Assembly (NCBI GenBank): GCA_025998755.1
Contig: AP024674.1
Location: forward strand, 2,248,162-2,312,161
Source of the DNA: Armatimonadota bacterium
GTDB taxonomy: Bacteria > Armatimonadota > UBA5829 > DSUL01
DNA: 64,000 bases
Reading direction: 5' to 3'
The notes beneath the pieces are model-generated. The model made no database searches. It saw only the letters and a list, made by a program, of their open reading frames with translations, and was not told the DNA's origin. Both the position numbers and the translations under genes were made by a program. Positions 1 to 64,000 of this stretch are shown here, piece after piece; positions within the stretch are counted from its first letter, which is position 1; each line of letters begins with the position of its first letter.

Positions 1-1
1 A

Positions 2-958
2 GACAGAACAGCGCACCAAGCGCGGGCGGCGCGAGCCGCGCAGCGGACCGGCCGGATCTGCGTGCTGGCAGCGGCACTGCTGTGGAGCACCGGAGGGGCG
101 TGCATTAAGGCCCTGGACGGATACAGCCCCTGGACCGTGCTTTCCGGACGGTCGCTTCTGAGCTCCCTTTTCTTTCTGATGTTGCTGGGAGGCCGACCGC
201 GTCTGACTCCCGGAGCCGGTCTATGGCCGGTTGCTGGAGCGTTGTCCTACGCCCTGGTGGTCACCACGTTTGTACTGGCCAACCGCTTGACCACGGCCGC
301 GAACGCCATCATCTTGCAGTACACCTCCATCCTGTGGATCGCCCTGTTCGGTTGGTTGATGGTCCGGGAGAATCCCACGCGGCGCGAGTATGCGGCGATG
401 GCGGTGGGAGTGCTGGGTGTCGTGCTGTGTCTGGGGCACGGCGTGCGCCTGTTCGCGTCCGGCCCGGGGGATCACAGGGCACTTCTGGGAGACATCGTCG
501 CCCTGGCTTCAGGATTCTGCTTCGCCATCACCACTGTGGCACTGAGACGGATCGGCAAAGCCGTGGCCCTTGCCGGCACCCAGGCTGGAGACCCTGCCCT
601 GGTCTGTCTGTTCTACGGCAATCTGCTGGCGGGTCTGTTCGGGTTATCCTGGCTGGCAAGGGAGATCGGCGATCCGGGAATCACCGGCCAGAGCAGTCTG
701 CTGGGGTGGGCTGTTCTGGCCTGGCTGGGATTCGGCCAGCTGGGGGCGGGCTACTGGTTCTACCAGCACGGATTGAAGACCACGCGGGCGCTCACCGCCT
801 CGCTTCTGTCGCTGGCGGAACCGCTGGTCAACCCGCTGCTGGTGTTTCTGACTGTTCAGGAGATTCCACCCCCGGGCACCATCGCCGGGGGGGTGCTGGT
901 CATCGTGTCCCTGGCGCTGACGCTCACAGCCCGGCCGCCCTCCGGGAACGCGAAATGA
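2..958 (+). CDS. EamA/DMT-family transporter (5' end cut by window edge)
   Basis: This is an inner-membrane drug/metabolite transporter with two EamA repeats and about ten hydrophobic helices. Its substrate cannot be told from sequence. The reading frame is open to the left edge, and the residues before the GTG at 62 (RTGRICVLAAALLWSTGG) fit the usual N-terminal EamA pattern, so the true start probably lies outside the window; GTG 62 is the fallback. The stop overlaps the next ATG (ATGA at 955-958), so the flavoprotein downstream is likely translationally coupled to it. Confidence 0.85.
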   Translation, partial: DRTAHQARAARAAQRTGRICVLAAALLWSTGGACIKALDGYSPWTVLSGRSLLSSLFFLMLLGGRPRLTPGAGLWPVAGALSYALVVTTFVLANRLTTAANAIILQYTSILWIALFGWLMVRENPTRREYAAMAVGVLGVVLCLGHGVRLFASGPGDHRALLGDIVALASGFCFAITTVALRRIGKAVALAGTQAGDPALVCLFYGNLLAGLFGLSWLAREIGDPGITGQSSLLGWAVLAWLGFGQLGAGYWFYQHGLKTTRALTASLLSLAEPLVNPLLVFLTVQEIPPPGTIAGGVLVIVSLALTLTARPPSGNAK

Positions 959-2325
959 GCAAGCGCACGGTCGTGATCATCGGGGCAGGGGCCGCCGGGC
1001 TGATGGCGGCGGGGAGCGCCGCCGAAGCCGGCGCCCGGGTCATCGTGCTGGAGCGCAACACGCGCGTGGGACGCAAACTGCGCATCTGCGGCAAGGGCCG
1101 GGCGAACGTCACAAACATCGCGGACGTCGCCGAGTTCGTGACGGCATTCGGCCCGAACGGCCGGTTCCTGTACGGAGCGTTCTCGCGCTTCTTCCGGGAC
1201 GATCTCATCGCGCTCCTGGAATCGCTGGGGGTACCCTGCAAGGTGGAGCGGGGAGGGCGACTCTTTCCGCGGTCCGACGACGCCGACCACGTCGCGGACG
1301 CGCTGGAGCGTCGGGCGCGTTCGCTGGGAACCGTATTCCGTATGGGAGCACGCGCAAGGCGGCTGACGCTGAGCGAGGGCCGCATAGCGGGGGTGGAACT
1401 AGAGGACGGGGAGATGATCGCGGCGGACAGCGTCATCCTGGCCACCGGCGGCATCACCTATCCCGCCACAGGCTCGACCGGCGACGGCTACCGGATGGCG
1501 GCGGAGGCCGGGCATACCGTCGTGAAGCCCCGGCACGCGCTCACCGCAATGAACTGCGCCGAAAAATGGGTGCTGGAGGTGGCCGGACTGAGCCTCAGAA
1601 ACGTGCAGGCCACCGTCTTCGCCCCGGAGCATCAGGGGCAAAAGCCTGTAGGCCGCGAATTCGGTGAGATGTGCTTCACGCATCGGGGAGTATCCGGCCC
1701 CATCATCCTGACTCTCAGCCGCCGCGTGGTGGACCTGGTGGGACGCACACCGCTCATCCTTTCCATCGACCTGAAGCCAGCCCTAACGCGGGAACAGCTG
1801 GAGGCGCGGCTCCAGCGGGAGATGGCGGGCTCCAACCGTCACCTGCGGAATTATCTGCCCACACTGCTGCCCAGGTCTCTGGCGCGCGCATTCCCGGGCA
1901 TTCTGGGACTGGACGAGCACGTGCCGCTCAACCGCGTGACGCGCGAGCAGCGGCAAACTATCATCGAAGGGCTGAAAGACCTGCGTCTAAACGTGGTCAA
2001 GCTTGCTCCGCCGGAAGAGGCCATCGTCACGGCAGGCGGGGTGGCCATCGGAGAGATAGACCCTCGCACTATGCAATCGCGGATTGTCGAGGGGCTCTAC
2101 CTGGCCGGCGAGGTGATCGACATTGACGGGACCACAGGGGGCTACAATCTGCAGGCAGCGTTCAGCACAGGATGGGTGGCGGGCAGATGCGCCGCGCAGG
2201 GCTCTCCATTCGTGCCGCTCCGGGATCGCAGCCGGCCGCAAAAGGAAAAAGCCGCCGCCGGAACGGCGGCGGCGCATCATTCACGAGCATCACGCTCGAC
2301 AGTCGAGATTCCCAGCGGGCAATAA
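955..2325 (+). CDS. HI0933/BaiN-family NAD(P)/FAD-dependent oxidoreductase
   Basis: A flavoprotein of 456 residues. The N-terminal Rossmann motif is IIGAGAAGLMAAG, followed by the family signature GRKLRICGKGRANVTN. A second nucleotide-binding motif, LATGGITYPATGSTGDG, lies near residue 165, and the C-terminal part (TTGGYNLQAAFSTG) closes the FAD site. Members are called YhiN, HI0933 or BaiN; the physiological substrate is generally unknown. The start overlaps the stop of the EamA gene. After the normal family end (GWVAGRC) there are about 40 extra low-complexity residues, encoded across a hairpin that looks like the terminator of the convergent DUF2892 gene; the two genes overlap by 49 bp. 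Confidence 0.88.
   Translation: MSKRTVVIIGAGAAGLMAAGSAAEAGARVIVLERNTRVGRKLRICGKGRANVTNIADVAEFVTAFGPNGRFLYGAFSRFFRDDLIALLESLGVPCKVERGGRLFPRSDDADHVADALERRARSLGTVFRMGARARRLTLSEGRIAGVELEDGEMIAADSVILATGGITYPATGSTGDGYRMAAEAGHTVVKPRHALTAMNCAEKWVLEVAGLSLRNVQATVFAPEHQGQKPVGREFGEMCFTHRGVSGPIILTLSRRVVDLVGRTPLILSIDLKPALTREQLEARLQREMAGSNRHLRNYLPTLLPRSLARAFPGILGLDEHVPLNRVTREQRQTIIEGLKDLRLNVVKLAPPEEAIVTAGGVAIGEIDPRTMQSRIVEGLYLAGEVIDIDGTTGGYNLQAAFSTGWVAGRCAAQGSPFVPLRDRSRPQKEKAAAGTAAAHHSRASRSTVEIPSGQ
2246..2273 (-). terminator. Intrinsic terminator inside convergent coding sequence
   Basis: A 9-bp GC stem (GCCGCCGCC/GGCGGCGGC, 5-nt loop) is followed on the minus strand by TTTTT. It sits just past the stop of the DUF2892 gene and inside the 3' end of the flavoprotein gene. 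Confidence 0.7.
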
Positions 2326-2471
2326 AGGCCGCAGCGGCCCGTTATGGCCGAAACGATGGGCAAAAGACCCAGCAAACCCAGCCAGCTGCCGTAGTAAAGA
2401 CCCCCTCCGATGATCGCGGCTCCCGCCACCAAACGGATATTTCGATCCAGTCTTCCGATGTTGCGTTCCAT
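2277..2471 (-). CDS. DUF2892 (YgaP-type) small membrane protein
   Basis: A 64-residue protein. It starts MERNIGRLDRNIRL, has two short hydrophobic stretches (about residues 15-29 and 31-45), and ends in the C-terminal pattern TGRCGLYCPLGIST. This is the layout of DUF2892 proteins, the membrane part of YgaP-like sulfurtransferases, here without a rhodanese domain. The Cys pair is typical of the family. The chosen ATG starts exactly at the family N-terminus; an upstream GGGG could serve as ribosome-binding site. The gene is convergent with the flavoprotein and overlaps its tail. Function is unknown. Confidence 0.8.
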   Translation of the reverse strand: MERNIGRLDRNIRLVAGAAIIGGGLYYGSWLGLLGLLPIVSAITGRCGLYCPLGISTVERDARE

Positions 2472-2566
2472 TGTATGACATCCCCAGTAGCGCATCCGCG
2501 CTTCTGCAGAGACGAACGCGGCATTCACGCCATAAGTTCTCGGAAAGCAGGCCTTCTTGGGTGTTG

Positions 2567-3268
2567 TCAGATGCGGCGTGGGTCGTAGAAGTCCCGTCCG
2601 GCGGCCTGGTCCCAGGTCTCCTGAAACTTCATCCAGCGGGCATGGCCGTCGGTGAAGACGTAGTTCGCGCCCCCTCCGTGGACGGTGATCGCCACGCTCT
2701 TGGGAAGCTGCTGAGCTGGATCCCATTCCCGGCCCTGAATCATCGGATTGCTCTCGCGCGGAGGATTCCCCCAGAACATGGGCATGAAATGGTCTTTGGT
2801 GAGGTTCCAGGCCAGCTCCGCCACGATGACCGTGCTGGAAGGGTATGTCACCTGTCCCATCTTGATCCCCCAGTACGGCGGATGATTTGGCGTGAAGTAT
2901 CCGTTGATCCCGTAAGATGTCCGGCGCCGCATGGCCGGATCCGCACTGTCCCACAGCGCCGAGGAATCCGAAGGACAACGGTTCAACAGATCCGCGCGCG
3001 AGTAAGGACGCACGGTGTCCAGCCAGGATATCTCCGAATACATGGCTCCCGACATCATCATCCGGGCGTACGGGTATCCGTCGCGGTTGTCGGAGCAATA
3101 CATCATCACGGCCATGCCGATCTGGCGGCAGTTGGCCAGACAGCTCGCCGCGCGGGCCCGCTCCCGCGTGCGGCTGAAGACAGGAAACAGAATGGCTGCC
3201 AGGATCGCGATGATGGCGATCACCACCAGCAGTTCGATCAGCGTGAACCCTTTTCTGGTGCTGCGCAA
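2567..3268 (-). CDS. Type II pseudopilin with DUF1559-like C-terminal region
   Basis: A 233-residue secreted or pilin-like protein. The prepilin leader [20 protein letters not shown] gives the G/F cleavage site and Glu+5 for a type IV prepilin peptidase, followed by one membrane helix. Downstream are the recurrent [19 protein letters not shown] segment and a C-terminal FTDGHARWM motif. Genomes of Planctomycetes and Armatimonadota carry many such stand-alone paralogues. No secretion-system genes are adjacent. A second paralogue sits at 14857-15543. The role (surface fibre or secretion pseudopilus) is unknown. Confidence 0.85.
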
Positions 3269-3429
3269 AGAGGGCGTCCCCCTGTGAAAGATTCAACCCT
3301 GTGTGTAGCACGAAACGCGACTGAGTGTCAACTTCGCTTCGGTAGCGTTCCGGGCCAGGGGAAAGTCGAGCGGCCTGCCTTCCACGAGGAGGGCAGGCAT
3401 CCCGGAAATGCTGGCAAGTTGGCCGGGGC

Positions 3430-4590
3430 TTACCGCGCTGCGGCTCTGGCAGCCGCGATCAGAATATCCGCCACCTCAGGTCGGGAAAACTCCATCGGCG
3501 GCCGCTCGCCGGCTGCCAGCATTTCCCGCACCTTCGTGCCGGAGAGCGAGACGCGGTCCTGGGCCCCGTGCGGGCAGGTCTTGGTGCTGGCCATCCCTTC
3601 ACAGCGGTTGCACCAGAAGGAGTGCTCAAAGTTCAGAATGGTGATGCCCAGCTCATCGGGGGTGAACTGCTCGAAAATGCGCTGAGCATCGTAGGTGCCG
3701 TAGTAGTTGCCCACCCCCGCGTGGTCGCGTCCGACGATGAAATGCGTGCACCCGTAGTTCTTTCGCACCATCGCGTGCAGGATGGCCTCCCGCGGGCCGC
3801 CGTAACGCATGGCCGCCGGCATCACAGACAGAACCACGCGGTCTTTCGGGAAGTATCCCTCGATGAGCGCCTCGTAGCAGCGCATCCGCACGTCGGCAGG
3901 GATGTCGTCGGACTTCGTCTCACCCACCAGCGGATGCAAAAGCAGCCCGTCCACGATCTCCAGCGCACACTTGATGATATACTCGTGAGCCCGGTGCACC
4001 GGGTTGCGCGTCTGGAAGCCCACCACGGTCTTCCAGCCCAGCCGGTCGAACTCGGCACGCGTCTGAGCGGGCTCCATCCGGTACTGCCGGAAGTCGGAGT
4101 GCTCCGGCCGCCGCAGCATTGTCACCGGCCCTCCCACCAGCAGATCCTTCTGCGCGTAAAGCGCCGCCACGCCGGGATGCGCCCCGTCTTCCGTGCGGAA
4201 CACTTCGCGAGCCTCGCGCCGCCGGTCATACTCGAAGACCTCGCGCACGGTCATCACCGCGTATACCTGCCCGTCCGGGCCTTCCAGAGCCAGACGGTCC
4301 CCTTCGCGCACTCCCGAAGCCGTCTCCCGCCCGATGGAAAGGGTGATGGGAATACCCCAGACCTGGCCTGCGGCAAGGCGCATCTCACTGACGCAGCGCT
4401 CGTAATCGTCCCGCGTCATAAAACCTTCCAGAGGGCTGAAAGCCCCGCATCCCAGCATCTCCAGGTCCGAGAACTCCCGGGGATTCAGAGATATGCGCTT
4501 CAGGCTTTCCGCCTCCCGGAGAAGCTCCCCCGCCACCTCCGCGGGGGCCATAAGATCCACCAGTCTTCCGCCGTGCGGCACAGAACTCAT
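3430..4590 (-). CDS. sat: Sulfate adenylyltransferase (ATP sulfurylase)
   Basis: A 386-residue enzyme making adenosine 5'-phosphosulfate from ATP and sulfate. It has the N-terminal PUA-like part ([22 protein letters not shown]), the [10 protein letters not shown] catalytic motif at residues 193-202, GRDHAGVG near 287, and the C-terminal [10 protein letters not shown]-like block ([15 protein letters not shown]) followed by [10 protein letters not shown]. Length is normal for the monofunctional homo-oligomeric type; there is no APS kinase fusion. No APS kinase, APS reductase or sulfate transporter lies in the window, so whether it serves assimilation or energy metabolism cannot be decided. The next gene on the same strand starts 25 bp downstream of its stop side at 4616, an unrelated zinc hydrolase. 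Confidence 0.95.
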
Positions 4591-4615
4591 TTCCCGTCCG
4601 TTTTTCCCTTCTTTT

Positions 4616-5416
4616 TCAGATATCCCAGGTCACCGCTTCCGGCCGGACAAACCGCCCCGCCGCAAGCGCCTCCATAAAAACCTCTAAGCAGATCAACTGC
4701 ATCTCCACCCGCCTGTCCAGGTCCAACTTGCCGGGGGACTCCGTAGTGATCAGCTGGAGCACCCCGTGGTGCCAGAAATATACCGCCTTCGGCAGATTGG
4801 ACCGGCGTAGCGGCCCTTTCGGGACGATGATCCCACCCGAGGCGGGAAGCCCCTCGATCACGTCGGACTCCTCGATGGGACATCCGCGCCGCCGCAGAGC
4901 GGCGATCATCTCCTCGGCAAGGCTTGCCCGGCCGGGTCGCGCCCGCTCGTAAAGGTACATCCCGTAGGTGTCTATGTCCTCATGGATGTCAAGCGTGAAA
5001 TCGAACCGCTGCCCGGCAAGAGCTGCCTCGACGATGCGGATCTCCTCCGCCTGATCCTGTTTCATAAACTCGCGGTTCAGATCCCGACCCTGCCAGTTCT
5101 CCCGAGTGTTCAGCTCCCAGCCGGTGGGATTGTCGCAGGGAAACAGCAGGATGTCCGCGTCCAGGCGGTTGGCATTGTCCCGCAGACGGCGCATCGCCTC
5201 CAGGAGCGTCTCGGGGCCCGCCGGCTCGTCGCCATGCATCCCGGTGGAAATGCAGATCCGTTGAGTGCCCGCGCCCAGCCGCATCCGCATGAAGTGGATG
5301 TCATACCTCCCAAGCGGGCATTCGAAGGCTCCGGCCGTCTGGAATGTGGCGCCGGTCTCTTCCGCCCTGCGGCGAAAGCGGTCCATCAACTCCGGATAAG
5401 AACGCTGCTTCTCCAT
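4616..5416 (-). CDS. Succinylglutamate desuccinylase/aspartoacylase-like zinc hydrolase
   Basis: An M14-superfamily metal-dependent amidohydrolase of about 266 residues. Zinc ligands are visible as [12 protein letters not shown] (His and Glu) and LDIHED (His), with RDLNREF providing the substrate-binding Arg-Asn pattern of the AstE/AspA group. Substrate unknown; family members cleave N-acyl amino acids or peptides. The start chosen is the ATG at 5416; an in-frame GTG at 5452 would add 12 residues. A TATACT box just upstream of the ATG (near 5433) favours the shorter form, but neither start has a good Shine-Dalgarno sequence. Confidence 0.8.
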
Positions 5417-5474
5417 TCGCGTGCAAAGGGGAGTATAGCGAACCGGTTGCACATTCGCGAGAGGGGAAAAGGAG

Positions 5475-6266
5475 CTAGTAGCGGATCACTTTGAGGGGAC
5501 CTTCATCGCTGACCAGCGCCGAGAGCACAGGGTCCTGCAGCACATCCGCGAGGTCAGCGTCCCTCCCGTCCACTTTCATAGCCCGGCGAATGAGACGGAT
5601 GCCATGGCTGTAGTCCACGTAACGGTCCGTATGCACGATAGTGAGGGGCTGGATGGGATGCCCGTCCGGGTGATGCCAGCCGTAAATGGCCACCCTGCCG
5701 GGACGCTCGAGCAGGCGGTTCGTAACGACGACATCCTTCTTTCCGCCGGCGATCAGCGTGTCCGGAGCAGCCCGGCGGGTGCGGGCATCCAGAATCCGGC
5801 TGTGGCGGATCATCGTGGCGATGGACTCCCGTTCGTGCGTCAGAGGATCCGGCTGCACCTTCAGGTCCGCCTGCCGGTGGATCTCATCGGAGATCCTGGG
5901 GGTGGGCAGGAGGCACTCCAGAGCGTCGGCCACCTTTTGAGCAGACTGCGGAGTGAGGCAGACGCGAACGCTATCCGCATCACTTCCGACAGCCAGGCAG
6001 TCCGGCAGGACCTGCAACTCTGCCATGTGCCGCCGCCCGTCCGGGCACTCTGCCTCCAACTTGATGGTGCGCCAGAACCGCATCCGGGAGGGAACGTTGC
6101 CGATCTGGATCTGCTCCACAATGGCGGCCTCCCGATCACGAAGAGACTTGCCCTGCAGGGATTGCAGCAGAGCCGATCCGCCAGGCGCGTCCGCCGGCCT
6201 TGGCGGCAGTGTGGGACACGCAAGAATGAGTGAAGCGGTGAGCAGCGGCAGGATGGCAGGCGTCAA
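5475..6266 (-). CDS. Secreted protein of unknown function
   Basis: A 263-residue protein with an N-terminal hydrophobic segment (MTPAILPLLTASLILACPTL) that looks like a signal peptide. I do not recognise a catalytic domain. A conserved-looking segment near residue 195 reads IYGWHHPDGHPIQPL, followed by DYSHGIRLI. The His-rich motif could bind metal, but that is a guess. The start codon is TTG, overlapping the dnaE stop as TTGA, so translation is probably coupled to dnaE. No other partner genes suggest a role. Confidence 0.6.
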   Translation of the reverse strand: MTPAILPLLTASLILACPTLPPRPADAPGGSALLQSLQGKSLRDREAAIVEQIQIGNVPSRMRFWRTIKLEAECPDGRRHMAELQVLPDCLAVGSDADSVRVCLTPQSAQKVADALECLLPTPRISDEIHRQADLKVQPDPLTHERESIATMIRHSRILDARTRRAAPDTLIAGGKKDVVVTNRLLERPGRVAIYGWHHPDGHPIQPLTIVHTDRYVDYSHGIRLIRRAMKVDGRDADLADVLQDPVLSALVSDEGPLKVIRY

Positions 6267-9200
6267 TTGTGGACCATCACGAGCGACCCGGGCCCGAGCA
6301 GGCTCTGAACCTCCCTTGCCAGCTCCACCGTCACGTTGACACGTGCATCGCTGCGGATGGTGTACTCCTCAGGCCAATGCCCAACCTTGAAGAACACCTT
6401 CGCCCTCCCCCCGTGGCGCGCCAGGACCTCTTGCAGCAGAGGCAGGCGGGCCGAGCAGTTCTCGTCCACCCGGATGGTGATGGCGGGAGTGGCCTCGAAC
6501 AGTTCGCTCAGAGGGATGCCGGCGTCCTCGCCGGACGCCGATGGTCCATCCGCCAGCGGTTCCACCGATTCGGCGATCAGCTCCACCGGCCCTTTCTCCT
6601 CGCCGCGGCTGTCCCCGTGCTGCACCTTCGCCTTTACCAGTACCATCCGGTCCCGCTCCAGCAGTCCCTCCACCTCCGCGAAGACCTTCGGGAACACCAG
6701 CACCTTCACCGGTCCGGTCAGGTCTTCCAGGGTCACGAACGCCATCTTCTCCCCTTTTTTGCGGGTGAACAGATGACGCAGGCCCGTAATCACCCCTCCC
6801 ACGGTGACCACCGAGCCGTCTTCGGTCTCGCTCAGCTCCTGAATGGCACAGGTGGTCCGCTCCTTCAGCACCTTCAGGTGCTCGTTCAACGGGTGATCGC
6901 TGATGTAAAGTCCCAGGAGCTCCTTCTCCAGGGCCAGCATCTCCGCCCGGCTGTATTCCGGAGAGTCCGGCACCTCCACAGTCAGGCCGGCGGGAGAAAG
7001 ATCCTCCGAGCCTTCGAACAGGCCCGCCTGGCCGTTTCGGGCGCTGCGGGCCGAGCGACTCACACGCGAAAGCAGCGTCTCGGCGCACTCTACCAGAGCA
7101 CGACGGTTGGGATGCAGGCAGGAGAGGGCTCCCGCCTTCGCCAGGCACTCGAACGCGGCGCGGTTGAATCCGGGCACCTGCGCCACCCGGGCCAGGAAAT
7201 CCCCCAGAGACCGGAACTCTCCGCCGCTGTCCCGCTCCGCGACGATGCCCTCCACCAGCGCCCGCCCACAGTTCTTGATGGCGGACAGGCCGAAACGGAT
7301 GCTCTTGCCGTCCTCGATGGTGAAGTCCGCGCGGGAACGGTTGATATCCGGCGCCAGCACCTCGATTCCCAGGCGGCGCGCCTCTTCCACATACAGCGCC
7401 ACCTTGTCCTGGTTCTCCGCGTGGCATGCCAGAAGCGCGGTGAAGTACTCGATGGGATAATTGGCCTTCAGGTAGGCCGTCTGATAGGCCAGCGTCCCAT
7501 AGCATACAGCGTGCGCCTTGTTGAAGGCGTAGCCGGCGAAGGGCTCGATGACATCGAAGATCTCCTCCGCCGTCTTGCGGTCCAGTCCGTTTGCAAGCGC
7601 TCCCTGCACGAAGTTGTCGCGCTCTTGGGCCATCTTGACCGGGTCTTTCTTGCCCATGGCGCGCCGCAGGATATCGGCCTGCCCAAGGTCGAAGCCCGCG
7701 ATGGCCTGAACGATCTGCATTACCTGATCCTGATAGACGATGACCCCGTAGGTCTCGGCCAGGATAGGCTCCAGACGTTCGTGCGCGTATTCGATTTTGC
7801 GCCGGCCGAACTTCGCGTCTATGTACTGGGGGATGTGCGCCATGGGCCCGGGACGGTAAAGCGCCACCATGGCCGCAAGCTCGGAGATGCTCTGCGGCTT
7901 GAGCTCGCGAATGTAGCGCCGCATCCCGGCGCTCTCAAGCTGGAAAAGCCCCGTGGTCTCAGCGCGGCCCAGAAGGTCGTAGGCTTTGGGATCGTCCACA
8001 GGGATGTCCGCCAGATCCAGGTCCACGCCTCGCTGCTCCTTCACCAGATCCAGGCACTTCTGGATGATGGACAGATTGATCAGACCCAGAAAATCCATCT
8101 TCAGGAGGCCGATCTTGCCCAGGTCGTTCATATCGTGCTGGGCAACCAGCCCGCCTTCCGCGGATCTCTGCAGCGGAACGTACTCCACCAGCGGACGGTC
8201 CGCGATCACCACGCCGGCCGCGTGGGTGGAGGCGTGCCGGCTGATGCCCTCCAGCTTGCGGGCCATATCCACCAGCCTGCGGGTCGTCTCCTCGGTCTCG
8301 TAAGCGCGGCGCAGGTCCGGGTTGGCCTCCAGCGCCTTGTCGATGGTGGTGCCGGGGACGGAAGGGATCATCTTGGCCACCCGGTCCACCTCGGCCAGAG
8401 GAACCTCCATCGCCCGGCCGGCATCCCGGATGGCCGCCCGCGCCGCCAGCGTCCCGAATGTGATGATCTGCGCCACATGGTCCCGCCCGTAACGGCGCGC
8501 GGCATATTCGATCATCTCCGCGCGGCGGTCGTCCTGGAAGTCGAAGTCCACATCCGGCATCTGGATGCGCTTGGGATTCAGGAAGCGCTCGAAGGTGAGG
8601 CGGTGGAAGATGGGATCAACGTTGGTGATGCCCAGGCAGTAGCACACCAGCGATCCGGCCGCCGACCCGCGCACTCCGGCCAGAATCCGGTTATCCCGGG
8701 CGAACTTCGCGAAGTCCTGAACGATCAGCAGATACTGCGCGAAACGGCACTGGATGATGGTCTCCAGCTCATACTCCAGCCGGTCGCGTATCTCCTGAGA
8801 GGCGTTCGGGTAGCGCCGCTCCAACCCTTCGTACGCCAGAATCCTGAGATGCTGCTCGGGCGTGCGCCCTTCCGGCAGGGGAAGGGAAGGAAGAGGCTTG
8901 AGATCGAAGGACAGCTCCACGTTGCAGCGCTCGGCGATCTCCACCGTATGCTCGATGGCTCCCGGGAAGTCCCGGAAGCGGCGCGCCATCTCCTGTGGGC
9001 TCTTGAAGTGGAACTCCCGGGTGTCCATGAACATCTCGGGAGGGTTGCTGATGGTCTTGCCCGTCTGGATGCACAACAGCAGCTTGTGGGGCTCGGCGTC
9101 CTCCTCGTCAAGATAGTGCACGTCGTTGGTGGCCACCAGCGGAGCCCGCAGTCTTTCGGATGTGGCCAGGAGGAACTCGTTCAGGCGCTTCTGCTCCGGA

Positions 9201-9748
9201 ATCTCGTGGTCCTGCAGCTCCAGGTAGTAGTTGTCGTCCCCGAAGATCTCCCGGTGTTCCTCGATGGTCCGCAGCGCCTCCTTGTCCTCCCCCTCCATGA
9301 CCCGGTGAGCCACCTCGCCCGCCAGACAGCTGGACAGACAGATCAGCCCTTCCGAATGGGCGCTGAGAAGCTCCCGGTCCACCCGGGGCTTATAGTAGAA
9401 CCCTTCCAGGTGCCCCGCCGTGACCAGTTTGATCAGGTTCTGATAGCCTTTCTGGTCCTTGGCCAGGAGCAGCAGGTGGAAGTAGTTGGCGCCAGACCCT
9501 CTGGCCTCGCGCGAGGTGCGGCTGCCCCGCGCGACGTAGACCTCGCACCCCAGGATGGGCTTGATGCCGGCCTCGCGGGCCGCCTCGTAGAACTGCACCG
9601 CCCCGTAAAGCACGCCGTGATCGGTCAGTGCGACTGCGGGCATGTCCATCTCCACCGCCCGTCGCACCATCCCCTTGATGCGGCAGGCGCCGTCCAGCAG
9701 GCTGTATTCCGAATGGTTGTGCAGATGGACGAAACGAGGCGATGCCAT
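6263..9748 (-). CDS. dnaE: DNA polymerase III alpha subunit
   Basis: The 1161-residue replicative polymerase of the DnaE1 type. The order is PHP domain (FVHLHNHSEYSLLDG at the N-terminus), the polymerase palm with the catalytic PDVDFDFQDDRR motif near residue 400, a tandem helix-hairpin-helix region, and an OB fold (GGVITGLRHLFTRKKGEKMAFVTLED split over the beta-barrel). Length is standard. The short secreted protein at 5475-6266 starts inside its stop. The C-terminal tail is compatible with tau binding, and dnaX (gamma/tau) is also in the window at 18270-19925. Confidence 0.97.
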   Translation of the reverse strand: MASPRFVHLHNHSEYSLLDGACRIKGMVRRAVEMDMPAVALTDHGVLYGAVQFYEAAREAGIKPILGCEVYVARGSRTSREARGSGANYFHLLLLAKDQKGYQNLIKLVTAGHLEGFYYKPRVDRELLSAHSEGLICLSSCLAGEVAHRVMEGEDKEALRTIEEHREIFGDDNYYLELQDHEIPEQKRLNEFLLATSERLRAPLVATNDVHYLDEEDAEPHKLLLCIQTGKTISNPPEMFMDTREFHFKSPQEMARRFRDFPGAIEHTVEIAERCNVELSFDLKPLPSLPLPEGRTPEQHLRILAYEGLERRYPNASQEIRDRLEYELETIIQCRFAQYLLIVQDFAKFARDNRILAGVRGSAAGSLVCYCLGITNVDPIFHRLTFERFLNPKRIQMPDVDFDFQDDRRAEMIEYAARRYGRDHVAQIITFGTLAARAAIRDAGRAMEVPLAEVDRVAKMIPSVPGTTIDKALEANPDLRRAYETEETTRRLVDMARKLEGISRHASTHAAGVVIADRPLVEYVPLQRSAEGGLVAQHDMNDLGKIGLLKMDFLGLINLSIIQKCLDLVKEQRGVDLDLADIPVDDPKAYDLLGRAETTGLFQLESAGMRRYIRELKPQSISELAAMVALYRPGPMAHIPQYIDAKFGRRKIEYAHERLEPILAETYGVIVYQDQVMQIVQAIAGFDLGQADILRRAMGKKDPVKMAQERDNFVQGALANGLDRKTAEEIFDVIEPFAGYAFNKAHAVCYGTLAYQTAYLKANYPIEYFTALLACHAENQDKVALYVEEARRLGIEVLAPDINRSRADFTIEDGKSIRFGLSAIKNCGRALVEGIVAERDSGGEFRSLGDFLARVAQVPGFNRAAFECLAKAGALSCLHPNRRALVECAETLLSRVSRSARSARNGQAGLFEGSEDLSPAGLTVEVPDSPEYSRAEMLALEKELLGLYISDHPLNEHLKVLKERTTCAIQELSETEDGSVVTVGGVITGLRHLFTRKKGEKMAFVTLEDLTGPVKVLVFPKVFAEVEGLLERDRMVLVKAKVQHGDSRGEEKGPVELIAESVEPLADGPSASGEDAGIPLSELFEATPAITIRVDENCSARLPLLQEVLARHGGRAKVFFKVGHWPEEYTIRSDARVNVTVELAREVQSLLGPGSLVMVHN

Positions 9749-9917
9749 CGTGGCGGGTCCTCCTGGGTCGAGCGATTCCTTCGCCGGTCCGTGCGGGGAG
9801 GGCCGGACGCAAGACGCGGGATGCGCCCCCTGCCTCTCCCCGGCGGCGCATGCTCATTCTAAAGCCCGTGGCTCTGTTTTGCCAGAGGGCGCGGAAAAAT
9901 CTTTTGCCGTCTGCCCG

Positions 9918-11051
9918 CTATGCCCAGAGACAGGCGGCCGCGACACGAACGGCGTCTTCCCAGTCTTGCGCTTCGTAGATCAGACCTGCGCCGGAAGGGA
10001 AATTGGTGGCGGCTTGTCCGGAAAGGAGTTCATCCCTTGAGACCACCACTCGCGTCAGCGCCGCACTCCGCTCGCGGCACTGCCGGTGGATCCTGAAGAT
10101 ATCCATCCGGCGGCTCTCACCGCAGTCCAGCCCCTTGAGCGCCCTGATCTCCAGCATCTCCGGGATGAGGTGGCTGAAGTCTCCGCAAGAGTGGATGGAA
10201 CCTCCCCCGCACCGCTCCAGAAGCATCGCGTCGAACGGGCGCACCTGCTCCGCATACATCCGGGCGGAAAGCATCATGGCCGTGTCGCAGCGCAGCAGGA
10301 TGGTCCCCGGGACGAAGTAGTTGTGCTGTGAGGCGAGCTCCGGGAGCAAGGGATCGCGGGTGAGCGGACGCAGCCATCCAACCATTTGCCACGTGGCGTC
10401 CACCACGCGCTGGAGCAGCACGGCCACCATCTCCGGCTCCTCCACAAACTCCGCAAAAAGATCGCTTCCCCGGAGCTGCTCGGCGGTATCCAGCGGCCCT
10501 TGCAGGTCGGGCAGCGCGACGCAGACACACTCCCGGAGCGCCGGATAACCCGCCAGCTTATCGTGGAAGTATCGCATCATCTCCCAGGTCTGGCACAGCA
10601 CTCCAGACTGCGAGGTCACGGCCATATCCCCTTCCAGGATCCTCTGCAGTTGTCCGGCATTGACGGGCTCCACCTAGGGAAAGTCGTCTTCCCTCTGCGT
10701 CCAGTGGGCTCCGAGCGCGCTTGCCACCTGAATGGTCCCCAGGTTCGCGCGGATGGCCAGGGCGCTGTCATCCCTGAGGATCAGACCGGGCACCACGCTC
10801 TGGATGAGCTGGGACAGCATCATCGCCGCGGGGTTGCGGAACGCATCGCGGTAGGGAACAGGAGCGAACTCGTTCCACGGCGGAGGGACGCAGGCAGCGG
10901 AAGGAATCTGGATCATCAGCGGAGGACGGTCCACTTCCTGCCAGCGAAGCGCCCGCAACCAACGCTGCCGGCTGTTCTGCGTCCGCACCGGGTCCGCCAG
11001 TGCATCACCAAGCAGCAGCGCGCAAGCGAGTTCCTGTTCGTAGTGCCGCAT
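9918..11051 (-). pseudogene. UroD/MtaA-family methyltransferase interrupted by one TAG
   Basis: Two pieces, 10674-11051 (N-terminal 125 residues) and 9918-10673 (251 residues), lie in the same frame separated only by a TAG at 10674-10676. Together they make 377 residues, matching the intact paralogue at 32095-33240 (381). The C-terminal piece has the HSCG zinc-binding motif (GGSIHSCGDFSH) of the MtaA/MtbA methylcobamide-transferase branch. The context before and after the stop (DDFP then VEPV) is where Trp fits, and TGG to TAG is one transition. It could be a recent nonsense mutation, a sequencing error, or recoding; GTG follows the stop and could allow internal restart. It lies near mtaB, so its normal job was probably methyl transfer from a corrinoid protein. 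Confidence 0.75.
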
Positions 11052-11435
11052 CAGGCAAAGAAAACTCCCGCCGCATCTTTCTCCTTCAGCCGGCCCGGCA
11101 GAGGCCCGGCGGGGCCGCAGTTGGGAATATGCTGCTTCCCGTTTCTCGCCGCCATCCGCTACACCTGCCCTTTCACTTCGCCCCGAGAGGCACCTTCAGG
11201 ATCTGCGCGGAGCAGGGGAAATGCGGACTGAGGCGGCTGAAGCCAACATTGACCTCATTGCTCTCATTTCCCGCAGGATGTGTTAGCGGAGCGGACACTG
11301 CGCCCCTGCCGGACGCTCCGCAGCAAGGGAAGTGTTGTCGGTGCGGCCCCGCTGCGTGGAACAAATACACAAGAAAGAGTTGAGGGGGAGTTCCTGCGCG
11401 CGCCACGGGCGGACAGAGTCAGGAGTCTGAACACA
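11052..11435. other. Gene-free gap between UroD pseudogene and winged-helix gene
   Basis: Divergent gap of 384 bp. It must hold the promoters of both flanking genes, but I see no convincing -35/-10 pair. There is no tRNA or recognisable riboswitch. Confidence 0.5.
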
Positions 11436-12044
11436 ATGAGCCAAATCCTCGAACAGGTGAACGCCATCTGCGACCGGCTGGATGCGGCCCTGCGGGACAT
11501 TCTCTCCACGCTGGAGAGCCCGGCCACCCGGCAGACCGCCGAGCAACTCGCCTCCGTGGAGAACGCCGTAGAGAGCCTGGATTCCAAGGGCGTCCCCGTG
11601 CCGGAGCAGCTCCAGGATCTGCTGAATTCTCTTCGCGAACAGGTCCGCAAGACCGGCGAAAGCCGGGATGCGCTGGACGCCGTCCGTCAGCGCCTGCAAA
11701 CCTGGACGGATCTCATCTCGTCTCAGGGAGATGAACACCCGGTTCGCAGCAAAGACCCGCGCAAGCCCGGCATCCGCGAGGAGGATCTGGAGCCACTCAT
11801 CGTTGAGGCGCTGACCGAGGCAGGCGGAGCCGCGCGCGCTGACGACGTGCTGGCGGTGGTGGAGGAGCGGCTTGGTTCATCACTGGGCGAGGCCGATCTG
11901 CAGCCGGGCCCGAACGGGCGCCCACGATGGCACGCGACCGCCGAGTGGGCGCACCAGAACCTGCTGGACCGCGGGGTGGCCGAGATCGGCGATCAGGCGG
12001 GAGTCTGGCAGCTCTCCCCGCAGTACGCCAGGAAGTCGGCCTGA
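11436..12044 (+). CDS. Coiled-coil plus winged-helix-like protein, function unknown
   Basis: A 202-residue soluble protein. Residues 1-110 are rich in Leu/Glu/Arg heptads (coiled coil). The C-terminal 90 residues (EEDLEPLIVEALTEAGGAAR onward, ending in WAHQNLLDRGVAEIGD and GVWQLS) look like the winged-helix module found at the N-terminus of Mrr-type nucleases and some regulators. No nuclease domain follows. The ATG at 11436 was chosen because AGGAG precedes it at a 10-nt distance; the frame is open upstream. The gene converges with mtaB. It could be DNA-binding, which is inference. Confidence 0.65.
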   Translation: MSQILEQVNAICDRLDAALRDILSTLESPATRQTAEQLASVENAVESLDSKGVPVPEQLQDLLNSLREQVRKTGESRDALDAVRQRLQTWTDLISSQGDEHPVRSKDPRKPGIREEDLEPLIVEALTEAGGAARADDVLAVVEERLGSSLGEADLQPGPNGRPRWHATAEWAHQNLLDRGVAEIGDQAGVWQLSPQYARKSA

Positions 12045-12048
12045 GACG

Positions 12049-12075
12049 AAAAAGCGGAGCCGCAAGCGGCCCCGC
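12049..12075 (-). terminator. Intrinsic terminator of mtaB
   Basis: A stem of GCGGGGCCGC and GCGGCTCCGC (one mismatch, tight loop) is followed on the minus strand by TTTTT, 26 bp after the mtaB stop. Confidence 0.7.
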
Positions 12076-12100
12076 GGCGTTCCGGCAATTGATCGCCGGC

Positions 12101-13507
12101 TCAGGCGGCGCTTTGGGCCGCTCCCTCCCAGGGACCGTACTCCTCCAGCAATACCTTGCCCGGGTCCAGTCCCGGCGTCACCATCGCTTCCAGTTCGTCC
12201 TCGCTCTCCGGCAGGGCCTCGATCTGCTCGCTCAGCATATCCAGCCATCCTGCGTCGCGCTCGGAAATCTCCAGCCTGCCGGCGGAATGCGCCTTGCGAA
12301 GCGCAGCCGCAGCCTCCACTGCCCCTCGGCGCACGCGCAGGTAAGGTGTGGGCTCCTCCACAATGGCAGAGGCGATCTCCAGCACCACGTCCGGTCGAAG
12401 CACGTATGCTTGAGGATCGAACCGCGCGTCCGACTCCACCAGCCATTCCTGCAACAGCCGGGCATTCTGCGGTCCGCCGGCCGCAGCGGTGTTCATCAGC
12501 CGCGTGGCGTAAACCAGCTGCTCCAGGGATACCGTGGGCGCCATTCCGCCCAGCAGACGGATGTTCTGCACGGACTCGTTGCTCCAGAGGTCGGCCAGCG
12601 CCTGCGAGATGTTGCCCACCGGCGAAAGATGCGCGCACGCCGCCTGGCTTCCCTCCATCGAAATGGGAAAGCCGGTGATGGCCTTGAGGTAGGGCCCTTC
12701 ATAGGCGCAGTCCTTACTGGGTCCAACAGCTCCCCTTTCGAAAGCTGTCAGGGAGCGGGCGACAGTCATCACGCGGATGATGGCCGCCCACACGCGAGGA
12801 ATGTAGCGCTTCTCGGCAAGCACCATCGCCGTGTTTCCAAAGCCGCACGCGCTGTCTCCCGCGGCGAAGGCTCCGTGGCGCTTCGCGGTGTCCACGATCA
12901 TGTCCCACAGGAACGCCATATCCCGCGCCCCCATAACCCCCAGGGAGTAAGCCGCCGCCGCGACGTCTGCAGTCAGTACGGCGTCGTCGTGCACCTCCTT
13001 GCCCCCTGTGGACTCTATGGAGAGCATGTCGGCCCCCGCCGCCGCGCACAGCTCAAAGCTGCGCGTCATGCTTTCCCAAAGATGCCCCCGGCGCATCCTG
13101 GGCGGTCTTTCGTGCTCCCGGATGTCGTTGGGCGTCACCCGCAGAGCCCCCAGCAGACCGTCACTCTCTGCAAAGCGGTCGAGCGTCTCGCGCAGAATCG
13201 CTGTTACCTCCGCCCCCCATTCAGGATGGATGGTCATAGGGGGCAACAGCTCAAACTCAACCACCAGACCGGGCGCGTTAAGCTCCACCGCCCGCCGGCA
13301 CGCTTCTTCGATCATCCCCGCATATTGCGATCGCACCTCGGGCATGGTGTCCGCCGTGATCTCCATAGGCGGCAGGGTGAAGTTCAACTCAGGATACACC
13401 TGCCCTCCACCGATGACCATTCCGTTCTTCAGGCGCAGCGGGCGCGGCGCCGACCCGTATAGAAACTCTTCCTGCGTCGTTACGGCCAGTGCCGAATAGG
13501 TCTCCAT
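12101..13507 (-). CDS. mtaB: Methanol:corrinoid methyltransferase, MtaB family
   Basis: A 468-residue TIM-barrel zinc enzyme that moves the methyl group of methanol (or a related substrate) to a corrinoid protein. It matches MtaB along its length: LTYG-like start (FLYGSAPRPL), IGGGQVYPELNF, SIESTGGKEV, AGDSACGFGNTAM, FERGAVGPSKDCAYEG, KAITGFPISMEG and CAHLSPVGN. The zinc ligands known for Methanosarcina MtaB (Glu164, Cys220, Cys269) correspond to Glu165, Cys221 and Cys267 here. A strong AGGAGG precedes the ATG. The partner corrinoid protein (MtaC) and a reductive activase are not in the window. A PocR-AraC regulator lies directly upstream on the same strand and is the obvious candidate regulator. 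Exact substrate is not proven. Confidence 0.9.
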   Translation of the reverse strand: METYSALAVTTQEEFLYGSAPRPLRLKNGMVIGGGQVYPELNFTLPPMEITADTMPEVRSQYAGMIEEACRRAVELNAPGLVVEFELLPPMTIHPEWGAEVTAILRETLDRFAESDGLLGALRVTPNDIREHERPPRMRRGHLWESMTRSFELCAAAGADMLSIESTGGKEVHDDAVLTADVAAAAYSLGVMGARDMAFLWDMIVDTAKRHGAFAAGDSACGFGNTAMVLAEKRYIPRVWAAIIRVMTVARSLTAFERGAVGPSKDCAYEGPYLKAITGFPISMEGSQAACAHLSPVGNISQALADLWSNESVQNIRLLGGMAPTVSLEQLVYATRLMNTAAAGGPQNARLLQEWLVESDARFDPQAYVLRPDVVLEIASAIVEEPTPYLRVRRGAVEAAAALRKAHSAGRLEISERDAGWLDMLSEQIEALPESEDELEAMVTPGLDPGKVLLEEYGPWEGAAQSAA

Positions 13508-13523
13508 CGCGCTTCCTCCTGAT

Positions 13524-13574
13524 CCGGCCTGCTAGCCGGCCGGCCATACCCATGGTCCCACGAACGCTTGTGGG
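13524..13574 (-). promoter_or_regulatory. Two inverted repeats in the mtaB leader
   Basis: CCGGCC/GGCCGG with an 8-nt spacer (13524-13543) and an 18-bp imperfect palindrome CCCACGAACGCTTGTGGG (13557-13574) lie 17-67 bp upstream of mtaB. They are candidate operator or leader structures; no clear promoter boxes accompany them. Confidence 0.4.
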
Positions 13575-13663
13575 AATCTGGTGCGGTGGTAGCAGATGTC
13601 TGGAAATGTGGTGGGCGCCGCTGGTAGAAAGGTTGCCTTGGTGATTTCGTGCGCAGGGAACGG

Positions 13664-14803
13664 CTAACGCAGCCCGGAACGCTCCCTCTGCCGGTACTCT
13701 GAAGGAGTGCAACCGGCGATCCGACGGAACACCTTGGTGAAATAGCTCTGATCCGGGAAGCCACACTCCAGCGCGATCTCCGCCAGATTCATCTCAGAGG
13801 TCTTCAGCAGCTCGCGCGCCCGGTCAACGCGCATCTGAGCCACCAGGCTGGTGAAGGTCATCCCGAACCGCTCACGCACCACCCGGGAAAAGTGGGAAGG
13901 CGACATGCAGGCCACACGCGCCGCCTGGTCGCGCGAGACTTCACCGCCAAGATTCTCGCTGATGTATGCGAGCGCGGCGTTGAGCAGCACTCCCTGGGGA
14001 TAGCGGCGGTGCGTCCGGATGGAGTCCATGATGCGTTCCAGCATCTCCACCAGCCAGCGGGTCAGCTCCTCCTCCCCTTCAATTCGCGACAGCCGCACCA
14101 GGCTGGAGTAGTTTGCCCCCAGCACACCGGCCGGGTCGGCGCCGGCCTCCACCGCGGAGCGCGACATGCTGACCACCAGCTCCAGGATGAAGCTCTTCAG
14201 AAGATCCTGGCGGCCTCTTCCGAAGAAATAGATCCCCACAAGAATGCGGTTGAGGATGGCCCGCGCCTCGGACCGGTCACCCCGGCGGATGGCGGACATC
14301 AACCCCGCTTCTTCACGCAGGTAGATCTCGCGGATGGAGTCGTAGGCGCGCCCTTTCAGCTCGTGGATGGCCTCCGCCCTGCGCGACTCTCTGTCTGCTT
14401 CCCGACGGCGAAGCTCCAGGTGGGCCGCGTTGGTCAGGTTTGCCTCCTCGGCCATTTTCTGGAGCAGAAGGGCCGACTGCCGGATTCGCGCGCTCTCCCG
14501 CTCTGCGGAGTCCTCCTCGATGCGCACTCCGTCCACCACAAGTCCGCCGGTGATCTCCGCGTTGTTCATCAGCGGAATGCCCCAGAGAAGCCGCCCGCGC
14601 GGGCACAGATGCAGAAACGGCTCACCCCACCGGGCGGTCTCGTGGAAGGCCAGCCTGCGCGCCTGCCGGCAGGCGTCATCATCCGCGGGGCAAACACAGC
14701 AGCTGACGCCGCCGGTTAGATGCCCGTCGCGGTCGCAGACAGCCACGGGCAGACCGGTGCGGAGAAGATATTCCTGGCACAGAGTCTGGATGCGGGGATC
14801 CAT
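13664..14803 (-). CDS. PocR-domain AraC-family transcriptional regulator
   Basis: A 379-residue regulator. Residues 1-110 form a PocR sensory domain with a Cys cluster (SCCVCPADDDACRQAR) and the LHLCPRGRLLWGIPL block. A helical linker of about 150 residues is followed by two AraC helix-turn-helix units from residue 275 (RDQAARVACMSPSHFSRVVRERFG and LAEIALECGFPDQSYFTKVFRR). PocR domains are common on regulators of corrinoid-dependent C1 metabolism and propanediol use. It is transcribed towards mtaB with 156 bp between, so mtaB is its likely target. A TATAAT lies at 14818-14823, only 14 bp before the ATG, suggesting a very short leader. Confidence 0.9.
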   Translation of the reverse strand: MDPRIQTLCQEYLLRTGLPVAVCDRDGHLTGGVSCCVCPADDDACRQARRLAFHETARWGEPFLHLCPRGRLLWGIPLMNNAEITGGLVVDGVRIEEDSAERESARIRQSALLLQKMAEEANLTNAAHLELRRREADRESRRAEAIHELKGRAYDSIREIYLREEAGLMSAIRRGDRSEARAILNRILVGIYFFGRGRQDLLKSFILELVVSMSRSAVEAGADPAGVLGANYSSLVRLSRIEGEEELTRWLVEMLERIMDSIRTHRRYPQGVLLNAALAYISENLGGEVSRDQAARVACMSPSHFSRVVRERFGMTFTSLVAQMRVDRARELLKTSEMNLAEIALECGFPDQSYFTKVFRRIAGCTPSEYRQRERSGLR

Positions 14804-14856
14804 CGCTTCCCGCAGGCATTATATCCGCGGGAGAGCGCCGTCCGGGCGGTCCGGAC

Positions 14857-15543
14857 TTACAGCCCGTAGTCGTAAGGGCGGAAGTTGCGGGCGGCCAGAT
14901 CGCCCGGTTTCACTCGCTGGACGTGCCCGTCGGCGAATGCGGCGTTAGCACCCTTCTGATGGACGGGGTTGTAGCCGTCCATCGGCGCGCCTGCGGACAG
15001 TTCCGTGACAGGCTGGACCGGGGTGGCGTCCGGCACGGTGCCGGTCACCAGGAACCACCCATCCTGCGTGCGTGCCGAGGATCCGCCGCCCGTGCCGGGG
15101 TCGTTGGAGTCTATCAGGAGGACCGTCTGCGACGGGAAGTCTATCTGGCCTTCCGGCATCATCGAGAGCGGGCCGCTCATCTGGTAGCTGAGGCCAAGCT
15201 GCGGCGCCCATGGATCCGAGGGGCATACGAAGACATCTGCGGTCCGCACGTAGGCGAAAAGCGCCCCCTGCGTCAGGTCGCCTCCGCCGCCGGAACGGTA
15301 ACCGCTCCAGGACGGGCCGGACTGAGCGTCCTGGATGGCCAGGGGGTAGCGGCCGCGATTGTCGTCGGCATACATCACCATGGCCTTGACAAGCTGGTTC
15401 AGGTTGTTTAGGCAGGCCACGGCCCGACCCCTCTCACGCGCCTGGGAGAAGACCGGAAACAGCATCCCGGCGAGGATGGAGATGATGGCGATGACCACCA
15501 GCAGTTCGATGAGGGTGAACCCTCGCAACGAGCGGGTCTTCAT
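14857..15543 (-). CDS. Type II pseudopilin with DUF1559-like C-terminal region
   Basis: A 228-residue paralogue of the protein at 2567-3268. It has the leader [20 protein letters not shown] with Glu+5, one membrane helix, the [21 protein letters not shown] block, a [10 protein letters not shown] segment and a C-terminal [10 protein letters not shown] motif. A good GGAGG lies 8 nt before the ATG. No pilus assembly genes are near. The two paralogues differ strongly in the middle, so they probably present different surface domains. Confidence 0.85.
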
Positions 15544-15660
15544 CGGAGATTCCTCCGGAGTCTAACCACCCTCTGGAGGCTCTCCCCGTGAGGGCCTCTA
15601 CTTTTCTGACGATCCGGGGGTGCATTCCGTTCACGCGTGCCGGGGCCGGGCGCGGGCCGT

Positions 15661-15698
15661 GGTTTCGACCGTTGCGGCCTCGCTGGACGGCTCAAGCA
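15661..15698 (+). repeat. Copy A of a dispersed intergenic repeat
   Basis: 38 bp starting GGTTTCGAC and ending CTGGACGGCTCAAGCA; 31 of 38 bases match copy B at 53593-53630 on the other strand. It lies in the 263-bp gap between the pseudopilin and thioesterase genes, which otherwise shows nothing. Confidence 0.6.
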
Positions 15699-15806
15699 GA
15701 ATAGAGGAAGTTCCGGCGGCGGATTCTGGAAACAACAGACAGGAATGGCTTGTTCCTTGCAGCGTCCCGAATGACGCCTACAGGGGATCAGGAGCGAAGC
15801 GGCATG

Positions 15807-16400
15807 TCAGCTTTCCGAGCGGTGAAGGAGCTGGGTGCGCAGTTCGCCGAAACCCTCGTCGCGCAGCAGGCGCTCGGCTTCCTCATCCGACATCCCTTCC
15901 AGCATCTCGCGGAGCCGCTCCCGCTCCGCGCGCTGATGCCGGACCACTTCCCGCCTGAGCCGCGCCTGGGCATACCGCAGGCGATCCTCCGGCGTGCGAC
16001 AGACCAGCCGGGGAACCGGGGCCGGCCGCCCGTCTTCCAGGTGGACGAGCGTGAGATGGCAACTGTTGGTCTTTCGCGTGCGCCCCGAAGGGATATCCTC
16101 GGCGAAGACCTCGATCTCCACGTCCATCGACGTTCTGCCCGCATAGACCACCCTGGCGACCAGCGTGAGCAGCTCTCCCACGAAGATCGGCTCGTGGAAG
16201 TCAACCCGGTCCACCGCCGCCGTGACACAAAGCCCTCCGCAGAACCGCGCCGCACAGACGTAAGCGAGACTGTCCACCAGTTTCAGCATCTCGCCCCCGT
16301 GCACATTGCCGTGCGCATTGGCGTGGTGCGGGAGCATTAACTCCGACACCCGCACCTCGGTCTCATCCGCGAACTTGGCCGGCCGTTCGTCCATTGTCAC
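15807..16400 (-). CDS. Acyl-CoA thioesterase, hotdog fold (YciA/BACH-like)
   Basis: A 197-residue hotdog-fold enzyme hydrolysing acyl-CoA. The catalytic and CoA-binding block is [21 protein letters not shown] near residue 28, followed by [19 protein letters not shown] and the strand [13 protein letters not shown]. After residue 130 a charged helical tail ([21 protein letters not shown]) extends beyond the core fold. The ATG overlaps the stop of the DNA methyltransferase upstream (16397-16400), so the pair is probably co-translated, though no shared function is apparent. Confidence 0.88.
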
Positions 16401-17272
16401 GTCAGCGGAAGCTCCAGCTCAGCGCGCGCAGCCTGGAGGCTCTCACGGGCGATCGCAAGGTATCCGTCATCTATCTCGAATCCCACAAAAGGCACCCCCA
16501 AGCGCGCCGCCGCCAACGCGCTGTGCCCAATGCCCAAAAACGGGTCCATCGCCAGGTGGATACGATCAACCCCGTGCAGCCGCATGCACATCTCCGGAAG
16601 CTGCGCCGGGAAAGTGGCAGGATGCGGCCTCTGGGTGTCCCGACTGCGGATAGTACGATAAGGGATGAACCAGGTATTGCCACGGCAGCGCACCCCTCCC
16701 GCCGCCGACCGCCACCGCCCGATGTTGGATGCGTCCTGATACGGCACCCCCACAGCCAGCCGGTCGAGTTCGACATCCCCGTTCAGCGTCAGGTGAAAGA
16801 TGTATTCATGGCAGTCGTTCAGGAAACGGGAGCTGTTGATGGGCTTGTAATGCCCCACGCTGACATCTCCCGTGATGCCCGGATAATCCCCCACGTCCCT
16901 TTTCTGGATGGCGATGGACTTGATCCAGTGGATGGTGTTCTGCAGGACGAAATGCCGGCGCATCACCCCGAGTACATCGAACGGGACCCAGGGATCCCGC
17001 GGTTTGCCTCCGACGTTCAGGAAGAAGGAGCCCTTCGGGGAAAGCACCCGGCGAACCTCCCCCGCCCAGCGGTCCGTCCAGAGGAGATACTCCTCGCGGG
17101 AGATGGTGTCGTCGTAGCCGCCGTATTCGATGCCCAGATTGTAGGGAGGGGAGGTGACCACCACGTCCACGCTTCCGTCTCCCAGCAGACGGCGCATTCC
17201 CTCGATGCAGTCCTCATTGTAGAGGCGGCAGCCGGCCGTCCCAGCGGTTGCGCTCAGATCTCTCTGCGCCAT
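16397..17272 (-). CDS. Orphan site-specific DNA methyltransferase (N4-C/N6-A, beta-type order)
   Basis: A 291-residue methyltransferase. The catalytic motif IV, TSPPYN, is at residues 40-45, and the AdoMet motif I ([18 protein letters not shown]) comes near the C-terminus, the order of beta-class enzymes. The SPPY form is typical of N4-cytosine or some N6-adenine enzymes. No restriction endonuclease or specificity subunit is nearby, so it is an orphan modification enzyme, perhaps regulatory. Its start overlaps recR by 19 bp and its stop overlaps the thioesterase by 4 bp. The recognition site cannot be predicted. Confidence 0.9.
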
Positions 17273-17856
17273 TCCAGTGACTGGATGAGCGTAGCCTGGT
17301 CGGCGTAGTCCAGATCGCCTCCCACGGGCATCCCGTGGGCGATGCGGGTCACGCGCAGCCCCAGCGGCTTGATGATGCCCGCCAGATACATTGCGGTGGC
17401 GTCCCCTTCGATGGTGGGATTCGTTGCGATGATGACTTCACGAAACTCCCCGTGTGCGATCCGCTGCTGCAGCTCCCGTACGCGGAGCATCTCCGCGGAG
17501 ACCCCGTCCATGGGCGAGATGACTCCCTGCAGGACATGATAGAGGCCGCGGTATTCATTGGTGCGTTCGAAAGCCACCAGGTCCCGCGTATCGGCCACCA
17601 CACAGAGCAATCCCTGATCGCGGTTGGGGTCGCGGCAGATCTCGCAAAGGTCCTGGTCCGTGTAATTGAAGCAGACGCGGCATGTGTGGACGTGAGATTT
17701 CGCTTCCAGCACAGCTTCCGCCAGAGAGCGCGCCTCCTCGTCCGACATTCGCAGGATGTGGAAGGCCAGACGCTGCGCCGACTTCGGGCCGACGCCGGGA
17801 AGCTTCTCCAGCTCGCCCACCAGTCTCGAAAGCGGCCGGGTCAGATAGGATGGCAT
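17254..17856 (-). CDS. recR: Recombination mediator RecR
   Basis: A 200-residue DNA repair protein acting with RecO/RecF to load RecA. It has an N-terminal helix-hairpin-helix ([17 protein letters not shown]), a four-Cys zinc finger ([16 protein letters not shown]), and a Toprim domain with [12 protein letters not shown] and [18 protein letters not shown]. It ends the dnaX-ebfC-recR run, transcribed from the SRP RNA side. Confidence 0.96.
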
Positions 17857-17875
17857 CTCAAGCAGGCTATTGTCT

Positions 17876-18223
17876 TCAGAGGCCGGGGATGTTCAAACCC
17901 TGCGGGAGCCCCAGCCCGCCGGTCAGGTCCTTGACGCGCTCAGCACGCATCTCCTGAACCTTTTCCAGCGCCTCGCGCACCGCGGTCACGACCAGGTCTT
18001 CCAGCATCTCCACGTCTTCAGGGTCCACCACCTGGGGATCGATGGAGATGTCAAGGAGCTCGCCCTTGCCCGTCACCACGGCGCGGACCATTCCTCCTCC
18101 CGAGGTGGCCTCCACGCGCTCCGCGGCAAGCTCCTCCTCGAGGCGCTGGGCGTCCTCCGCCATCTTCTGCGCCTGCTTCATCAGGTCCCCGAAACCGCCC
18201 AGGTTGCCAAATCCTCTCGCCAT
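17876..18223 (-). CDS. YbaB/EbfC nucleoid-associated protein
   Basis: A 115-residue dimeric DNA-binding protein. It has the typical N-terminal Gly/Met-rich start (FGNLGGFGDLMKQAQKM), a long helix, the strand GGGMVRAVVTGKGELLDISIDP and a C-terminal helix. It sits between dnaX and recR, the position the gene holds in very many bacteria. Confidence 0.94.
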   Translation of the reverse strand: MARGFGNLGGFGDLMKQAQKMAEDAQRLEEELAAERVEATSGGGMVRAVVTGKGELLDISIDPQVVDPEDVEMLEDLVVTAVREALEKVQEMRAERVKDLTGGLGLPQGLNIPGL

Positions 18224-18269
18224 ATCCTGCTATCCTGATCGAATATCCCGTGCGCTGCGCCGGCCGGAT

Positions 18270-19925
18270 TCAATCGCTCGCGAAGGGATCCTTGTCGTCC
18301 AGCACCTCGCCGCCGAACGTCCGGATAACCTCTTCGACCAGCGGAATCACTGCGCCGCTCTTTACGGACTGCGGCTCTCCCGACTCCGCGGTTCCCGCGG
18401 GCTCCTGGGGGGCTGTTTTCTGCGTCGCAGTCTGAGCCGCCTGAGCCAGCCTGGCCCTGACGCGCACAGACGCGCCGGTGACCTTCTCGAAAGCGGCCTC
18501 GATTTTCATCCGCGACTCCGCAGCTTCGGTCCGGCTGACGTGGAATGTTCGGTCACCATCGTACTCTATAGTGACGACGCCGCCATCCACGGCCCCCACC
18601 CGGCCGTCCTTCAGTATAGCACACAGGCTGGTGTTCGCCCTGTCGGCCCGGAGCGCCTGGATGACCTGAGGCCACGCCTGCCGGAACCGCACGAGGTCGG
18701 GCGTGTCGTCCGGAGGCACGGCGCCAGGAGCAGCAGCGGAAGGGGCGGACGATTCTGCTTCAGTGGACGCCAAACCTGTGACCGGGGACGGTTGAGACGC
18801 AGGCGCGGACGCAGCCGATGGATCAGGCGGGGGTGGCGGCTCATCAGCCGCTATCGCAGCCGGCTGCAACCCGGCCCCCGCTTGGGAAGGACTCTGGATG
18901 GCGGACAGCAGGGCCACCTCGATGGCCAGATCGGCCCGCTCCCAGTGCCGCAGACCGGCCTCCGCTTCCGAAAGATGATAGACCAGCTTGAGCAGCCGAG
19001 CCGCGAGCGCTCTTTCCGCTGGAGCGTTCGCCGCCAGCGCGGACTCCATACGGCTCCGCGCCGCCTCCACCAGCGCCGACAGCAGCCGGGACGGATCCGC
19101 TCCACCATCCCAGCAAGACCGGATTTGCTCCAGCACGGCGGCGGCATCCCCTGACAGCAGGGCGTCCAGAAGACGGCCCGTCAGATCCGCCGGAAGCGCT
19201 CCCAGCACCTTGCGGGCGTCCTGCGCCGTCACGCGATCACCCGCGAAGGCGATCACCTGTTCCAGCAGGCTCAGTCCATCCCGCCAGCTTCCCTGCGCGT
19301 GCGCCGCGATGAGCGCCGCAGCATCCTCTTCGATCTCCACACCTTCCTGTTGACAGACCCATCGCAGCCGATCCTCCACCTGGCGTGGAGTCCCCCTGTG
19401 AAAATCGAACTGCTGGCAGCGGCTGCGGATGGTAATGGGGATTTTGGACGGCTCGGTGGTGGCCAGCACAAAAATGGCGTGGGGAGGAGGCTCCTCCAGC
19501 GTTTTCAGGAAAGCATCCTTGGCGTGGTCCGAAAGCTGGTGCGCCTCGTCCAGGATGACCACACGGTAGCGGCCTTCCATGGGACGGTAGCGGACGCTCT
19601 CGCAGATGCTTTCCATCTCCGCCACACCGCGGTTGCTGGCGGCGTCCACCTCGGCCACATCCACAGCCGTTCCCTGGGTGATGGCCACGCACATCGCGCA
19701 CTGATTGCACGGGGAAGGAGTGGGACCGCTCTCGCAGTTGACCGCCTTGGCCAGCAGCCGCGCCACCGTGGTCTTGCCGGTCCCGCGGGACCCGGTGAAT
19801 AAATAGGCCTGTCCGATGGTGCCCCGCTGGATGGCGTTCTGAAGCGTCCGCGTGACGTGCTCCTGCCCCATCACGTCCTCGAACGTCTGCGACCGGTATT
19901 TTCTGTAAAGGGCGATGTATGGCAT
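18270..19925 (-). CDS. dnaX: DNA polymerase III subunits gamma/tau
   Basis: A 551-residue clamp-loader ATPase. Walker A is GSRGTGKTTVAR near residue 45, a zinc module follows (CESGPTPSPCNQCAMC), Walker B is VVILDEAHQLS, and the SRC arginine finger reads TIRSRCQQFDF. Residues 220-345 form the oligomerisation collar. A Pro/Ala/Ser-rich linker (about 350-400) leads to a compact C-terminal domain. I see no A-run slippery sequence, so a shorter gamma form by frameshift is not evident. The SRP RNA gene lies 71 bp upstream on the same strand. Confidence 0.96.
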   Translation of the reverse strand: MPYIALYRKYRSQTFEDVMGQEHVTRTLQNAIQRGTIGQAYLFTGSRGTGKTTVARLLAKAVNCESGPTPSPCNQCAMCVAITQGTAVDVAEVDAASNRGVAEMESICESVRYRPMEGRYRVVILDEAHQLSDHAKDAFLKTLEEPPPHAIFVLATTEPSKIPITIRSRCQQFDFHRGTPRQVEDRLRWVCQQEGVEIEEDAAALIAAHAQGSWRDGLSLLEQVIAFAGDRVTAQDARKVLGALPADLTGRLLDALLSGDAAAVLEQIRSCWDGGADPSRLLSALVEAARSRMESALAANAPAERALAARLLKLVYHLSEAEAGLRHWERADLAIEVALLSAIQSPSQAGAGLQPAAIAADEPPPPPDPSAASAPASQPSPVTGLASTEAESSAPSAAAPGAVPPDDTPDLVRFRQAWPQVIQALRADRANTSLCAILKDGRVGAVDGGVVTIEYDGDRTFHVSRTEAAESRMKIEAAFEKVTGASVRVRARLAQAAQTATQKTAPQEPAGTAESGEPQSVKSGAVIPLVEEVIRTFGGEVLDDKDPFASD

Positions 19926-19996
19926 CAGGGATGCGCCCCCCCTACTCCCCTCCCTCCCGAGGAGCCGCTCGCCGGACTTGCCGGGCCGTGAGATAC

Positions 19997-20271
19997 GTAT
20001 CGTGCACCCGGCCTCGATCCGTTCCCGCGGCAGCCGTCCGCGCGGCCAGGCTCAGGCCGGGGCGGCCGGCGGCACACGCCTGACCTGCTTACCGCTGCTT
20101 CCTTCCGGACCTGACGGGGTTCACAGGCAGCACGTTGCACCGGGCCCGGCCATCAACGTCGGCCGGCGCGGCCGCTTGCAGCAGAAAGCGGACCTCAGCA
20201 CGGGGATTCCGCCCCGCATAAAGCGGTTTTCGGGTTACAGGGCACCGCTAGTTCCCCGCCTAGCACGATAC
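19997..20271 (-). ncRNA. Signal recognition particle RNA, large type with Alu domain
   Basis: About 275 nt. The S-domain core GTCAGGTCCGGAAGGAAGCAGC is split around 20092-20114 (minus strand). The 5' half has the Alu-domain signature also found in Bacillus scRNA: GTGCTAGGCGGGGAACTAGC, then GGTGCCCTGTAACCCG and the segment ending CTGAGG. The 5' end (GTATCGTGC) pairs with the 3' end (GTGCACGATAC), which fixes both boundaries to within a few bases. It is therefore not the short 4.5S form. It lies just upstream of dnaX, as in Bacillus. Confidence 0.92.
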
Positions 20272-20278
20272 ATCTGTC

Positions 20279-20308
20279 ATTGTCTCGCACTCGGCAGCAA
20301 AACCGCAA
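20279..20308 (-). promoter_or_regulatory. Promoter of the SRP RNA
   Basis: On the minus strand TTGCGG, an 18-bp spacer and GACAAT end 7 bp before the inferred RNA 5' end, the right distance for a sigma-70 start. Confidence 0.65.
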
Positions 20309-20482
20309 CCCGGCCGCAGTCCGAGAACCCAGAACGGGTGCCTCAGGTATTTTCACCGGGTTTAACCGCACAGAGGGATCCGCGCATCGGATTGGCACGC
20401 GAATTGCAGTTGACTCAAGTGCGTCATCTGAGACGCTTTGCAAAGATACGCGCCAAAAAAGCGTTTCCGGGGCGTCCGGGTA

Positions 20483-20491
20483 TGTTATAAT
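20483..20491 (+). promoter_or_regulatory. Distal extended -10 promoter (TGTTATAAT)
   Basis: A perfect TATAAT at 20486-20491 with an upstream TG, in the context GGTATGTTATAATGGC. No good -35. A transcript from here would have a leader of about 270 nt. Confidence 0.5.
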
Positions 20492-20696
20492 GGCGCTGGC
20501 AAGCACTTCTGCACGGTCTTGTCAGCTTTGGCACGAAACTTGCAAGCGTATCAGGTGAGGCTGGGAGCCCCCGGGGACCAGGGAGCGGCCGTCTGAACAT
20601 TCAGATGCGGAAGCCGCTGGTTGCTGAGGACTCCGGGAATCTTCTGCCGAGTGCAGACGCAAAATCTTTTTCTTTTAGAAAGAAAGGGAGAACCGC

Positions 20697-20725
20697 TTCG
20701 CAGGGGAGGCTCGGTATGCTATAAT
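20697..20725 (+). promoter_or_regulatory. Proximal promoter of the PEP-CTERM gene
   Basis: TTCGCA, 17 bp, TATAAT (20720-20725) with extended TGC, in a context (GGTATGCTATAATGGC) nearly identical to the distal box. The leader would be about 38 nt and includes AAAGGAGG. Confidence 0.7.
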
Positions 20726-20769
20726 GGCTGTAGCCGAGATCTCTCGAGCGAAAGGAGGAATCAAAGGAC

Positions 20770-21507
20770 ATGCGTAAACTGCTTACCGTACTTGCTGCCA
20801 TGGGTGTCCTGTCCACGATGTTCGTGGGCGCCGCGGTTGCTCAGACCGACTGGACCATCCTGATCGCCGTTGGGCACGGTGGGACTTTCCAGACTCCGAG
20901 CGAGTTTAACGGCGTTCGGCTTCAGTTCGGAACGAAGGCAACCGCTACGGACGACAAGGACACAATCGATGGTTTTGCCGGCTACCAGAGTGATCCGCTG
21001 CTCAACAAGGCCAAGGCTTCCTGGTATCGCCCGGGCTGGGTGAGTGACGGCCTTGCCGGTCGCGACTTCAAAGCGCCGCTGCAGCCCGGTCAGGTGAAAG
21101 TGTGGACCGACCTCGTTGTCTGGGCAGATCCCAACTACTCAGGCAGTGTGATCGACGTTCACTTCTACACACCGCAGACATCGCTGGCTCCGAATTCCAT
21201 CGGTGGCGTGCCGGTTCGTTACAGGGTTGATCTGGCCTACGCTCCGGCTGGCTACAATGGGCCGACTTCGTGGATGCTCGGTCCGGTTCCCGACGAGGGT
21301 ACCAACCGTTTGATCGGGACTGTGACGCTTCCCGTTATTGACGGCGTGAAGGTCGGCAGCCCGATCTCCGGCACCGGCCCGCTGGCGGCCACGCAGGTGG
21401 GCGGCTACCGGCTGAACGTCGTGGTTCCTGAGCCCGGCAGCATGCTGGTTCTCGCCAGCGGCATCACCGGCCTGATGGGCCTGATCGCCCGCCGCCGCTC
21501 CGCCTAA
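20770..21507 (+). CDS. PEP-CTERM sorting domain protein
   Basis: A 245-residue exported protein. It has a signal peptide (MRKLLTVLAAMGVLSTMFVG, cleaved near AVAQT), a roughly 190-residue middle domain I do not recognise, and a C-terminal sorting signal: VVPEPGSMLVLASG, a hydrophobic helix and the basic tail ARRRSA. Such proteins are processed by exosortase and anchored or exported with surface polysaccharide; no exosortase gene is in the window. It is a single-gene unit with two promoters, a strong AAAGGAGG ribosome-binding site and a strong terminator, suggesting high expression. Confidence 0.9.
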   Translation: MRKLLTVLAAMGVLSTMFVGAAVAQTDWTILIAVGHGGTFQTPSEFNGVRLQFGTKATATDDKDTIDGFAGYQSDPLLNKAKASWYRPGWVSDGLAGRDFKAPLQPGQVKVWTDLVVWADPNYSGSVIDVHFYTPQTSLAPNSIGGVPVRYRVDLAYAPAGYNGPTSWMLGPVPDEGTNRLIGTVTLPVIDGVKVGSPISGTGPLAATQVGGYRLNVVVPEPGSMLVLASGITGLMGLIARRRSA

Positions 21508-21581
21508 GAACGGATCTCGGCTAACAGAGGATCAGTGTTCAGCCTGAGAGGCTGACGCAGAATCAGGAAACTGAATCTCAA

Positions 21582-21612
21582 GCCACCCCGGCATTCCCCG
21601 GGGTGGCTTTTT
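21582..21612 (+). terminator. Strong intrinsic terminator
   Basis: GCCACCCCG pairs with CGGGGTGGC and is followed by TTTTT, 75 bp after the PEP-CTERM gene. Confidence 0.9.
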
Positions 21613-21666
21613 CGTGCGTCTCCGTACGGCGGCAGGATAACCATCGCTGTCTGCGCAACAACTCCA

Positions 21667-21691
21667 GCGACGGCGCCTCCGGCGCCGTCGC
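21667..21691 (+). promoter_or_regulatory. Perfect 11-bp stem-loop before the GH94 gene
   Basis: GCGACGGCGCC, loop TCC, GGCGCCGTCGC, ending 36 bp before the ATG. No T-run follows, so it is a leader hairpin or operator rather than a terminator. Confidence 0.5.
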
Positions 21692-21727
21692 ACAAACACC
21701 AGCCACGCAAAAGAGATCTCAAAGACG

Positions 21728-24121
21728 ATGAGCTTGCAGGACTACGGACGATTTGAGGAAGGCGGGCGCGTTTTCCGCATCACGCGGCCGGACACTCCCG
21801 CCCCGTGGGTCAACTATATCGGCAACGGGCGGCTGATGGGACTGATATCCCACGCCGGAGGAGGTTACACCTACTGGCGATGTCCACGGGACAGCCGCAT
21901 CACTCGCCACCGCTACAACGCCCTGCCCTGGGACCGGCCCGGGCGCTACATCTATATCCGTAATGAAGAGGGCCGCTACTGGTCCCCCACGTGGCAGCCG
22001 GTGCCGCTTGAGCTCGAAGCCTACTCCTGCCGCCATTCGATGGGCTGGACCGCCATCGAATCGGAAGTCGACGGGATCCGCGCCTGCGTGCTGTACTTTG
22101 TGCCGCCGGATGACGATGTTGAGATCTGGCGCGTGCGTCTGAGCGAGACGCAGGGCCGCAGGCGATCGCTTCAGATCACGCCCTACATGGAACTGTGTCT
22201 GGGGCACGCCCTGGTGGACCTGATCAACCAGCCGAACGACCAGCACTTCAACCGGACAAATTGGGATGCCGTAAATCAGATTCTCTTCGCCACCAAGGAC
22301 TACTGGGTGCAGTACCGCACCGCCACCGTTGCTCAACCGAACCAGGCCTGGGACCGGGAGGTGTTCTTCGCCACCTCCCTGCCGGTAGAATCGTTCGAGT
22401 CCCGCAAAGAGACCTTCATTGGACGCTGGCGCTCGGAGGGCAATCCCGAAGGGATCGAGCGCGGGCGGCTTCTCAATACGGAGATCACGGCCGGTGACGC
22501 CTGCGCCGCACTGCAGTGTGCCGTGACGCTGGAGCCAGGGCAGCACGTGGAGTTCACCGTGCTGCTCGGGGTCGTCCCAAGAGGAGAGCGAGAGACTGCC
22601 CGCAGGATCGTTGGGCAAGGGCGCGACAGCGCCTGGGTGGAGCGCGAGTTCCAACGCGTGGAACAGTGGTGGAGTGCGTTTCTGGACGCGCTGCAGGTCA
22701 GGACGCCAGACCCGGAGGTAGACATCCTGATGAACTACTGGCTGCGTAAGCAGACCTGGGCCACCTACTATGCCACGCGTAGCGCGGGTTACTACCATGG
22801 CGGCCTGCTGTTTGGCAGCGGCGTGCGAGACAGCGCGCAGGATCTGCTTGGCCCCATCATCGCCGATCCCCGGATGGCAGAGGCGAAGATTCTGAACATC
22901 CTCCGGCACCAGTTCTCCGACGGAAGCACCCTGCACAACTGGTTTCCGTTGACGGACGAAGGAGAGAAGACCGGCCACTCCGATACGCCTCTGTGGATCC
23001 CGCTGGCCGTCACCTCCTACATCCGCGAGACCGGCGACTTCGGCTATCTGGAACGCATGGTCCCGTGGCAGGATGGCGGAGAGGATACAGTGCTGGAGCA
23101 CCTGATCCGATCGCTGGATTACACGCTCCACCACCGGATGTCCCCCCGCAACCTTCCCCTGTTCGGGCCCGGCGACTGGAACGACACTCTGGATTATGTG
23201 GGCCGCAAGGGCATCGGCGAGAGCATCTGGGTGGCGGAGTTCCTCTGCTTCGGCCTGCGCGAGGCTGCATTGCTCCTGCGCCGCGCGGGGCTGGAGAGAA
23301 AGGCAACAGAATATGAGAAGTGGTACACCACAGTCGCGGAGGCAATCAACACCCTGGCCTGGGACGGCGAATGGTATATCCGGGGATTCCGTGACGACGG
23401 TGGGGTGATCGGGAGCTCGCGCAATAGGGAGGGACGCATCTTCCTGAACGCTCAGAGCTGGGCGGTCATCAGCGGGATCGCTCCACCGGAGCGCGCAAGG
23501 ATGGCGATGGACAGCGCCTACCGCCTGTGCGCCACGTCTCGAGGTCCCAAGATCCTGGCTCCGGCCTACCGCACGGTGGATCCCGGCATTGGTCTGGCCA
23601 CACGCTGTGTGCCCGGCAAGAAAGAGAACGGAGCCATCTTCAACCATCCGGTGAGCTGGGCCATCCTTGCCGAGGCGATGCTCGGCAACGCCGGTCGGGC
23701 CTGGGAATACTTCCGCCGGACGATGCCGATGAGGCAGGCCGCCGACCCGGACACTTACCTGATGGAGCCCTACGTCTACAGCGAATATGTCACCAGCGAC
23801 GAGCATCCCGAGTTCGGGCAGGCGTCGCACTCCTGGCTGACCGGCTCCGCGGTCTGGATGTTCCGGACTATGCTGGACTGGATGCTGGGAGTCCGTCCGG
23901 ATTACGACGGGCTGATCGTCTCCCCCACGCTGCCGCCGGAGTGGCCGGAGGCGCATGTCCGGCGCAGGTTCCGCGCCTGCATCTATGACATCCACATCAA
24001 GCGGGATGCCTCAATCCGGGGCGAAGCGCGGATTACGCTTGACGGAGCTCCTCACAGCGGTCCACTACCGCCAGGACCGGCGGGAACGCTGTTCCGCGTG
24101 GAGTGCCTGGTGGGCGAGTGA
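21728..24121 (+). CDS. GH94-family glycoside phosphorylase
   Basis: A 797-residue enzyme of the cellobiose/chitobiose phosphorylase family, cleaving a beta-glucoside with phosphate to give a sugar 1-phosphate. It has an N-terminal beta-sandwich domain (IGNGRLMGLISHAGGGYTYW) and an alpha/alpha-barrel with the catalytic-acid motif GPGDWNDTLDYVG, GESIWVAEFLC, and the phosphate-site region TRCVPGKKENGAIFNHP near residue 625. A C-terminal LIVSPTLPPEWP block closes the barrel. There is no signal peptide, so it acts in the cytoplasm. The sugar acceptor cannot be inferred. The downstream Tat-exported protein may share its transcript (19-bp gap). Confidence 0.88.
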   Translation: MSLQDYGRFEEGGRVFRITRPDTPAPWVNYIGNGRLMGLISHAGGGYTYWRCPRDSRITRHRYNALPWDRPGRYIYIRNEEGRYWSPTWQPVPLELEAYSCRHSMGWTAIESEVDGIRACVLYFVPPDDDVEIWRVRLSETQGRRRSLQITPYMELCLGHALVDLINQPNDQHFNRTNWDAVNQILFATKDYWVQYRTATVAQPNQAWDREVFFATSLPVESFESRKETFIGRWRSEGNPEGIERGRLLNTEITAGDACAALQCAVTLEPGQHVEFTVLLGVVPRGERETARRIVGQGRDSAWVEREFQRVEQWWSAFLDALQVRTPDPEVDILMNYWLRKQTWATYYATRSAGYYHGGLLFGSGVRDSAQDLLGPIIADPRMAEAKILNILRHQFSDGSTLHNWFPLTDEGEKTGHSDTPLWIPLAVTSYIRETGDFGYLERMVPWQDGGEDTVLEHLIRSLDYTLHHRMSPRNLPLFGPGDWNDTLDYVGRKGIGESIWVAEFLCFGLREAALLLRRAGLERKATEYEKWYTTVAEAINTLAWDGEWYIRGFRDDGGVIGSSRNREGRIFLNAQSWAVISGIAPPERARMAMDSAYRLCATSRGPKILAPAYRTVDPGIGLATRCVPGKKENGAIFNHPVSWAILAEAMLGNAGRAWEYFRRTMPMRQAADPDTYLMEPYVYSEYVTSDEHPEFGQASHSWLTGSAVWMFRTMLDWMLGVRPDYDGLIVSPTLPPEWPEAHVRRRFRACIYDIHIKRDASIRGEARITLDGAPHSGPLPPGPAGTLFRVECLVGE

Positions 24122-24140
24122 AACCTAAGGAGAGAGAAAG

Positions 24141-24938
24141 ATGCCGGCACGTCAGGCAAACGGCCGAAGAGGGTTCCTGATCTCAGCACTATCCGGTGCT
24201 CTGGGGGCCATCAGTGCGGCCGCTGCAAGGGCTCAGCACGCCCTTGAGACCGAGGGTCGTCTGGCAACAAAGGGGCAGATCCTCCGCACAGAGGTCTCGC
24301 TGGGCGACCCGCCGCGGGAACCCCTGGACACGATGATCCACTTCCGCCGCTCGGACGATAACCACGGGCGGGCCGTGACCCATCAGATCCTTTCTCTTTC
24401 TCACGAAGAGAAAGGCTCCCACTCGTATCCGTGGACGGTGTATGCCCACCTGGGGACGCATCACGAGGTTGGCGACGCCTGCGTGCTCTGCTCGCGCCTC
24501 CACAAGTACGGGCCCGGGTGGTCGTCCGGACTGCATTCCGAGGTGTTCAACCACAACCGCGCCGTTTCCATCGGCGTGAACGTGGAGATGGGGAACGACT
24601 ATACGGGCAAAGAGCCAACCCAGATCATTGGAGTCAATGTACAGGCCGTCGGTCCCCTGCCGGCTGATCATGGCATTCAGATCCACGACGGAAACGGCAG
24701 GTTCCGCAAAGGGCTTGGCATCGAAGGAGCCTGCGACGTGGCCATCGAGCTTCGGGGCAAGCACAGAATAGGGCTCGATCTGGGTGGCTGTCAGCTCCGG
24801 CTGGGAGAGGGCGGAGAGATAGCGCTGGATGGCAAGGGCGAGGTGCTGATGCGCTACCGGGAGGACTCCGTGGAATTCGTGCGAGATGGCAGGGTCTGTG
24901 CTCGAATCTCTCTCGCGGTGGGAGACGCGGAAATGTAG
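24141..24938 (+). CDS. Tat-exported protein of unknown function
   Basis: A 265-residue protein starting with a twin-arginine signal (GRRGFLISALSGALGAIS, cleavage near ARAQH). The mature part has repeated Gly/Val/Asn-rich strands such as AVSIGVNVEMGNDYTG and IELRGKHRIGLDLGG, suggesting a beta-helix or beta-sandwich, as in tail-fibre-like or carbohydrate-active folds. I recognise no catalytic motif. It follows the GH94 gene after an AAGGAGAGAG ribosome-binding site, so a link to glycan use is possible but unproven. Confidence 0.6.
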   Translation: MPARQANGRRGFLISALSGALGAISAAAARAQHALETEGRLATKGQILRTEVSLGDPPREPLDTMIHFRRSDDNHGRAVTHQILSLSHEEKGSHSYPWTVYAHLGTHHEVGDACVLCSRLHKYGPGWSSGLHSEVFNHNRAVSIGVNVEMGNDYTGKEPTQIIGVNVQAVGPLPADHGIQIHDGNGRFRKGLGIEGACDVAIELRGKHRIGLDLGGCQLRLGEGGEIALDGKGEVLMRYREDSVEFVRDGRVCARISLAVGDAEM

Positions 24939-24959
24939 CCCGTTGCCCCAACAGAAGGC

Positions 24960-25844
24960 TCAGTATTCCACTGTCTCTCGCTTCAGCAGCCTCAGGGACA
25001 GCAGGACTGTCAACAGGATGATGACGAACCCCACGCTGGCGATGGCTGCCGCATAGCCGAAGTCGTTCTCCGCGAAGCCCTTCTGATACAGATAGGTCAG
25101 AATGACGTCCGTGTCGCTGTTCGGCTGGTTCAGGTTCATCACGTAGACCAGCCCGAACAGGTTCAGCGCGTGAATGACCAGATACAGCACCCCGAGTTTG
25201 AACACCTCCCACACAAGAGGGAGGGTGACGTGCCGGAACTTCTGCCACGAGCCCGCTCCATCCAGCTCGGCAGCCTCCATATAGCTGGGCGGGATATTCT
25301 GCACTCCCGCTGAGAACAGCAGGATGTAAAACCCCAGGCTGGCCCAAATGCTGGTGGCGATGATGGCGTAGAGCGCCGTCCGGCTGTCGCCCAGCCAGGT
25401 TCTCTGCAGCGACTCCAATCCCGCCAGACGCAGCGCCGCGTTCAACAGGCCGTAGTCGTGGTCGTAGATGAAGTACCAGAGTGTTGCGACCGCCACCACC
25501 GAGATGACATTCGGGAACAGATAGACAGCCCGGAAAAAGCCCGCCCCTCTCACCCGTCCGGCAAGCACCACCGCGAAGAACAGTGCCAGCGGAAGCGTCA
25601 CTAACGCACTGACCGCCAGGAAGATGACGTTATGACCGAGATAACGCAAGAACTGAGGCGGATCTTCCGTGAACAGCGCCTGAAAGTTGGCAAGCCCCAC
25701 GAATTGTCGCGCCTCGGACAGACCGCTCCACCGGTACAGCGAGAGGTGGAACGCCTGGGCCATGGGGTACAGCACAAAGATGCCGTAAAGCACCACGGCC
25801 GGCGCCAGCATCAGAAGGATGAACGTTGTCCTTCCCCGGTTCAC
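24960..25844 (-). CDS. Sugar ABC transporter permease (MalF/UgpA type)
   Basis: A 294-residue inner-membrane permease with six transmembrane helices. The EAA loop (YMEAAELDGAGSWQKFRHVTLPLV) that docks the ATPase is present near residue 190. N-terminal MLAPAVVLYGIFVLYPMAQAFHLSLYRW is typical of the first of the two permeases in CUT1 systems. No second permease, binding protein or ATPase lies on either side, which is unusual, so its partners must be elsewhere. Confidence 0.88.
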   Translation of the reverse strand: MNRGRTTFILLMLAPAVVLYGIFVLYPMAQAFHLSLYRWSGLSEARQFVGLANFQALFTEDPPQFLRYLGHNVIFLAVSALVTLPLALFFAVVLAGRVRGAGFFRAVYLFPNVISVVAVATLWYFIYDHDYGLLNAALRLAGLESLQRTWLGDSRTALYAIIATSIWASLGFYILLFSAGVQNIPPSYMEAAELDGAGSWQKFRHVTLPLVWEVFKLGVLYLVIHALNLFGLVYVMNLNQPNSDTDVILTYLYQKGFAENDFGYAAAIASVGFVIILLTVLLSLRLLKRETVEY

Positions 25845-25926
25845 GCCGAGGTTTGAATTCGCCGCGGCACGCCCGCCTCCCTGCCGGAAACCGCGCGGAG
25901 CCGGCGCGGCGGGGCATCTGAAAAGT

Positions 25927-26280
25927 TCAGCAGTTGTAGCGCGCGGTCACCGTGGTGCGGATGCCTCCCCGCGGAGTGAACTCGCCGCGCACCTCGCACC
26001 AGCGGGGGCGGCAGGCTGCGACGATGTCATCCAGGATGGTGTTTGTCAGGTGCTCGTAGAACACTCCGCGGTTGCGGTAGTTCAGCAGGTAATACTTGAG
26101 GCTCTTCAGCTCAATACAGAGCCGGTCCGGACAGTAGGTGATGATGATGGTACCGAAATCCGGCAACCCTGTCTTCGGGCAGACGCTGGTGAACTCCGGG
26201 CAGGAGATCTCGATGCGATACTCCCGCTCCGGGAACTGATTCTCGAACGTCTCCAGACTGTACTGCTGCTCCTCGCTCAT
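25927..26280 (-). CDS. queF: NADPH-dependent 7-cyano-7-deazaguanine reductase
   Basis: A 117-residue unimodular QueF, making preQ1 from preQ0 in queuosine biosynthesis. The catalytic Cys is in [14 protein letters not shown], the QueF motif [21 protein letters not shown] follows, and the C-terminus reads [11 protein letters not shown]. Length is right for the short Bacillus-type enzyme. Other queuosine genes are not adjacent. Confidence 0.95.
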
Positions 26281-26296
26281 CCTGCCGAAGGCTCCC

Positions 26297-26860
26297 TTAG
26301 AAACTTACCTTCACGGGCTGACGCGCTTCTTCCTCAACGGGGAAATAGTCTTTGATGCGGAAGCCGAACCAGCCGGCTACCAGGCTGGCGGGGAACACCT
26401 GCACCATGGTGTTCATCATCATGACCGCGTCGTTGTAGACCTCTCGCGCCCGTGCGATCTGCTGTTCTGTGTTCGCCAGTTCGTTTTGCAAACTCAAGAA
26501 ATTCTGGTTGGCTTTCAGGTCCGGGTAAGCCTCCGCCACGGCGAACAGGCTTTTCAGTGCGGAAGTCAGGAGGTTGTTTGCTTCCCCCTGCTCCGGCACG
26601 CTCTGAGCCCGCATCATGCGCGCGCGGGCCTCGGCAACCTTCTCGAAGATCTCCTTCTCGTGCGCGGCGTAGCCCTTGACCGTCTCCACCAGATTGGGAA
26701 TCAGATCGAAGCGCCGCCGGAGTTGCACATCTATCTGGCTCCAGGCGTTCTCAACCTGGTTGCGCAGCGAGACCAGCCGGTTGTAGGTCGCTATGACCCA
26801 CAGAACGATGAGCAGGGCGAGTGCAGCCAGAGCGATCAGAAAGCCTGCCTCCATAGTCAT
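26297..26860 (-). CDS. LemA family protein
   Basis: A 187-residue membrane-anchored protein. One N-terminal helix ([20 protein letters not shown]) is followed by a long helical bundle with the family blocks [37 protein letters not shown] and [12 protein letters not shown]. LemA function is not settled. The ATG at 26860 is preceded by GAAGGG at 10 nt; a GTG six bases earlier is possible. It lies 16 bp from queF. Confidence 0.92.
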
Positions 26861-26954
26861 CAGCACGCATCCCTTCCGGCAGCCGCCTCTTCAAGCTGCC
26901 GGGGACATACTACGGAGAGCGCGCCAATCCGTCAAGCCGCCCCGACCCGCAACC

Positions 26955-27413
26955 TTACCCCTTTTTCAGCACCTTGCCCTCAAAGTCCGGCAGGGAGATG
27001 CGACCGGGGCCGGCCAGCATGATCATCAGGGCCATCGCGCCGGCGAGCAGATGGAACTCCCACCCCTCGCCCTGTTTGGCGCCAAACCAGTTCATAAAGA
27101 AGCCGTGCTGCGCATGCACCTTGAGGGCCGCCACGATCATCACGATCAGCACGCCAAGAGCGGACAGCCGCGGCAAAACCCCGAAGACAAGCCCCAGGCC
27201 ACCGAAGAACTCGGCAATGATGGCCAGCCAAGCCAGAAAAGCCGGGATGCCCATCCCGGACATCGCTTCCACAAAAGCAGCCGGGCCGCTCCCGCCGAAC
27301 CATCCCAGCAGCTTCTGAGCCCCGTGCGCCCAGATCATCACACCGAGGGCCACCCTGACCGCAAGAAGACCGATATCCATACCTGTTACGCATGTGTTTT
27401 TGGAAGTATCCAT
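26955..27413 (-). CDS. DoxX family membrane protein
   Basis: A 152-residue protein with four transmembrane helices. Key blocks are VALGVMIWAHGAQKLLGWFGG, AFLAWLAIIAEFFGGLGLVFG and the C-terminal GPGRISLPD. The ATG at 27413 follows GGGAGG at a 10-nt spacing; a second ATG lies at 27380. DoxX-type proteins are linked to quinone or thiol redox functions in some organisms, but the role here is unknown. A distant paralogue is at 58594-59031. Confidence 0.85.
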   Translation of the reverse strand: MDTSKNTCVTGMDIGLLAVRVALGVMIWAHGAQKLLGWFGGSGPAAFVEAMSGMGIPAFLAWLAIIAEFFGGLGLVFGVLPRLSALGVLIVMIVAALKVHAQHGFFMNWFGAKQGEGWEFHLLAGAMALMIMLAGPGRISLPDFEGKVLKKG

Positions 27414-27797
27414 CTGACCGTGTCCTCCCGTTCGATCTCCTTTGGAGCGGAACCGTTTCCACTCGCACGTATGGAACAAAGCCGCGTGCAACAGGGTTCC
27501 CGGCTGGGTTCCAGGCATCCTTTTCTTCGGCCGCCCGGCATCCAAAACGCCGGGTATCCCATGATACCGCTACACTGTCGCCGGCAGCCGCGTTGAAGAA
27601 GAATGGCGTTGCGATGGAGGAAAACCGGCTGCGCGCGGCGGAGAATTCCACGTGAAGCGGGCGATTCTTCGCCAGCCAGACCCTTCTCCGAGGCTTTGCG
27701 GAGACGGAGTTCCCTATCTCTGCTGGCGGATGCCCGTGTCCCTGTGCGGCCGGACCCGGACCGGCCAATGGTTGCTGCACAAGGAAAGGAACAGGCT
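27414..27797. other. 384-bp divergent gap before the aminotransferase gene
   Basis: Holds an inverted repeat GGTATC-CCAT-GATACC at 27553-27568, a candidate operator. I see no clear promoter, RNA gene or coding sequence. Confidence 0.4.
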
Positions 27798-29078
27798 ATG
27801 GCTGAGACTCTGGCGATTCACGGCGGCCCGAAGGCTAAGACTACCCCTCCCATCCCCATGTATCCCGGCGGCCTGGAGATCGGGGAAGAGGAGAAAGCTC
27901 AGGTGCTGGAAGTTCTGGAGAGGAAGTATCTCTTCCGCTATTACGGCCCGGAGGAGTATCCATCCAAGGTCCGGGAGCTGGAGCTTGCGTTCGCGGAGAA
28001 GATGGGAGCGAAGTATGCTCTGGCGGTCAACTCCTGCACGTCCGCGCTCATCAGCGCGCTGGTGGCGTGCGGAGTGGGACCGGGTGACGAGGTCATCGTC
28101 AACGGCTATACGTTTTTCGCCTCCTGCGCGGCCATCGTGGCGGCCAAGGCCATCCCGGTCATCTGCGACATCGACGACAGCTTCACGATGGATCCGGAAG
28201 ATCTGGAGCGCCGAATCACACCGCAGACCAAAGCGGTTATTGCGGTCCACATGCGGGGAGCGCCGTGCGACATGGACCGAATCACGGAGATCTGCAAAAG
28301 GCACAACCTGAAGCTGATCGAAGACGTCGCGCAGGCCTGCGGGGGATCCTACAAGGGCAAGCGCCTGGGCACCTTCGGCGACGTGGGATGCTTCAGCTTC
28401 CAGTACCACAAGATCATCACCGCAGGCGAAGGCGGGATGGCCATCACGGATGATCCGCTCCTCTACGATCGCCTGATGGGATACCACGACACCGCGGCCT
28501 GCTGGCGCCCGGACCGGTTCGGCGAGGAGCGCTATAAGGGCGAGCTCTTTGTGGGCGAGAATTACCGGATGAGCGAACTGACGGGCGCGGTCATGCTGGC
28601 CCAGCTTGCCAAACTGGACGGTCTTTTGGAGCGAATGCGCCGGAACAAGAAGCGCATCAAAGACCAGATCGCCGACCTGCGCGGCATCACCTTCCGCCGC
28701 CTGAACGACGAGCAGGGGGACACTGCCATCTGCCTGATGTTCATGCTGGAGGACGCTTCGCAGGTGCAGCGGTTTTGCGAAGCGCTGCAGGCAGAGGGAG
28801 TGGAGGCAAAGGGTGTGTTCGACAAGGGCATCCCGGACTGGCACATCTACGCCCACTGGAAGCACATCATCAACATGGCCAGCACCACGCCGGTGGGTTG
28901 CCCGTACACCTGCCCCTATTACAAAGGGGAGCTGCCGAAATACAGCGAGGACATGTGTCCCAACACGCTGGCTTACCTGTCGCGGACCATCCATCTGGAC
29001 ATCCCTCCCCAGATGACGGAAGAGGACTGCGACATGACGGCGAAAGCCATTCGCAAGGTGGCCGAAGCGCTGCTATAG
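27798..29078 (+). CDS. DegT/DnrJ/EryC1/StrS-family PLP aminotransferase
   Basis: A 426-residue type I-fold enzyme. The PLP lysine is in CFSFQYHKIITAGEGGMAITD, the phosphate and ring contacts in NSCTSALISALVACGVGPGDE and EDVAQACGGSYKGKR. The family usually aminates keto sugars for surface glycans or antibiotics, or acts as AHBA synthase. The ATG at 27798 was chosen for the preceding AAGGAAAGGA and the family start MAETLAIHGGPKAK; the frame is open upstream. No sugar-nucleotide genes are adjacent, so the substrate is open; such proteins also occur beside TIM-barrel sugar-isomerase genes, as here. Confidence 0.88.
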   Translation: MAETLAIHGGPKAKTTPPIPMYPGGLEIGEEEKAQVLEVLERKYLFRYYGPEEYPSKVRELELAFAEKMGAKYALAVNSCTSALISALVACGVGPGDEVIVNGYTFFASCAAIVAAKAIPVICDIDDSFTMDPEDLERRITPQTKAVIAVHMRGAPCDMDRITEICKRHNLKLIEDVAQACGGSYKGKRLGTFGDVGCFSFQYHKIITAGEGGMAITDDPLLYDRLMGYHDTAACWRPDRFGEERYKGELFVGENYRMSELTGAVMLAQLAKLDGLLERMRRNKKRIKDQIADLRGITFRRLNDEQGDTAICLMFMLEDASQVQRFCEALQAEGVEAKGVFDKGIPDWHIYAHWKHIINMASTTPVGCPYTCPYYKGELPKYSEDMCPNTLAYLSRTIHLDIPPQMTEEDCDMTAKAIRKVAEALL

Positions 29079-29188
29079 GATAAGCGGGCGCGGGGGGACT
29101 TCTGACTGGCATAAGAAATCCTCTTATTTCTTCCTAATTCCTGCTTACAGTGGCAGAGAAGAAGGCCACACAGGAAAGGGTTGCTACC

Positions 29189-29466
29189 TTGGCCACTCTG
29201 ACGTTCTCGCTTCCGCAAGCTATGCGGGAGTTCATCGAAAAACAGGTGGAAGAGGGAGGATTCGGGAAGAGGGAGGCTTCGGCACGGTCAGCGAGTATCT
29301 GCGCTCTCTGGTGCGGGAGGATCTGAAGCGCAAGGCCCGCGCGGCGGTGGAGCAGGCCCTGCTGGAAGGGCTGAACAGCGGAGTCGCGGCAGAATGGGGC
29401 GCTGAAGACCGGCGGGCAGCCGAAGAAGAGATCAAGCGCCGCATTGAACGTATGAAGGCGGGTTGA
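29189..29466 (+). pseudogene. ParD-like antitoxin, frameshifted by a 17-bp tandem duplication
   Basis: The first half, from TTG 29189, reads ATLTFSLPQAMREFIEKQVEEGGFG, a ribbon-helix-helix start typical of ParD antitoxins. The second half, in another frame, reads TVSEYLRSLVREDLKRKARA and ends at the TGA at 29464-29466. Between them a 17-bp unit is repeated (29249-29265 and 29266-29282, one mismatch). Removing one copy restores a continuous frame of about 86 codons. As it stands the first frame stops early. The last base of its stop is the first base of the toxin ATG. Confidence 0.85.
29249..29282 (+). repeat. 17-bp imperfect tandem duplication
   Basis: GAAGAGGGAGGATTCGG followed directly by GAAGAGGGAGGCTTCGG (16 of 17 identical). 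It is the lesion in the ParD-like gene. Confidence 0.95.
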
Positions 29467-29807
29467 TGGCAAAAGTCGTCCGCAGACCCGGGGTTGCCGC
29501 GGACCTGGTGGAGATCGGCGTTTACTATGTGCTGAACGGAAGTCCCGGGGCGGCCGAACGTTTTCTGGATGCGGTCGAGTCTGGCTTTCACCTTCTGGCG
29601 CGTCATCCACGCGCCGGGCGGGTCGGGAAAAGTGACCACCCAAAACCGAGCAATCTCGGATTCTAGCCCGTGAAGGGCTTCGAGAGTCCGCTGGTATTCT
29701 ACCGGGAGATCCCGGAAGGTATTGAAGTCATCCGCGTGCTTCACGGAGCACGTGAGCTGCAGGTTCTGCTGGACGACGATGAAACAGCGGGGGAGGAGCA
29801 GTCATGA
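29466..29807 (+). pseudogene. ParE-like toxin with in-frame TAG
   Basis: Reads MAKVVRRPGVAADLVEIGVYY, then ERFLDAVESGFHLLARHPRAGR, both typical of ParE/RelE-fold toxins, up to a TAG at 29664-29666. The same frame continues with PVKGFESPLVFYREIPEG and IEVIRVLHGARELQVLL, the expected C-terminal half, to a TGA at 29805. Family members often have Trp-Pro where TAG-Pro stands here, so TGG to TAG is the simplest lesion. Total length without the stop (113 codons) is normal. With the antitoxin also broken, the pair is a decayed module. Confidence 0.82.
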
Positions 29808-30625
29808 AACTGGATGTTTGCCTGGAGATGGTCTTCACGGACCTGCCGACCGAGGAGCGCATCGTGCGCATCGGTCGGGCGGGCTACTCGGCGGTGGAGT
29901 TCTGGTTCCACGACGCAACTTTTGACGGCAACGGCTGTCCGCCTGGCACCGGCAAGGATGCCGACGCGGTGCGGCAGGCCTGTCAGCAGGCCGGCGTGGA
30001 GTTGAACAACATGGTGGTCAACGCCCCGGACGGCAGCTTCGGTGGCTCGCCAGTGGACTCCCGGGACCTTCAGAAGTATCTGGAGCGCACGGAAGAGGTG
30101 ATTGCGTTTGCGAAGCGCGCGGGATGCTCGAAAGCCATCACGTGCACCGGCAACCTGGTGCCCGGACTGGAGCGCCCGGCGATGCGGGCCAATCTTGAAA
30201 AGGCTCTGGCCGCTGCGGCGGAGATAGCCCAAAAGAACGCCTTCACGCTCCTCCTGGAGCCCCTGAACACGCACGTGGATCATCCCGGCTACTACCTGGA
30301 TTCCTCCCACGAGGGAGCCGAGATCGTCCGGGCCATTGGAAGCCCTTCCCTGAAGCTGCTCTATGACGTCTATCACATGCAGATCATGGAGGGGAACATC
30401 ATCTCCAATATCCGCGGGCATCGGGACGTCATCGGACATTTCCACTCCGCGGGAGTACCCGGACGGCACGAGCACTTCGGCACGGAACTGAACTATCCGG
30501 CCATCCTGCGCGCAATCGAGGAGTCAGGATACACAGGCTGCTTCGGCCTGGAGTACGCGCCGGAGATGCAGGATCACGCCGAATCCCTCGTCCGCGTCCG
30601 GGAATACCTTGAAGGACGCGGCTGA
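29804..30625 (+). CDS. Hydroxypyruvate isomerase-like TIM-barrel protein
   Basis: A 273-residue AP-endonuclease-2/xylose-isomerase-like barrel. Metal and substrate residues appear as LLLEPLNTHVDHPGYYLD, LLYDVYHMQIMEGN, HFHSAGVPGRHEH and GLEYAPEM, the pattern of Hyi-type isomerases. Substrate is not certain; hydroxypyruvate/tartronate semialdehyde or a ketose are typical. The ATG overlaps the end of the dead ParE frame but has its own strong GGGGGAGGAG. The MttB and UroD genes follow on the same strand (33-bp and 5-bp gaps), so it may belong to that operon. Confidence 0.85.
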   Translation: MKLDVCLEMVFTDLPTEERIVRIGRAGYSAVEFWFHDATFDGNGCPPGTGKDADAVRQACQQAGVELNNMVVNAPDGSFGGSPVDSRDLQKYLERTEEVIAFAKRAGCSKAITCTGNLVPGLERPAMRANLEKALAAAAEIAQKNAFTLLLEPLNTHVDHPGYYLDSSHEGAEIVRAIGSPSLKLLYDVYHMQIMEGNIISNIRGHRDVIGHFHSAGVPGRHEHFGTELNYPAILRAIEESGYTGCFGLEYAPEMQDHAESLVRVREYLEGRG

Positions 30626-30658
30626 GTTCGATCCGTGAGAAGGAGGGTTCTTTTTGTC

Positions 30659-32089
30659 ATGAACCTGTCGCCGCTCTGTGTTCTCTCGCCTGAGGATATC
30701 GAGGCCATCCACGAGGCCACGTTGGACATTCTGGCGTCAACCGGAGTCCGTGTGCAGAGCGCCCGGATGCTTGGGCTACTGGCGGAGAAGGGCCTGGATG
30801 TGGACACTCAGACCGGCATCGTGCGCTTCCCTCGAGGCAGCATTGAAGACGCCATCGGCAGCACTCCCCGCAGCTTCGAGGTTTTCGGGCGCGAAGGCGA
30901 GCCGGCTTTCGTTCTAGGGGACGGCACGCCACGCGTAGCGGCCGGCCACAACGCCATCTTCTGGGTGGACAGCGAGACGGGCGAGACACGGCCCTCCACC
31001 GTGCGGGACGTTGAGCAGTTCGCGCACCTGTGCGAGCTGCTGCCCAACATCGATATGATCGGCATCCCGGTCATGCCTCAGGATGTGCCCGTCGCAGGCG
31101 CCACACTGCTGTACGGCGTGCGTGCCTGCATCCAGAACAGCCGGAAACCCATCTACTATTCCACCGACCGTCCCGAGGTAAACCGGGCCATCATCCGGAT
31201 GCTGGAGCGTGCGTTCGCGGGCGATCTCTCCCGGCAGGTCTACGGCATCACGCAGGTCTCCCCCACCAGCCCGCTGTGGTGGGAGGAAGGCGTGCTGGAA
31301 CAGATCATCGAGACCGTCCAGACCGGTGTGCCGATCGCGATACTCCCAGAACCGAATGCCGGAGTGTCGGCTCCGTTCACGCTGGCGGGTCTACTGACCG
31401 TCAACAACGCCGAATGCCTCTCGGGCATCGCCATGATCCAGCTTCTGAAACCAGGGGCGAAGGCGCTCTATGCGAACTCCTGGACCACCACCGACATGCG
31501 CAGCGGAGCGGCGCTGGTGGGATCCTGCGAGACCACCATCTGCCGCATCGCCGGGGCGCAGCTTGCCCGGTTCTATAGGCTACCCTGCCATACCACCGCC
31601 CCTAACTCAGACAATCACGCCCACGACGAGCAGAACGCCTGGGAGAAAACGCTCAGCCAGTTCTGCTCCATAGCAGCGGGAAACGATCTGATCGTCAACT
31701 GCGGGATGTTCGCGACGGGGATGACCTGCAGCCACGAGCAGCTTGTCATGGATGATGAGATCAGCGCCATGGCCCGCAGGATCGTCGCGGGAGTGCGGGT
31801 AAACGCCGACACGATCGCCGCGGACCTCATCAAGAGCGTGGGACCGGCCGGGACGGGGTACATCACATCCGACCATACAATGCGGTGGCTGAGATCGGAC
31901 GAATATCTGACTCCCCGGCTGGCTGTGCGGGGCAGCCGGACGCTCTGGGAGTCCGCCGGCGCAAAAGACACCTACCAGATTGCGCGGGATGAGGTGACGC
32001 GTCTGCTCCAGCAGCCGGCGGCTCCGCTGGACGCCGCACGCCTGGAAGGCGTGGGCCGGGTGGTGGATGAGTTCGTGAAGAAGGGATAG
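30659..32089 (+). CDS. MttB-family corrinoid methyltransferase, non-pyrrolysine
   Basis: A 476-residue TIM-barrel protein of the trimethylamine methyltransferase superfamily. The N-terminus (LSPEDIEAIHEATLDILASTGVRVQS) is diagnostic; PSTVRDVEQFAHLCELLPNID and the C-terminal HTMRWLRSDEYLTP follow. The frame has no internal TAG, so it is of the pyrrolysine-free kind. Characterised non-Pyl members demethylate quaternary amines such as glycine betaine, proline betaine or carnitine; which one applies here is unknown. The ATG at 30659 follows AAGGAGG. The UroD gene downstream starts 5 bp after the stop. No corrinoid protein is encoded nearby. Confidence 0.92.
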   Translation: MNLSPLCVLSPEDIEAIHEATLDILASTGVRVQSARMLGLLAEKGLDVDTQTGIVRFPRGSIEDAIGSTPRSFEVFGREGEPAFVLGDGTPRVAAGHNAIFWVDSETGETRPSTVRDVEQFAHLCELLPNIDMIGIPVMPQDVPVAGATLLYGVRACIQNSRKPIYYSTDRPEVNRAIIRMLERAFAGDLSRQVYGITQVSPTSPLWWEEGVLEQIIETVQTGVPIAILPEPNAGVSAPFTLAGLLTVNNAECLSGIAMIQLLKPGAKALYANSWTTTDMRSGAALVGSCETTICRIAGAQLARFYRLPCHTTAPNSDNHAHDEQNAWEKTLSQFCSIAAGNDLIVNCGMFATGMTCSHEQLVMDDEISAMARRIVAGVRVNADTIAADLIKSVGPAGTGYITSDHTMRWLRSDEYLTPRLAVRGSRTLWESAGAKDTYQIARDEVTRLLQQPAAPLDAARLEGVGRVVDEFVKKG

Positions 32090-32094
32090 GTCGG

Positions 32095-33240
32095 GTGGCG
32101 CTGGTCGTCTCGGACTGGATGCGGGATGAGCTGGAGCGGCGGAAGGATCTCTACCGCCGGCTGTTCGCGGGCCAGCCACTGGAGCGGGCGCCGATAGACG
32201 TTCGGGTCACCCTTCCCCCGGAGCACACCACCCAGGAGCTGTTTCGGGACGGCGAAAAGCAGCTCCAGGCGGCCCTATCCTCGGCGATGGCCACCTGGGA
32301 GACACTGCCGGACACGGATGCAATTCCCGCCATGCGCCCGGATGTGGGATGCTCCTGCCTGGCGAGTGCGTTCGGGTGCGAGTACTACTGGGGACCGAAT
32401 CCGGACCAGACCCCCGGCATCAAGGGACCGATCATCTCCGATCTGGAGCAGCAGGTGGACTCGCTGCCTGTTCCTGATCCGCACACGGACGGCTGGCTTC
32501 CTGAAGGACTCCGGCGCATCCGGATGTTCGCAGACGCGGGGGAAGGATTTGTGCCGGTGTCGCTTCTGGACGCGGCAGGCGGGGTGAATGTGGCGGCCGA
32601 CCTGATGGGGGTCACGGAGCTGCTGGTGGCCTTTCATACAGCACCGGAGGCGCTTCATCGGTTGCTGGAGAAGATCCAGGATCTGTATCTGGCCACCATC
32701 CGTGCGGGCATCGAGGCGGCGGGCGGGCAGGACAATATCACCACCGTGGACTTCCCGGATACGTGGTTCCCGGAGGGATTCAAGGGGCATGCCAGCGACG
32801 ACATCTCCGCGAGCTTCGGTCCCGAGATATACCGGGAGTTTAGCGCCCCGTATCACGCGCGCGTTTTCCGGGAGTTCGGTTGCGGCGGACTGCACAACTG
32901 CGGTCCCAACCCGTGTCATGAGGCCTATTTCGAGCACAACTTCTCCCCCCGCTCGCTGGACCTGGCATCGCCCTACAGCGATGAGGATCTGCCGCGCCTC
33001 CGGGAGTCCGTCAAAGGGCGAGGGTTCATCTATCTCTACTGGGATGGCGAGCGCGATCCCGTGGAGTGGTACCGCTCCCTGATGGAGACGATGGCTCCGG
33101 ATGTGCTTGTGGTGCCAATCGTGATGTTGACTCCGGACCGGGATCCGGCCGAGGTCTGCCGCAAGATGCGCCCTATCTCTCTGGAGTATGCGCGGCGCAT
33201 GGCGTGGGGCTGGACGCGCCTGCCGGGCGCGAGGGGCTAG
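32095..33240 (+). CDS. UroD/MtaA-family methyltransferase
   Basis: A 381-residue member of the uroporphyrinogen decarboxylase superfamily, in the branch near corrinoid:CoM or corrinoid:folate methyltransferases. A GGLHNCGPNPC segment gives the HxC zinc-site motif; the second region LDLASPYSDED replaces the Asp/Cys loop. Start is GTG at 32095. It is tightly coupled to the MttB-like gene, so it probably takes the methyl group from the same corrinoid protein, or acts on its substrate. It is the intact paralogue of the pseudogene at 9918-11051. True haem-pathway UroD is unlikely given the context. Confidence 0.86.
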   Translation: MALVVSDWMRDELERRKDLYRRLFAGQPLERAPIDVRVTLPPEHTTQELFRDGEKQLQAALSSAMATWETLPDTDAIPAMRPDVGCSCLASAFGCEYYWGPNPDQTPGIKGPIISDLEQQVDSLPVPDPHTDGWLPEGLRRIRMFADAGEGFVPVSLLDAAGGVNVAADLMGVTELLVAFHTAPEALHRLLEKIQDLYLATIRAGIEAAGGQDNITTVDFPDTWFPEGFKGHASDDISASFGPEIYREFSAPYHARVFREFGCGGLHNCGPNPCHEAYFEHNFSPRSLDLASPYSDEDLPRLRESVKGRGFIYLYWDGERDPVEWYRSLMETMAPDVLVVPIVMLTPDRDPAEVCRKMRPISLEYARRMAWGWTRLPGARG

Positions 33241-33764
33241 TCTCTCCCCCTGGGCCAATCCTCTTCGGGCCAGACGCCGCCTGGCAACAGGCGCCAGTCC
33301 CCGGATGGTTCCTTTGCGCTGATATACGTCCAGGCGGCGGCAGTTCCGGCGCGGGTCTCCACCGGCACCAGCACCCGTCGGTAGAAGCTCATCTCCCCTG
33401 GCTGGAAACCCTCCAGCCAGTCCAGATTACGGAGGCGGGTCTCGGGGTCACCGAATGAGAACAGCTCACCCGACACCCGCATCCATCCCGCCGAATCTCC
33501 GGTTGCGAACTGAAGGGCGCCAGCAAGATCGCGGCCGAGATGCTCCTGGATCTGCAGATCCTGCCGGTGATCCGTGCTCCCCTCGGCGAGCACACTCTCC
33601 TCAGGGACGAGCAGCACAGGCAGGCCGGATGGCATCTCATAAAGGCGGCCACGCACGACGCCGTCCTCCACGGAAACAAACCCTTCGCAGAAAAGCCGGT
33701 GGTTCCAGAAACCCTGTTTCAGTGTGCCATACACAAAAAGCCGCAGAGGCATGCCCATCGTCAT
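33237..33764 (-). CDS. Gamma-glutamylcyclotransferase-like (AIG2/GGCT) protein
   Basis: About 175 residues with the N-terminal fold signature LRLFVYGTLKQGFWNH, the ligand loop VRGRLYEMPSGLPVLL and the strand SFYRRVLVPVET. Family enzymes release 5-oxoproline from gamma-glutamyl compounds, but many members are uncharacterised. The start is uncertain: ATGs at 33764, 33758 and 33752 all precede the motif, and the frame is open to a TTG at 33887 that has AGGA in front. It overlaps the convergent UroD stop by 4 bp. Confidence 0.75.
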   Translation of the reverse strand: MTMGMPLRLFVYGTLKQGFWNHRLFCEGFVSVEDGVVRGRLYEMPSGLPVLLVPEESVLAEGSTDHRQDLQIQEHLGRDLAGALQFATGDSAGWMRVSGELFSFGDPETRLRNLDWLEGFQPGEMSFYRRVLVPVETRAGTAAAWTYISAKEPSGDWRLLPGGVWPEEDWPRGRD

Positions 33765-33987
33765 CACGGCTGCTATGCGCGGGACGGATCGGATCTGCTC
33801 ATCCTGACGCATCCGGGCGCTTTTCCCGTGAGGCTCTCGCGGGCGACGGAGAGCTTCGTTCGGGAAGCGCGAGACTCGCCGGGCCAAGTATCCTAACAGG
33901 GATTGCAGGCGGCAAATCTTTCATCGATGGGACGGGTTGGAGGAAACCGAGGAAGTCGGTCCTGGAAAGGGACAGGCCCAAGAAGGG

Positions 33988-34734
33988 TCAGTTGTCACTG
34001 ATGCTCCGGGCCGGGCAGCCGGTGCGCAGCAGCACCGCCCGGGCCACCTGAAGCCTGTCCTCCAGCCCGGACTTGCGCAGGATGCTGCTGACGTGGTTCT
34101 TCACTGTCTGCTGCGCAATGTTCAGACGGGCGGCAATCTCTTTGTTCGAGAGGCCGTCGGCGATCATCCGGCAGATCAGCTCCTCGCGCTCGGTCAGGCC
34201 CGCCTGGGGGATCAGGTCCGATGAGGTATCCCGGGAGTTGAACAGGGCCTCCATCACGCGCGCAGTGGCGGGCCCGTCCACCCAGTAGCGTCCATCCTTC
34301 ACCGCGCGCACCGCGTTCACCAGCTCCGCCGTCGTGTCCGAGAGGCGGATGGCGCCGCGCGCCCCCGCGCGGATGGCCTGTACCACGCAGTCCGCCGGGT
34401 CCGATGGGTCCGAGCTTCCCCGGTGACGGCACTGTGAAGTTCCGCGCAAAACGGAGCAGTTGCGCTCCGATTGATCGGCCACGGCCACAATCCGGACGCC
34501 CGGGAACTGGGTATTGATGAGCCGGATGGCGGTGACCACGTTCGTATCCCCAAGCGAGGTGTCCAGCAGCACCACGTGCGGAGACTGCGAACGGCACAGC
34601 CGCAGACACTGGTCCAGGTCCGCGGCCTCGCCCACTACTTCAATATCGCTCTCCTGCTTCAGGATGTTGATCAGGCCCTGCCGGACGAGAGGATAATCGT
34701 CCACAATCAAGACCCTGATATTTCCGATAGCCAT
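33988..34734 (-). CDS. NarL/LuxR-type response regulator with atypical receiver
   Basis: About 248 residues. The receiver has the acidic pair (VLIVDDYPLVRQG) and the phospho-acceptor Asp (HVVLLDTSLGD). The region before helix 4 carries an insertion of roughly 20 residues rich in Ser/Arg/Cys/Asp (after VAVADQSE), and the usual GYLLK motif with its conserved Lys is replaced by GAIRLS. The LuxR helix-turn-helix is intact: LTEREELICRMIADGLSNKEIAARL followed by TVKNHVSSIL. No histidine kinase is adjacent. An ATG nine bases upstream (34743) is an alternative start. Confidence 0.88.
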   Translation of the reverse strand: MAIGNIRVLIVDDYPLVRQGLINILKQESDIEVVGEAADLDQCLRLCRSQSPHVVLLDTSLGDTNVVTAIRLINTQFPGVRIVAVADQSERNCSVLRGTSQCRHRGSSDPSDPADCVVQAIRAGARGAIRLSDTTAELVNAVRAVKDGRYWVDGPATARVMEALFNSRDTSSDLIPQAGLTEREELICRMIADGLSNKEIAARLNIAQQTVKNHVSSILRKSGLEDRLQVARAVLLRTGCPARSISDN

Positions 34735-35155
34735 AGGCGCCATCTTCCGGGCAAGAAAAAGCGGGACCTCTCAGGGGCCCTGTCCTGCAGCAGTCCCCCG
34801 TAAAGGACTCATCGGCATTGCAAGGCTTTTGCAATAGGCCGCGCTCACTGCCATGTTACCCGATTTCCACCGCAAATGCAGGACAAAAGTACTATGGCAT
34901 CGTGCGCGCACGCCGCTCTCGCAGTCCTTCTGCACCTGCCGCAATAGTCCGGGATGAATCCCTTTTTGGACGGGGGAGGGGGTTCGTGGTATCATCCATT
35001 GGCGGCCTCTCAGCCGGGGCGGGAGGGAAACACGTCCCCCATCCCGGCGCGTATAGTTAAGTTAGAAAGCGCAGGCGTTCCGGATGGCGACGGGCAGGGA
35101 GCCCGTCCACGGAGCGCATCGGCCGCAAAGGTTTGACTCTGACCCGTCCATCGCT
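34735..35155. other. 421-bp divergent region between regulator and secA
   Basis: Contains the probable secA promoter (34966-34995). No RNA gene or open coding region was recognised. Confidence 0.5.
34966..34995 (+). promoter_or_regulatory. Probable secA promoter
   Basis: TTGGAC, 18-bp spacer, TATCAT, giving a leader of about 155 nt before secA. Confidence 0.55.
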
Positions 35156-38062
35156 ATGAACATTCTTCAGCTTCTCTCTTCCAACGAGCGCGAGCTGCGC
35201 CGCTTCCGCAAAACCGTCGAGAAGATCAACAGCCTGGAACCTGCGATGAAGGCTCTGACTGACGCGCAGCTCCGGGCAAAAACCGATGAGTTCCGCGCGC
35301 GACTGGAGAAGGGCGAGACTCTGGACGACCTGCTGCCGGAGGCGTTCGCCGTTGTGCGCGAGGCCGGTTGCCGGGTAATCGGCCCGGACAAGGCCCGGCA
35401 TTTCGACGTGCAGCTCATTGGCGGCATGGTTCTTCACGAGGGGCGCATTGCGGAGATGAAAACCGGTGAGGGTAAGACACTCACCGCCACGCTGCCACTG
35501 TACCTGAACGCCCTGGAGGGCAAGGGAGCGCATCTGGTCACCGTGAACGACTTCCTGTCCCGGCGCGACGCGCGGTGGTACGGCCCAATTTATCACTTCC
35601 TGGGGCTAACTGTGGGCGCCATCCGGGGCGCGAGCGCCGAGACGGGTGAGCTTGGTGGCTCTTATGTCTACGACCCGGACTACAAGGCGGAAGGTCCGGA
35701 TGACTGGGACTGCCTGCGGCCTGTCTCGCGGCGCGAAGCGTATCTCTGCGACATCACCTACGGGACCAACAACGAGTTCGGGTTCGATTATCTGCGCGAC
35801 AACATGGCTCCCTCGCTGGCGCATCTGGTGCAGCGGGATCTGCACTACGCCATCGTGGACGAGGTGGACTCCATCCTGATCGACGAGGCCCGCACCCCGC
35901 TGATCATCTCAGGCGTCGCCCAGCAGGCAACGGACATCTACTACACTATGGACCGCGCCGTGCGCCGTCTGGTGCGCGACCGGCACTACACGGTGGACGA
36001 AAAGGCCAAGACGGCCATGCTGACGGACGAGGGTGTGCGCTATCTGGAGGAAATCCTGGGCGTTCCGAACCTGAGTGAGGACTTCCAGTTGATGAGCCAC
36101 GCTTCCAGCGCTCTGAAAGCGCACGCCGTGTTCAAGCGCGACGTGGACTACGTGGTCAAGGACGGCCAGGTCATCATCGTGGACGAGTTCACCGGCCGGC
36201 TGATGTTCGGGCGGCGTTGGAGCGACGGGCTGCATCAGGCGGTGGAGGCTAAGGAAGGCTGCAAGATCGAGCACGAGTCTCAGACTCTGGCCACAATCAC
36301 ATTCCAGAATTACTTCCGCCTTTACAAGAAGCTGGCGGGCATGACCGGCACCGCCAAGACCGAGGAGAACGAATTCCGCAAGATCTACGGGCTGGATGTG
36401 GTGCAGATCCCCACCAACCGCCCCATGATCCGGGTGGACCATCCGGACGCCGTCTACAAGACCGAAGAGAGCAAGATGCGCGGCATCACCGCGGAGGTGC
36501 TCCGCTGCGCCGTGCGTCAGCAACCGGTTCTCGTGGGCACGCGCTCCATCGAAGTCTCCGAGCGCGTAAGCGCCCGCATGCTGCCGGAGCGGCTTCAGCT
36601 GCTGTGCGCCACCATCCTGTTGCGCAGCCGGATGGAAGCCTCCAAGAACTTCGGGGACCGCAAGGAGGCGCGCGATCTCCTGAACAGCCGATTCGAGGAG
36701 TTGAGCCTGGCGCGCCTGAGCCCGCTGGCCCGCGAGCTGGGCGTCAATCTGGATATGACGACCCCGGAGAACCTGGACGAGCTGTGCGGTCTGCTGGGAA
36801 TCGCGCCGGAGCACAAAGACCGCCTGCGCCAGGTGCTGAAAGAGGGCATTCCCCACAACGTCCTCAACGCCAAGTACCACGAGCGGGAGGCCGAGATCAT
36901 TGCAGAGGCGGGCCGGAAAGGGGCTGTCACCATCGCCACGAACATGGCCGGGCGTGGCGTGGACATCATCCTGGGCGGCGCAGATCAGGATCCCGGACCG
37001 GGCGGGCGAAGCCCGGAGGCGATGGAGGTGGTCGCGCTCGGCGGACTGCACATTGTGGGAACGGAACGGCATGAGTCCCGGCGCATAGACAACCAGCTCC
37101 GGGGGCGCGCCGGAAGGCAGGGGGACCCCGGCTCCAGCCGCTTCTTCGTCTCGTTCGAGGACGAGCTGATGCGCCTCTTCGGGGACAAGACGCAGAGCCC
37201 GCTGCTGGCGAGCTGGCAGGAAGATCAGGCGCTGGACAACAGCCGCCTGCTGTCTCGCGCCATCGAACGAGCCCAGAAGAAGGTGGAGGAGCACAACTTC
37301 GCCATCCGCAAGCACGTGCTGCAATACGACGACGTGATGAACAAGCAGCGCGAGATCATCTACGGTCAGCGGCGGATGGTGCTGGAGGGCAAGGAGGTCA
37401 AGAACACCATCCTGGAGTACCTCCACAACACCGTGCAGGCCTCCATGGAGAGCTTCTGCAACCGGGAGATCCCACGCTCGGAGTGGGACTTCCAGAGTCT
37501 GTTTAACACGCTGGACTCCATCTTCCCGCTTTCGCTTTACGCCACAGTGGACGACCTGCGCAGCCGGTCTCTTGAGGAGATGTCGGAGTTCCTGAACGCC
37601 ATCGTGGACCGGACCTATGCCGACAAGGAGCAGCAGATCGGTCCGGAGGTGATGCGGGAGATCGAGCGCTCCATCATGCTGCAGGTCATAGACCGCAAGT
37701 GGATGGAGCACCTGGACAATATGGACTTCCTGCGGGAGGGCATCGGCCTGCGGGGATACGCTCAGCAAGACCCGGTAATCGCCTACCAGAAAGAGGCCTT
37801 CGAGATGTTCGGGCAGATGATCGACAGCATTCAGGAGGAGGTGGCCCGCATCATCTACCGGGTGCAGATCGCGCCGGAGCCGGTCCGCCGGCCTATGTTC
37901 CGGCCCACTTCCTTCAGCGGAGCGGGAGATGCCCTGGCTCCTCTGAAGGAGGGCACGGGACCGAAGCCGATCTCCGGGAAGGTGGGGCGCAACGATCCCT
38001 GCCCCTGCGGCAGCGGCAAGAAATTCAAGCATTGCTGCCTGGGCAAGCAGCCCGTCTCGTGA
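35156..38062 (+). CDS. secA: Preprotein translocase ATPase SecA
   Basis: A 968-residue motor of the Sec translocon. Walker A is [14 protein letters not shown], Walker B region [16 protein letters not shown], and a second motor domain has [15 protein letters not shown] and [31 protein letters not shown]. The helical scaffold has [22 protein letters not shown], and a C-terminal zinc SEC-C motif [16 protein letters not shown] ends the protein. A roughly 100-residue insertion between the second RecA-like parts ([20 protein letters not shown] onward) makes it longer than E. coli SecA, as in several deep-branching phyla. The ATG at 35156 matches the family start [12 protein letters not shown]. Confidence 0.96.
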
Positions 38063-38161
38063 AGAGGGAGGGGGCCTTTCTCCTCCTGGTCCGACGCGGG
38101 TGCACCCTGGAGGCAGCTACGGGCAGCAGGCAAGCTTCGCAGTGAGAGAAAATCCGGCCGG

Positions 38162-38185
38162 GAGCCCTGCGACCGCGCAGGGCTC
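38162..38185 (+). terminator. Terminator-like hairpin after secA
   Basis: A perfect 10-bp stem GAGCCCTGCG/CGCAGGGCTC with a 4-nt loop, followed only by TTGCG, so termination may be weak. Confidence 0.5.
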
Positions 38186-38287
38186 TTGCGCATCTAAGAA
38201 CAGGAAGATCGGCTGTGGAAGGGGAACTTGCAAGCAGCCGGGCTGGTTTATTGAGGAGGCGGCGGTCGCCGCAACTGTGCGACAAGC

Positions 38288-39415
38288 GTGAAATACAGGC
38301 GATTCGGAAAAACTGAGCTGCAGGTCCCGGTTTTCACGTTCGGCGCAATGCGCATCCCGGGCGTGCCGGAGGAGGAGGAGGCTCTGAGGACCATCTTCCG
38401 GGCTGTGGAGCTGGGGATAACTCATCTGGAGACGGCCCGCGGTTACGGCTCCAGCGAGGAACTGCTGGGCAAGGCGATGCCCCACATCCGTCGGGATGAT
38501 CTGATCATCACGACGAAGATCCCTCCCACGGAAACCGCGGACGAGATGCGCCGCTTCATCGAGGAATCGCTGCAGCGGATGAACATCTCCCGGATTGACA
38601 ACTTCGACCTGCACGGCATCAACACGCCGGAGTTGCTGGAGCGATCGCTGCGCAGGGGAGGCTGCATGGACGCCGTGCGGAAGGCGCAGGAAGAAGGGAT
38701 CATCGGGCACGTGGGATTCTCCACCCACGCTCCGCTTCATGTTATTCTTGATGCCATCGAGACCCGGGAGTTCGAGAGCGTCAATCTGCACTATTACTAT
38801 TTCAACCAGCGCAACCTCCCGGCGGTGCTGCGGGCTTACGAGCTGGATATGGGTGTGCTGATCATCTCTCCCACGGACAAGGGCGGACAGTTGTTCCGGC
38901 CGACGCAGACGCTGAGGGAACTGACAGCGCCGCTCACACCCATCCAGGCCAACGCCCGGTGGCTTCTGGCGCAGCCGGAGGTCTCCACACTCACCCTGGG
39001 AGCGGCACACCCGGAGGAGTTCGACGAGCATATTGCGGTGGCTGACCGCGACGGGCCCTTGACAGAAGAGGAGCGGCAGATCTTCCAGCGGCTGGAGGAG
39101 CGCTTCCGGATACTGGGCGACGACCGGTGCACCGTATGCCACGAGTGCTTGCCGTGCCCCGAAGGGATCAACATTCCGGAAGTGCTGCGGCTCCGGAACA
39201 TGGCCGTCGCCTTTGATATGGTGGAGTTCGGGAAGTATCGTTACAACCTTTTCGAAAACGCGGGACACTGGTTCCCAGGCAGCAGGGCGGACCGTTGCAC
39301 CCAATGCGGAGACTGTCTGCCACGCTGCCCGGAGAAGCTGGACATCCCGCGTCTGCTTTTCGAGACTCATGAGATGCTGGCCGGAGAGCCCGGCAAGAGG
39401 ATGTGGCGGACCTGA
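38288..39415 (+). CDS. Aldo/keto reductase with C-terminal 4Fe-4S domain
   Basis: A 375-residue protein. Residues 1-270 are an aldo/keto reductase barrel: MKYRRFGKTELQVPVFTFGAM, HLETARGYGSSEELLGKAM (catalytic Tyr region) and IGHVGFSTHA. The C-terminal 100 residues carry two Cys clusters, CTVCHECLPCP and CTQCGDCLPRCP, for iron-sulfur centres. This architecture is widespread in anaerobes and poorly characterised. The start codon is GTG and no ribosome-binding site stands out. Thioredoxin lies 85 bp downstream and may be a redox partner, which is inference. Confidence 0.9.
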   Translation: MKYRRFGKTELQVPVFTFGAMRIPGVPEEEEALRTIFRAVELGITHLETARGYGSSEELLGKAMPHIRRDDLIITTKIPPTETADEMRRFIEESLQRMNISRIDNFDLHGINTPELLERSLRRGGCMDAVRKAQEEGIIGHVGFSTHAPLHVILDAIETREFESVNLHYYYFNQRNLPAVLRAYELDMGVLIISPTDKGGQLFRPTQTLRELTAPLTPIQANARWLLAQPEVSTLTLGAAHPEEFDEHIAVADRDGPLTEEERQIFQRLEERFRILGDDRCTVCHECLPCPEGINIPEVLRLRNMAVAFDMVEFGKYRYNLFENAGHWFPGSRADRCTQCGDCLPRCPEKLDIPRLLFETHEMLAGEPGKRMWRT

Positions 39416-39500
39416 CCCCGTGTCCGGCGGATGGGTCACCACCCGCATCCCGTCAGGGTCCGGCGTTACCGATGAAGATCAGGAAAGGATACAGACGCAA

Positions 39501-39827
39501 ATGTCGAGCGCAGTTGCTGTAAGTGAGACCACCTTCGAGCAGGAAGTGCTGAAGTCCGATGTCCCCGTTGTTGTGGACTTCTGGGCTCCCTGGTGCGGCC
39601 CATGCCGCCAGATCGCGCCCCTGCTGGATCAGCTGGCCCAGGAATACGCGGGCAAGGTGAAGATCGTGAAGGTCAATGTGGACGACGAACGATCTCTCGC
39701 CATCAAATATGGTGTCATGAGCATTCCCACGCTGATCTTCTTCAAGCAGGGCAGCGCCGTGGATCAGACTGTGGGCGTTTTGCCCAAAGATCACCTGACG
39801 CGTAAGCTGGAGGCTCTGCTGAACTAG
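39501..39827 (+). CDS. trxA: Thioredoxin
   Basis: A 108-residue classical thioredoxin with the active site WCGPC (Cys32 and Cys35), the cis-Pro loop MSIPTLIFF and the charged core VVVDFWAP. AGGAAAGGA lies about 12 nt before the ATG. It reduces disulfides in cytoplasmic proteins. A terminator follows 28 bp after the stop. Confidence 0.95.
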   Translation: MSSAVAVSETTFEQEVLKSDVPVVVDFWAPWCGPCRQIAPLLDQLAQEYAGKVKIVKVNVDDERSLAIKYGVMSIPTLIFFKQGSAVDQTVGVLPKDHLTRKLEALLN

Positions 39828-39855
39828 GCAGCGCCCACGGGAACCAGACCGATGC

Positions 39856-39887
39856 GGGACGCGCTGCGGGGCGCGTCCCTTCGCTTT
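39856..39887 (+). terminator. Terminator of trxA
   Basis: GGGACGCGC/GCGCGTCCC (9 bp, 6-nt loop) followed by TTCGCTTTCT. Confidence 0.65.
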
Positions 39888-39888
39888 C

Positions 39889-40803
39889 TCACGGTTCCGT
39901 GCAGGCGTCTTGCCCCGCCAGGAAGGCTTGCACCTCCGCGGCGCTAGGGAAGGCGGCTGGCCCACCCCAGCGGGATGCTTTCAGCGCGGCACAGGCGCTG
40001 GCCGTCCGAATCCGCTCCTCCACACCCGCGCCGGAGGCGAGCAGGGCGGCGTATGCGCCGTGGAAACAGTCTCCGCAACCGGTGCTGTCCACGGTACGCA
40101 CGCGAAAGGCCGGGAACCGCCGGACGCGGCCCGGCTCCATTCCTTCCGCGAACCAGCAGCCTTCCGCGCCGCAGGTGGCCACCGTGGCCACCCGGCCTGC
40201 GGCAAGGCGCGAAACGGCCTCGGCCACATCATCCGCCCCAGTCAACTCACGGGCCAGCCGGAGGGGCACGATGAGATGATCCACCAGTCTCAGCAACTCC
40301 GCGACCCCGGGATCCTCCAGCCGCTCGATGTCCCCCACCACAGGGATTCCCGCCTGACTCGCGATCTGCGCGGCGCGGATCTGTCCTTCGACGCCCACAT
40401 GGTCCACCAGCAGGACCCGCGCCTGGCGGATATACTGCTCTGGTGGGCCATCCGGGCTTGCTCCTCGAAGACGGGGTACGTGGGAGAGCACGGTTCGATC
40501 CCCTTTCACGAGAAGAATCACGGATTCGGAAGGACCTGCGTCCTCTCGCCGGACCACCCGCGAGATGTCCACTCCCTCAGCCTGAAGAAAAGACTCCACG
40601 AAACGCGAGCCTTCGTCACTTCCCAGAATCCCGGCATAGGCGGCGCTGGCGCCCATCCTGCGCGCGGCAACCAGGGCTCCCAATGTCAGCCCGCCGGGCC
40701 GCCGCTCACGGAAAAGCACCCGGACCTTGCTTCCCGGAAGCGGAAACTCATCGAGCTGCACCACATCGTCAACCGATACCGCTCCCAGCCCCAGAACATC
40801 CAT
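39889..40803 (-). CDS. PfkB-family carbohydrate/nucleoside kinase
   Basis: A 304-residue ribokinase-like enzyme. The N-terminal lid region is PGSKVRVLFRERRPGGLTLG, and the C-terminal signature DSTGCGDCFHGAYAALLASG contains the catalytic Asp and the anion hole. The first glycine-rich substrate motif is slightly unusual (GGLTLGALVAARRMG, without the common GGxxxN). Substrate is not deducible. It converges on trxA. Confidence 0.88.
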   Translation of the reverse strand: MDVLGLGAVSVDDVVQLDEFPLPGSKVRVLFRERRPGGLTLGALVAARRMGASAAYAGILGSDEGSRFVESFLQAEGVDISRVVRREDAGPSESVILLVKGDRTVLSHVPRLRGASPDGPPEQYIRQARVLLVDHVGVEGQIRAAQIASQAGIPVVGDIERLEDPGVAELLRLVDHLIVPLRLARELTGADDVAEAVSRLAAGRVATVATCGAEGCWFAEGMEPGRVRRFPAFRVRTVDSTGCGDCFHGAYAALLASGAGVEERIRTASACAALKASRWGGPAAFPSAAEVQAFLAGQDACTEP

Positions 40804-40836
40804 CGGCAGTTTTCCCCTACTGCTAGCTGGATGCGG

Positions 40837-40864
40837 AAAAAGCCCGGCTGGACGGGCCGGGCTC
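40837..40864 (-). terminator. Terminator of the secreted-protein gene
   Basis: AGCCCGGC/GCCGGGCT stem (7-nt loop) followed by TTTTT on the minus strand, 31 bp past the stop at 40895. Confidence 0.85.
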
Positions 40865-40894
40865 CGTTAGCCGTAATCTCATCCCAGGTGATGC

Positions 40895-41359
40895 CTAGAG
40901 CTTCACGTCAATGATGGCGCTCACTCCAACGGCCCTCACGCGGCTGACCTTGGTCACGTTGATGCTGTCCACGGGAACCAGAGGGCGGACCCGGAATGTG
41001 CGGCCGGAGAAGTTCGCTTCCAGCTGGGCAACCGCCTTGCACTGCTCCACCTGATCGCGCGGTCCCGTAACCTGCGCGGCGCCAAGATAGGTTCCACTTC
41101 CAAGGCTCAGGATGGGCACCACCTTGGTGGCCTGATCCGCGGCGAGCTTCTTGTTGCCGGTAAGGTCGTTGATGAACTTATCCAGCTGGCCGCCGAACTG
41201 CGTCACCAGCACGGCGATCCCTCCGGCCTTGATGACGCTCCCAAGGTCCAGGGCGGCCACCCGTCCGGGTACGCTCAAAGCGACAGCCAGGGCGATCGTC
41301 AGCGACACCGCCGCTATTTTGAGTGCCAATGGTTTTCTGCGCATTTCCCGATACCTCAT
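40895..41359 (-). CDS. Small secreted protein, unknown function
   Basis: A 154-residue protein with a signal peptide (LALKIAAVSLTIALAVALSVPG, cleavage near VAALD). The mature part starts with an amphipathic, Gly-rich stretch (LGSVIKAGGIAVLVTQFGGQL), followed by two short beta-rich halves (GTYLGAAQVTGPRDQV and RVRAVGVSAIIDVKL). I do not recognise the family. It is next to the OmpM-like porin on the same strand but has its own terminator, so an envelope role is plausible only by location. An internal ATG at 41344 is an alternative start. Confidence 0.6.
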   Translation of the reverse strand: MRYREMRRKPLALKIAAVSLTIALAVALSVPGRVAALDLGSVIKAGGIAVLVTQFGGQLDKFINDLTGNKKLAADQATKVVPILSLGSGTYLGAAQVTGPRDQVEQCKAVAQLEANFSGRTFRVRPLVPVDSINVTKVSRVRAVGVSAIIDVKL

Positions 41360-41415
41360 CTTTCACCCGGACCTGCCTCCGGGCAGCTTCTGCATTTTAG
41401 ACGGACCCTGAGAGG

Positions 41416-41455
41416 AAAAAGGGGCCCGGACTCACTGGCGAGCCGTCCGGGCCCC
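41416..41455 (-). terminator. Strong terminator of the OmpM-like porin gene
   Basis: An 11-bp perfect stem GGGGCCCGGAC/GTCCGGGCCCC followed by TTTTT on the minus strand. Confidence 0.92.
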
Positions 41456-41492
41456 TTCGGTCTATGTCGCTACAGCCAGATGCCGCAGGGAC

Positions 41493-43358
41493 TTAGAAGT
41501 CCATGGACACCTGAGCGACCGCCACGGCTCCCTTCGCCTCATTGGCGCCGTACGGAAGAGCCCTGCCCTTGCCGTCGAAGTCAATGATCTGATAGAGGAG
41601 CTTCAGGCGGGTGTTCTGGGCCAGCGCCTGGCGGTAGCTGAACGTGTAGTAGTTCTCAGCCGGGGAGGAGCCCACAGCCGGGTCCCACTTGACGAACTCA
41701 CCCTCGAAGCCGAGGGAGCCTTTCGGACCCATCGGGATGCTCACACCAGCCTTGTACTGCTGCAACTTGTCGTCGGCACCCAGCGGAAGAGCCGCCAGAG
41801 CGCTTGTGTTCGTGCGGCCCTGATTCTCGATGCCCTCATACCAGGCACCGGAGGCTGTCAGGCCAACCTTGCCCAAAGTATAGGCCAGGCTGACGGACGG
41901 ACCCTCGATGTTCACCGGGTTCTGCCAGCGGCCGATGCGCGCCCAGTCGCCCGGAGCGGAGAAGTTCGGCTCAACTCGCTTGTAGCCGACGTTCACGCCC
42001 AGACCGCGGATGGCACCCGAGAGCTTGGCCTCCCAGGCCGTGTTGTCATCGTCAATCTTCACCGTGCCCGCAGGCGCGGTGGGATCGACGCTGGAGTCGG
42101 ACTGGGTGTAGGCGCCCGACAGCTCCCATCCGCCGAGCGGAAGCTTCACGTCCACGCCCCAGATGTCCGCCTGGTCGAAGTACTTGACTCCGCCCACACG
42201 GCTCTCGCCAACGGCCAGGTAGGTGGCGCCGACGTTCAGCTTGCCGACATCAAAGCCGAGGCGGACACCAGCGCTCTGCTCAGGTTGCCTTAAGCCGCCA
42301 GCGCCCATCGCGAACAGGCCGCCCATCGGGGCGACGTTCGGGCGGGCAGCATAGTTGAACAGGCCGTTGTTGGAGCTGTTCTTCGCTGCGAACGCCAGAA
42401 TGTTCACGGAGCCCCAGGTCCACTCAGCCTTACCACCGTCAACATAGTAGTTGCCGTCGTCGGTCTTCCAGTTGTCGGTGTAGGAGTCCACGTCGTACTT
42501 CGCCAAAGTCCACTTGGTGAACTGAATGGGGAAGCGACCGACCGTGACGTCCGCACCGAAAACCGGAACGGTGCCGTAGGCCAGGAACAGGTCGACGGTG
42601 TCGACATCCGCAGTCGCAGCGCGGCCAGTGGAGGTCAGAGACGTCACCGTGCCGTTCAGGTAGTTGAGGTAGTTGCCGACAGTCAGAACAACCTTGGCCG
42701 TGGCATCACCCTCGGCATAGTTGAAGATAATGTCGGCGTCCCGCACGAACGAGATATTCTCGAGCAGGTTGTTGTCGTTGCTCAGCGGGCGACCGTCATA
42801 ATCGTATACGCCGGCCACATTGCCGCTGTCCGCATACTCGCCGACCGCGAAGAAGGTAACCTTCGCGCTGATCTTAAGTTTGCGGTGATAGTCCTCCAGA
42901 GCTGCGACGCGCTCCTCAAGGCTCGCGACATCCCTCTTCAGGGCATCCAGGTCCACGCCGATCTGGACTAGCTCATCCTTGAACTCGTTGATGAGCTTGT
43001 TCAGGTTCGACAGGTCCTGACCCTCGGGAATCTTGATTCCCTTGACAGCGTCGTCGATCCACTGCTTGATCTGGGCCTCGGACGGCCCGGACGCTCCAGA
43101 GACCTTCGGGACCATATCCGCAATTACCGGAATGGCGCGGGAGATGGCCATGGCGAACTCGTAGCGAGTCATCGCGCGCTTGCCACCGAACGTACCATCC
43201 GGATAGCCGATGATGATTCCGTGGTCCTGAAGCTGGCTGACGGCCTCGTAGGCCCAGTGATCAATCGGTACGTCGGCGAACGGTCCCTGAGCGAAGCTCG
43301 GAGCCGCAACCGCCAGCGTCAGACCGATCAGGGCTACGAACATAGCCTTCTTGGTCAT
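41493..43358 (-). CDS. SLH-domain outer-membrane porin (OmpM-like)
   Basis: A 621-residue outer-membrane protein. In order: signal peptide (TKKAMFVALIGLTLAVAAPSFA); one SLH domain at about 24-80 (FADVPIDHWAYEAVSQLQDHG, then MTRYEFAMAISRAI); a coiled coil at about 105-160 (LNKLINEFKDELVQIGVDLD, RDVASLEERVAALEDY); then a long beta-barrel with alternating aromatic strands ending in VAVAQVSMDF. The terminal Phe is the usual BAM signal. In Negativicutes, Thermus-Deinococcus and similar groups such proteins tether the outer membrane to peptidoglycan through the SLH domain and act as porins. A strong GAGGAGG and a consensus promoter suggest very high expression. Confidence 0.93.
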   Translation of the reverse strand: MTKKAMFVALIGLTLAVAAPSFAQGPFADVPIDHWAYEAVSQLQDHGIIIGYPDGTFGGKRAMTRYEFAMAISRAIPVIADMVPKVSGASGPSEAQIKQWIDDAVKGIKIPEGQDLSNLNKLINEFKDELVQIGVDLDALKRDVASLEERVAALEDYHRKLKISAKVTFFAVGEYADSGNVAGVYDYDGRPLSNDNNLLENISFVRDADIIFNYAEGDATAKVVLTVGNYLNYLNGTVTSLTSTGRAATADVDTVDLFLAYGTVPVFGADVTVGRFPIQFTKWTLAKYDVDSYTDNWKTDDGNYYVDGGKAEWTWGSVNILAFAAKNSSNNGLFNYAARPNVAPMGGLFAMGAGGLRQPEQSAGVRLGFDVGKLNVGATYLAVGESRVGGVKYFDQADIWGVDVKLPLGGWELSGAYTQSDSSVDPTAPAGTVKIDDDNTAWEAKLSGAIRGLGVNVGYKRVEPNFSAPGDWARIGRWQNPVNIEGPSVSLAYTLGKVGLTASGAWYEGIENQGRTNTSALAALPLGADDKLQQYKAGVSIPMGPKGSLGFEGEFVKWDPAVGSSPAENYYTFSYRQALAQNTRLKLLYQIIDFDGKGRALPYGANEAKGAVAVAQVSMDF

Positions 43359-43645
43359 TGCTTTCCTCCTCGAATGACTTGACCAGCTTGCCCCCGCCGC
43401 GGCACCCAGCCGCGCGGAGGTCTCTAGTGCTGCGCATTCCAGGGAGGGTGAGGAGGCTATCTGCGGTCAGCCCGGCGGATGACAGTGACCATGTTTCCTG
43501 TCCACCCCGCCAGTCCTCCCGCAAGAGGAGCTGGACCGCACCTTCCCTAGCGCGCTATTGCCGCCCCTGCCGGACCTTTCCGGCACCGCGCCGCTGCTCG
43601 CCTCTGCGGCCTCGGCGCCCGTCCGCAACGGACGGCACATCCTGC
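43359..43645 (-). other. Long structured leader of the porin mRNA
   Basis: From the promoter at 43652-43680 the transcript would run about 287 nt before the ATG. It contains hairpins CCGTCCG-TTG-CGGACGG and GCCGG-AAAGGT-CCGGC and ends in GAGGAGGAAAGC. No known riboswitch class was recognised and no alternative gene is apparent. Confidence 0.5.
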
Positions 43646-43651
43646 CCGCGT

Positions 43652-43680
43652 ATCATAGCCGCTTGCGTCAGATTTGTCAA
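43652..43680 (-). promoter_or_regulatory. Consensus sigma-70 promoter of the porin gene
   Basis: TTGACA, 17-bp spacer, TATGAT on the minus strand, the best promoter in the window. Confidence 0.88.
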
Positions 43681-43790
43681 CAGATCAAGCCAACTTCAAT
43701 ACGCAGGCCAAAAAATGTATCACTGCGGGGCTCAGACCCCGTACTTTCCACAGGCATGTATTCCGCTTTTCAGCGATTTCTAACCTGCAA

Positions 43791-44210
43791 TCAGCCGCTA
43801 TCTTCGCATTCCTTGAGCCACCGCTCGGCCAGCACCACCGCCGCCCAGTCATCCACCGGCTCCGGCGGCACCAGCATTCCACCGGGGATTAGACGCCGGA
43901 TTCCGCGCGGAGGATTCTCCCGGAAATACCTTTTTCTGGCATCCAGAGAGCTGAATTGCTCGTCCACCAGCTCCACCTGCGGCATCCCTTCCCGCGCACT
44001 CAGGACCTTTGCCAGCTTCCTGCCATTGGTGCCGCCGCCCACCAGCACCCTTTCAGCACCCGTGGAAGCGAGCATCTGTTCCACCGTGCGCACCAGATCC
44101 TGAGTGTCGCAGATGGTCCGCGCAAGCACGCCGTCCCGGGAGACTGCGGCCACTCCGCACTTGGCCCGTCCCGGATCCACCGCGATGACCGTCACCGGTT
44201 CTTGCTTCAC
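43791..44210 (-). CDS. YqgF/RuvX-type RNase H-fold nuclease
   Basis: A 139-residue protein with the strand-loop VIAVDPGRAKCGVAAVSRDG (catalytic Asp), VLVGGGTNGRKLAKVL, VELVDEQFSSLDARKRYF and a C-terminal DDWAAVVLAERWL with acidic residues in the active-site position. It is assigned to the YqgF/RuvX group, which processes pre-16S rRNA or acts like a Holliday-junction resolvase. It overlaps the DUF3084 gene by 4 bp and is the last gene of the lpt operon. Confidence 0.82.
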   Translation of the reverse strand: MKQEPVTVIAVDPGRAKCGVAAVSRDGVLARTICDTQDLVRTVEQMLASTGAERVLVGGGTNGRKLAKVLSAREGMPQVELVDEQFSSLDARKRYFRENPPRGIRRLIPGGMLVPPEPVDDWAAVVLAERWLKECEDSG

Positions 44211-45520
44211 CTTTTCTGAATCGAGAACTCCAGCTCCAGCGGTCCGGCGCTGGTCACTGCATTCTTTGCCCGCGCACAGAGACGCACCGGGCCTTTCGCC
44301 TCGCGGATATCGGCCACCAGCGCGGCCAGGCGGTCGACATCCATCTCGAAGTAGACCGGTTCCCCGCCGGCTTTCAGGCGGGGAATGAGGTCCGCCCTGG
44401 CCGCCGCGGAGCGCACATCCGTGGCCAGAAACTCCCGCACCTCCTGGGAGATCGTCTGATTGGATAGCCGACCGTCCAGCATCACGCAGGCGAGAAGGTC
44501 GCCCGCAGAGAGGATGGGCTTGTTGCGGAACAGACGCACGGCCACCGGCACGGTCTCCCCTGCGATGCTGTTTCCCGGAACGGTGATCTGCATGACCACG
44601 GATTCACGGCTCTCGTGGATCTGCTCCGCGATGGCTGCAACGCTCTGGGGCTCCTGGAACCGCTCCTCCCGCCCGCCTTCCACGGGACGGAAGACAGCCG
44701 GAGCGATGATGATCGCCCGGCCATTGGGTCCCTTCTTTGCGCCCCGGGCCTCGGCTTTGGCGCTGGCCACCTCAAGCGCTCTGTAAACGTTGGCGCGTAT
44801 CTCCGAGAGGCGGGGCGAGTAATCCACCACCACGCGCGCCACCTCCTCGCCCGCCCCGAAGATGATGGGGCGCTCGCGGAGTTCGCGATAACCTGCCAGC
44901 GTGATCCCTGCCCTCTGCTGAGCCTGCACCACCAGCCGGTTCTGCTCGGCCAGTATGCGCGCGGCCTTTCGGATGTCTGCCTGCGCCTTCGCCACGTCCC
45001 GGCGTGCCAGGGTAAGCCGGGCCTGTTCCTCGGCAAGGCGCTTCTCATAATCCTTCAGCCGCGCCTGTTGCTCGCGGATCTTGCGGTCCAGCTCCGCTTC
45101 CGTCTTGCGGGCCTTCAACAGGTCGTCCGTGGCCTTCTTCAGACTTTGACGGGCCTTCTCTAGCGAGCTTTCGGCCTCCCTGGCGGAAGCCATGGCCTTC
45201 TCCGCCGTTTCCACCGCGTTCCTGCGGCGATCCTCCAGCTCCCGGGTCTCGCGCTTCAGGCGGCGGTTCTCCGCCAGCACCTGCGGCCCCTCCAGCACTA
45301 CGCGGGTATACTCCCGATTCACGGCAAGAAGAAGTCCCAGGGTCAGCACGGCGATGAGCATCCCCGTGATGGAGGTCACCACGATGGCGGTGTGCCGCGG
45401 CCGCAGGCCCAGCAGCGACAGGCGCGCCTTTCCCATCCGTCGGCCAAGCACATCGCCCACGTAAGCGATCAGCCCGGCCCCCCCGATCAACGCCGCCAAC
45501 AGGATGATCGTGTAGCCCAT
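44207..45520 (-). CDS. DUF3084 membrane coiled-coil protein
   Basis: A 437-residue protein with two N-terminal helices (MGYTIILLAALIGGAGLIAYVG and TAIVVTSITGMLIAVLTLGL), with GRRMGKARLSLLGLRPR between them. A long coiled coil (about 75-210) follows, then a mixed C-terminal domain with GRAIIIAPAVFRPVEGG and QITVPGNSIAGETVPVAVR. The N-terminal signature defines DUF3084, also found in cyanobacteria. Function is unknown; the place between lptF and yqgF suggests an envelope role, which is inference. Confidence 0.85.
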   Translation of the reverse strand: MGYTIILLAALIGGAGLIAYVGDVLGRRMGKARLSLLGLRPRHTAIVVTSITGMLIAVLTLGLLLAVNREYTRVVLEGPQVLAENRRLKRETRELEDRRRNAVETAEKAMASAREAESSLEKARQSLKKATDDLLKARKTEAELDRKIREQQARLKDYEKRLAEEQARLTLARRDVAKAQADIRKAARILAEQNRLVVQAQQRAGITLAGYRELRERPIIFGAGEEVARVVVDYSPRLSEIRANVYRALEVASAKAEARGAKKGPNGRAIIIAPAVFRPVEGGREERFQEPQSVAAIAEQIHESRESVVMQITVPGNSIAGETVPVAVRLFRNKPILSAGDLLACVMLDGRLSNQTISQEVREFLATDVRSAAARADLIPRLKAGGEPVYFEMDVDRLAALVADIREAKGPVRLCARAKNAVTSAGPLELEFSIQKR

Positions 45521-45544
45521 AAGCTCCTTTTATACTTCAGCGGC

Positions 45545-46639
45545 TCAGCGTGACGCTCTTGCCAGCAGCAGCAATCCCACCGTGAGGAAGATCACATCCG
45601 CCATGAAGCTCCCCGCAAGCGGACTAATTTGGCCGGCCTTCGCGAGCGCGCTGGAATACTGCCAGACCATCCAGTATGCGAAGATCAGCCCGATGCTCAG
45701 GCCAAATCCCACGGCGGCCCCTCCGCGGTGCGGGCGCAGACCCAGCGGCGCCGCAATCAGCGCGAAGACCAGGCTGGCCAGCGGAACGGCAAGTTTGTTG
45801 TACAGCTCCACCTCCAGTTTGAGCGTGTCTCCGCCGGTGCGCTTCATCCGCTTTATGCGCTGCGCCAGTTGCGCGAAGTTCAACTCGTCCGGGTCGCGTT
45901 GCTCCTCAACCACCTCCTCCGGGGTGCGGTTGATGTTCACTGCCCGGGTGCTCCATTCCCGGAATGTGTTGACCGTGACCCCTCCAGCCGGGTCCAGCGT
46001 GCGCATCGCGCCATTGTAAAGCCGCCATTCGGTCCCACCTTCCCAGCGCGCACGTTCCGCAAAGAAATAGATCTGCGGGCCCTGCTCGGTGAAGCCGGTG
46101 AAGATGGTCACATTGCGCAGCTCGCGCGTCTTCGGATCCATCCCACCGTTGACGAACACCACCGAGTTGTAGCGTCCTCCCTCCACATCGGAGATGATGA
46201 ACGCCTTCTGGAGAGGAGTAATCTCGCCCAGCGCTCGTTCGCGGAGCTCGGTGGAGCGCCGCTGTGTCTGCGGAGCCAACCCCTCGCTCAGCAGGTAGCT
46301 GAGCAGCGTCACCAATAGCGCCACCACAACCACCGGCCGCATGATGCGCCAGAGGCTTACTCCTCCCGCCCACAGGGCCACCATCTCGCTGTCCGAAGAC
46401 ATCCGCGAGAACGCCAGCAGCACTGCCAGCAGCACGCTCATCGGCAGCGTCAGAACGATGACCGAGGGGAGATACAGGAAGAAAAGCTCCGCAACCACGC
46501 GAAAAGGGACGCCCTGCACAAGCAGGTTCGTCAGCTTGGAGAGGTATCCTCCCGCGAAGAACAGGCTGGTGAAGGCCGCCACCCCGAACAGCAGGGGCGG
46601 GACAAGCTCTCGCAACATCAGGCGGTCAACCGTGCGCAT
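45545..46639 (-). CDS. LptF/LptG-family LPS export permease
   Basis: A 364-residue inner-membrane permease of the YjgP/YjgQ family. Helices at the N-terminus (LVPPLLFGVAAFTSLFFAGG, VVAELFFLYLPSVIVLTLPM) and three at the C-terminus flank a periplasmic beta-jellyroll. DRLMLRELVPP is the typical start, and KLAVPLASLVFALIAAPLGLRPHRGG marks the coupling region. Only one such gene is present beside lptB; canonical exporters need LptF and LptG, so the partner is elsewhere or the protein works as a homodimer. Confidence 0.9.
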   Translation of the reverse strand: MRTVDRLMLRELVPPLLFGVAAFTSLFFAGGYLSKLTNLLVQGVPFRVVAELFFLYLPSVIVLTLPMSVLLAVLLAFSRMSSDSEMVALWAGGVSLWRIMRPVVVVALLVTLLSYLLSEGLAPQTQRRSTELRERALGEITPLQKAFIISDVEGGRYNSVVFVNGGMDPKTRELRNVTIFTGFTEQGPQIYFFAERARWEGGTEWRLYNGAMRTLDPAGGVTVNTFREWSTRAVNINRTPEEVVEEQRDPDELNFAQLAQRIKRMKRTGGDTLKLEVELYNKLAVPLASLVFALIAAPLGLRPHRGGAAVGFGLSIGLIFAYWMVWQYSSALAKAGQISPLAGSFMADVIFLTVGLLLLARASR

Positions 46640-46650
46640 CCCTGCCCCTT

Positions 46651-47370
46651 TTACAGCGTAAAGTTCTCACCCAGGTAGTGCTTCCGGGCGAGCGGGTCGT
46701 TCAGGATGGTCTCTTCCGTCCCGGAGCAGACCACCCGCCCTTCTGCCACAATGTACGAACGGTCCGTGATGCTCAGGGTCTCCCGGACGTTATGGTCCGA
46801 GATCACCACCCCGATGCCGCGCGACGCCAGCTTCCGGATCATCTGCTGGATCTCGCTGATGGCGATGGGGTCCACGCCTGTGAACGGCTCGTCCAGCAGC
46901 AGAAATCCGGGATTGGCGGCCAGCGCCCGGGCAATCTCCACCCGCCGGCGCTCGCCACCAGACAGGGCGGAGCCGGTGACATTGGCGCGATCAGCCACGC
47001 CGAAATCCTCCAGCAGCCGCATCGCCTCCTCGCGTCTCTGGCCGGCAGGGACGCCGCGGCTCTCCAGATAGAGCATCACATTCTGGAAGACGGTTAGCTT
47101 GCGGAAGATGGAGGCCTCCTGCGGAAGATATCCGATTCCCAGGCGGCTGCGCCGAAAGATGGGCTGGGAGGTGATGTCGTACCCATCCAGGAGCACCCTG
47201 CCGGATTCCGGGCGCACCAGGCCCAGAATCATGTAAAACGTGGTGGTTTTGCCCGCTCCGTTTGGCCCGAGCATTCCCACCACTTCCCCCCGCTCGGCAG
47301 AGAAGCTGAGGCTATTGACCACCCGGCGCCCGCGGTAGCTCTTGACCAGCTCCTGGCAGACGATGCTCAC
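46651..47370 (-). CDS. lptB: LPS export ABC transporter ATP-binding protein
   Basis: A 239-residue ABC ATPase. Walker A GPNGAGKTTTFYMILG, Q-loop region GYLPQEASIFRKLTV, signature LSGGERRRVEIARALA and Walker B FLLLDEPFTGVDP are all intact. The block GYDITSQPIFRRSRLGIGYLPQ is specific to LptB. It powers LPS extraction with the LptF-like permease 11 bp downstream; lptA is 4 bp upstream. Confidence 0.96.
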   Translation of the reverse strand: MSIVCQELVKSYRGRRVVNSLSFSAERGEVVGMLGPNGAGKTTTFYMILGLVRPESGRVLLDGYDITSQPIFRRSRLGIGYLPQEASIFRKLTVFQNVMLYLESRGVPAGQRREEAMRLLEDFGVADRANVTGSALSGGERRRVEIARALAANPGFLLLDEPFTGVDPIAISEIQQMIRKLASRGIGVVISDHNVRETLSITDRSYIVAEGRVVCSGTEETILNDPLARKHYLGENFTL

Positions 47371-47374
47371 AGGG

Positions 47375-47962
47375 TCACTTCCCCTGTCCCTTGCCCTCCG
47401 CTGGCCGCCCCTTGGGAGTCGCCCGCACCTCAGCCGGGTCCCCTTCCACGCGGAAGCGCGTGTCGTCCGGTCCGGCGTTCATATAGTAGATCACCCGGCC
47501 GGCCCGCATGACTCCCGGCTCCTCCAGGTCGGGGCTGGCCAACGTCACCACTACATCCCCTTCGAAGATCACAGTTGAGTCCTGACCGATATAAGTAGCG
47601 GTGCGGGCAGTGACCTGGACAGGTTGTCCGTCCGGCGTGGAGGAGCGGACGTTCACCTTGCCGCTGGCGCTGACCTTCGAGACGAACCCGGCGCGGTCTT
47701 TGGCCTGACGGTCCAGATGCACCACAATCCTGTCAGCCTCCACAAAAAGGCTGCCGTCCGAGGTCTGGGCGGTGGGACGCCCGCCGGAGAGCACCCACTG
47801 GCGGTCGGAGATGTCCATCGTCTTCGCGGTGACGCGGACCGTGCCCACCATCCGCGATGTCTTGCCGGAGTCCGGTGCAGCCATTGTGCCCGCCGCCAAT
47901 GCGCAGACGCAGATCAGGACCAGGATGCTTCCCGCGCTCAAGGCGCATTTCTCTCGTCTCAT
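47375..47962 (-). CDS. lptA: LptA/OstA-like periplasmic LPS transport protein
   Basis: A 195-residue exported protein. After a signal peptide (SAGSILVLICVCALAAGTMA) comes the OstA beta-jellyroll, with repeated strands such as VTAKTMDISDRQWVLSGG, SLFVEADRIVVHLDRQ and TARTATYIGQDSTVIFEGDV. The C-terminal tail is charged (ATPKGRPAEGKGQGK). It should bridge LPS across the periplasm. Divergence from LptA of Proteobacteria is large; the call rests on fold and on position next to lptB. Its ATG overlaps the upstream gene. Confidence 0.82.
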   Translation of the reverse strand: MRREKCALSAGSILVLICVCALAAGTMAAPDSGKTSRMVGTVRVTAKTMDISDRQWVLSGGRPTAQTSDGSLFVEADRIVVHLDRQAKDRAGFVSKVSASGKVNVRSSTPDGQPVQVTARTATYIGQDSTVIFEGDVVVTLASPDLEEPGVMRAGRVIYYMNAGPDDTRFRVEGDPAEVRATPKGRPAEGKGQGK

Positions 47963-48555
47963 CGCTTGTTCTCCTGCAACTTCTCCGGCAGACCGATGAC
48001 GGCGGTCACTTTATCGTTTGCGCTCAGCCGGATGCGGTCCAGGCTCGTATCGGTCTCCAGCCTGTCCGCCTGAAAGGAGCCCACCGGGTTCGAACCCTGC
48101 ACATTCCCAGCGGCGACCACCCGGTCAGTCTTCAGATCCACCGTCACCGTCTCGGCCCGGAACCAGGCGCCAGCCTCTTCACTTTTCGCCGTCACTCCGC
48201 CCCAGGCGTGCAGCCGACGCGACTGAGCATTGGCGGTCAACCCGCCGAAGGAAAGCATCAGCCGGCGTCCCTTCTCGCCAAAGACCTCTACTTGCCCTTC
48301 GCGGACCGTGGCGCGCGCTGCGGCCTGGTCCAGTTCCGTCTGCTCGGCAAGGATGCGCCACATCGGCCTGCCGCGCTCGTCCTCCTGAACCGTCTCGGAC
48401 CGCTTGATGGTGACTCCCAGCGCCGGGCGCTCCTTGGCTGGAGGGGACGGCTCCTGGGCGGCGCGGCGCTTGCCGCAGCCGCCACCGGCGGCCACGAGGC
48501 TAACTGCGCAAAGCAAAGTGACTGCGCGACTCAGGACAGGCATCAGCGGACACAT
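47959..48555 (-). CDS. LptC-like lipoprotein
   Basis: A 198-residue protein with a lipobox-like signal (AVSLVAAGGGCGKRR), so probably a lipoprotein rather than the bitopic LptC of E. coli. The mature part has the LptC/OstA strand pattern: PMWRILAEQTELDQ, EVFGEKGRRLMLSFGGLTAN, VTVDLKTDRVVAAGNVQGSN and GSFQADRLETDTSLDRIRL. It is first in the lpt operon and overlaps lptA by 4 bp. A second ATG 12 bases in is an alternative start. Confidence 0.75.
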   Translation of the reverse strand: MCPLMPVLSRAVTLLCAVSLVAAGGGCGKRRAAQEPSPPAKERPALGVTIKRSETVQEDERGRPMWRILAEQTELDQAAARATVREGQVEVFGEKGRRLMLSFGGLTANAQSRRLHAWGGVTAKSEEAGAWFRAETVTVDLKTDRVVAAGNVQGSNPVGSFQADRLETDTSLDRIRLSANDKVTAVIGLPEKLQENKR

Positions 48556-48686
48556 CGGCGGCCGGCGCGGGAACCTCCCCGGGCCGCCTCCCGATGCAAC
48601 CTCTTTCCGTATATTCAGACTCCCGCCGGTTGCGGAGGCGTTTCCCGGTGACGCGAGAGCCGCTGACGCCCGGGATGGACGTGGTC

Positions 48687-48692
48687 ATTATA
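48687..48692 (-). promoter_or_regulatory. Probable -10 box of the lpt operon
   Basis: TATAAT on the minus strand about 130 bp before lptC, with a weak -35 (TGACTT) at a 17-bp spacing. Confidence 0.5.
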
Positions 48693-48819
48693 GCCCTCCG
48701 CGCTTTGCAAGTCACTCAGGCCATCCGCTTTACTCCTCGCGGCCGGCACCATCTATTCTGTACAATATGCCGGCCGCTCACTCAGCGGCACCGAGGAGAT
48801 CCGGAACAGGCGACCGGCA

Positions 48820-49983
48820 GTGCACACGCACCCGATGAAGGAAGAAGCCATCCGCGTGCTTCACCTGCTGCGTCCTTCGGCAGGCGGAATGCGCACGCAC
48901 GTCCGCACGCTTCTGGAACACCACGACCTCTCCCGCCTGCGCGTGACCCTGGCGGCCCCTGCGGCCATGCGGGATGCTCTCTATAGCGCCCTGGAAGACC
49001 GCGCCGCCTTTCGTGGCATAGAGATGACTGATCCGGCCGTCCCTTTCGGCCTGATCTACTCGGGCATCCTGCTGTCCGGGCTCATCAGAAAGGAGAAGTT
49101 CCATATCATTCACGCCCACGGCGTGCGCGCCACGCTTGCGGCGGCGTTGGCCGGCGGAGGAGCACGCGTCCGCCTTGCCACCCTGCATGGGCCGTTGCCC
49201 CGCCCCGTGAATCCGGCCGCCCGCTCCATGCTGACCCTGGCGCTCAGGGCCATGGACCACGTGGTCGCGCCGTCCGAACGCATCCGTCAGGATCTGCTTA
49301 AGGCAGGACTGGACCGATCGCAGGTCTCACTCATTCCGGAGGGTGTTGACGCGGCGCGTGTCTCCGAAGAGGACAAATTGCGGGCGTTGCGCGGCGCCGG
49401 ACTGGATCCAACTCGCCCGGTGGTGCTTTTCCCGGCGCGCCTCTGTCCGGGCAGCCAGTTCCGGCCTGTGAGCCGGGCGGCCGCAGAGATCCTCCGGCTG
49501 GCGCCGGAGGCGCAGGTTGTCGTGGGCGGAGAAGCTCCCCCGGATGCCTCGTCCCGGCGTCTGCAACGCGCCCTCGCGCAGATGGGAGCAACTTGCACCG
49601 GCGCGGTGGACGACCTGTGCGCCCTTCTTGCTGCGGCTTCTGTCATCGTGGCGCCCGCCCCCTGCCCGGACCTTTCCCGCACACTGCTGGAATCTATGGC
49701 TTTGGGTGTTCCTCCCGTCTGTGTGGACAGCGGCGATGCGCGATGGCCGGTGCAGGATGGCGTTACGGGCAGGCTGGTGCCGCCGGGGAACCCGGCCGCT
49801 CTGGCGGAGGCGGCCGTTTCGCTGCTCCGCCACCCTGAAGAGGCGGAGAGACTGGGGAGGGCGGCGCGGGAGCGCGTCCGCACGGAACATTCGGGTCAAC
49901 AGATGGCCCGCAGGCTGGAGATCCTTTACGAGACCCTGCTGTCCCGGGCGGAAGGAGGCGGAGCTTGCGCGGCGCAGCTCTGA
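48820..49983 (+). CDS. Glycosyltransferase family 4
   Basis: A 387-residue GT-B enzyme. The N-terminal domain has LHLLRPSAGGMRTHVRTLL and FHIIHAHGVRATLAA; the C-terminal donor domain has LIPEGVDAARV, RPVVLFPARLCPGSQF and the E-x7-E type region LLESMALGVPPVCVDSGDARWPVQDGVTGRLVPPG. It transfers a sugar from a nucleotide donor, probably to a surface glycan. The start is GTG 48820 or the ATG at 48835. The downstream membrane gene overlaps it by 19 bp, so the two act together. Confidence 0.9.
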   Translation: MHTHPMKEEAIRVLHLLRPSAGGMRTHVRTLLEHHDLSRLRVTLAAPAAMRDALYSALEDRAAFRGIEMTDPAVPFGLIYSGILLSGLIRKEKFHIIHAHGVRATLAAALAGGGARVRLATLHGPLPRPVNPAARSMLTLALRAMDHVVAPSERIRQDLLKAGLDRSQVSLIPEGVDAARVSEEDKLRALRGAGLDPTRPVVLFPARLCPGSQFRPVSRAAAEILRLAPEAQVVVGGEAPPDASSRRLQRALAQMGATCTGAVDDLCALLAAASVIVAPAPCPDLSRTLLESMALGVPPVCVDSGDARWPVQDGVTGRLVPPGNPAALAEAAVSLLRHPEEAERLGRAARERVRTEHSGQQMARRLEILYETLLSRAEGGGACAAQL

Positions 49984-52124
49984 GTCTGCTGGGAGTTCTG
50001 AGCGTCCTGACCATATCTGTCGCCGCCACCGCGGGGCATGGTAATAAGTCTGCGACAGGGACGGATGGTGGGGTGCTGCTCGTCCTGGTTCCCTCACTGA
50101 CCCTGGACGATGTGAAGGTGATGCCGGCCCTGCGGCGCCTCGCGGAAGAAGGATGCACCGCGTTGATGAGCAGCCGGGTCGGCCGCCCCACGAGCGTGCC
50201 CTTTGTCCCCCCGGATTTCGACCCCCTCATCTCCGGCTATCTCACCTTGGCCACAGGCGCACGAGCGGCGGCGGGCCCCAACTGCGCCCTGATCCTGCAG
50301 GATTCCGAACTCTACGGAGGCCGGACAGCCCGTCAGGTGTGGGAGTTCCGGCACAGTCAGAGCGGAAACGGTTTCCGGCTCTTTGCTCCGGAATTCCAAG
50401 CGGAGCTGCGGCGAGCGAAAGCGGCTCCATATCCGTTGGAGCCCGGAGCCCTGGGCGGCCATTTGGCGGCACGGGGCATCACTGCGACTGTCCTGGGCAA
50501 TGCAGACCTCCCGGATGCGCCTGTTCGCCCGGCGGGCCTCTTTGTACTGGACACAAGCGGGCGGGCGCGTTCCGGCATCGTGGGCCAGGAGATGACACGG
50601 CGCGACCCTTCGTTTCCGTTTGGGCTTCGCACGGATCGGGAGGCGTTGCTGCGCAGAGTGGAGGAGAGTCTGGGGCGGTACCGCTTCATTGTGGTGGAGA
50701 CAGGGGACGCCTTCCGCTACGCCCGCTACGAGGCCGAGACCCTCCCGGGCGCACGTCCCGACATGCGGAAGCGAGTGATGGACAGTGTGGATTCCGTGGT
50801 CTCCGGCTGCCTCAACCTGCTTCCTGCCGGGTGGAGGCTGGTGGTGGCGTCGCCGGGACAGGTGTTCGACGAGGAGGAACCTGGCGCGTCCTCGCTGGCT
50901 CCCTTGCTGAGCTTCCGGCGAGGAGAAGGGCCGGGACTTCTGACATCCGGATCCACCAGAAGGGCCGGCGTGGTTGCCAACACGGACCTGGCGACGGCGA
51001 TCCTCCAATGGCTGGGCGTCCCGGCCCACATCGGCAGTGGGCAGCCGATGGAAGTGGCACCTTCGACTTCTCCACTTCGGGAGGTGAGCGCAATCCAGGA
51101 CGAGGCCGAATATCAGTCGAGAACGCGTGGAGTCGTCCGCGGATTTGTGTATTTTTCATCGCTTGCGCTGGCGGTGGCGGCCGCTCTGGCCTGCTCCGCA
51201 GGAGGCCGGGCTCTGTTGGCGTCGGCTTTGTCGCTGGCTCCTCCGGCGGCCCTTACCGGTCTCCTTTCCGCCGGCGCTTTCAGACCTCCCGCCCCGTGGG
51301 GGCCGGCGCTTCTCGCCGTCGGGGCGGCCCTTGCTTTCGCCGCGATAAGGTTCTGGCCGGCGAAGCTGCGGATCACCCCTGCGCTGGCCCTGGTGTCGGC
51401 CGCAGGAGTAGCATCTTCCTGCCTTCTCGGATGGCTTGCAGGCGCGCCGGCTAGCTACGAGATACAGGGAGGGGCACGCTACTACGGTCTGGGAAACGAG
51501 TACGGCGGGCTGTTCGCCGGAGCCATGGCCGTTCTTGCGGGTGCGCTGGCCATGCGGGGAGGTCTGGGAGCCGTCGCCGGCGGTGCTGTAATGCTTGCCG
51601 CTGCGGTCTTCGCGGGGCACCCGCTTCTGGGAGCGAATGCAGGCGTCATGCTGGGATGCCTGGCGGGAGCGGCCGCGGTCCTGGCTGTCGGCCTGCCGCG
51701 TCGCCGCTGGCCCGCTGCCGCGATCGCATCCGCGGCCGGCCTGGCGGTGGTGGCCGGGCTCGCCGTTGTTGATTCCTTCCGCCCGGAGGGTCTGCAGTCC
51801 CATTTCGGAAGGGCCGTGGCCGAAATACGTCAGGAGGGAGCGGGAGCGGCTTTGGACATTATCCTGCGCAAGACCTCCCTGAACCTTATGCTTCTGCAGC
51901 GGAGCCCGTGGACGCTGCTGCTGGCGGCGTCGGCGGGAGGAGCGGCTTTCGTCCGTTGGAGGTGCGCAGGCCGCGCGCCCGCGGGGCTATGGACCACGGC
52001 CGGCGCTCTGCTGGTGTTCAACGATTCCGGGGTGCTTGCTGCGGCCGCTTCGTCCCTTTGGATCCTGGGGGTCCTACTGGAGCCCGGGAACCCGGCTGAA
52101 AAAACTCTGAAAAAAACCGGATAA
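49965..52124 (+). CDS. Alkaline-phosphatase-like polytopic membrane protein
   Basis: A 719-residue protein. A signal anchor is followed by an extracytoplasmic domain (about 35-390) with alkaline-phosphatase-superfamily features: GGVLLVLVPSLTLDDVKVMPALRRLA, SGYLTLATGARAAAG and a late LVVASPGQVFDEEE strand. Then come about ten membrane helices, with the conserved loop GGARYYGLGNEYGGLFAGA near residue 510. Similar proteins of unknown function occur in Firmicutes beside glycosyltransferases, with NAYLTLGAGSRA-type motifs. It starts at TTG inside the GT4 gene. It may modify a surface polymer, which is inference from domain and neighbour. Confidence 0.75.
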   Translation: MRGAALSLLGVLSVLTISVAATAGHGNKSATGTDGGVLLVLVPSLTLDDVKVMPALRRLAEEGCTALMSSRVGRPTSVPFVPPDFDPLISGYLTLATGARAAAGPNCALILQDSELYGGRTARQVWEFRHSQSGNGFRLFAPEFQAELRRAKAAPYPLEPGALGGHLAARGITATVLGNADLPDAPVRPAGLFVLDTSGRARSGIVGQEMTRRDPSFPFGLRTDREALLRRVEESLGRYRFIVVETGDAFRYARYEAETLPGARPDMRKRVMDSVDSVVSGCLNLLPAGWRLVVASPGQVFDEEEPGASSLAPLLSFRRGEGPGLLTSGSTRRAGVVANTDLATAILQWLGVPAHIGSGQPMEVAPSTSPLREVSAIQDEAEYQSRTRGVVRGFVYFSSLALAVAAALACSAGGRALLASALSLAPPAALTGLLSAGAFRPPAPWGPALLAVGAALAFAAIRFWPAKLRITPALALVSAAGVASSCLLGWLAGAPASYEIQGGARYYGLGNEYGGLFAGAMAVLAGALAMRGGLGAVAGGAVMLAAAVFAGHPLLGANAGVMLGCLAGAAAVLAVGLPRRRWPAAAIASAAGLAVVAGLAVVDSFRPEGLQSHFGRAVAEIRQEGAGAALDIILRKTSLNLMLLQRSPWTLLLAASAGGAAFVRWRCAGRAPAGLWTTAGALLVFNDSGVLAAAASSLWILGVLLEPGNPAEKTLKKTG

Positions 52125-52519
52125 CTTTCCCGAAACCGCTTGAGAAGCATTCCCCGTATTTGTTAGTATGGTCAGGGCCGGTCCGCCTAGTTGACCGCGG
52201 CTGGCCGTCTTCACTCCCCCGTGGGCCTGCTGGAGCGCAAAAAAAGGGCGTTCGCGCGCGCCATTTGTGCGAGCCCCACGTGTTGGCTATATTCGTCAAA
52301 ATTTATCTCAGAGAAAAGCGACTGAGACGCGCTTCCCGAGGGTAAAGCATTCTTGGGGGGAGACTTCCGTCCATGCAGCGCGGGCGGTGCGGGCGAGAGG
52401 CGAGGGAAAGCTCGCGGGAACATACTGGCAGATAATGTCGTTTATTCTAGGGTGTACCGAGTTATCGAGTCGGTCAGTCAAACAAACGAGGGGTCACGAG
52501 GAAAGGACAAGGATCAGGA
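52125..52519. other. 395-bp upstream region of the sigma factor
   Basis: Holds the promoter at 52140-52169 and other AT-rich boxes (TATATT near 52288). An A-run with GC-rich flanks near 52237-52270 looked tRNA-like but has no T-loop. Nothing else recognised. Confidence 0.5.
52140..52169 (+). promoter_or_regulatory. Candidate promoter upstream of the sigma gene
   Basis: TTGAGA, 18 bp, TAGTAT with an upstream TGT, giving a leader of about 345 nt. Confidence 0.5.
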
Positions 52520-53419
52520 GTGAGTACTGCGGTGAAGGATCTCAAGAGCAGCCGGCGCAGCTCGGGGGCGGATCCCCGGAGGGATGATCCGGTGAACAAC
52601 AGCTCGACGAGGACCTGCCTGCCGCCGGTCGGACGGCGCAGCCTCCTGACACACGAGCAGGAGATTGAGCTGGCCAAGCGCATCCGCAAGGGGGATCTGA
52701 AGGCCAAGCAGCAGCTGGTCGAGTCGAACCTGGGTCTGGTCATCAGCATCGCGAAAAAGCACGACTTCCGCGCCATTCCGTTCGAGGATCTGGTGCAGGA
52801 GGGTGTCATCGGGCTGATGAAGGCCGCCACCAAGTTCGATCCCTCCAAGGGCTACAAGTTCAGCACGTATGCCACCCACTGGGTGAAGCAGACCATCAGC
52901 CGCGCCATTGCGAACCAGAGCCGCACCATTCGCGTGCCGAACTATCTGGCGGCCGCCCTGCGGAAGATGGAGCAGGTACGCTCCACGCTGGAGTCGGAGT
53001 ATAACCGCCCGCCCACCAACGAAGAGCTGGCGAAGGCAACGGGCGTTTCGGTGCGTCGCCTGCTTGATCTGCAGAAGGTGGCTGCGGAGCCGGTTTCGCT
53101 GGAGAGCCTGGTATCCGCGGATGCCGAGACCCCGCTGGTGCAGCTGCTGCCGGATCTGAACGTGGAGGATCCGGAGCAGAGCGTGCTGGTGACGGCTCGC
53201 CGCGAGGCCAGTGAAAGCCTGCTGGATTGCCTGGAGGAGCGCGAGCGGATGGTCATCGCCAAGCGGTTCGGGTTCGAGGGCGGCCGTGCGCGCAGCCTGC
53301 AGCAGATCGGCGGTGAGATGAACCTGTCGCGCGAGCGCGTGCGTCAGATCGAGCTTAAGGCACTGAAGAAGCTCCGGGATGCCGCCCGCGGCAGCCAGCT
53401 GGCAGAGCAGGTGAAGTAA
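52520..53419 (+). CDS. RNA polymerase sigma-70 family factor (RpoD/group 2 type)
   Basis: A 299-residue sigma factor. Region 1.2/2.1 is RRSLLTHEQEIELAKRIRKGD, region 2.2-2.4 AIPFEDLVQEGVIGLMKAATKFD and KFSTYATHWVKQTISRAIANQ, region 3 RPPTNEELAKATGVSVRRLLDL, and region 4.2 SLQQIGGEMNLSRERVRQIELKALKKL. Region 1.1 is missing and the N-terminal 40 residues are polar. That size fits a group 2 (RpoS/SigB-like) factor or the compact primary sigma of some phyla; a genome search for a longer rpoD would settle it. Start is GTG. A terminator follows. Confidence 0.9.
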   Translation: MSTAVKDLKSSRRSSGADPRRDDPVNNSSTRTCLPPVGRRSLLTHEQEIELAKRIRKGDLKAKQQLVESNLGLVISIAKKHDFRAIPFEDLVQEGVIGLMKAATKFDPSKGYKFSTYATHWVKQTISRAIANQSRTIRVPNYLAAALRKMEQVRSTLESEYNRPPTNEELAKATGVSVRRLLDLQKVAAEPVSLESLVSADAETPLVQLLPDLNVEDPEQSVLVTARREASESLLDCLEERERMVIAKRFGFEGGRARSLQQIGGEMNLSRERVRQIELKALKKLRDAARGSQLAEQVK

Positions 53420-53447
53420 CCGGCGCACTTCATCCATGCCATGCATT

Positions 53448-53478
53448 AAAGGGGGCACGACGCAGGTCGTGCCCCTTT
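53448..53478 (+). terminator. Terminator of the sigma gene
   Basis: GGGGCACGAC/GTCGTGCCCC stem (one bulged G, loop GCAG) flanked by AAA and TTT. Confidence 0.8.
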
Positions 53479-53592
53479 GTCTTGTATGAAGGGCATCCCG
53501 GCCCGCAGGCCGACTCTTGGCGGTTTTGACATTCCGGAGCTGGTATCCGGAACCTCCCGTGCGGAGGCTGAGCCGCGCAGCTTATTCACGGT

Positions 53593-53630
53593 GCTTGAGC
53601 CGTCCAGATAATCCGGAAGAGTCGAAACCA
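53593..53630 (-). repeat. Copy B of a dispersed intergenic repeat
   Basis: Minus strand GGTTTCGAC ... CTGGACGGCTCAAGCA, 31 of 38 bases identical to copy A at 15661-15698, including an uninterrupted 16-base block. Confidence 0.6.
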
Positions 53631-53644
53631 TACCTTTTTGCGTC

Positions 53645-53686
53645 TGGTCTCGATACGCGCGGCTTCCGCCGCGCTACTCGACCACC
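53645..53686. repeat. REP-like palindromic element
   Basis: A 42-bp imperfect inverted repeat: TGGTCTCGATACGCGCGG, short centre, then CGCGCTACTCGACCACC. Elements of this form recur in high-GC genomes, notably Actinobacteria. Confidence 0.65.
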
Positions 53687-53742
53687 GTAAGTGCGGAAGA
53701 GCGCAGGGGCAGAGAATCGGTTCGGAAGTGGTGCCGCTCCCC

Positions 53743-54348
53743 CTAGTGGCCTGTGGCTAGCGCCTCCTGTAGCAGGCGGAAGACCTGTCGCATGGCTTTT
53801 CCACGGTGGCTGATGGCGTTCTTGGTCTCCTGGGGCACCTGCGCGAGTGTGCAGCCGAGGTCGGGGACGTAGAAGATGGGATCATAGCCGAAGCCGCCGT
53901 CGCCGATGCTGCGGCGGGCGATGATACCGGAGCAAGTCTCCAGTGCCTCCAGGATCCGCCCGTCCGGAAAAGCAATGCACGCAGCGCAGACGAACCGGGC
54001 TCCCCGCTCTTCGTCAGGAGTGCGCCCCAGCATTCTCAGGATGGCCTCATTGCGCTCCTCCGGCGAGGCATCGTCGCCCAGGAACCGGTTGGACCGGACT
54101 CCCGGCTCGCCGCCCAGCGCGTCCACGCACAGGCCGGAATCGTCCGCCAGAGCCGGTTCGCCCGTGGCGCGCGCGACGTGGAGCGCCTTCTTCCGGGCGT
54201 TTTCCAGAAACGTCTCGCCGTCCTCTTCGGGAAGATCCACAGCCCGCTCCAACTCTCCAAGCGCGACGAGATGAACTCCGCTATCGCCCAGGATGTTGCG
54301 GATCTCATCCACCTTGTGCGGGTTGGATGTTGCCACGATCACGCGCAT
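53743..54348 (-). CDS. rdgB: XTP/dITP diphosphatase (RdgB/HAM1)
   Basis: A 201-residue house-cleaning pyrophosphatase removing ITP, dITP and XTP. It has the N-terminal VIVATSNPHKVDEIRNIL, the catalytic ALADDSGLCVDALGG, the GFGYDPIFYVPD loop and the C-terminal KNAISHRGKAMRQV. It lies 8 bp downstream of rph and ends the amidase-gerMN-murI-rph run. Confidence 0.96.
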   Translation of the reverse strand: MRVIVATSNPHKVDEIRNILGDSGVHLVALGELERAVDLPEEDGETFLENARKKALHVARATGEPALADDSGLCVDALGGEPGVRSNRFLGDDASPEERNEAILRMLGRTPDEERGARFVCAACIAFPDGRILEALETCSGIIARRSIGDGGFGYDPIFYVPDLGCTLAQVPQETKNAISHRGKAMRQVFRLLQEALATGH

Positions 54349-54356
54349 CGCAGCCG

Positions 54357-55079
54357 TCAGGATCCCTCCAGCGCTTTCTTCTGAATGGCCATCAACTGGC
54401 GTATGCCGCGCTCGCCCAGATCCAGCATCTTGAAGAGCCGGTCCTTGCCGAACGGAGCCGCTTCAGCCGTCCCCTGCACCTCCACGATCTTGCCATCTGC
54501 CGTCATGACCAGATTCAGATCCACCTGCGCCAGGCAGTCCTCCTCGTAGCAGAGATCCAGCAACTCCGTTCCCGAGACGATGCCCACGCTGACCGCCGCC
54601 AGATACTGCGTGACGGGCCGTCGCTCCAGCATCCGGTTCTCCACCATCCACCCGAAAGCGTCCCATAGCGCCACAAACGCGCCGGTGACGGACGCGGTGC
54701 GCGTCCCGCCGTCGGCCTGGATGACGTCACAGTCCAGCCAGATGGTGCGTTCGCCCATCGCTTCCAGGTCCACCACGGAGCGCAGCGCCCGGCCCACCAG
54801 ACGCTGGATCTCGAACGTGCGCCCTCCGGGACCTCCGCGCGAAGCCTCGCGCTGATTCCTCTCCTTGCAGGAGCGAGGGATCATCCCGTATTCTGCCGTC
54901 ACCCAGCCCGCCCCCTGTCCCTTGCGCCAGAGGGGTACGCGCTCCTCCACAGTAGCCGTGCAGACCACCCGGGTATCCCCCATCTCGATCAAACAAGAGC
55001 CTTCTGCGTGCTTGATGTAGTTGCGAGTGATCCTGCAGGGGCGAAGCTCGTCTGCGGCGCGGCCGTCCACTCTCGGCAT
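54357..55079 (-). CDS. rph: Ribonuclease PH
   Basis: A 240-residue phosphorolytic exoribonuclease trimming tRNA 3' ends. Motifs: [73 protein letters not shown] and [20 protein letters not shown]. The ATG at 55079 is preceded by GGGGAGG at 9 nt, just after the murI stop; the longer open frame to 55121 has no such support. Confidence 0.96.
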
Positions 55080-55083
55080 CAGT

Positions 55084-55944
55084 TCAGACCTCCCCCGGTG
55101 CGGCGTCGCAAAGCGCGGCACCCGCTCCCGTCATCGTCAGGCGCAACCGTCCGCCTTCAGCCGTCCACTCGGCAAGCTCCAGAGCCGGAAGGGCCTTGCC
55201 CAGAAACCGGGATCCCACCGGCCGGAATGTGGCCGAAGGCGCGGAGAGGATGTAGCGCGAAGGGGTCTCCAAATCCAGCCCGTCTCCCGCATTTTGCAGG
55301 GCCTCCAGGGCGGCCTCTTCCGCCGGATCCACAAAGACGGTTTCCGGCGGAGCAAGCCTGCGCAGCACCGGGAGCAGAAAAGGATAGTGCGTACAGCCCA
55401 GAATGACCACCCGCGCTCCGCCGTCCAGAGCCCGTTCCAGATAAGCGGCAGCCGCACGCTCCACACGCGGTCCGTCCAGCTCCCCCGCCTCGATCAGCGG
55501 GACGAACTCCGGGCAGGCTACCTGCTCCACCCGGACGCCGGGAGCGATGGAGTGAACAGCGCGCTCGTAGCCGCCGCTCGCCACCGTGCCGGCAGTGGCC
55601 AGGACGGCGATGGCATCCGCCCCTTCCCGGACCGAAGCCCGCGCCCCGGCCTGTACCACCCCGGACACCGGAAGACCAGGATACACTCTGCGAGCCTCCT
55701 CCAGGGCGCACGCGCTGGACATGTTGCACGCCATCAGAACGGCTCCCGCTCCCTGAGAAGCGAGAAATCCCGTGATCTCCAGAGCGAAGGCGCGGACCTC
55801 CTCCAGCGGACGGTCTCCATACGGGACGTGAGCGGTGTCGGCGAAATAGATGATGCTGGCGGAGGGGCAGCGCTCCAACACGGCGCGCGCCACCGAAAGT
55901 CCCCCCAGCCCGGAGTCGAAAATGCCCAGACGCAGTCCGCTCAA
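55084..55944 (-). CDS. murI: Glutamate racemase
   Basis: A 286-residue enzyme supplying D-glutamate for peptidoglycan. Motifs: [32 protein letters not shown], the first catalytic Cys in [12 protein letters not shown] and the second in [15 protein letters not shown]. The canonical ACNTAS reads ACNMSS here. The start is TTG overlapping the gerMN stop (TTGA), with GGAG just upstream. After the usual family end there are about 25 additional residues. Confidence 0.94.
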
Positions 55945-56495
55945 TTCTGCTCCACCAGCAGTCGGCGGTCGGGGACAAGGGGCACTGTCAGATCGGCGTG
56001 GCCCCCCAGCGTTTCCATCTCCTTGCCATCGCACAGAAAGCGGACGGACTTCACGCCGTCGAACTGCGCCGCCGTCATCACCAGGGCATTCAGTGCTCCC
56101 GCTTCCTCCATGCTGCCGCCACCATACTGCTGGATCTCCACGGAAAGGTCCACCACAGCCACCCCGTCCTTGTCCACGCGGAAATCCAGCACGCGCACAC
56201 CCTCCGGGAACATCCGCTGGCCTGCGATGCGATAGTCCAGCAGAGCCTGCACGGTCTCCTTTGGACCGGGCCTGGCCGAGGTTACAGCGACGGATCGCCG
56301 CTCCAGGCGCATCTCATCGTTCACAAGCACGGGAACAAATATGGTAACACGCGCTTCGGCGGCGGGCTTCTCCGGCGCCGGAATGCCGCCGCCGGGCGTT
56401 TCGGGAGCCTGCTGCGGCCGTGGCGCTCCGCAGCCTCCGGCGACAGCGGCCGCCGCCAGGTACGCTAGAAGATGGAATCGGCGGTGAAGCATCAT
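55941..56495 (-). CDS. GerMN-domain lipoprotein
   Basis: A 184-residue protein with a lipobox signal (YLAAAAVAGGCGAP), a Pro-rich spacer, then a GerMN domain: VTIFVPVLVNDEMRLERRSV, ETVQALLDYRIAG, DGVAVVDLSVEIQQYGGGS and VKSVRFLCDGKEME. GerMN domains bind cell-wall partners in spore germination (GerM) and in non-sporulating bacteria. Placed between an AMIN-amidase and murI, a role in wall remodelling is likely. Overlaps both neighbours by 4 bp. Confidence 0.88.
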   Translation of the reverse strand: MMLHRRFHLLAYLAAAAVAGGCGAPRPQQAPETPGGGIPAPEKPAAEARVTIFVPVLVNDEMRLERRSVAVTSARPGPKETVQALLDYRIAGQRMFPEGVRVLDFRVDKDGVAVVDLSVEIQQYGGGSMEEAGALNALVMTAAQFDGVKSVRFLCDGKEMETLGGHADLTVPLVPDRRLLVEQN

Positions 56496-58192
56496 TGCTC
56501 GTTCCCCGCACCCTCATTCTGCGCCGGCGCTGGCTCTACCGGCTGCCGGGCGGGGGTCAGACCTCCGAGATAGGACACTATCCCATCAACGATGGCTTTC
56601 GCAACCGTCTTGAGGAAGGCCGGGTCCTTCAGCCTGGCGGCGTCGCCGGAATGGTTGATGTATCCCACCTCCACCAAAGCGGCGGGTACGCGAGAGTTTC
56701 GCAGGACGAACAGGCCCGTGCTGTACAACCGGGAATCCGAGCGGGCACCCCGCGGTTTCGTTCCAGCCTGCGCCACAATCTGATCGTGAATGGCCTCGGC
56801 CAAGGCCCGGGAGTCCGGATCCTGCATATGATAGTAGACTTCCGTCCCTGAGACGCTGTTCGGGCGGGTGTTGGAGTTATTGTGGATGCTGACGAACAGC
56901 GTGGTGTCATACCGGGAGATCATATCCGTCCGCGCCCGTAGGGGGAGTTCCACGTCCTTGTCGCGGGTCAGGACGATGTCCAGGCCGCGCTTCCTGCCCT
57001 CTTCCGCCGCCAGCCGCGCAATGGACAGGTTGACATCCTTCTCGTTGAGGCCGTTGCCGCGGGCGCCCGTGTCCCGCCCGCCGTGCCCAGGATCCAGGAT
57101 GACGACCTTACGTTTCCAGTCCCCATCCGCTCCTTCCGGGATAGAAAGGTGCCAGATGATCTGATTCGGTCCCTCGCCTCCGGCCACGCGCGTGGCCACC
57201 ACCCGACGGGTCTGTACAAGCAGCCGGAGTCTGGGGACCCCGGCGCGGAACTGCACCAGCCTGGCCGCGCTGAGAAGCCCGCCCTGCGGCCGGAACTCCG
57301 GAGCCTCGCCCTCCAGCAGGACGGATTCGAAGTCCAGCCAATGCTGCCCCGTGGCCGGGTCGCGGTTTTCCTGAGGCGCGACAGGGCCATCCGCCGTCAC
57401 GATGAAGCGCACGCCGTCATCTGACTCCTCCAGGCGCACACTCCCCACTGTGCGGATCCCTTCCGGCACGGTGGCCACCTCCGCCGGACCAGACGCCACA
57501 TCGGTGCCTGCGGCAGGCGCGGCCTCCGAGGATGAAAGGGCAATTACGACCTGCCGGGCCCGCGGGGCAGACTGGATGGTATAAGCAAGCCTGCCCGCTG
57601 TCTCCGCCGCCACGCGCACGGTGCGCGGGGCGAACTGCGACAGGCGAAGGGCCCGCACCGCGGCTTTCTCCGAACGAGTCTCGCCGCCTGGGCCTTCCAG
57701 AATGACCTCATTCAGGTCCACATAGACCCGCTCCGGACCCGTGAGGCGATGGACGCTATAGGTAACGGGAAGCGTGCACGAGATGAACAGCCGTCCTCCC
57801 GCGAAGCGCACGTCCGCCACACGGGCAAGGATGTCCAGCCTCCCGCCCGAGCGTCGGGGCACTCCGCCTGCCGCCTCGGCGAAAGCCGCGGCATCTGCAT
57901 ACGCGACGCCGTTCTCCAAACGACCGGGGATGGTTCCTCCGCCTCCAGCCACAGTGAAATCCTTGCCGGACGGCTGCAGGTCTGTCCCCGCCGCGCGGGC
58001 CAGCGCCTCGGCCGGGGCCCAGATCCGGCCACCCTCCAGAAAAGCCGTGCCGCCGACCTGCTGGCCGGTCACAAAAACCGTGGCTGGAACGCGAGCGGCA
58101 AGCGCGGACCCATCCGCCCACGCCGTCGCCAGCAGAGCGAACAGAACCGGCCAGATGCCCCTGTGCGGTTGAGTGTTTTTTCCGGGAAGCAT
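56492..58192 (-). CDS. N-acetylmuramoyl-L-alanine amidase with AMIN domains
   Basis: A 566-residue exported amidase. After a signal peptide (RGIWPVLFALLATAWADGSA) come a copper-amine-oxidase-N-like segment, then one or two AMIN domains (LPVTYSVHRLTGPERVYVDL and a second, LLVQTRRVV region), and an Amidase_3 domain from about residue 375: VILDPGHGGRDTGARG, LNEKDVNLSIARLAAEEG, FVSIHNNS and ALVEVGYINHSGD, giving the zinc His, Glu and His ligands and catalytic Glu. It cuts peptides from glycan strands. The ATG 58192 fits the signal peptide; the frame is open for 70 more codons. Confidence 0.93.
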   Translation of the reverse strand: MLPGKNTQPHRGIWPVLFALLATAWADGSALAARVPATVFVTGQQVGGTAFLEGGRIWAPAEALARAAGTDLQPSGKDFTVAGGGGTIPGRLENGVAYADAAAFAEAAGGVPRRSGGRLDILARVADVRFAGGRLFISCTLPVTYSVHRLTGPERVYVDLNEVILEGPGGETRSEKAAVRALRLSQFAPRTVRVAAETAGRLAYTIQSAPRARQVVIALSSSEAAPAAGTDVASGPAEVATVPEGIRTVGSVRLEESDDGVRFIVTADGPVAPQENRDPATGQHWLDFESVLLEGEAPEFRPQGGLLSAARLVQFRAGVPRLRLLVQTRRVVATRVAGGEGPNQIIWHLSIPEGADGDWKRKVVILDPGHGGRDTGARGNGLNEKDVNLSIARLAAEEGRKRGLDIVLTRDKDVELPLRARTDMISRYDTTLFVSIHNNSNTRPNSVSGTEVYYHMQDPDSRALAEAIHDQIVAQAGTKPRGARSDSRLYSTGLFVLRNSRVPAALVEVGYINHSGDAARLKDPAFLKTVAKAIVDGIVSYLGGLTPARQPVEPAPAQNEGAGNEQ

Positions 58193-58593
58193 ATCTTTCG
58201 AGCCGCCTGCCACACCTTCCGGCCTGACGGCTGAAGGCGCTCTGGCTCCGTGGGCGTCGAAGGAGCGCCTGGCCAATGGCGCCGGTTCCCGGAGAGTCGC
58301 CGTCCCCGGCCGGCGCCCGCCCTCTGACGGGGCGCAAGATACAATACAATACACCCTGAGCGCGCTCGGCGCAAGTCTTTTCCGGTGCATTCTTCCAGGC
58401 ATCCGGGCAGAAGCAGGCTGCCCTGATTATCGGCAGAGACGGCACCGAGACACCATCCGGCAGCACCTGAAAAGGGGGTTGCATCGGCTGTTCCTCATGC
58501 TCAAGGAACAATGCCGCGCTAGATGAGGTCTTCTAGATTAACTATCTGGTCCAGGTCCGGCTGGACAGGCCGAAGCCGAAAGGAGGGGGCGCC
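58193..58593. other. 401-bp divergent gap between amidase and doxX
   Basis: Holds the amidase promoter (58346-58374). AT-rich stretch TCTAGATTAACTATCTGG near 58531-58548 may hold the other promoter. No gene seen. Confidence 0.45.
58346..58374 (-). promoter_or_regulatory. Candidate promoter of the amidase-gerMN-murI-rph-rdgB operon
   Basis: TTGCGC, 17 bp, TATTGT on the minus strand, 154 bp before the ATG. Confidence 0.5.
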
Positions 58594-59031
58594 GTGATAG
58601 ACCGGGACAACTCTACCTCTCTCGGACTGCTCTGGCTCCGTGTGCTCTGCGGGGCGGGCATCGCCATGCACGGCTATCAAAAGATCTTCGGTGGGAACAT
58701 GCCCGGTTTCATTGAGTCGGTGGGCAAGATGGGCTTCCCGCTCCCGGAGCTGTTCGCCTGGCTTGCGGCAGGCTCGGAGTTCGTGGGAGGGCTGCTGCTG
58801 GTTCTGGGACTGGCCACGCGAGTGGCCGCTTTCTTTGTTTTCCTCACGATGACCGTCGCCGCCTTTGTGGCGCACGCCGGAGACCCCATCTCCACCAAGG
58901 AGCTGGCGCTGGCCTATTTCGCCATGTCCGCGTGTCTGGCATTGACCGGCGCGGGAAGCATCTCGCTGGACGCGCTCATCGCCGACCGGCCACCGAAAGC
59001 CGCCCGCACGCCGCCCGGCGCTAGCGGTTGA
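58594..59031 (+). CDS. DoxX family membrane protein
   Basis: A 145-residue four-helix protein: LGLLWLRVLCGAGIAMHGYQKIFGG, ELFAWLAAGSEFVGGLLLVLG, LTMTVAAFVAHAGDP and a final GAGSISLDAL. It is a diverged paralogue of 26955-27413. Start is GTG with AGGAGGGGG in front. Its 3' end overlaps the convergent ruvA by 11 bp. Role unknown. Confidence 0.87.
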   Translation: MIDRDNSTSLGLLWLRVLCGAGIAMHGYQKIFGGNMPGFIESVGKMGFPLPELFAWLAAGSEFVGGLLLVLGLATRVAAFFVFLTMTVAAFVAHAGDPISTKELALAYFAMSACLALTGAGSISLDALIADRPPKAARTPPGASG

Positions 59032-59608
59032 GAACGTTGAGGGCCTCTTTCAGCAGTACAGCGGCGCTGGTCTCCTGCGGGAACTTCTTGCGCGCCTCCT
59101 GAGCGGCCCTGCGCGCGTCGCTCCGGCTGTAGCCGAGCGCCACCAGCCCCTCCAGCACATCCGCCATGGCGTCCGGCTCCGTCGGCTGCTCCGCGGCTGC
59201 GGCGATGGCCAGCTCCTGCAGCTTCTCTCCCACCTCCAGCGCGATCCGCTGGGCAGTCTTCCGGCCGATGCCCGGGATGGTCTGCAGCCGCGCTCCGTCG
59301 TCTCGCGCGGCCGAGGCGATATCCCGCACGCTCATGGCGGAGAGCATCCCCATCGCCATCCGGGGACCCACCCCCGAGACACTGATGAGCGTTTCGAACA
59401 GCTGCTGCTCCAGCTCCGAGGAGAAACCGTACAGCTCTATGGCGTCCTCCCGGACGCTGGTGTAGATGAAAAGAGCCGCAGTCTCTCCCTCGCGCATGGC
59501 TGCGAGCGCAGGGGCGGGAGCCTGCACCCGATAACCCACGCCTCCCACCTCCAGAACGCAGTGGGACGCGCCGACCCGAAGCACGTTGCCTTTCAGATAA
59601 GCGATCAT
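59021..59608 (-). CDS. ruvA: Holliday junction branch migration protein RuvA
   Basis: A 195-residue protein. The N-terminal OB fold (MIAYLKGNVLRV, ALFIYTSVREDAIELYGF) is followed by helix-hairpin-helix motifs (LISVSGVGPRMAMGML and LQTIPGIGRKTAQRIALEVG) and the C-terminal RuvB-binding domain (DVLEGLVALGYSRSDARRAAQ). ruvB and ruvC are not adjacent. It is divergent from hemB. Confidence 0.96.
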   Translation of the reverse strand: MIAYLKGNVLRVGASHCVLEVGGVGYRVQAPAPALAAMREGETAALFIYTSVREDAIELYGFSSELEQQLFETLISVSGVGPRMAMGMLSAMSVRDIASAARDDGARLQTIPGIGRKTAQRIALEVGEKLQELAIAAAAEQPTEPDAMADVLEGLVALGYSRSDARRAAQEARKKFPQETSAAVLLKEALNVLNR

Positions 59609-59660
59609 CCTGCCTCCGCACTCCCGCCGCGAGCCCTGTGTGAGAGCCCGCGCAATGGAC

Positions 59661-59666
59661 TATAAT
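59661..59666 (+). promoter_or_regulatory. -10 box of hemB
   Basis: TATAAT 57 bp before hemB; no clear -35. The complementary strand reads TATAGT close by and may serve ruvA. Confidence 0.45.
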
Positions 59667-59722
59667 CCAGACGCTGGCGATTCCCGCCGGGATCGGGACT
59701 TTATACACTCCAGAGCGAGACC

Positions 59723-60703
59723 ATGGCTTACCCCCAGACGAGACTGCGCCGCCTCAGAGCAAACGAAAGCATCCGGAAGATGGTGCGGGAGACCGAACTT
59801 TCCGCCGCGGACTTCATCTATCCCCTGTTCGTGGCTCCCGGCCTTGACGTGAAAGTGGAAGTGCCCTCCATGCCGGGTGTCTACCGCTTTTCGGCGGATC
59901 TGCTGGCCGCGGAAGCCACGCGGGCCCGCGAAGCAGGCGTGCGCGCCGTTCTGCTGTTCGGGCTTCCTCCCTCCAAGGATGAGGAAGGCAGCGGCGCCTG
60001 GGCGCAGGATGGCGTGGTGCAAAGGGCGGTGCGGCTTCTGAAGTCCAGTGTGCCGGACCTGTTGGTCATCACGGACGTCTGCCTGTGTGAGTACACCAGC
60101 CATGGCCATTGCGGCATTATCCGCGACGGCGATGTGGACAACGACGCCACCCTGGAGATTCTGGCGCGAACGGCGGTCTCTCACGCAGAGGCCGGAGCAG
60201 ACATTGTGGCCCCATCGGATATGATGGACGGCCGCGTGGGAGCCATCCGCGACGCGCTGGACGCCGCGGGATTCCAGAACACGGCCATCATGAGCTATGC
60301 GGCAAAATACGCCTCGGCCTTTTACGGGCCCTTCCGCGACGCCGCGGAGAGCGCTCCCCGCTTCGGTGACCGGCGCTCCTATCAGATGGATCCGGCCAAC
60401 CGCCGCGAGGCCGCGCGCGAGATCCTGGCTGATGTGGACGAGGGGGCGGACATGATCATGGTGAAGCCGGCTTTGGCCTATCTGGACATCGTCAGCGACG
60501 CGCGTGCCATCACGGATGTGCCGGTGGCCGCCTACAATGTCAGCGGCGAATATGCCATGGTCAAGGCAGCGGCCGCGAACGGCTGGCTGGACGAGCGGCG
60601 GATGGTGCTGGAGATATTGACCGGCATCAAGCGGGCCGGAGCGGACCTCATTCTCACCTATCATGCGGTGGACGCAGCCTGCTGGCTGCAGGAAGACGCC
60701 TGA
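59723..60703 (+). CDS. hemB: Porphobilinogen synthase (delta-aminolevulinic acid dehydratase)
   Basis: A 326-residue enzyme condensing two 5-aminolevulinates in tetrapyrrole synthesis. The Schiff-base lysines are Lys195 ([15 protein letters not shown]) and Lys248 ([12 protein letters not shown]). The cysteine triad of the zinc-dependent type is present at 120, 122 and 130 ([14 protein letters not shown]). It also has [15 protein letters not shown]. Tetrapyrroles feed haem and the corrinoid needed by the methyltransferases in this window. No other hem gene is adjacent. Confidence 0.97.
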
Positions 60704-60710
60704 CGCGGGG

Positions 60711-62426
60711 CTATCTCCGGGAGCGAGCCCACTCCAGCAAGGCATCCAGAGGCAGAGTGTTCAGCACGTCGGCGGCCGTCAGACCCGCCCGGCGGGCCGT
60801 CCCGATGCCGTAGGAAACTTTGGGCAGGTGCGTCGGATGGTGGCTGTCGGTGGACACCACGATCTTCACCCCGGCATCCGCGGCCTTGCGGGCGTTCTCG
60901 GCGCTGAGGTCCAGGCGTTCCGGATAGGAGTTGATCTCCAGCGCCTTTCCTGCGCGTGCGGCGGCTTCGATGAGGCCGTCCACGTCCAGGGAGTGAGGAT
61001 CCCGCGAGCCGATGAGCCGACCGGACGGGTGCGCCTGCACGTGCACAAACGGCGACAGCAGCGCCCTGACAGCCCTCTGCGTCATCTCTTCCCGACCCAG
61101 GGCGAAATGCGAGTGGATGCTCGCCACCACCCAGTCCAGCGCCGCAAGGGATTCGTCCGGGAGGTCCAGAGAACCGTCCGGCCGGATGTCCACCTCCACA
61201 CCCTTCAGCAGCCGGATGCCCGCCCCTGAGCGGTTGAACGCGTCAATCAACCGGCCCTGCTCGCTCAGCCGCTCCGGAGTGAGCCCGCGCGCCACCGTCA
61301 GCGCCTGAGAGTGGTCCGTGATGGCGAGATACTCATAGCCCAACTGTCGCGCAGCTTCGGCCATCTGCTCCAGAGTGCCGGAGCCGTCCGAGAAGACCGT
61401 ATGCGCGTGGAGGTCGCCCTTCAGGTCCGAGGCCTGTATCAGCACAGGCACAGCTGCGTTCAGGGCGGCTTCCACCTCCCCTCTGCCTTCCCGGAGCTCC
61501 GGCGGCACAGGAGCCATCCCCAGCGCGGAGTAGAAAGAATCCTCGTCAGGGCAGGGGACAGACTCGCCGCGAGGATCCAGCAACGCAACCCCCTGGAAGC
61601 TGTATCCCCTGTCTTCAGCCAGCGCCTCCAGCCGGCGCAGGTGCGCCTCCGACCCCGTGGCCCGGATCAGCACGGCTCCCGCGTTCTCCGGCCGGCCCGC
61701 GAAGCATTCCGCCTCCTCGCCACCGCTCAACCTCACTGCGGCGCGCTCGGTGCCAGCCTCCAGCACCGCGCCTCCGGCCTCCCTCAGGAACGCCCGCAAA
61801 GCTTCTTGCGGATCTTCCGCCACAACGGCAACCGTCACGCGGGGAACCAGTTCGGCGAAGCGCCGCACTCCACCCGCCGCCGCGGACTTCAGCACACCCG
61901 GCAAGCCCTGCATCCGCGTTGCGAGCGCCTCCGCCAGAGGCAATGCTCGCGCGATGGGGATGCCGGAAGGCCTTGCCCGGAGCCGCTCGATGCTCTCAAG
62001 AATGCGCTGTTCGGCCTTCGCGCCCATCCGAGGAAGCTGCCGAACGCGGCCGGCCCGTGCGGCCTTTTCCAACGCCTCCAGGCTATCCACCCCCAGCCCT
62101 TCATAAAGGGCGCGGACCGTCCTTGCACCCACGCCCGGCAGTTCGAGCAGCTCCAGAATGGTCAGGGGGAACTGTTGCTTCAGACGCTCGTAGAGACCGC
62201 ACGTGCCGGTCTCAAGGATCTCGAGGGTCTTCTTCTCGATAGCCTCGCCCACGCCGGGGATGCTCCTCAATTCCCCGCGGGCCGCCAGCTGCTCCAGGTC
62301 ATCGGTGAGGGAGGCAAAGGTGTCTGCCGCGTTCCGGTAGGCGTTCACCTTGAAGGGGCTCTCGCCGCTGATCTCCATTAGCGCGGCGATGTTCTCGAAA
62401 ACGCGGGCTGCCTGAAGGTTTTTCAC
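60711..62426 (-). CDS. PolX-family protein: degenerate polymerase, intact PHP domain
   Basis: A 571-residue protein with the PolX layout. Residues 1-110 hold the 8-kDa-like and helix-hairpin-helix part (IPGVGEAIEKKTLEIL, LPGVGARTVRALYEG); 110-330 the palm/thumb; 335-571 the PHP nuclease (DLHAHTVFSDGSG at 337, ITDHSQ, EINSYPERLDLS, VVSTDSHH). In ordinary PolX the palm has a GS-RR motif, then GDLD and a later VDL giving three catalytic Asp. Here the corresponding stretches read GGVRRFAELVPRVTVAVVAED and GEEAECFAGR, so the Asp are missing. A 3'-5' exonuclease or AP-endonuclease role by the PHP domain is likely to remain. Confidence 0.88.
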   Translation of the reverse strand: MKNLQAARVFENIAALMEISGESPFKVNAYRNAADTFASLTDDLEQLAARGELRSIPGVGEAIEKKTLEILETGTCGLYERLKQQFPLTILELLELPGVGARTVRALYEGLGVDSLEALEKAARAGRVRQLPRMGAKAEQRILESIERLRARPSGIPIARALPLAEALATRMQGLPGVLKSAAAGGVRRFAELVPRVTVAVVAEDPQEALRAFLREAGGAVLEAGTERAAVRLSGGEEAECFAGRPENAGAVLIRATGSEAHLRRLEALAEDRGYSFQGVALLDPRGESVPCPDEDSFYSALGMAPVPPELREGRGEVEAALNAAVPVLIQASDLKGDLHAHTVFSDGSGTLEQMAEAARQLGYEYLAITDHSQALTVARGLTPERLSEQGRLIDAFNRSGAGIRLLKGVEVDIRPDGSLDLPDESLAALDWVVASIHSHFALGREEMTQRAVRALLSPFVHVQAHPSGRLIGSRDPHSLDVDGLIEAAARAGKALEINSYPERLDLSAENARKAADAGVKIVVSTDSHHPTHLPKVSYGIGTARRAGLTAADVLNTLPLDALLEWARSRR

Positions 62427-62451
62427 GGAGAATGATCTCCGCCAGCCGGGC

Positions 62452-63210
62452 TCAGCGTCTGCGCGCGAACGGCCCCAGCGACTCCTCTTCGCGCGGGCAT
62501 ATCCCCCGGAGCGCGCGCAGGGCCCGCGCCTGTTCCCGGAGCTTGCGGCCGTCCATCATCACCCGCCCGATATCGGCATACATCGCGATGCGGGAAGCCA
62601 GACCGCGCACCGGACCCAGTTTCTCCTCCTTCATGGAGTGCGTCACACCACCAATGACCGTGGTGCTCACCCGGATGCCCGCCCAGCGCGCCCATCGGGT
62701 GAGGGCGATCTCCACGCCCATCCTGAGCGACGGCAAGTCCGGGATGGCGAGGAACAGGTCGCGCCGGATGGCCCGCTGCCCGGAGATGACCGGAGCGATC
62801 TTCTGGGCCAGATCCGTCAGCAACCGGCCTCCGCGGAAGACCCCCACGCACATATCCGCGCGACCCTCCACCACCGGCCGGGCCAGCGCATCCACGTGCT
62901 CCGGCTTCAGTCCGAAGAGATCCGCATCCAAAAACACCAGCACATCGGCATCCGTGCAGAGGGCACCCTCGCACATAGCTGCGGCCTTGCCGCGGTTGGA
63001 CCCGAGCTCAACCGCGCGGACGCCAGGGATCTCAAGCGCCGCCCGGTAGGTGCCATCCGTGGAGCCGTCGCTCACCACCAGCACTTCGTCCACCAGCGAC
63101 GCCGCAACTGCGGCCTCCAGCACCCTCCGGATGCGCGGTTCCTCATTGTAGGCGGGAATGACCGCGGCGACCTTCACATCCCGTTCCACGGCTCCAGTGC
63201 CGTCCCTCAC
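62452..63210 (-). CDS. Family 2 glycosyltransferase (glucosyl-3-phosphoglycerate-synthase-like)
   Basis: A 252-residue GT-A enzyme. Donor motifs are VAAVIPAYNEEPRIRRVLEA, VLVVSDGSTDGT, ELGSNRGKAAAMCEGAL and the metal site VFLDADLFGLKPEH. GQRAIRRDLF follows in the acceptor region. The pattern resembles glucosyl-3-phosphoglycerate synthase and dolichol-phosphate-mannose-like enzymes; the acceptor is unknown. There is no membrane anchor. It starts inside the stop of the small membrane protein gene upstream (63207-63210). Confidence 0.87.
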   Translation of the reverse strand: MRDGTGAVERDVKVAAVIPAYNEEPRIRRVLEAAVAASLVDEVLVVSDGSTDGTYRAALEIPGVRAVELGSNRGKAAAMCEGALCTDADVLVFLDADLFGLKPEHVDALARPVVEGRADMCVGVFRGGRLLTDLAQKIAPVISGQRAIRRDLFLAIPDLPSLRMGVEIALTRWARWAGIRVSTTVIGGVTHSMKEEKLGPVRGLASRIAMYADIGRVMMDGRKLREQARALRALRGICPREEESLGPFARRR

Positions 63211-63599
63211 CGGCTTCCTTCCTTCGTCTTTTGCGGCTCGTACAGCCCACCCAGCTGCTTTTTCAGGAAATCGGCAGCGCCTCCGGTAAGCTCCCGCAGG
63301 AGCGGCGCCGCGTCCAGCGCTACGCGGGAGTCGGGATCCAGCATCAGGTAGCCGCTGCGTGCTAGGCTTCTGGCGCGCGCCAGATCGCCCTGACGGGCGG
63401 CCTTCGCGGCCTGCTCCAGAGCGTCTCCTGCCTCACTCAGTGCGGCATTGTCCACCCGTGCAGGGACAGGAACGCTCTCCACGGCGATCTGCCGGGATAG
63501 CAGACGGATCTCCTTTCTCATCTGGGCCGTCTGCCAGGTCTGGTAGGCGATCCCCGCCACCAGGACGGCAGCCAGCAGCAAACCGATCAGTCTCAGCAT
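63207..63599 (-). CDS. Small single-pass membrane protein, unknown
   Basis: A 130-residue protein with one N-terminal helix (LRLIGLLLAAVLVAGIAYQTW) followed by a short helical soluble part rich in Ala/Arg (ALEQAAKAARQGDLARARSLA). The middle could form TPR-like helices. I recognise no domain. It overlaps the Psd-like gene by 7 bp and the GT2 gene by 4 bp, so the three are one transcript. Confidence 0.6.
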   Translation of the reverse strand: MLRLIGLLLAAVLVAGIAYQTWQTAQMRKEIRLLSRQIAVESVPVPARVDNAALSEAGDALEQAAKAARQGDLARARSLARSGYLMLDPDSRVALDAAPLLRELTGGAADFLKKQLGGLYEPQKTKEGSR

Positions 63600-64000
63600 C
63601 CGCTCGTGCCCTCCCCGATCCTCGCGATAACCGTTTCTCCACCCCGCACCCGCACGCCGGGCCGGACTTCCAGGCGCACGTTCTCGTCGAAGATCACCAC
63701 ATCCACCTGAGACCCTCTCCCGATAAACGCCAGCTTCTCCGAGCAGCGCACCTGCTGCCCGGCGGAGACGAAGCAGTTTATCTTACTGACGAACTTATCC
63801 GCGATGAGCACCAGCGCCAGACGCACCCGCTCCCCGTCCAGGAACAGCGTGGTGCGTTCGTTCTCCAGGTGGAACCGGCGCCCGAACAGCTGCACCAGAC
63901 GTCTCAGCCACACCATCCTGATGTATTCCCACAGATCCAGCATGGGAAGGTTCAACGAAGCGCGCCGGTGATGAATGGCCTGCACCACTCCGGCGCAGGG
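63593..64000 (-). CDS. Phosphatidylserine decarboxylase-like protein (5' end cut by window edge)
   Basis: The visible 135 residues read from the edge: PCAGVVQAIHHRRA, HLENERTTLFLDGERVRLALVLIA, FVSAGQQVRCSEKLAFIGRGSQVDVVIF and the end VRVRGGETVIARIG. This is the Psd layout: the (A/S)P-x-DG-like start, NERN block, lIA strand, G-x-xVxxGExxGxI loop and a GS site (GRGSQVD) where the pyruvoyl group forms by self-cleavage. It would make phosphatidylethanolamine or an analogue. The frame runs off the right edge, so the N-terminus is missing. Confidence 0.8.
   Translation of the reverse strand, partial: PCAGVVQAIHHRRASLNLPMLDLWEYIRMVWLRRLVQLFGRRFHLENERTTLFLDGERVRLALVLIADKFVSKINCFVSAGQQVRCSEKLAFIGRGSQVDVVIFDENVRLEVRPGVRVRGGETVIARIGEGTSGC

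Follow-up and report, generated by a model that had tools for sequence, protein, structure and literature searches.

The stretch of DNA analysed here (64 kb, hereafter the window, at 2.248-2.312 Mb of a single-contig genome of 3,289,812 bases (3.29 Mb) that is 98.95% complete) carries an intact mtaB gene encoding a methyltransferase of the MtaB family. The explanation that we favour, with a probability of about 0.6, is that this is a laterally acquired, lineage-specific mtaB which arrived with its own regulator and operator and is paired with a corrinoid protein already resident in the host. MtaB is a known enzyme family, already known in bacteria, and it is the partner arrangement that is unusual; new are the differing histories of the enzyme and its carrier, and a putative operator held in common with Chloroflexota. 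The features on which this reading is built are collected in Table 1.

Table 1. Features of the mtaB locus (window positions) and unlinked genes proposed to serve the system (genome positions)
Feature	Position	Strand	Characteristics
UroD-superfamily gene, interrupted	9918-11051	-	single in-frame TAG at 10674-10676
Convergent gene	11436-12044	+	weak, sub-threshold Mrr_N similarity; between mtaB and the UroD-like gene
mtaB, methanol-type corrinoid methyltransferase, 468 aa	12101-13507	-	zinc ligands E165, C221, C267
mtaB leader, 156 bp	13508-13663	-	between regulator and mtaB
Putative operator, copy 1, GCACCAGATTCCCAC	13570-13584	-	1 mismatch to GCACCAGAYTNCCAG
Putative operator, copy 2, CCACCACATTTCCAG	13600-13614	-	2 mismatches to GCACCAGAYTNCCAG; 30 bp upstream, direct orientation
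PocR-AraC regulator, 379 aa	13664-14803	-	PocR residues 4-113, AraC HTH 295-373
MtaC-like corrinoid protein, free-standing, 211 aa	78.2 kb (genome)		both B12-binding domains, DLHDIG motif
RACo activase	2.70 Mb (2.706 Mb; genome)		only one in genome; four RACo-type domains

The mtaB gene, its regulator and its neighbours

The only MtaB copy of the host genome matched the Pfam MtaB family (PF12176) over residues 3-442 with 520 bits (cut-off 25) and PDB entry 2i2x_A with an E value of 1.2e-79 (phmmer). In the phmmer alignment its residues E165, C221 and C267 fall on E164, C220 and C269 of 2I2X, which we take to be the zinc ligands of Methanosarcina barkeri MtaB, and they are invariant across 12 relatives, in which long invariant blocks are likewise retained; the claim of the earlier note that all three zinc ligands are present is thereby borne out. 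The AlphaFold model (pLDDT 91) has the MtaB fold, matching 2i2x_A with a TM score of 0.91 and an E value of 4.5e-33, and in phylogenetic analysis the protein stays within the MtaB family, so both the structure prediction and the phylogeny that the note had proposed as checks came out in its favour. Its identity is 94% with the MtaB of a sister species and 53-54% with the acetogen enzymes, and falls to about 33-40% with MtaB of the methanogen type; against NF040651, the NCBIfam equivalog of methanogen MtaB, it scored 384.6 bits, below the cut-off of 720. Methanol would be the substrate suggested by the family.

The regulator lies immediately upstream, as originally described, and both of its domains scored above their Pfam cut-offs (HTH_18, 94.5 bits against 33.6; PocR, 29.2 bits against 23.9). 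Full-length orthologues with 43-54% identity occur near mtaB in Chloroflexota (locus L111, JAKALH010000335.1), Verrucomicrobiota (L154, L158 and L181) and Lentisphaerota (L169), and a further relative with 42% identity near the mtaB of locus L179. The closest match is found at L111, where the gene order is regulator, mtaB, mtaC and the regulator is 54% identical to that of the window. With orthologues next to mtaB in all three of these phyla, the window regulator is, as judged by sequence comparison, a genuine mtaB-associated regulator.

Comparison of the leaders revealed a 15-bp direct repeat, GCACCAGAYTNCCAG, in two copies upstream of the window mtaB, and likewise in two copies in the leaders of the sister species (0 and 1 mismatches), of L111 (0 and 1) and of a second Chloroflexota locus, L113 (CALBEF010000031.1; 0 and 2), with a spacing of 30 bp in the genus of the window and 60 bp in both Chloroflexota loci. 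The motif was picked after three of the leaders had been inspected, so the first copy in each leader does not count as independent evidence, and the second copy is better evidence than the first. At two mismatches or fewer, GCACCAGAYTNCCAG occurs at just two other places in the 64-kb window, and a search of 258 loci totalling 2.4 Mb gave no further exact match to its 14-base core. Direct repeats are common binding targets of AraC proteins, and these repeats may well be the binding site of the regulator. The inverted repeats to which the earlier note drew attention do exist in the leader as two perfect 6-bp arm pairs with 8-bp spacers, but they do not exceed chance expectation (P 0.09 by shuffling, with an equal number in 16% of window tiles), and one of them is no longer perfect in the sister species; being at chance level and partially conserved, they were rejected as a regulatory signal. 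The leader was also rejected as a structured RNA (z-scores of -1.29, -0.32 and 0.25), and an Rfam search with it returned no match.

Against the sister species, dN/dS is lowest in the corrinoid protein (0.063), followed by mtaB (0.076) and the regulator (0.084), and reaches 0.24 in the convergent gene, while the leader differs by 14 mismatches in 155 bases (9%), against a synonymous difference of 0.303 (30%) in mtaB. These values indicate that the regulator-leader-mtaB unit is maintained by selection, which is purifying on mtaB and the regulator (dN/dS about 0.08).

The two genes on the other side of mtaB are not thought to be part of its system. The convergent gene is retained in the sister species, and since the gap between it and mtaB measures just 57 bases, an mtaC hidden beside mtaB was rejected. 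As to the UroD-like gene, described in the note as UroD/MtaA-like and broken, the break is confirmed as a single TAG and the MtaA identity is not: the gene has no Pfam match, scored 19 bits against a cut-off of 244 with the CoM-methyltransferase model of the MtaA/CmuA family, and is missing from the sister-species locus, where dnaE directly follows the convergent gene. Its similarity to the UroD-like neighbour of mtaB in relatives (23-32% identity) is too weak for an assignment to the mtaB system, and its candidacy as mtaA was rejected, given the lack of family support, its absence from the sister locus and relatives that are not mtaB-linked. Other Armatimonadota genomes do hold intact full-length relatives of this gene (best identity 46%), and in the TAG column these relatives carry an ordinary residue, mostly tryptophan; pyrrolysine recoding was rejected on these grounds, since a nonsense mutation or an error in the assembly would be a simpler explanation.

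A resident corrinoid protein and two histories

Searches of the 64-kb window returned no corrinoid protein (PF02607) and no activase, all PF02607 and RACo matches lying outside 2.248-2.312 Mb, so the statement that neither is in the window stands. This absence holds for the window only, because the genome encodes both, unlinked; extended to the whole genome, the reading that the corrinoid protein is lacking is wrong. PF02607 matches occur in the genome only at 78.6 kb and 623.9 kb, the second being MetH. The free-standing corrinoid protein is present in a single copy about 1.1 million bases from mtaB and scored 129 and 131 bits against NF040655 and NF040669, the equivalogs of methanol MtaC, below the respective cut-offs of 420 and 450. 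Of a three-component methanol system, the corrinoid protein and the reductive activase are thus both encoded in the genome, and the genome search for C1 enzymes proposed in the note additionally recovered a fusion of homocysteine methyltransferase with MTHFR; the refuting case named in the note, a genome devoid of corrinoid proteins or C1 pathway, therefore does not apply. Encoded separately, at 971.5 kb, is a stand-alone homocysteine methyltransferase that is 37-43% identical to those found beside mtaB in relatives. URO-D matched 26 times, across about 24 genes, with MtaA identity established for none of them, and a Pterin_bind search of the genome yielded only a dihydropteroate-synthase-like protein and MetH, and no acetogen-type folate methyltransferase. 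The single MTTB-family protein of the genome is encoded inside the same 64-kb window. With two haem-copper oxidase matches, the host, a member of the phylum Armatimonadota, is predicted to be an oxygen-respiring bacterium.

MtaB was detected in 44 of the 291 Armatimonadota genomes (22 of 156 genera), and in a scan of named bacterial and archaeal genomes at least 546 stretches held an MtaB relative; moreover, bacterial mtxB genes (pooled over the methylamine, methanol and methoxy types) have been reported from 19 phyla of one peatland (PMC10805028). Methyl-group use in this lineage, as the earlier note suggested, is plausible, but the rarity it implied is too strong, even if our literature search, most subscription journals being outside its scope, found no description of mtaB in Armatimonadota. 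A corrinoid gene lies near mtaB in 26 of the 40 loci of the phylum examined, and the 14 loci with none nearby include the genus of the window and two other families. The usual neighbours are UroD proteins, DUF1638 and RACo, together with a homocysteine methyltransferase domain protein (14 of 40 loci). At genome level a corrinoid protein is encoded in 41 of the 44 genomes with mtaB versus 107 of the 247 without it (P 1e-10, a value which is indicative only and overstates the association because the genomes are related). With most of the mtaB-linked corrinoid proteins, the one encoded at 78.2 kb shares 52-63% identity, and with the methanogen-like ones 33-39%.

In the MtaB tree, the window protein and that of the sister species are nested in a clade made up mainly of Chloroflexota, to which a few Actinomycetota and a single Bacillota record also belong (support 96/93 for the inner set and 100/99 for the clade). 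The other 39 Armatimonadota copies lie elsewhere, 34 in other bacterial clades and 5 grouped with M. barkeri MtaB; acetogen MtaB proteins sit in the same bacterial MtaB tree. The corrinoid tree differs: the 78.2-kb protein groups with those of its own class, beside a genome of the same family that has no mtaB, and apart from Chloroflexota mtaC. All 28 of the 28 class genomes among the matches listed carry this class-type corrinoid protein, and within the class mtaB occurs only in the genus of the window (two genomes). The usual arrangement in the class is a TPR protein, RACo and the corrinoid protein, which supports RACo as the activase of the class corrinoid protein. Since the two trees differ and the corrinoid protein is class-wide while mtaB is confined to one genus, a lateral gain of mtaB is probable, and on the simplest reading it would have been joined to the resident corrinoid protein. 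In that sense the mtaB system does not lack a partner; it has probably exchanged one partner for another.

Proposed mechanism and competing explanations

On the favoured explanation, mtaB, its leader and its regulator would have come from a donor resembling Chloroflexota, in which the genes stood in the order regulator-mtaB-mtaC; the host has no mtaC of the donor type, for which the resident corrinoid protein is the likely substitute. The PocR-AraC activator would sense a small methylated or hydroxylated compound and bind the two 15-bp repeats seen in the leader. MtaB, with the zinc ligands observed, would then activate methanol, the substrate typical of its family, and pass the methyl group to Co(I) of the MtaC-like protein encoded at 78.2 kb, while RACo, to judge from its family, would re-reduce the corrinoid after accidental oxidation. 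Candidates for the methyl acceptor are the stand-alone homocysteine methyltransferase (971.5 kb) and any one of the about 24 UroD-family proteins; transfer to homocysteine is one candidate because a homocysteine methyltransferase recurs beside mtaB in relatives and a stand-alone one is encoded here. In other enzyme families, methionine synthases that need no folate and draw on corrinoid proteins have been proposed (PMC7857596). Against this explanation count the lack of an acetogen-type folate methyltransferase in the genome, the NF040651 score below cut-off and the two haem-copper oxidase matches, all the more as, to our knowledge, the known MtaB systems operate in anaerobes. Pairs of MtaB and corrinoid protein in methanogens can also be strictly cognate (PMC9842639), which argues against a partner swap.

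The same architecture might act on a related O-methyl or other C1 compound in place of methanol, an option that we regard as unlikely while taking it seriously: the missed equivalog cut-off, the identities to acetogen and methanogen-type MtaB and the proposal of PocR as a general sensor of small hydrocarbon derivatives (PMC9768040) are in its favour, but all zinc ligands and the long invariant blocks are retained, and the same bacterial MtaB tree holds the acetogen enzyme, which in Moorella is methanol-induced (PMC13391211). Rather improbable, in our estimate, is an arrangement in which the acquired MtaB feeds a vertically inherited and originally unrelated corrinoid protein that serves more than 20 UroD, MTTB and MtaB methyltransferases in an aerobe, the methyl group going to homocysteine through the stand-alone MetH-type domain and bypassing folate. 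The carrier itself could be another one, either the B12 domain of MetH, the sole other PF02607 protein of the genome, or free cob(I)alamin, which, according to the title of a reference quoted in PMC10418091, can replace MtaC for M. barkeri MtaB. The identity of 52-63% between the free-standing corrinoid protein and mtaB-linked ones makes this a poor prospect, as does the normal supply of MetH, which is methylated from its own folate domain. That mtaB is a leftover gene, arrived without its partner and of no useful role, would fit the missing linked mtaC, the presence of mtaB in just two genomes of the class and the broken UroD-like gene nearby, but the dN/dS ratios of mtaB and its regulator and a leader changing far less than synonymous sites render it very improbable.

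Relation to known systems and significance

The system of the favoured explanation resembles acetogen MtaABC (Moorella, Acetobacterium, Sporomusa) in the MtaB family, the identity over the full length, the zinc ligands and a short corrinoid protein (about 210 aa). In acetogens, however, a single operon typically holds the genes, and THF receives the methyl group for the Wood-Ljungdahl pathway (PMC13391211), whereas here the gene for the corrinoid protein is unlinked, the Pterin_bind search gave no such folate methyltransferase, and haem-copper oxidases are encoded. For Moorella, a corrinoid protein shared by several substrate-specific methyltransferases has been reported, which speaks for the favoured explanation, along with an mtaB that stands alone and a fusion of MtaA to MtaC (PMC13391211). 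The Chloroflexota loci L111 and L113 have MtaB proteins 68% and 65% identical to that of the window as well as the same direct repeats, and differ in the wider repeat spacing and in an mtaC directly after mtaB; the L113 contig stops short of any regulator position. Clusters from the same phylum (such as L086, L087 and L092), ordered mtaC-mtaB-UroD-UroD-homocysteine methyltransferase-DUF1638-RACo, encode MtaB proteins 55-57% identical, and several of the cluster proteins have orthologues dispersed over the host genome, but their MtaB belongs to another clade, their genes are clustered and their corrinoid protein comes from another clade. Methanogen MtaABC (M. barkeri, PDB 2I2X) shares the fold and the zinc ligands, although identity in the fold alignment is 33% and the host proteins miss the equivalog cut-offs; the MtaC of M. 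barkeri has an extra N-terminal domain (PMC9842639), which the 211-aa host protein lacks.

These comparisons suggest that the methyltransferase that activates the substrate can pass from one phylum to another as a unit with its regulator and operator, and can be combined with a corrinoid protein that the recipient already has, the pairing with the class-type protein being the step that we infer. Such exchange would explain the patchy spread of methyl-group use. Operon content alone is a poor guide, as 14 of 40 mtaB loci have no corrinoid gene nearby, yet nearly all genomes with mtaB encode one. The locus provides a concrete candidate operator with its regulator, and would place a methyl-corrinoid system in a lineage that encodes haem-copper oxidases.

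Second methyltransferase cluster and RNA gene of the window

The window harbors a second cluster of methyltransferase genes, listed below together with an RNA gene. Its MTTB-family protein, the only one encoded in the genome, scores 376 bits, short of the equivalog cut-off at 525, and the corresponding gene contains no in-frame TAG.

Features of the window and of compared loci (L-numbers)
Feature	Location	Strand	Score (bits)
Bacterial large SRP RNA	window 20000-20268	-	160.9
Hydroxypyruvate-isomerase-like protein	within window 29804-33240	+	
MTTB-family protein	within window 29804-33240	+	
UroD/MtaA-CmuA-like protein	within window 29804-33240	+	
Homocysteine S-methyltransferase domain protein (example)	L083:163-1104		
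Same (example)	L097:2211-3101		
Same (example)	L098:7748-8635		

Partners of mtaB in Armatimonadota

In loci L065-L069 (families f30 and f14), MtaB is methanogen-like (637-662 bits to PF12176) and is adjoined by a natural fusion of 586-617 aa, in which a UroD domain of the MtaA type is joined to a corrinoid protein of the MtaC type. In 14 of the 40 mtaB loci of the phylum, a protein with a homocysteine S-methyltransferase domain is encoded on the same strand ≤9.5 kb from mtaB; it may transfer methyl groups from the corrinoid protein to homocysteine. In L098, mtaB is followed by such a gene; its genome (G094, 99% complete) yielded no corrinoid protein match at E 1e-40 and may encode a more divergent one.

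Corrinoid protein and UroD genes

Locus L224 of G219, from the window genome's family, contains a corrinoid protein of the mtaB-linked clade, four UroD genes and the corrinoid activase RACo, without mtaB, which was not found in this 94% complete genome. The window's own genome (3.29 Mb) encodes one free-standing corrinoid protein versus approximately 24 URO-D-family genes, which suggests that this protein is a carrier common to several methyltransferases.
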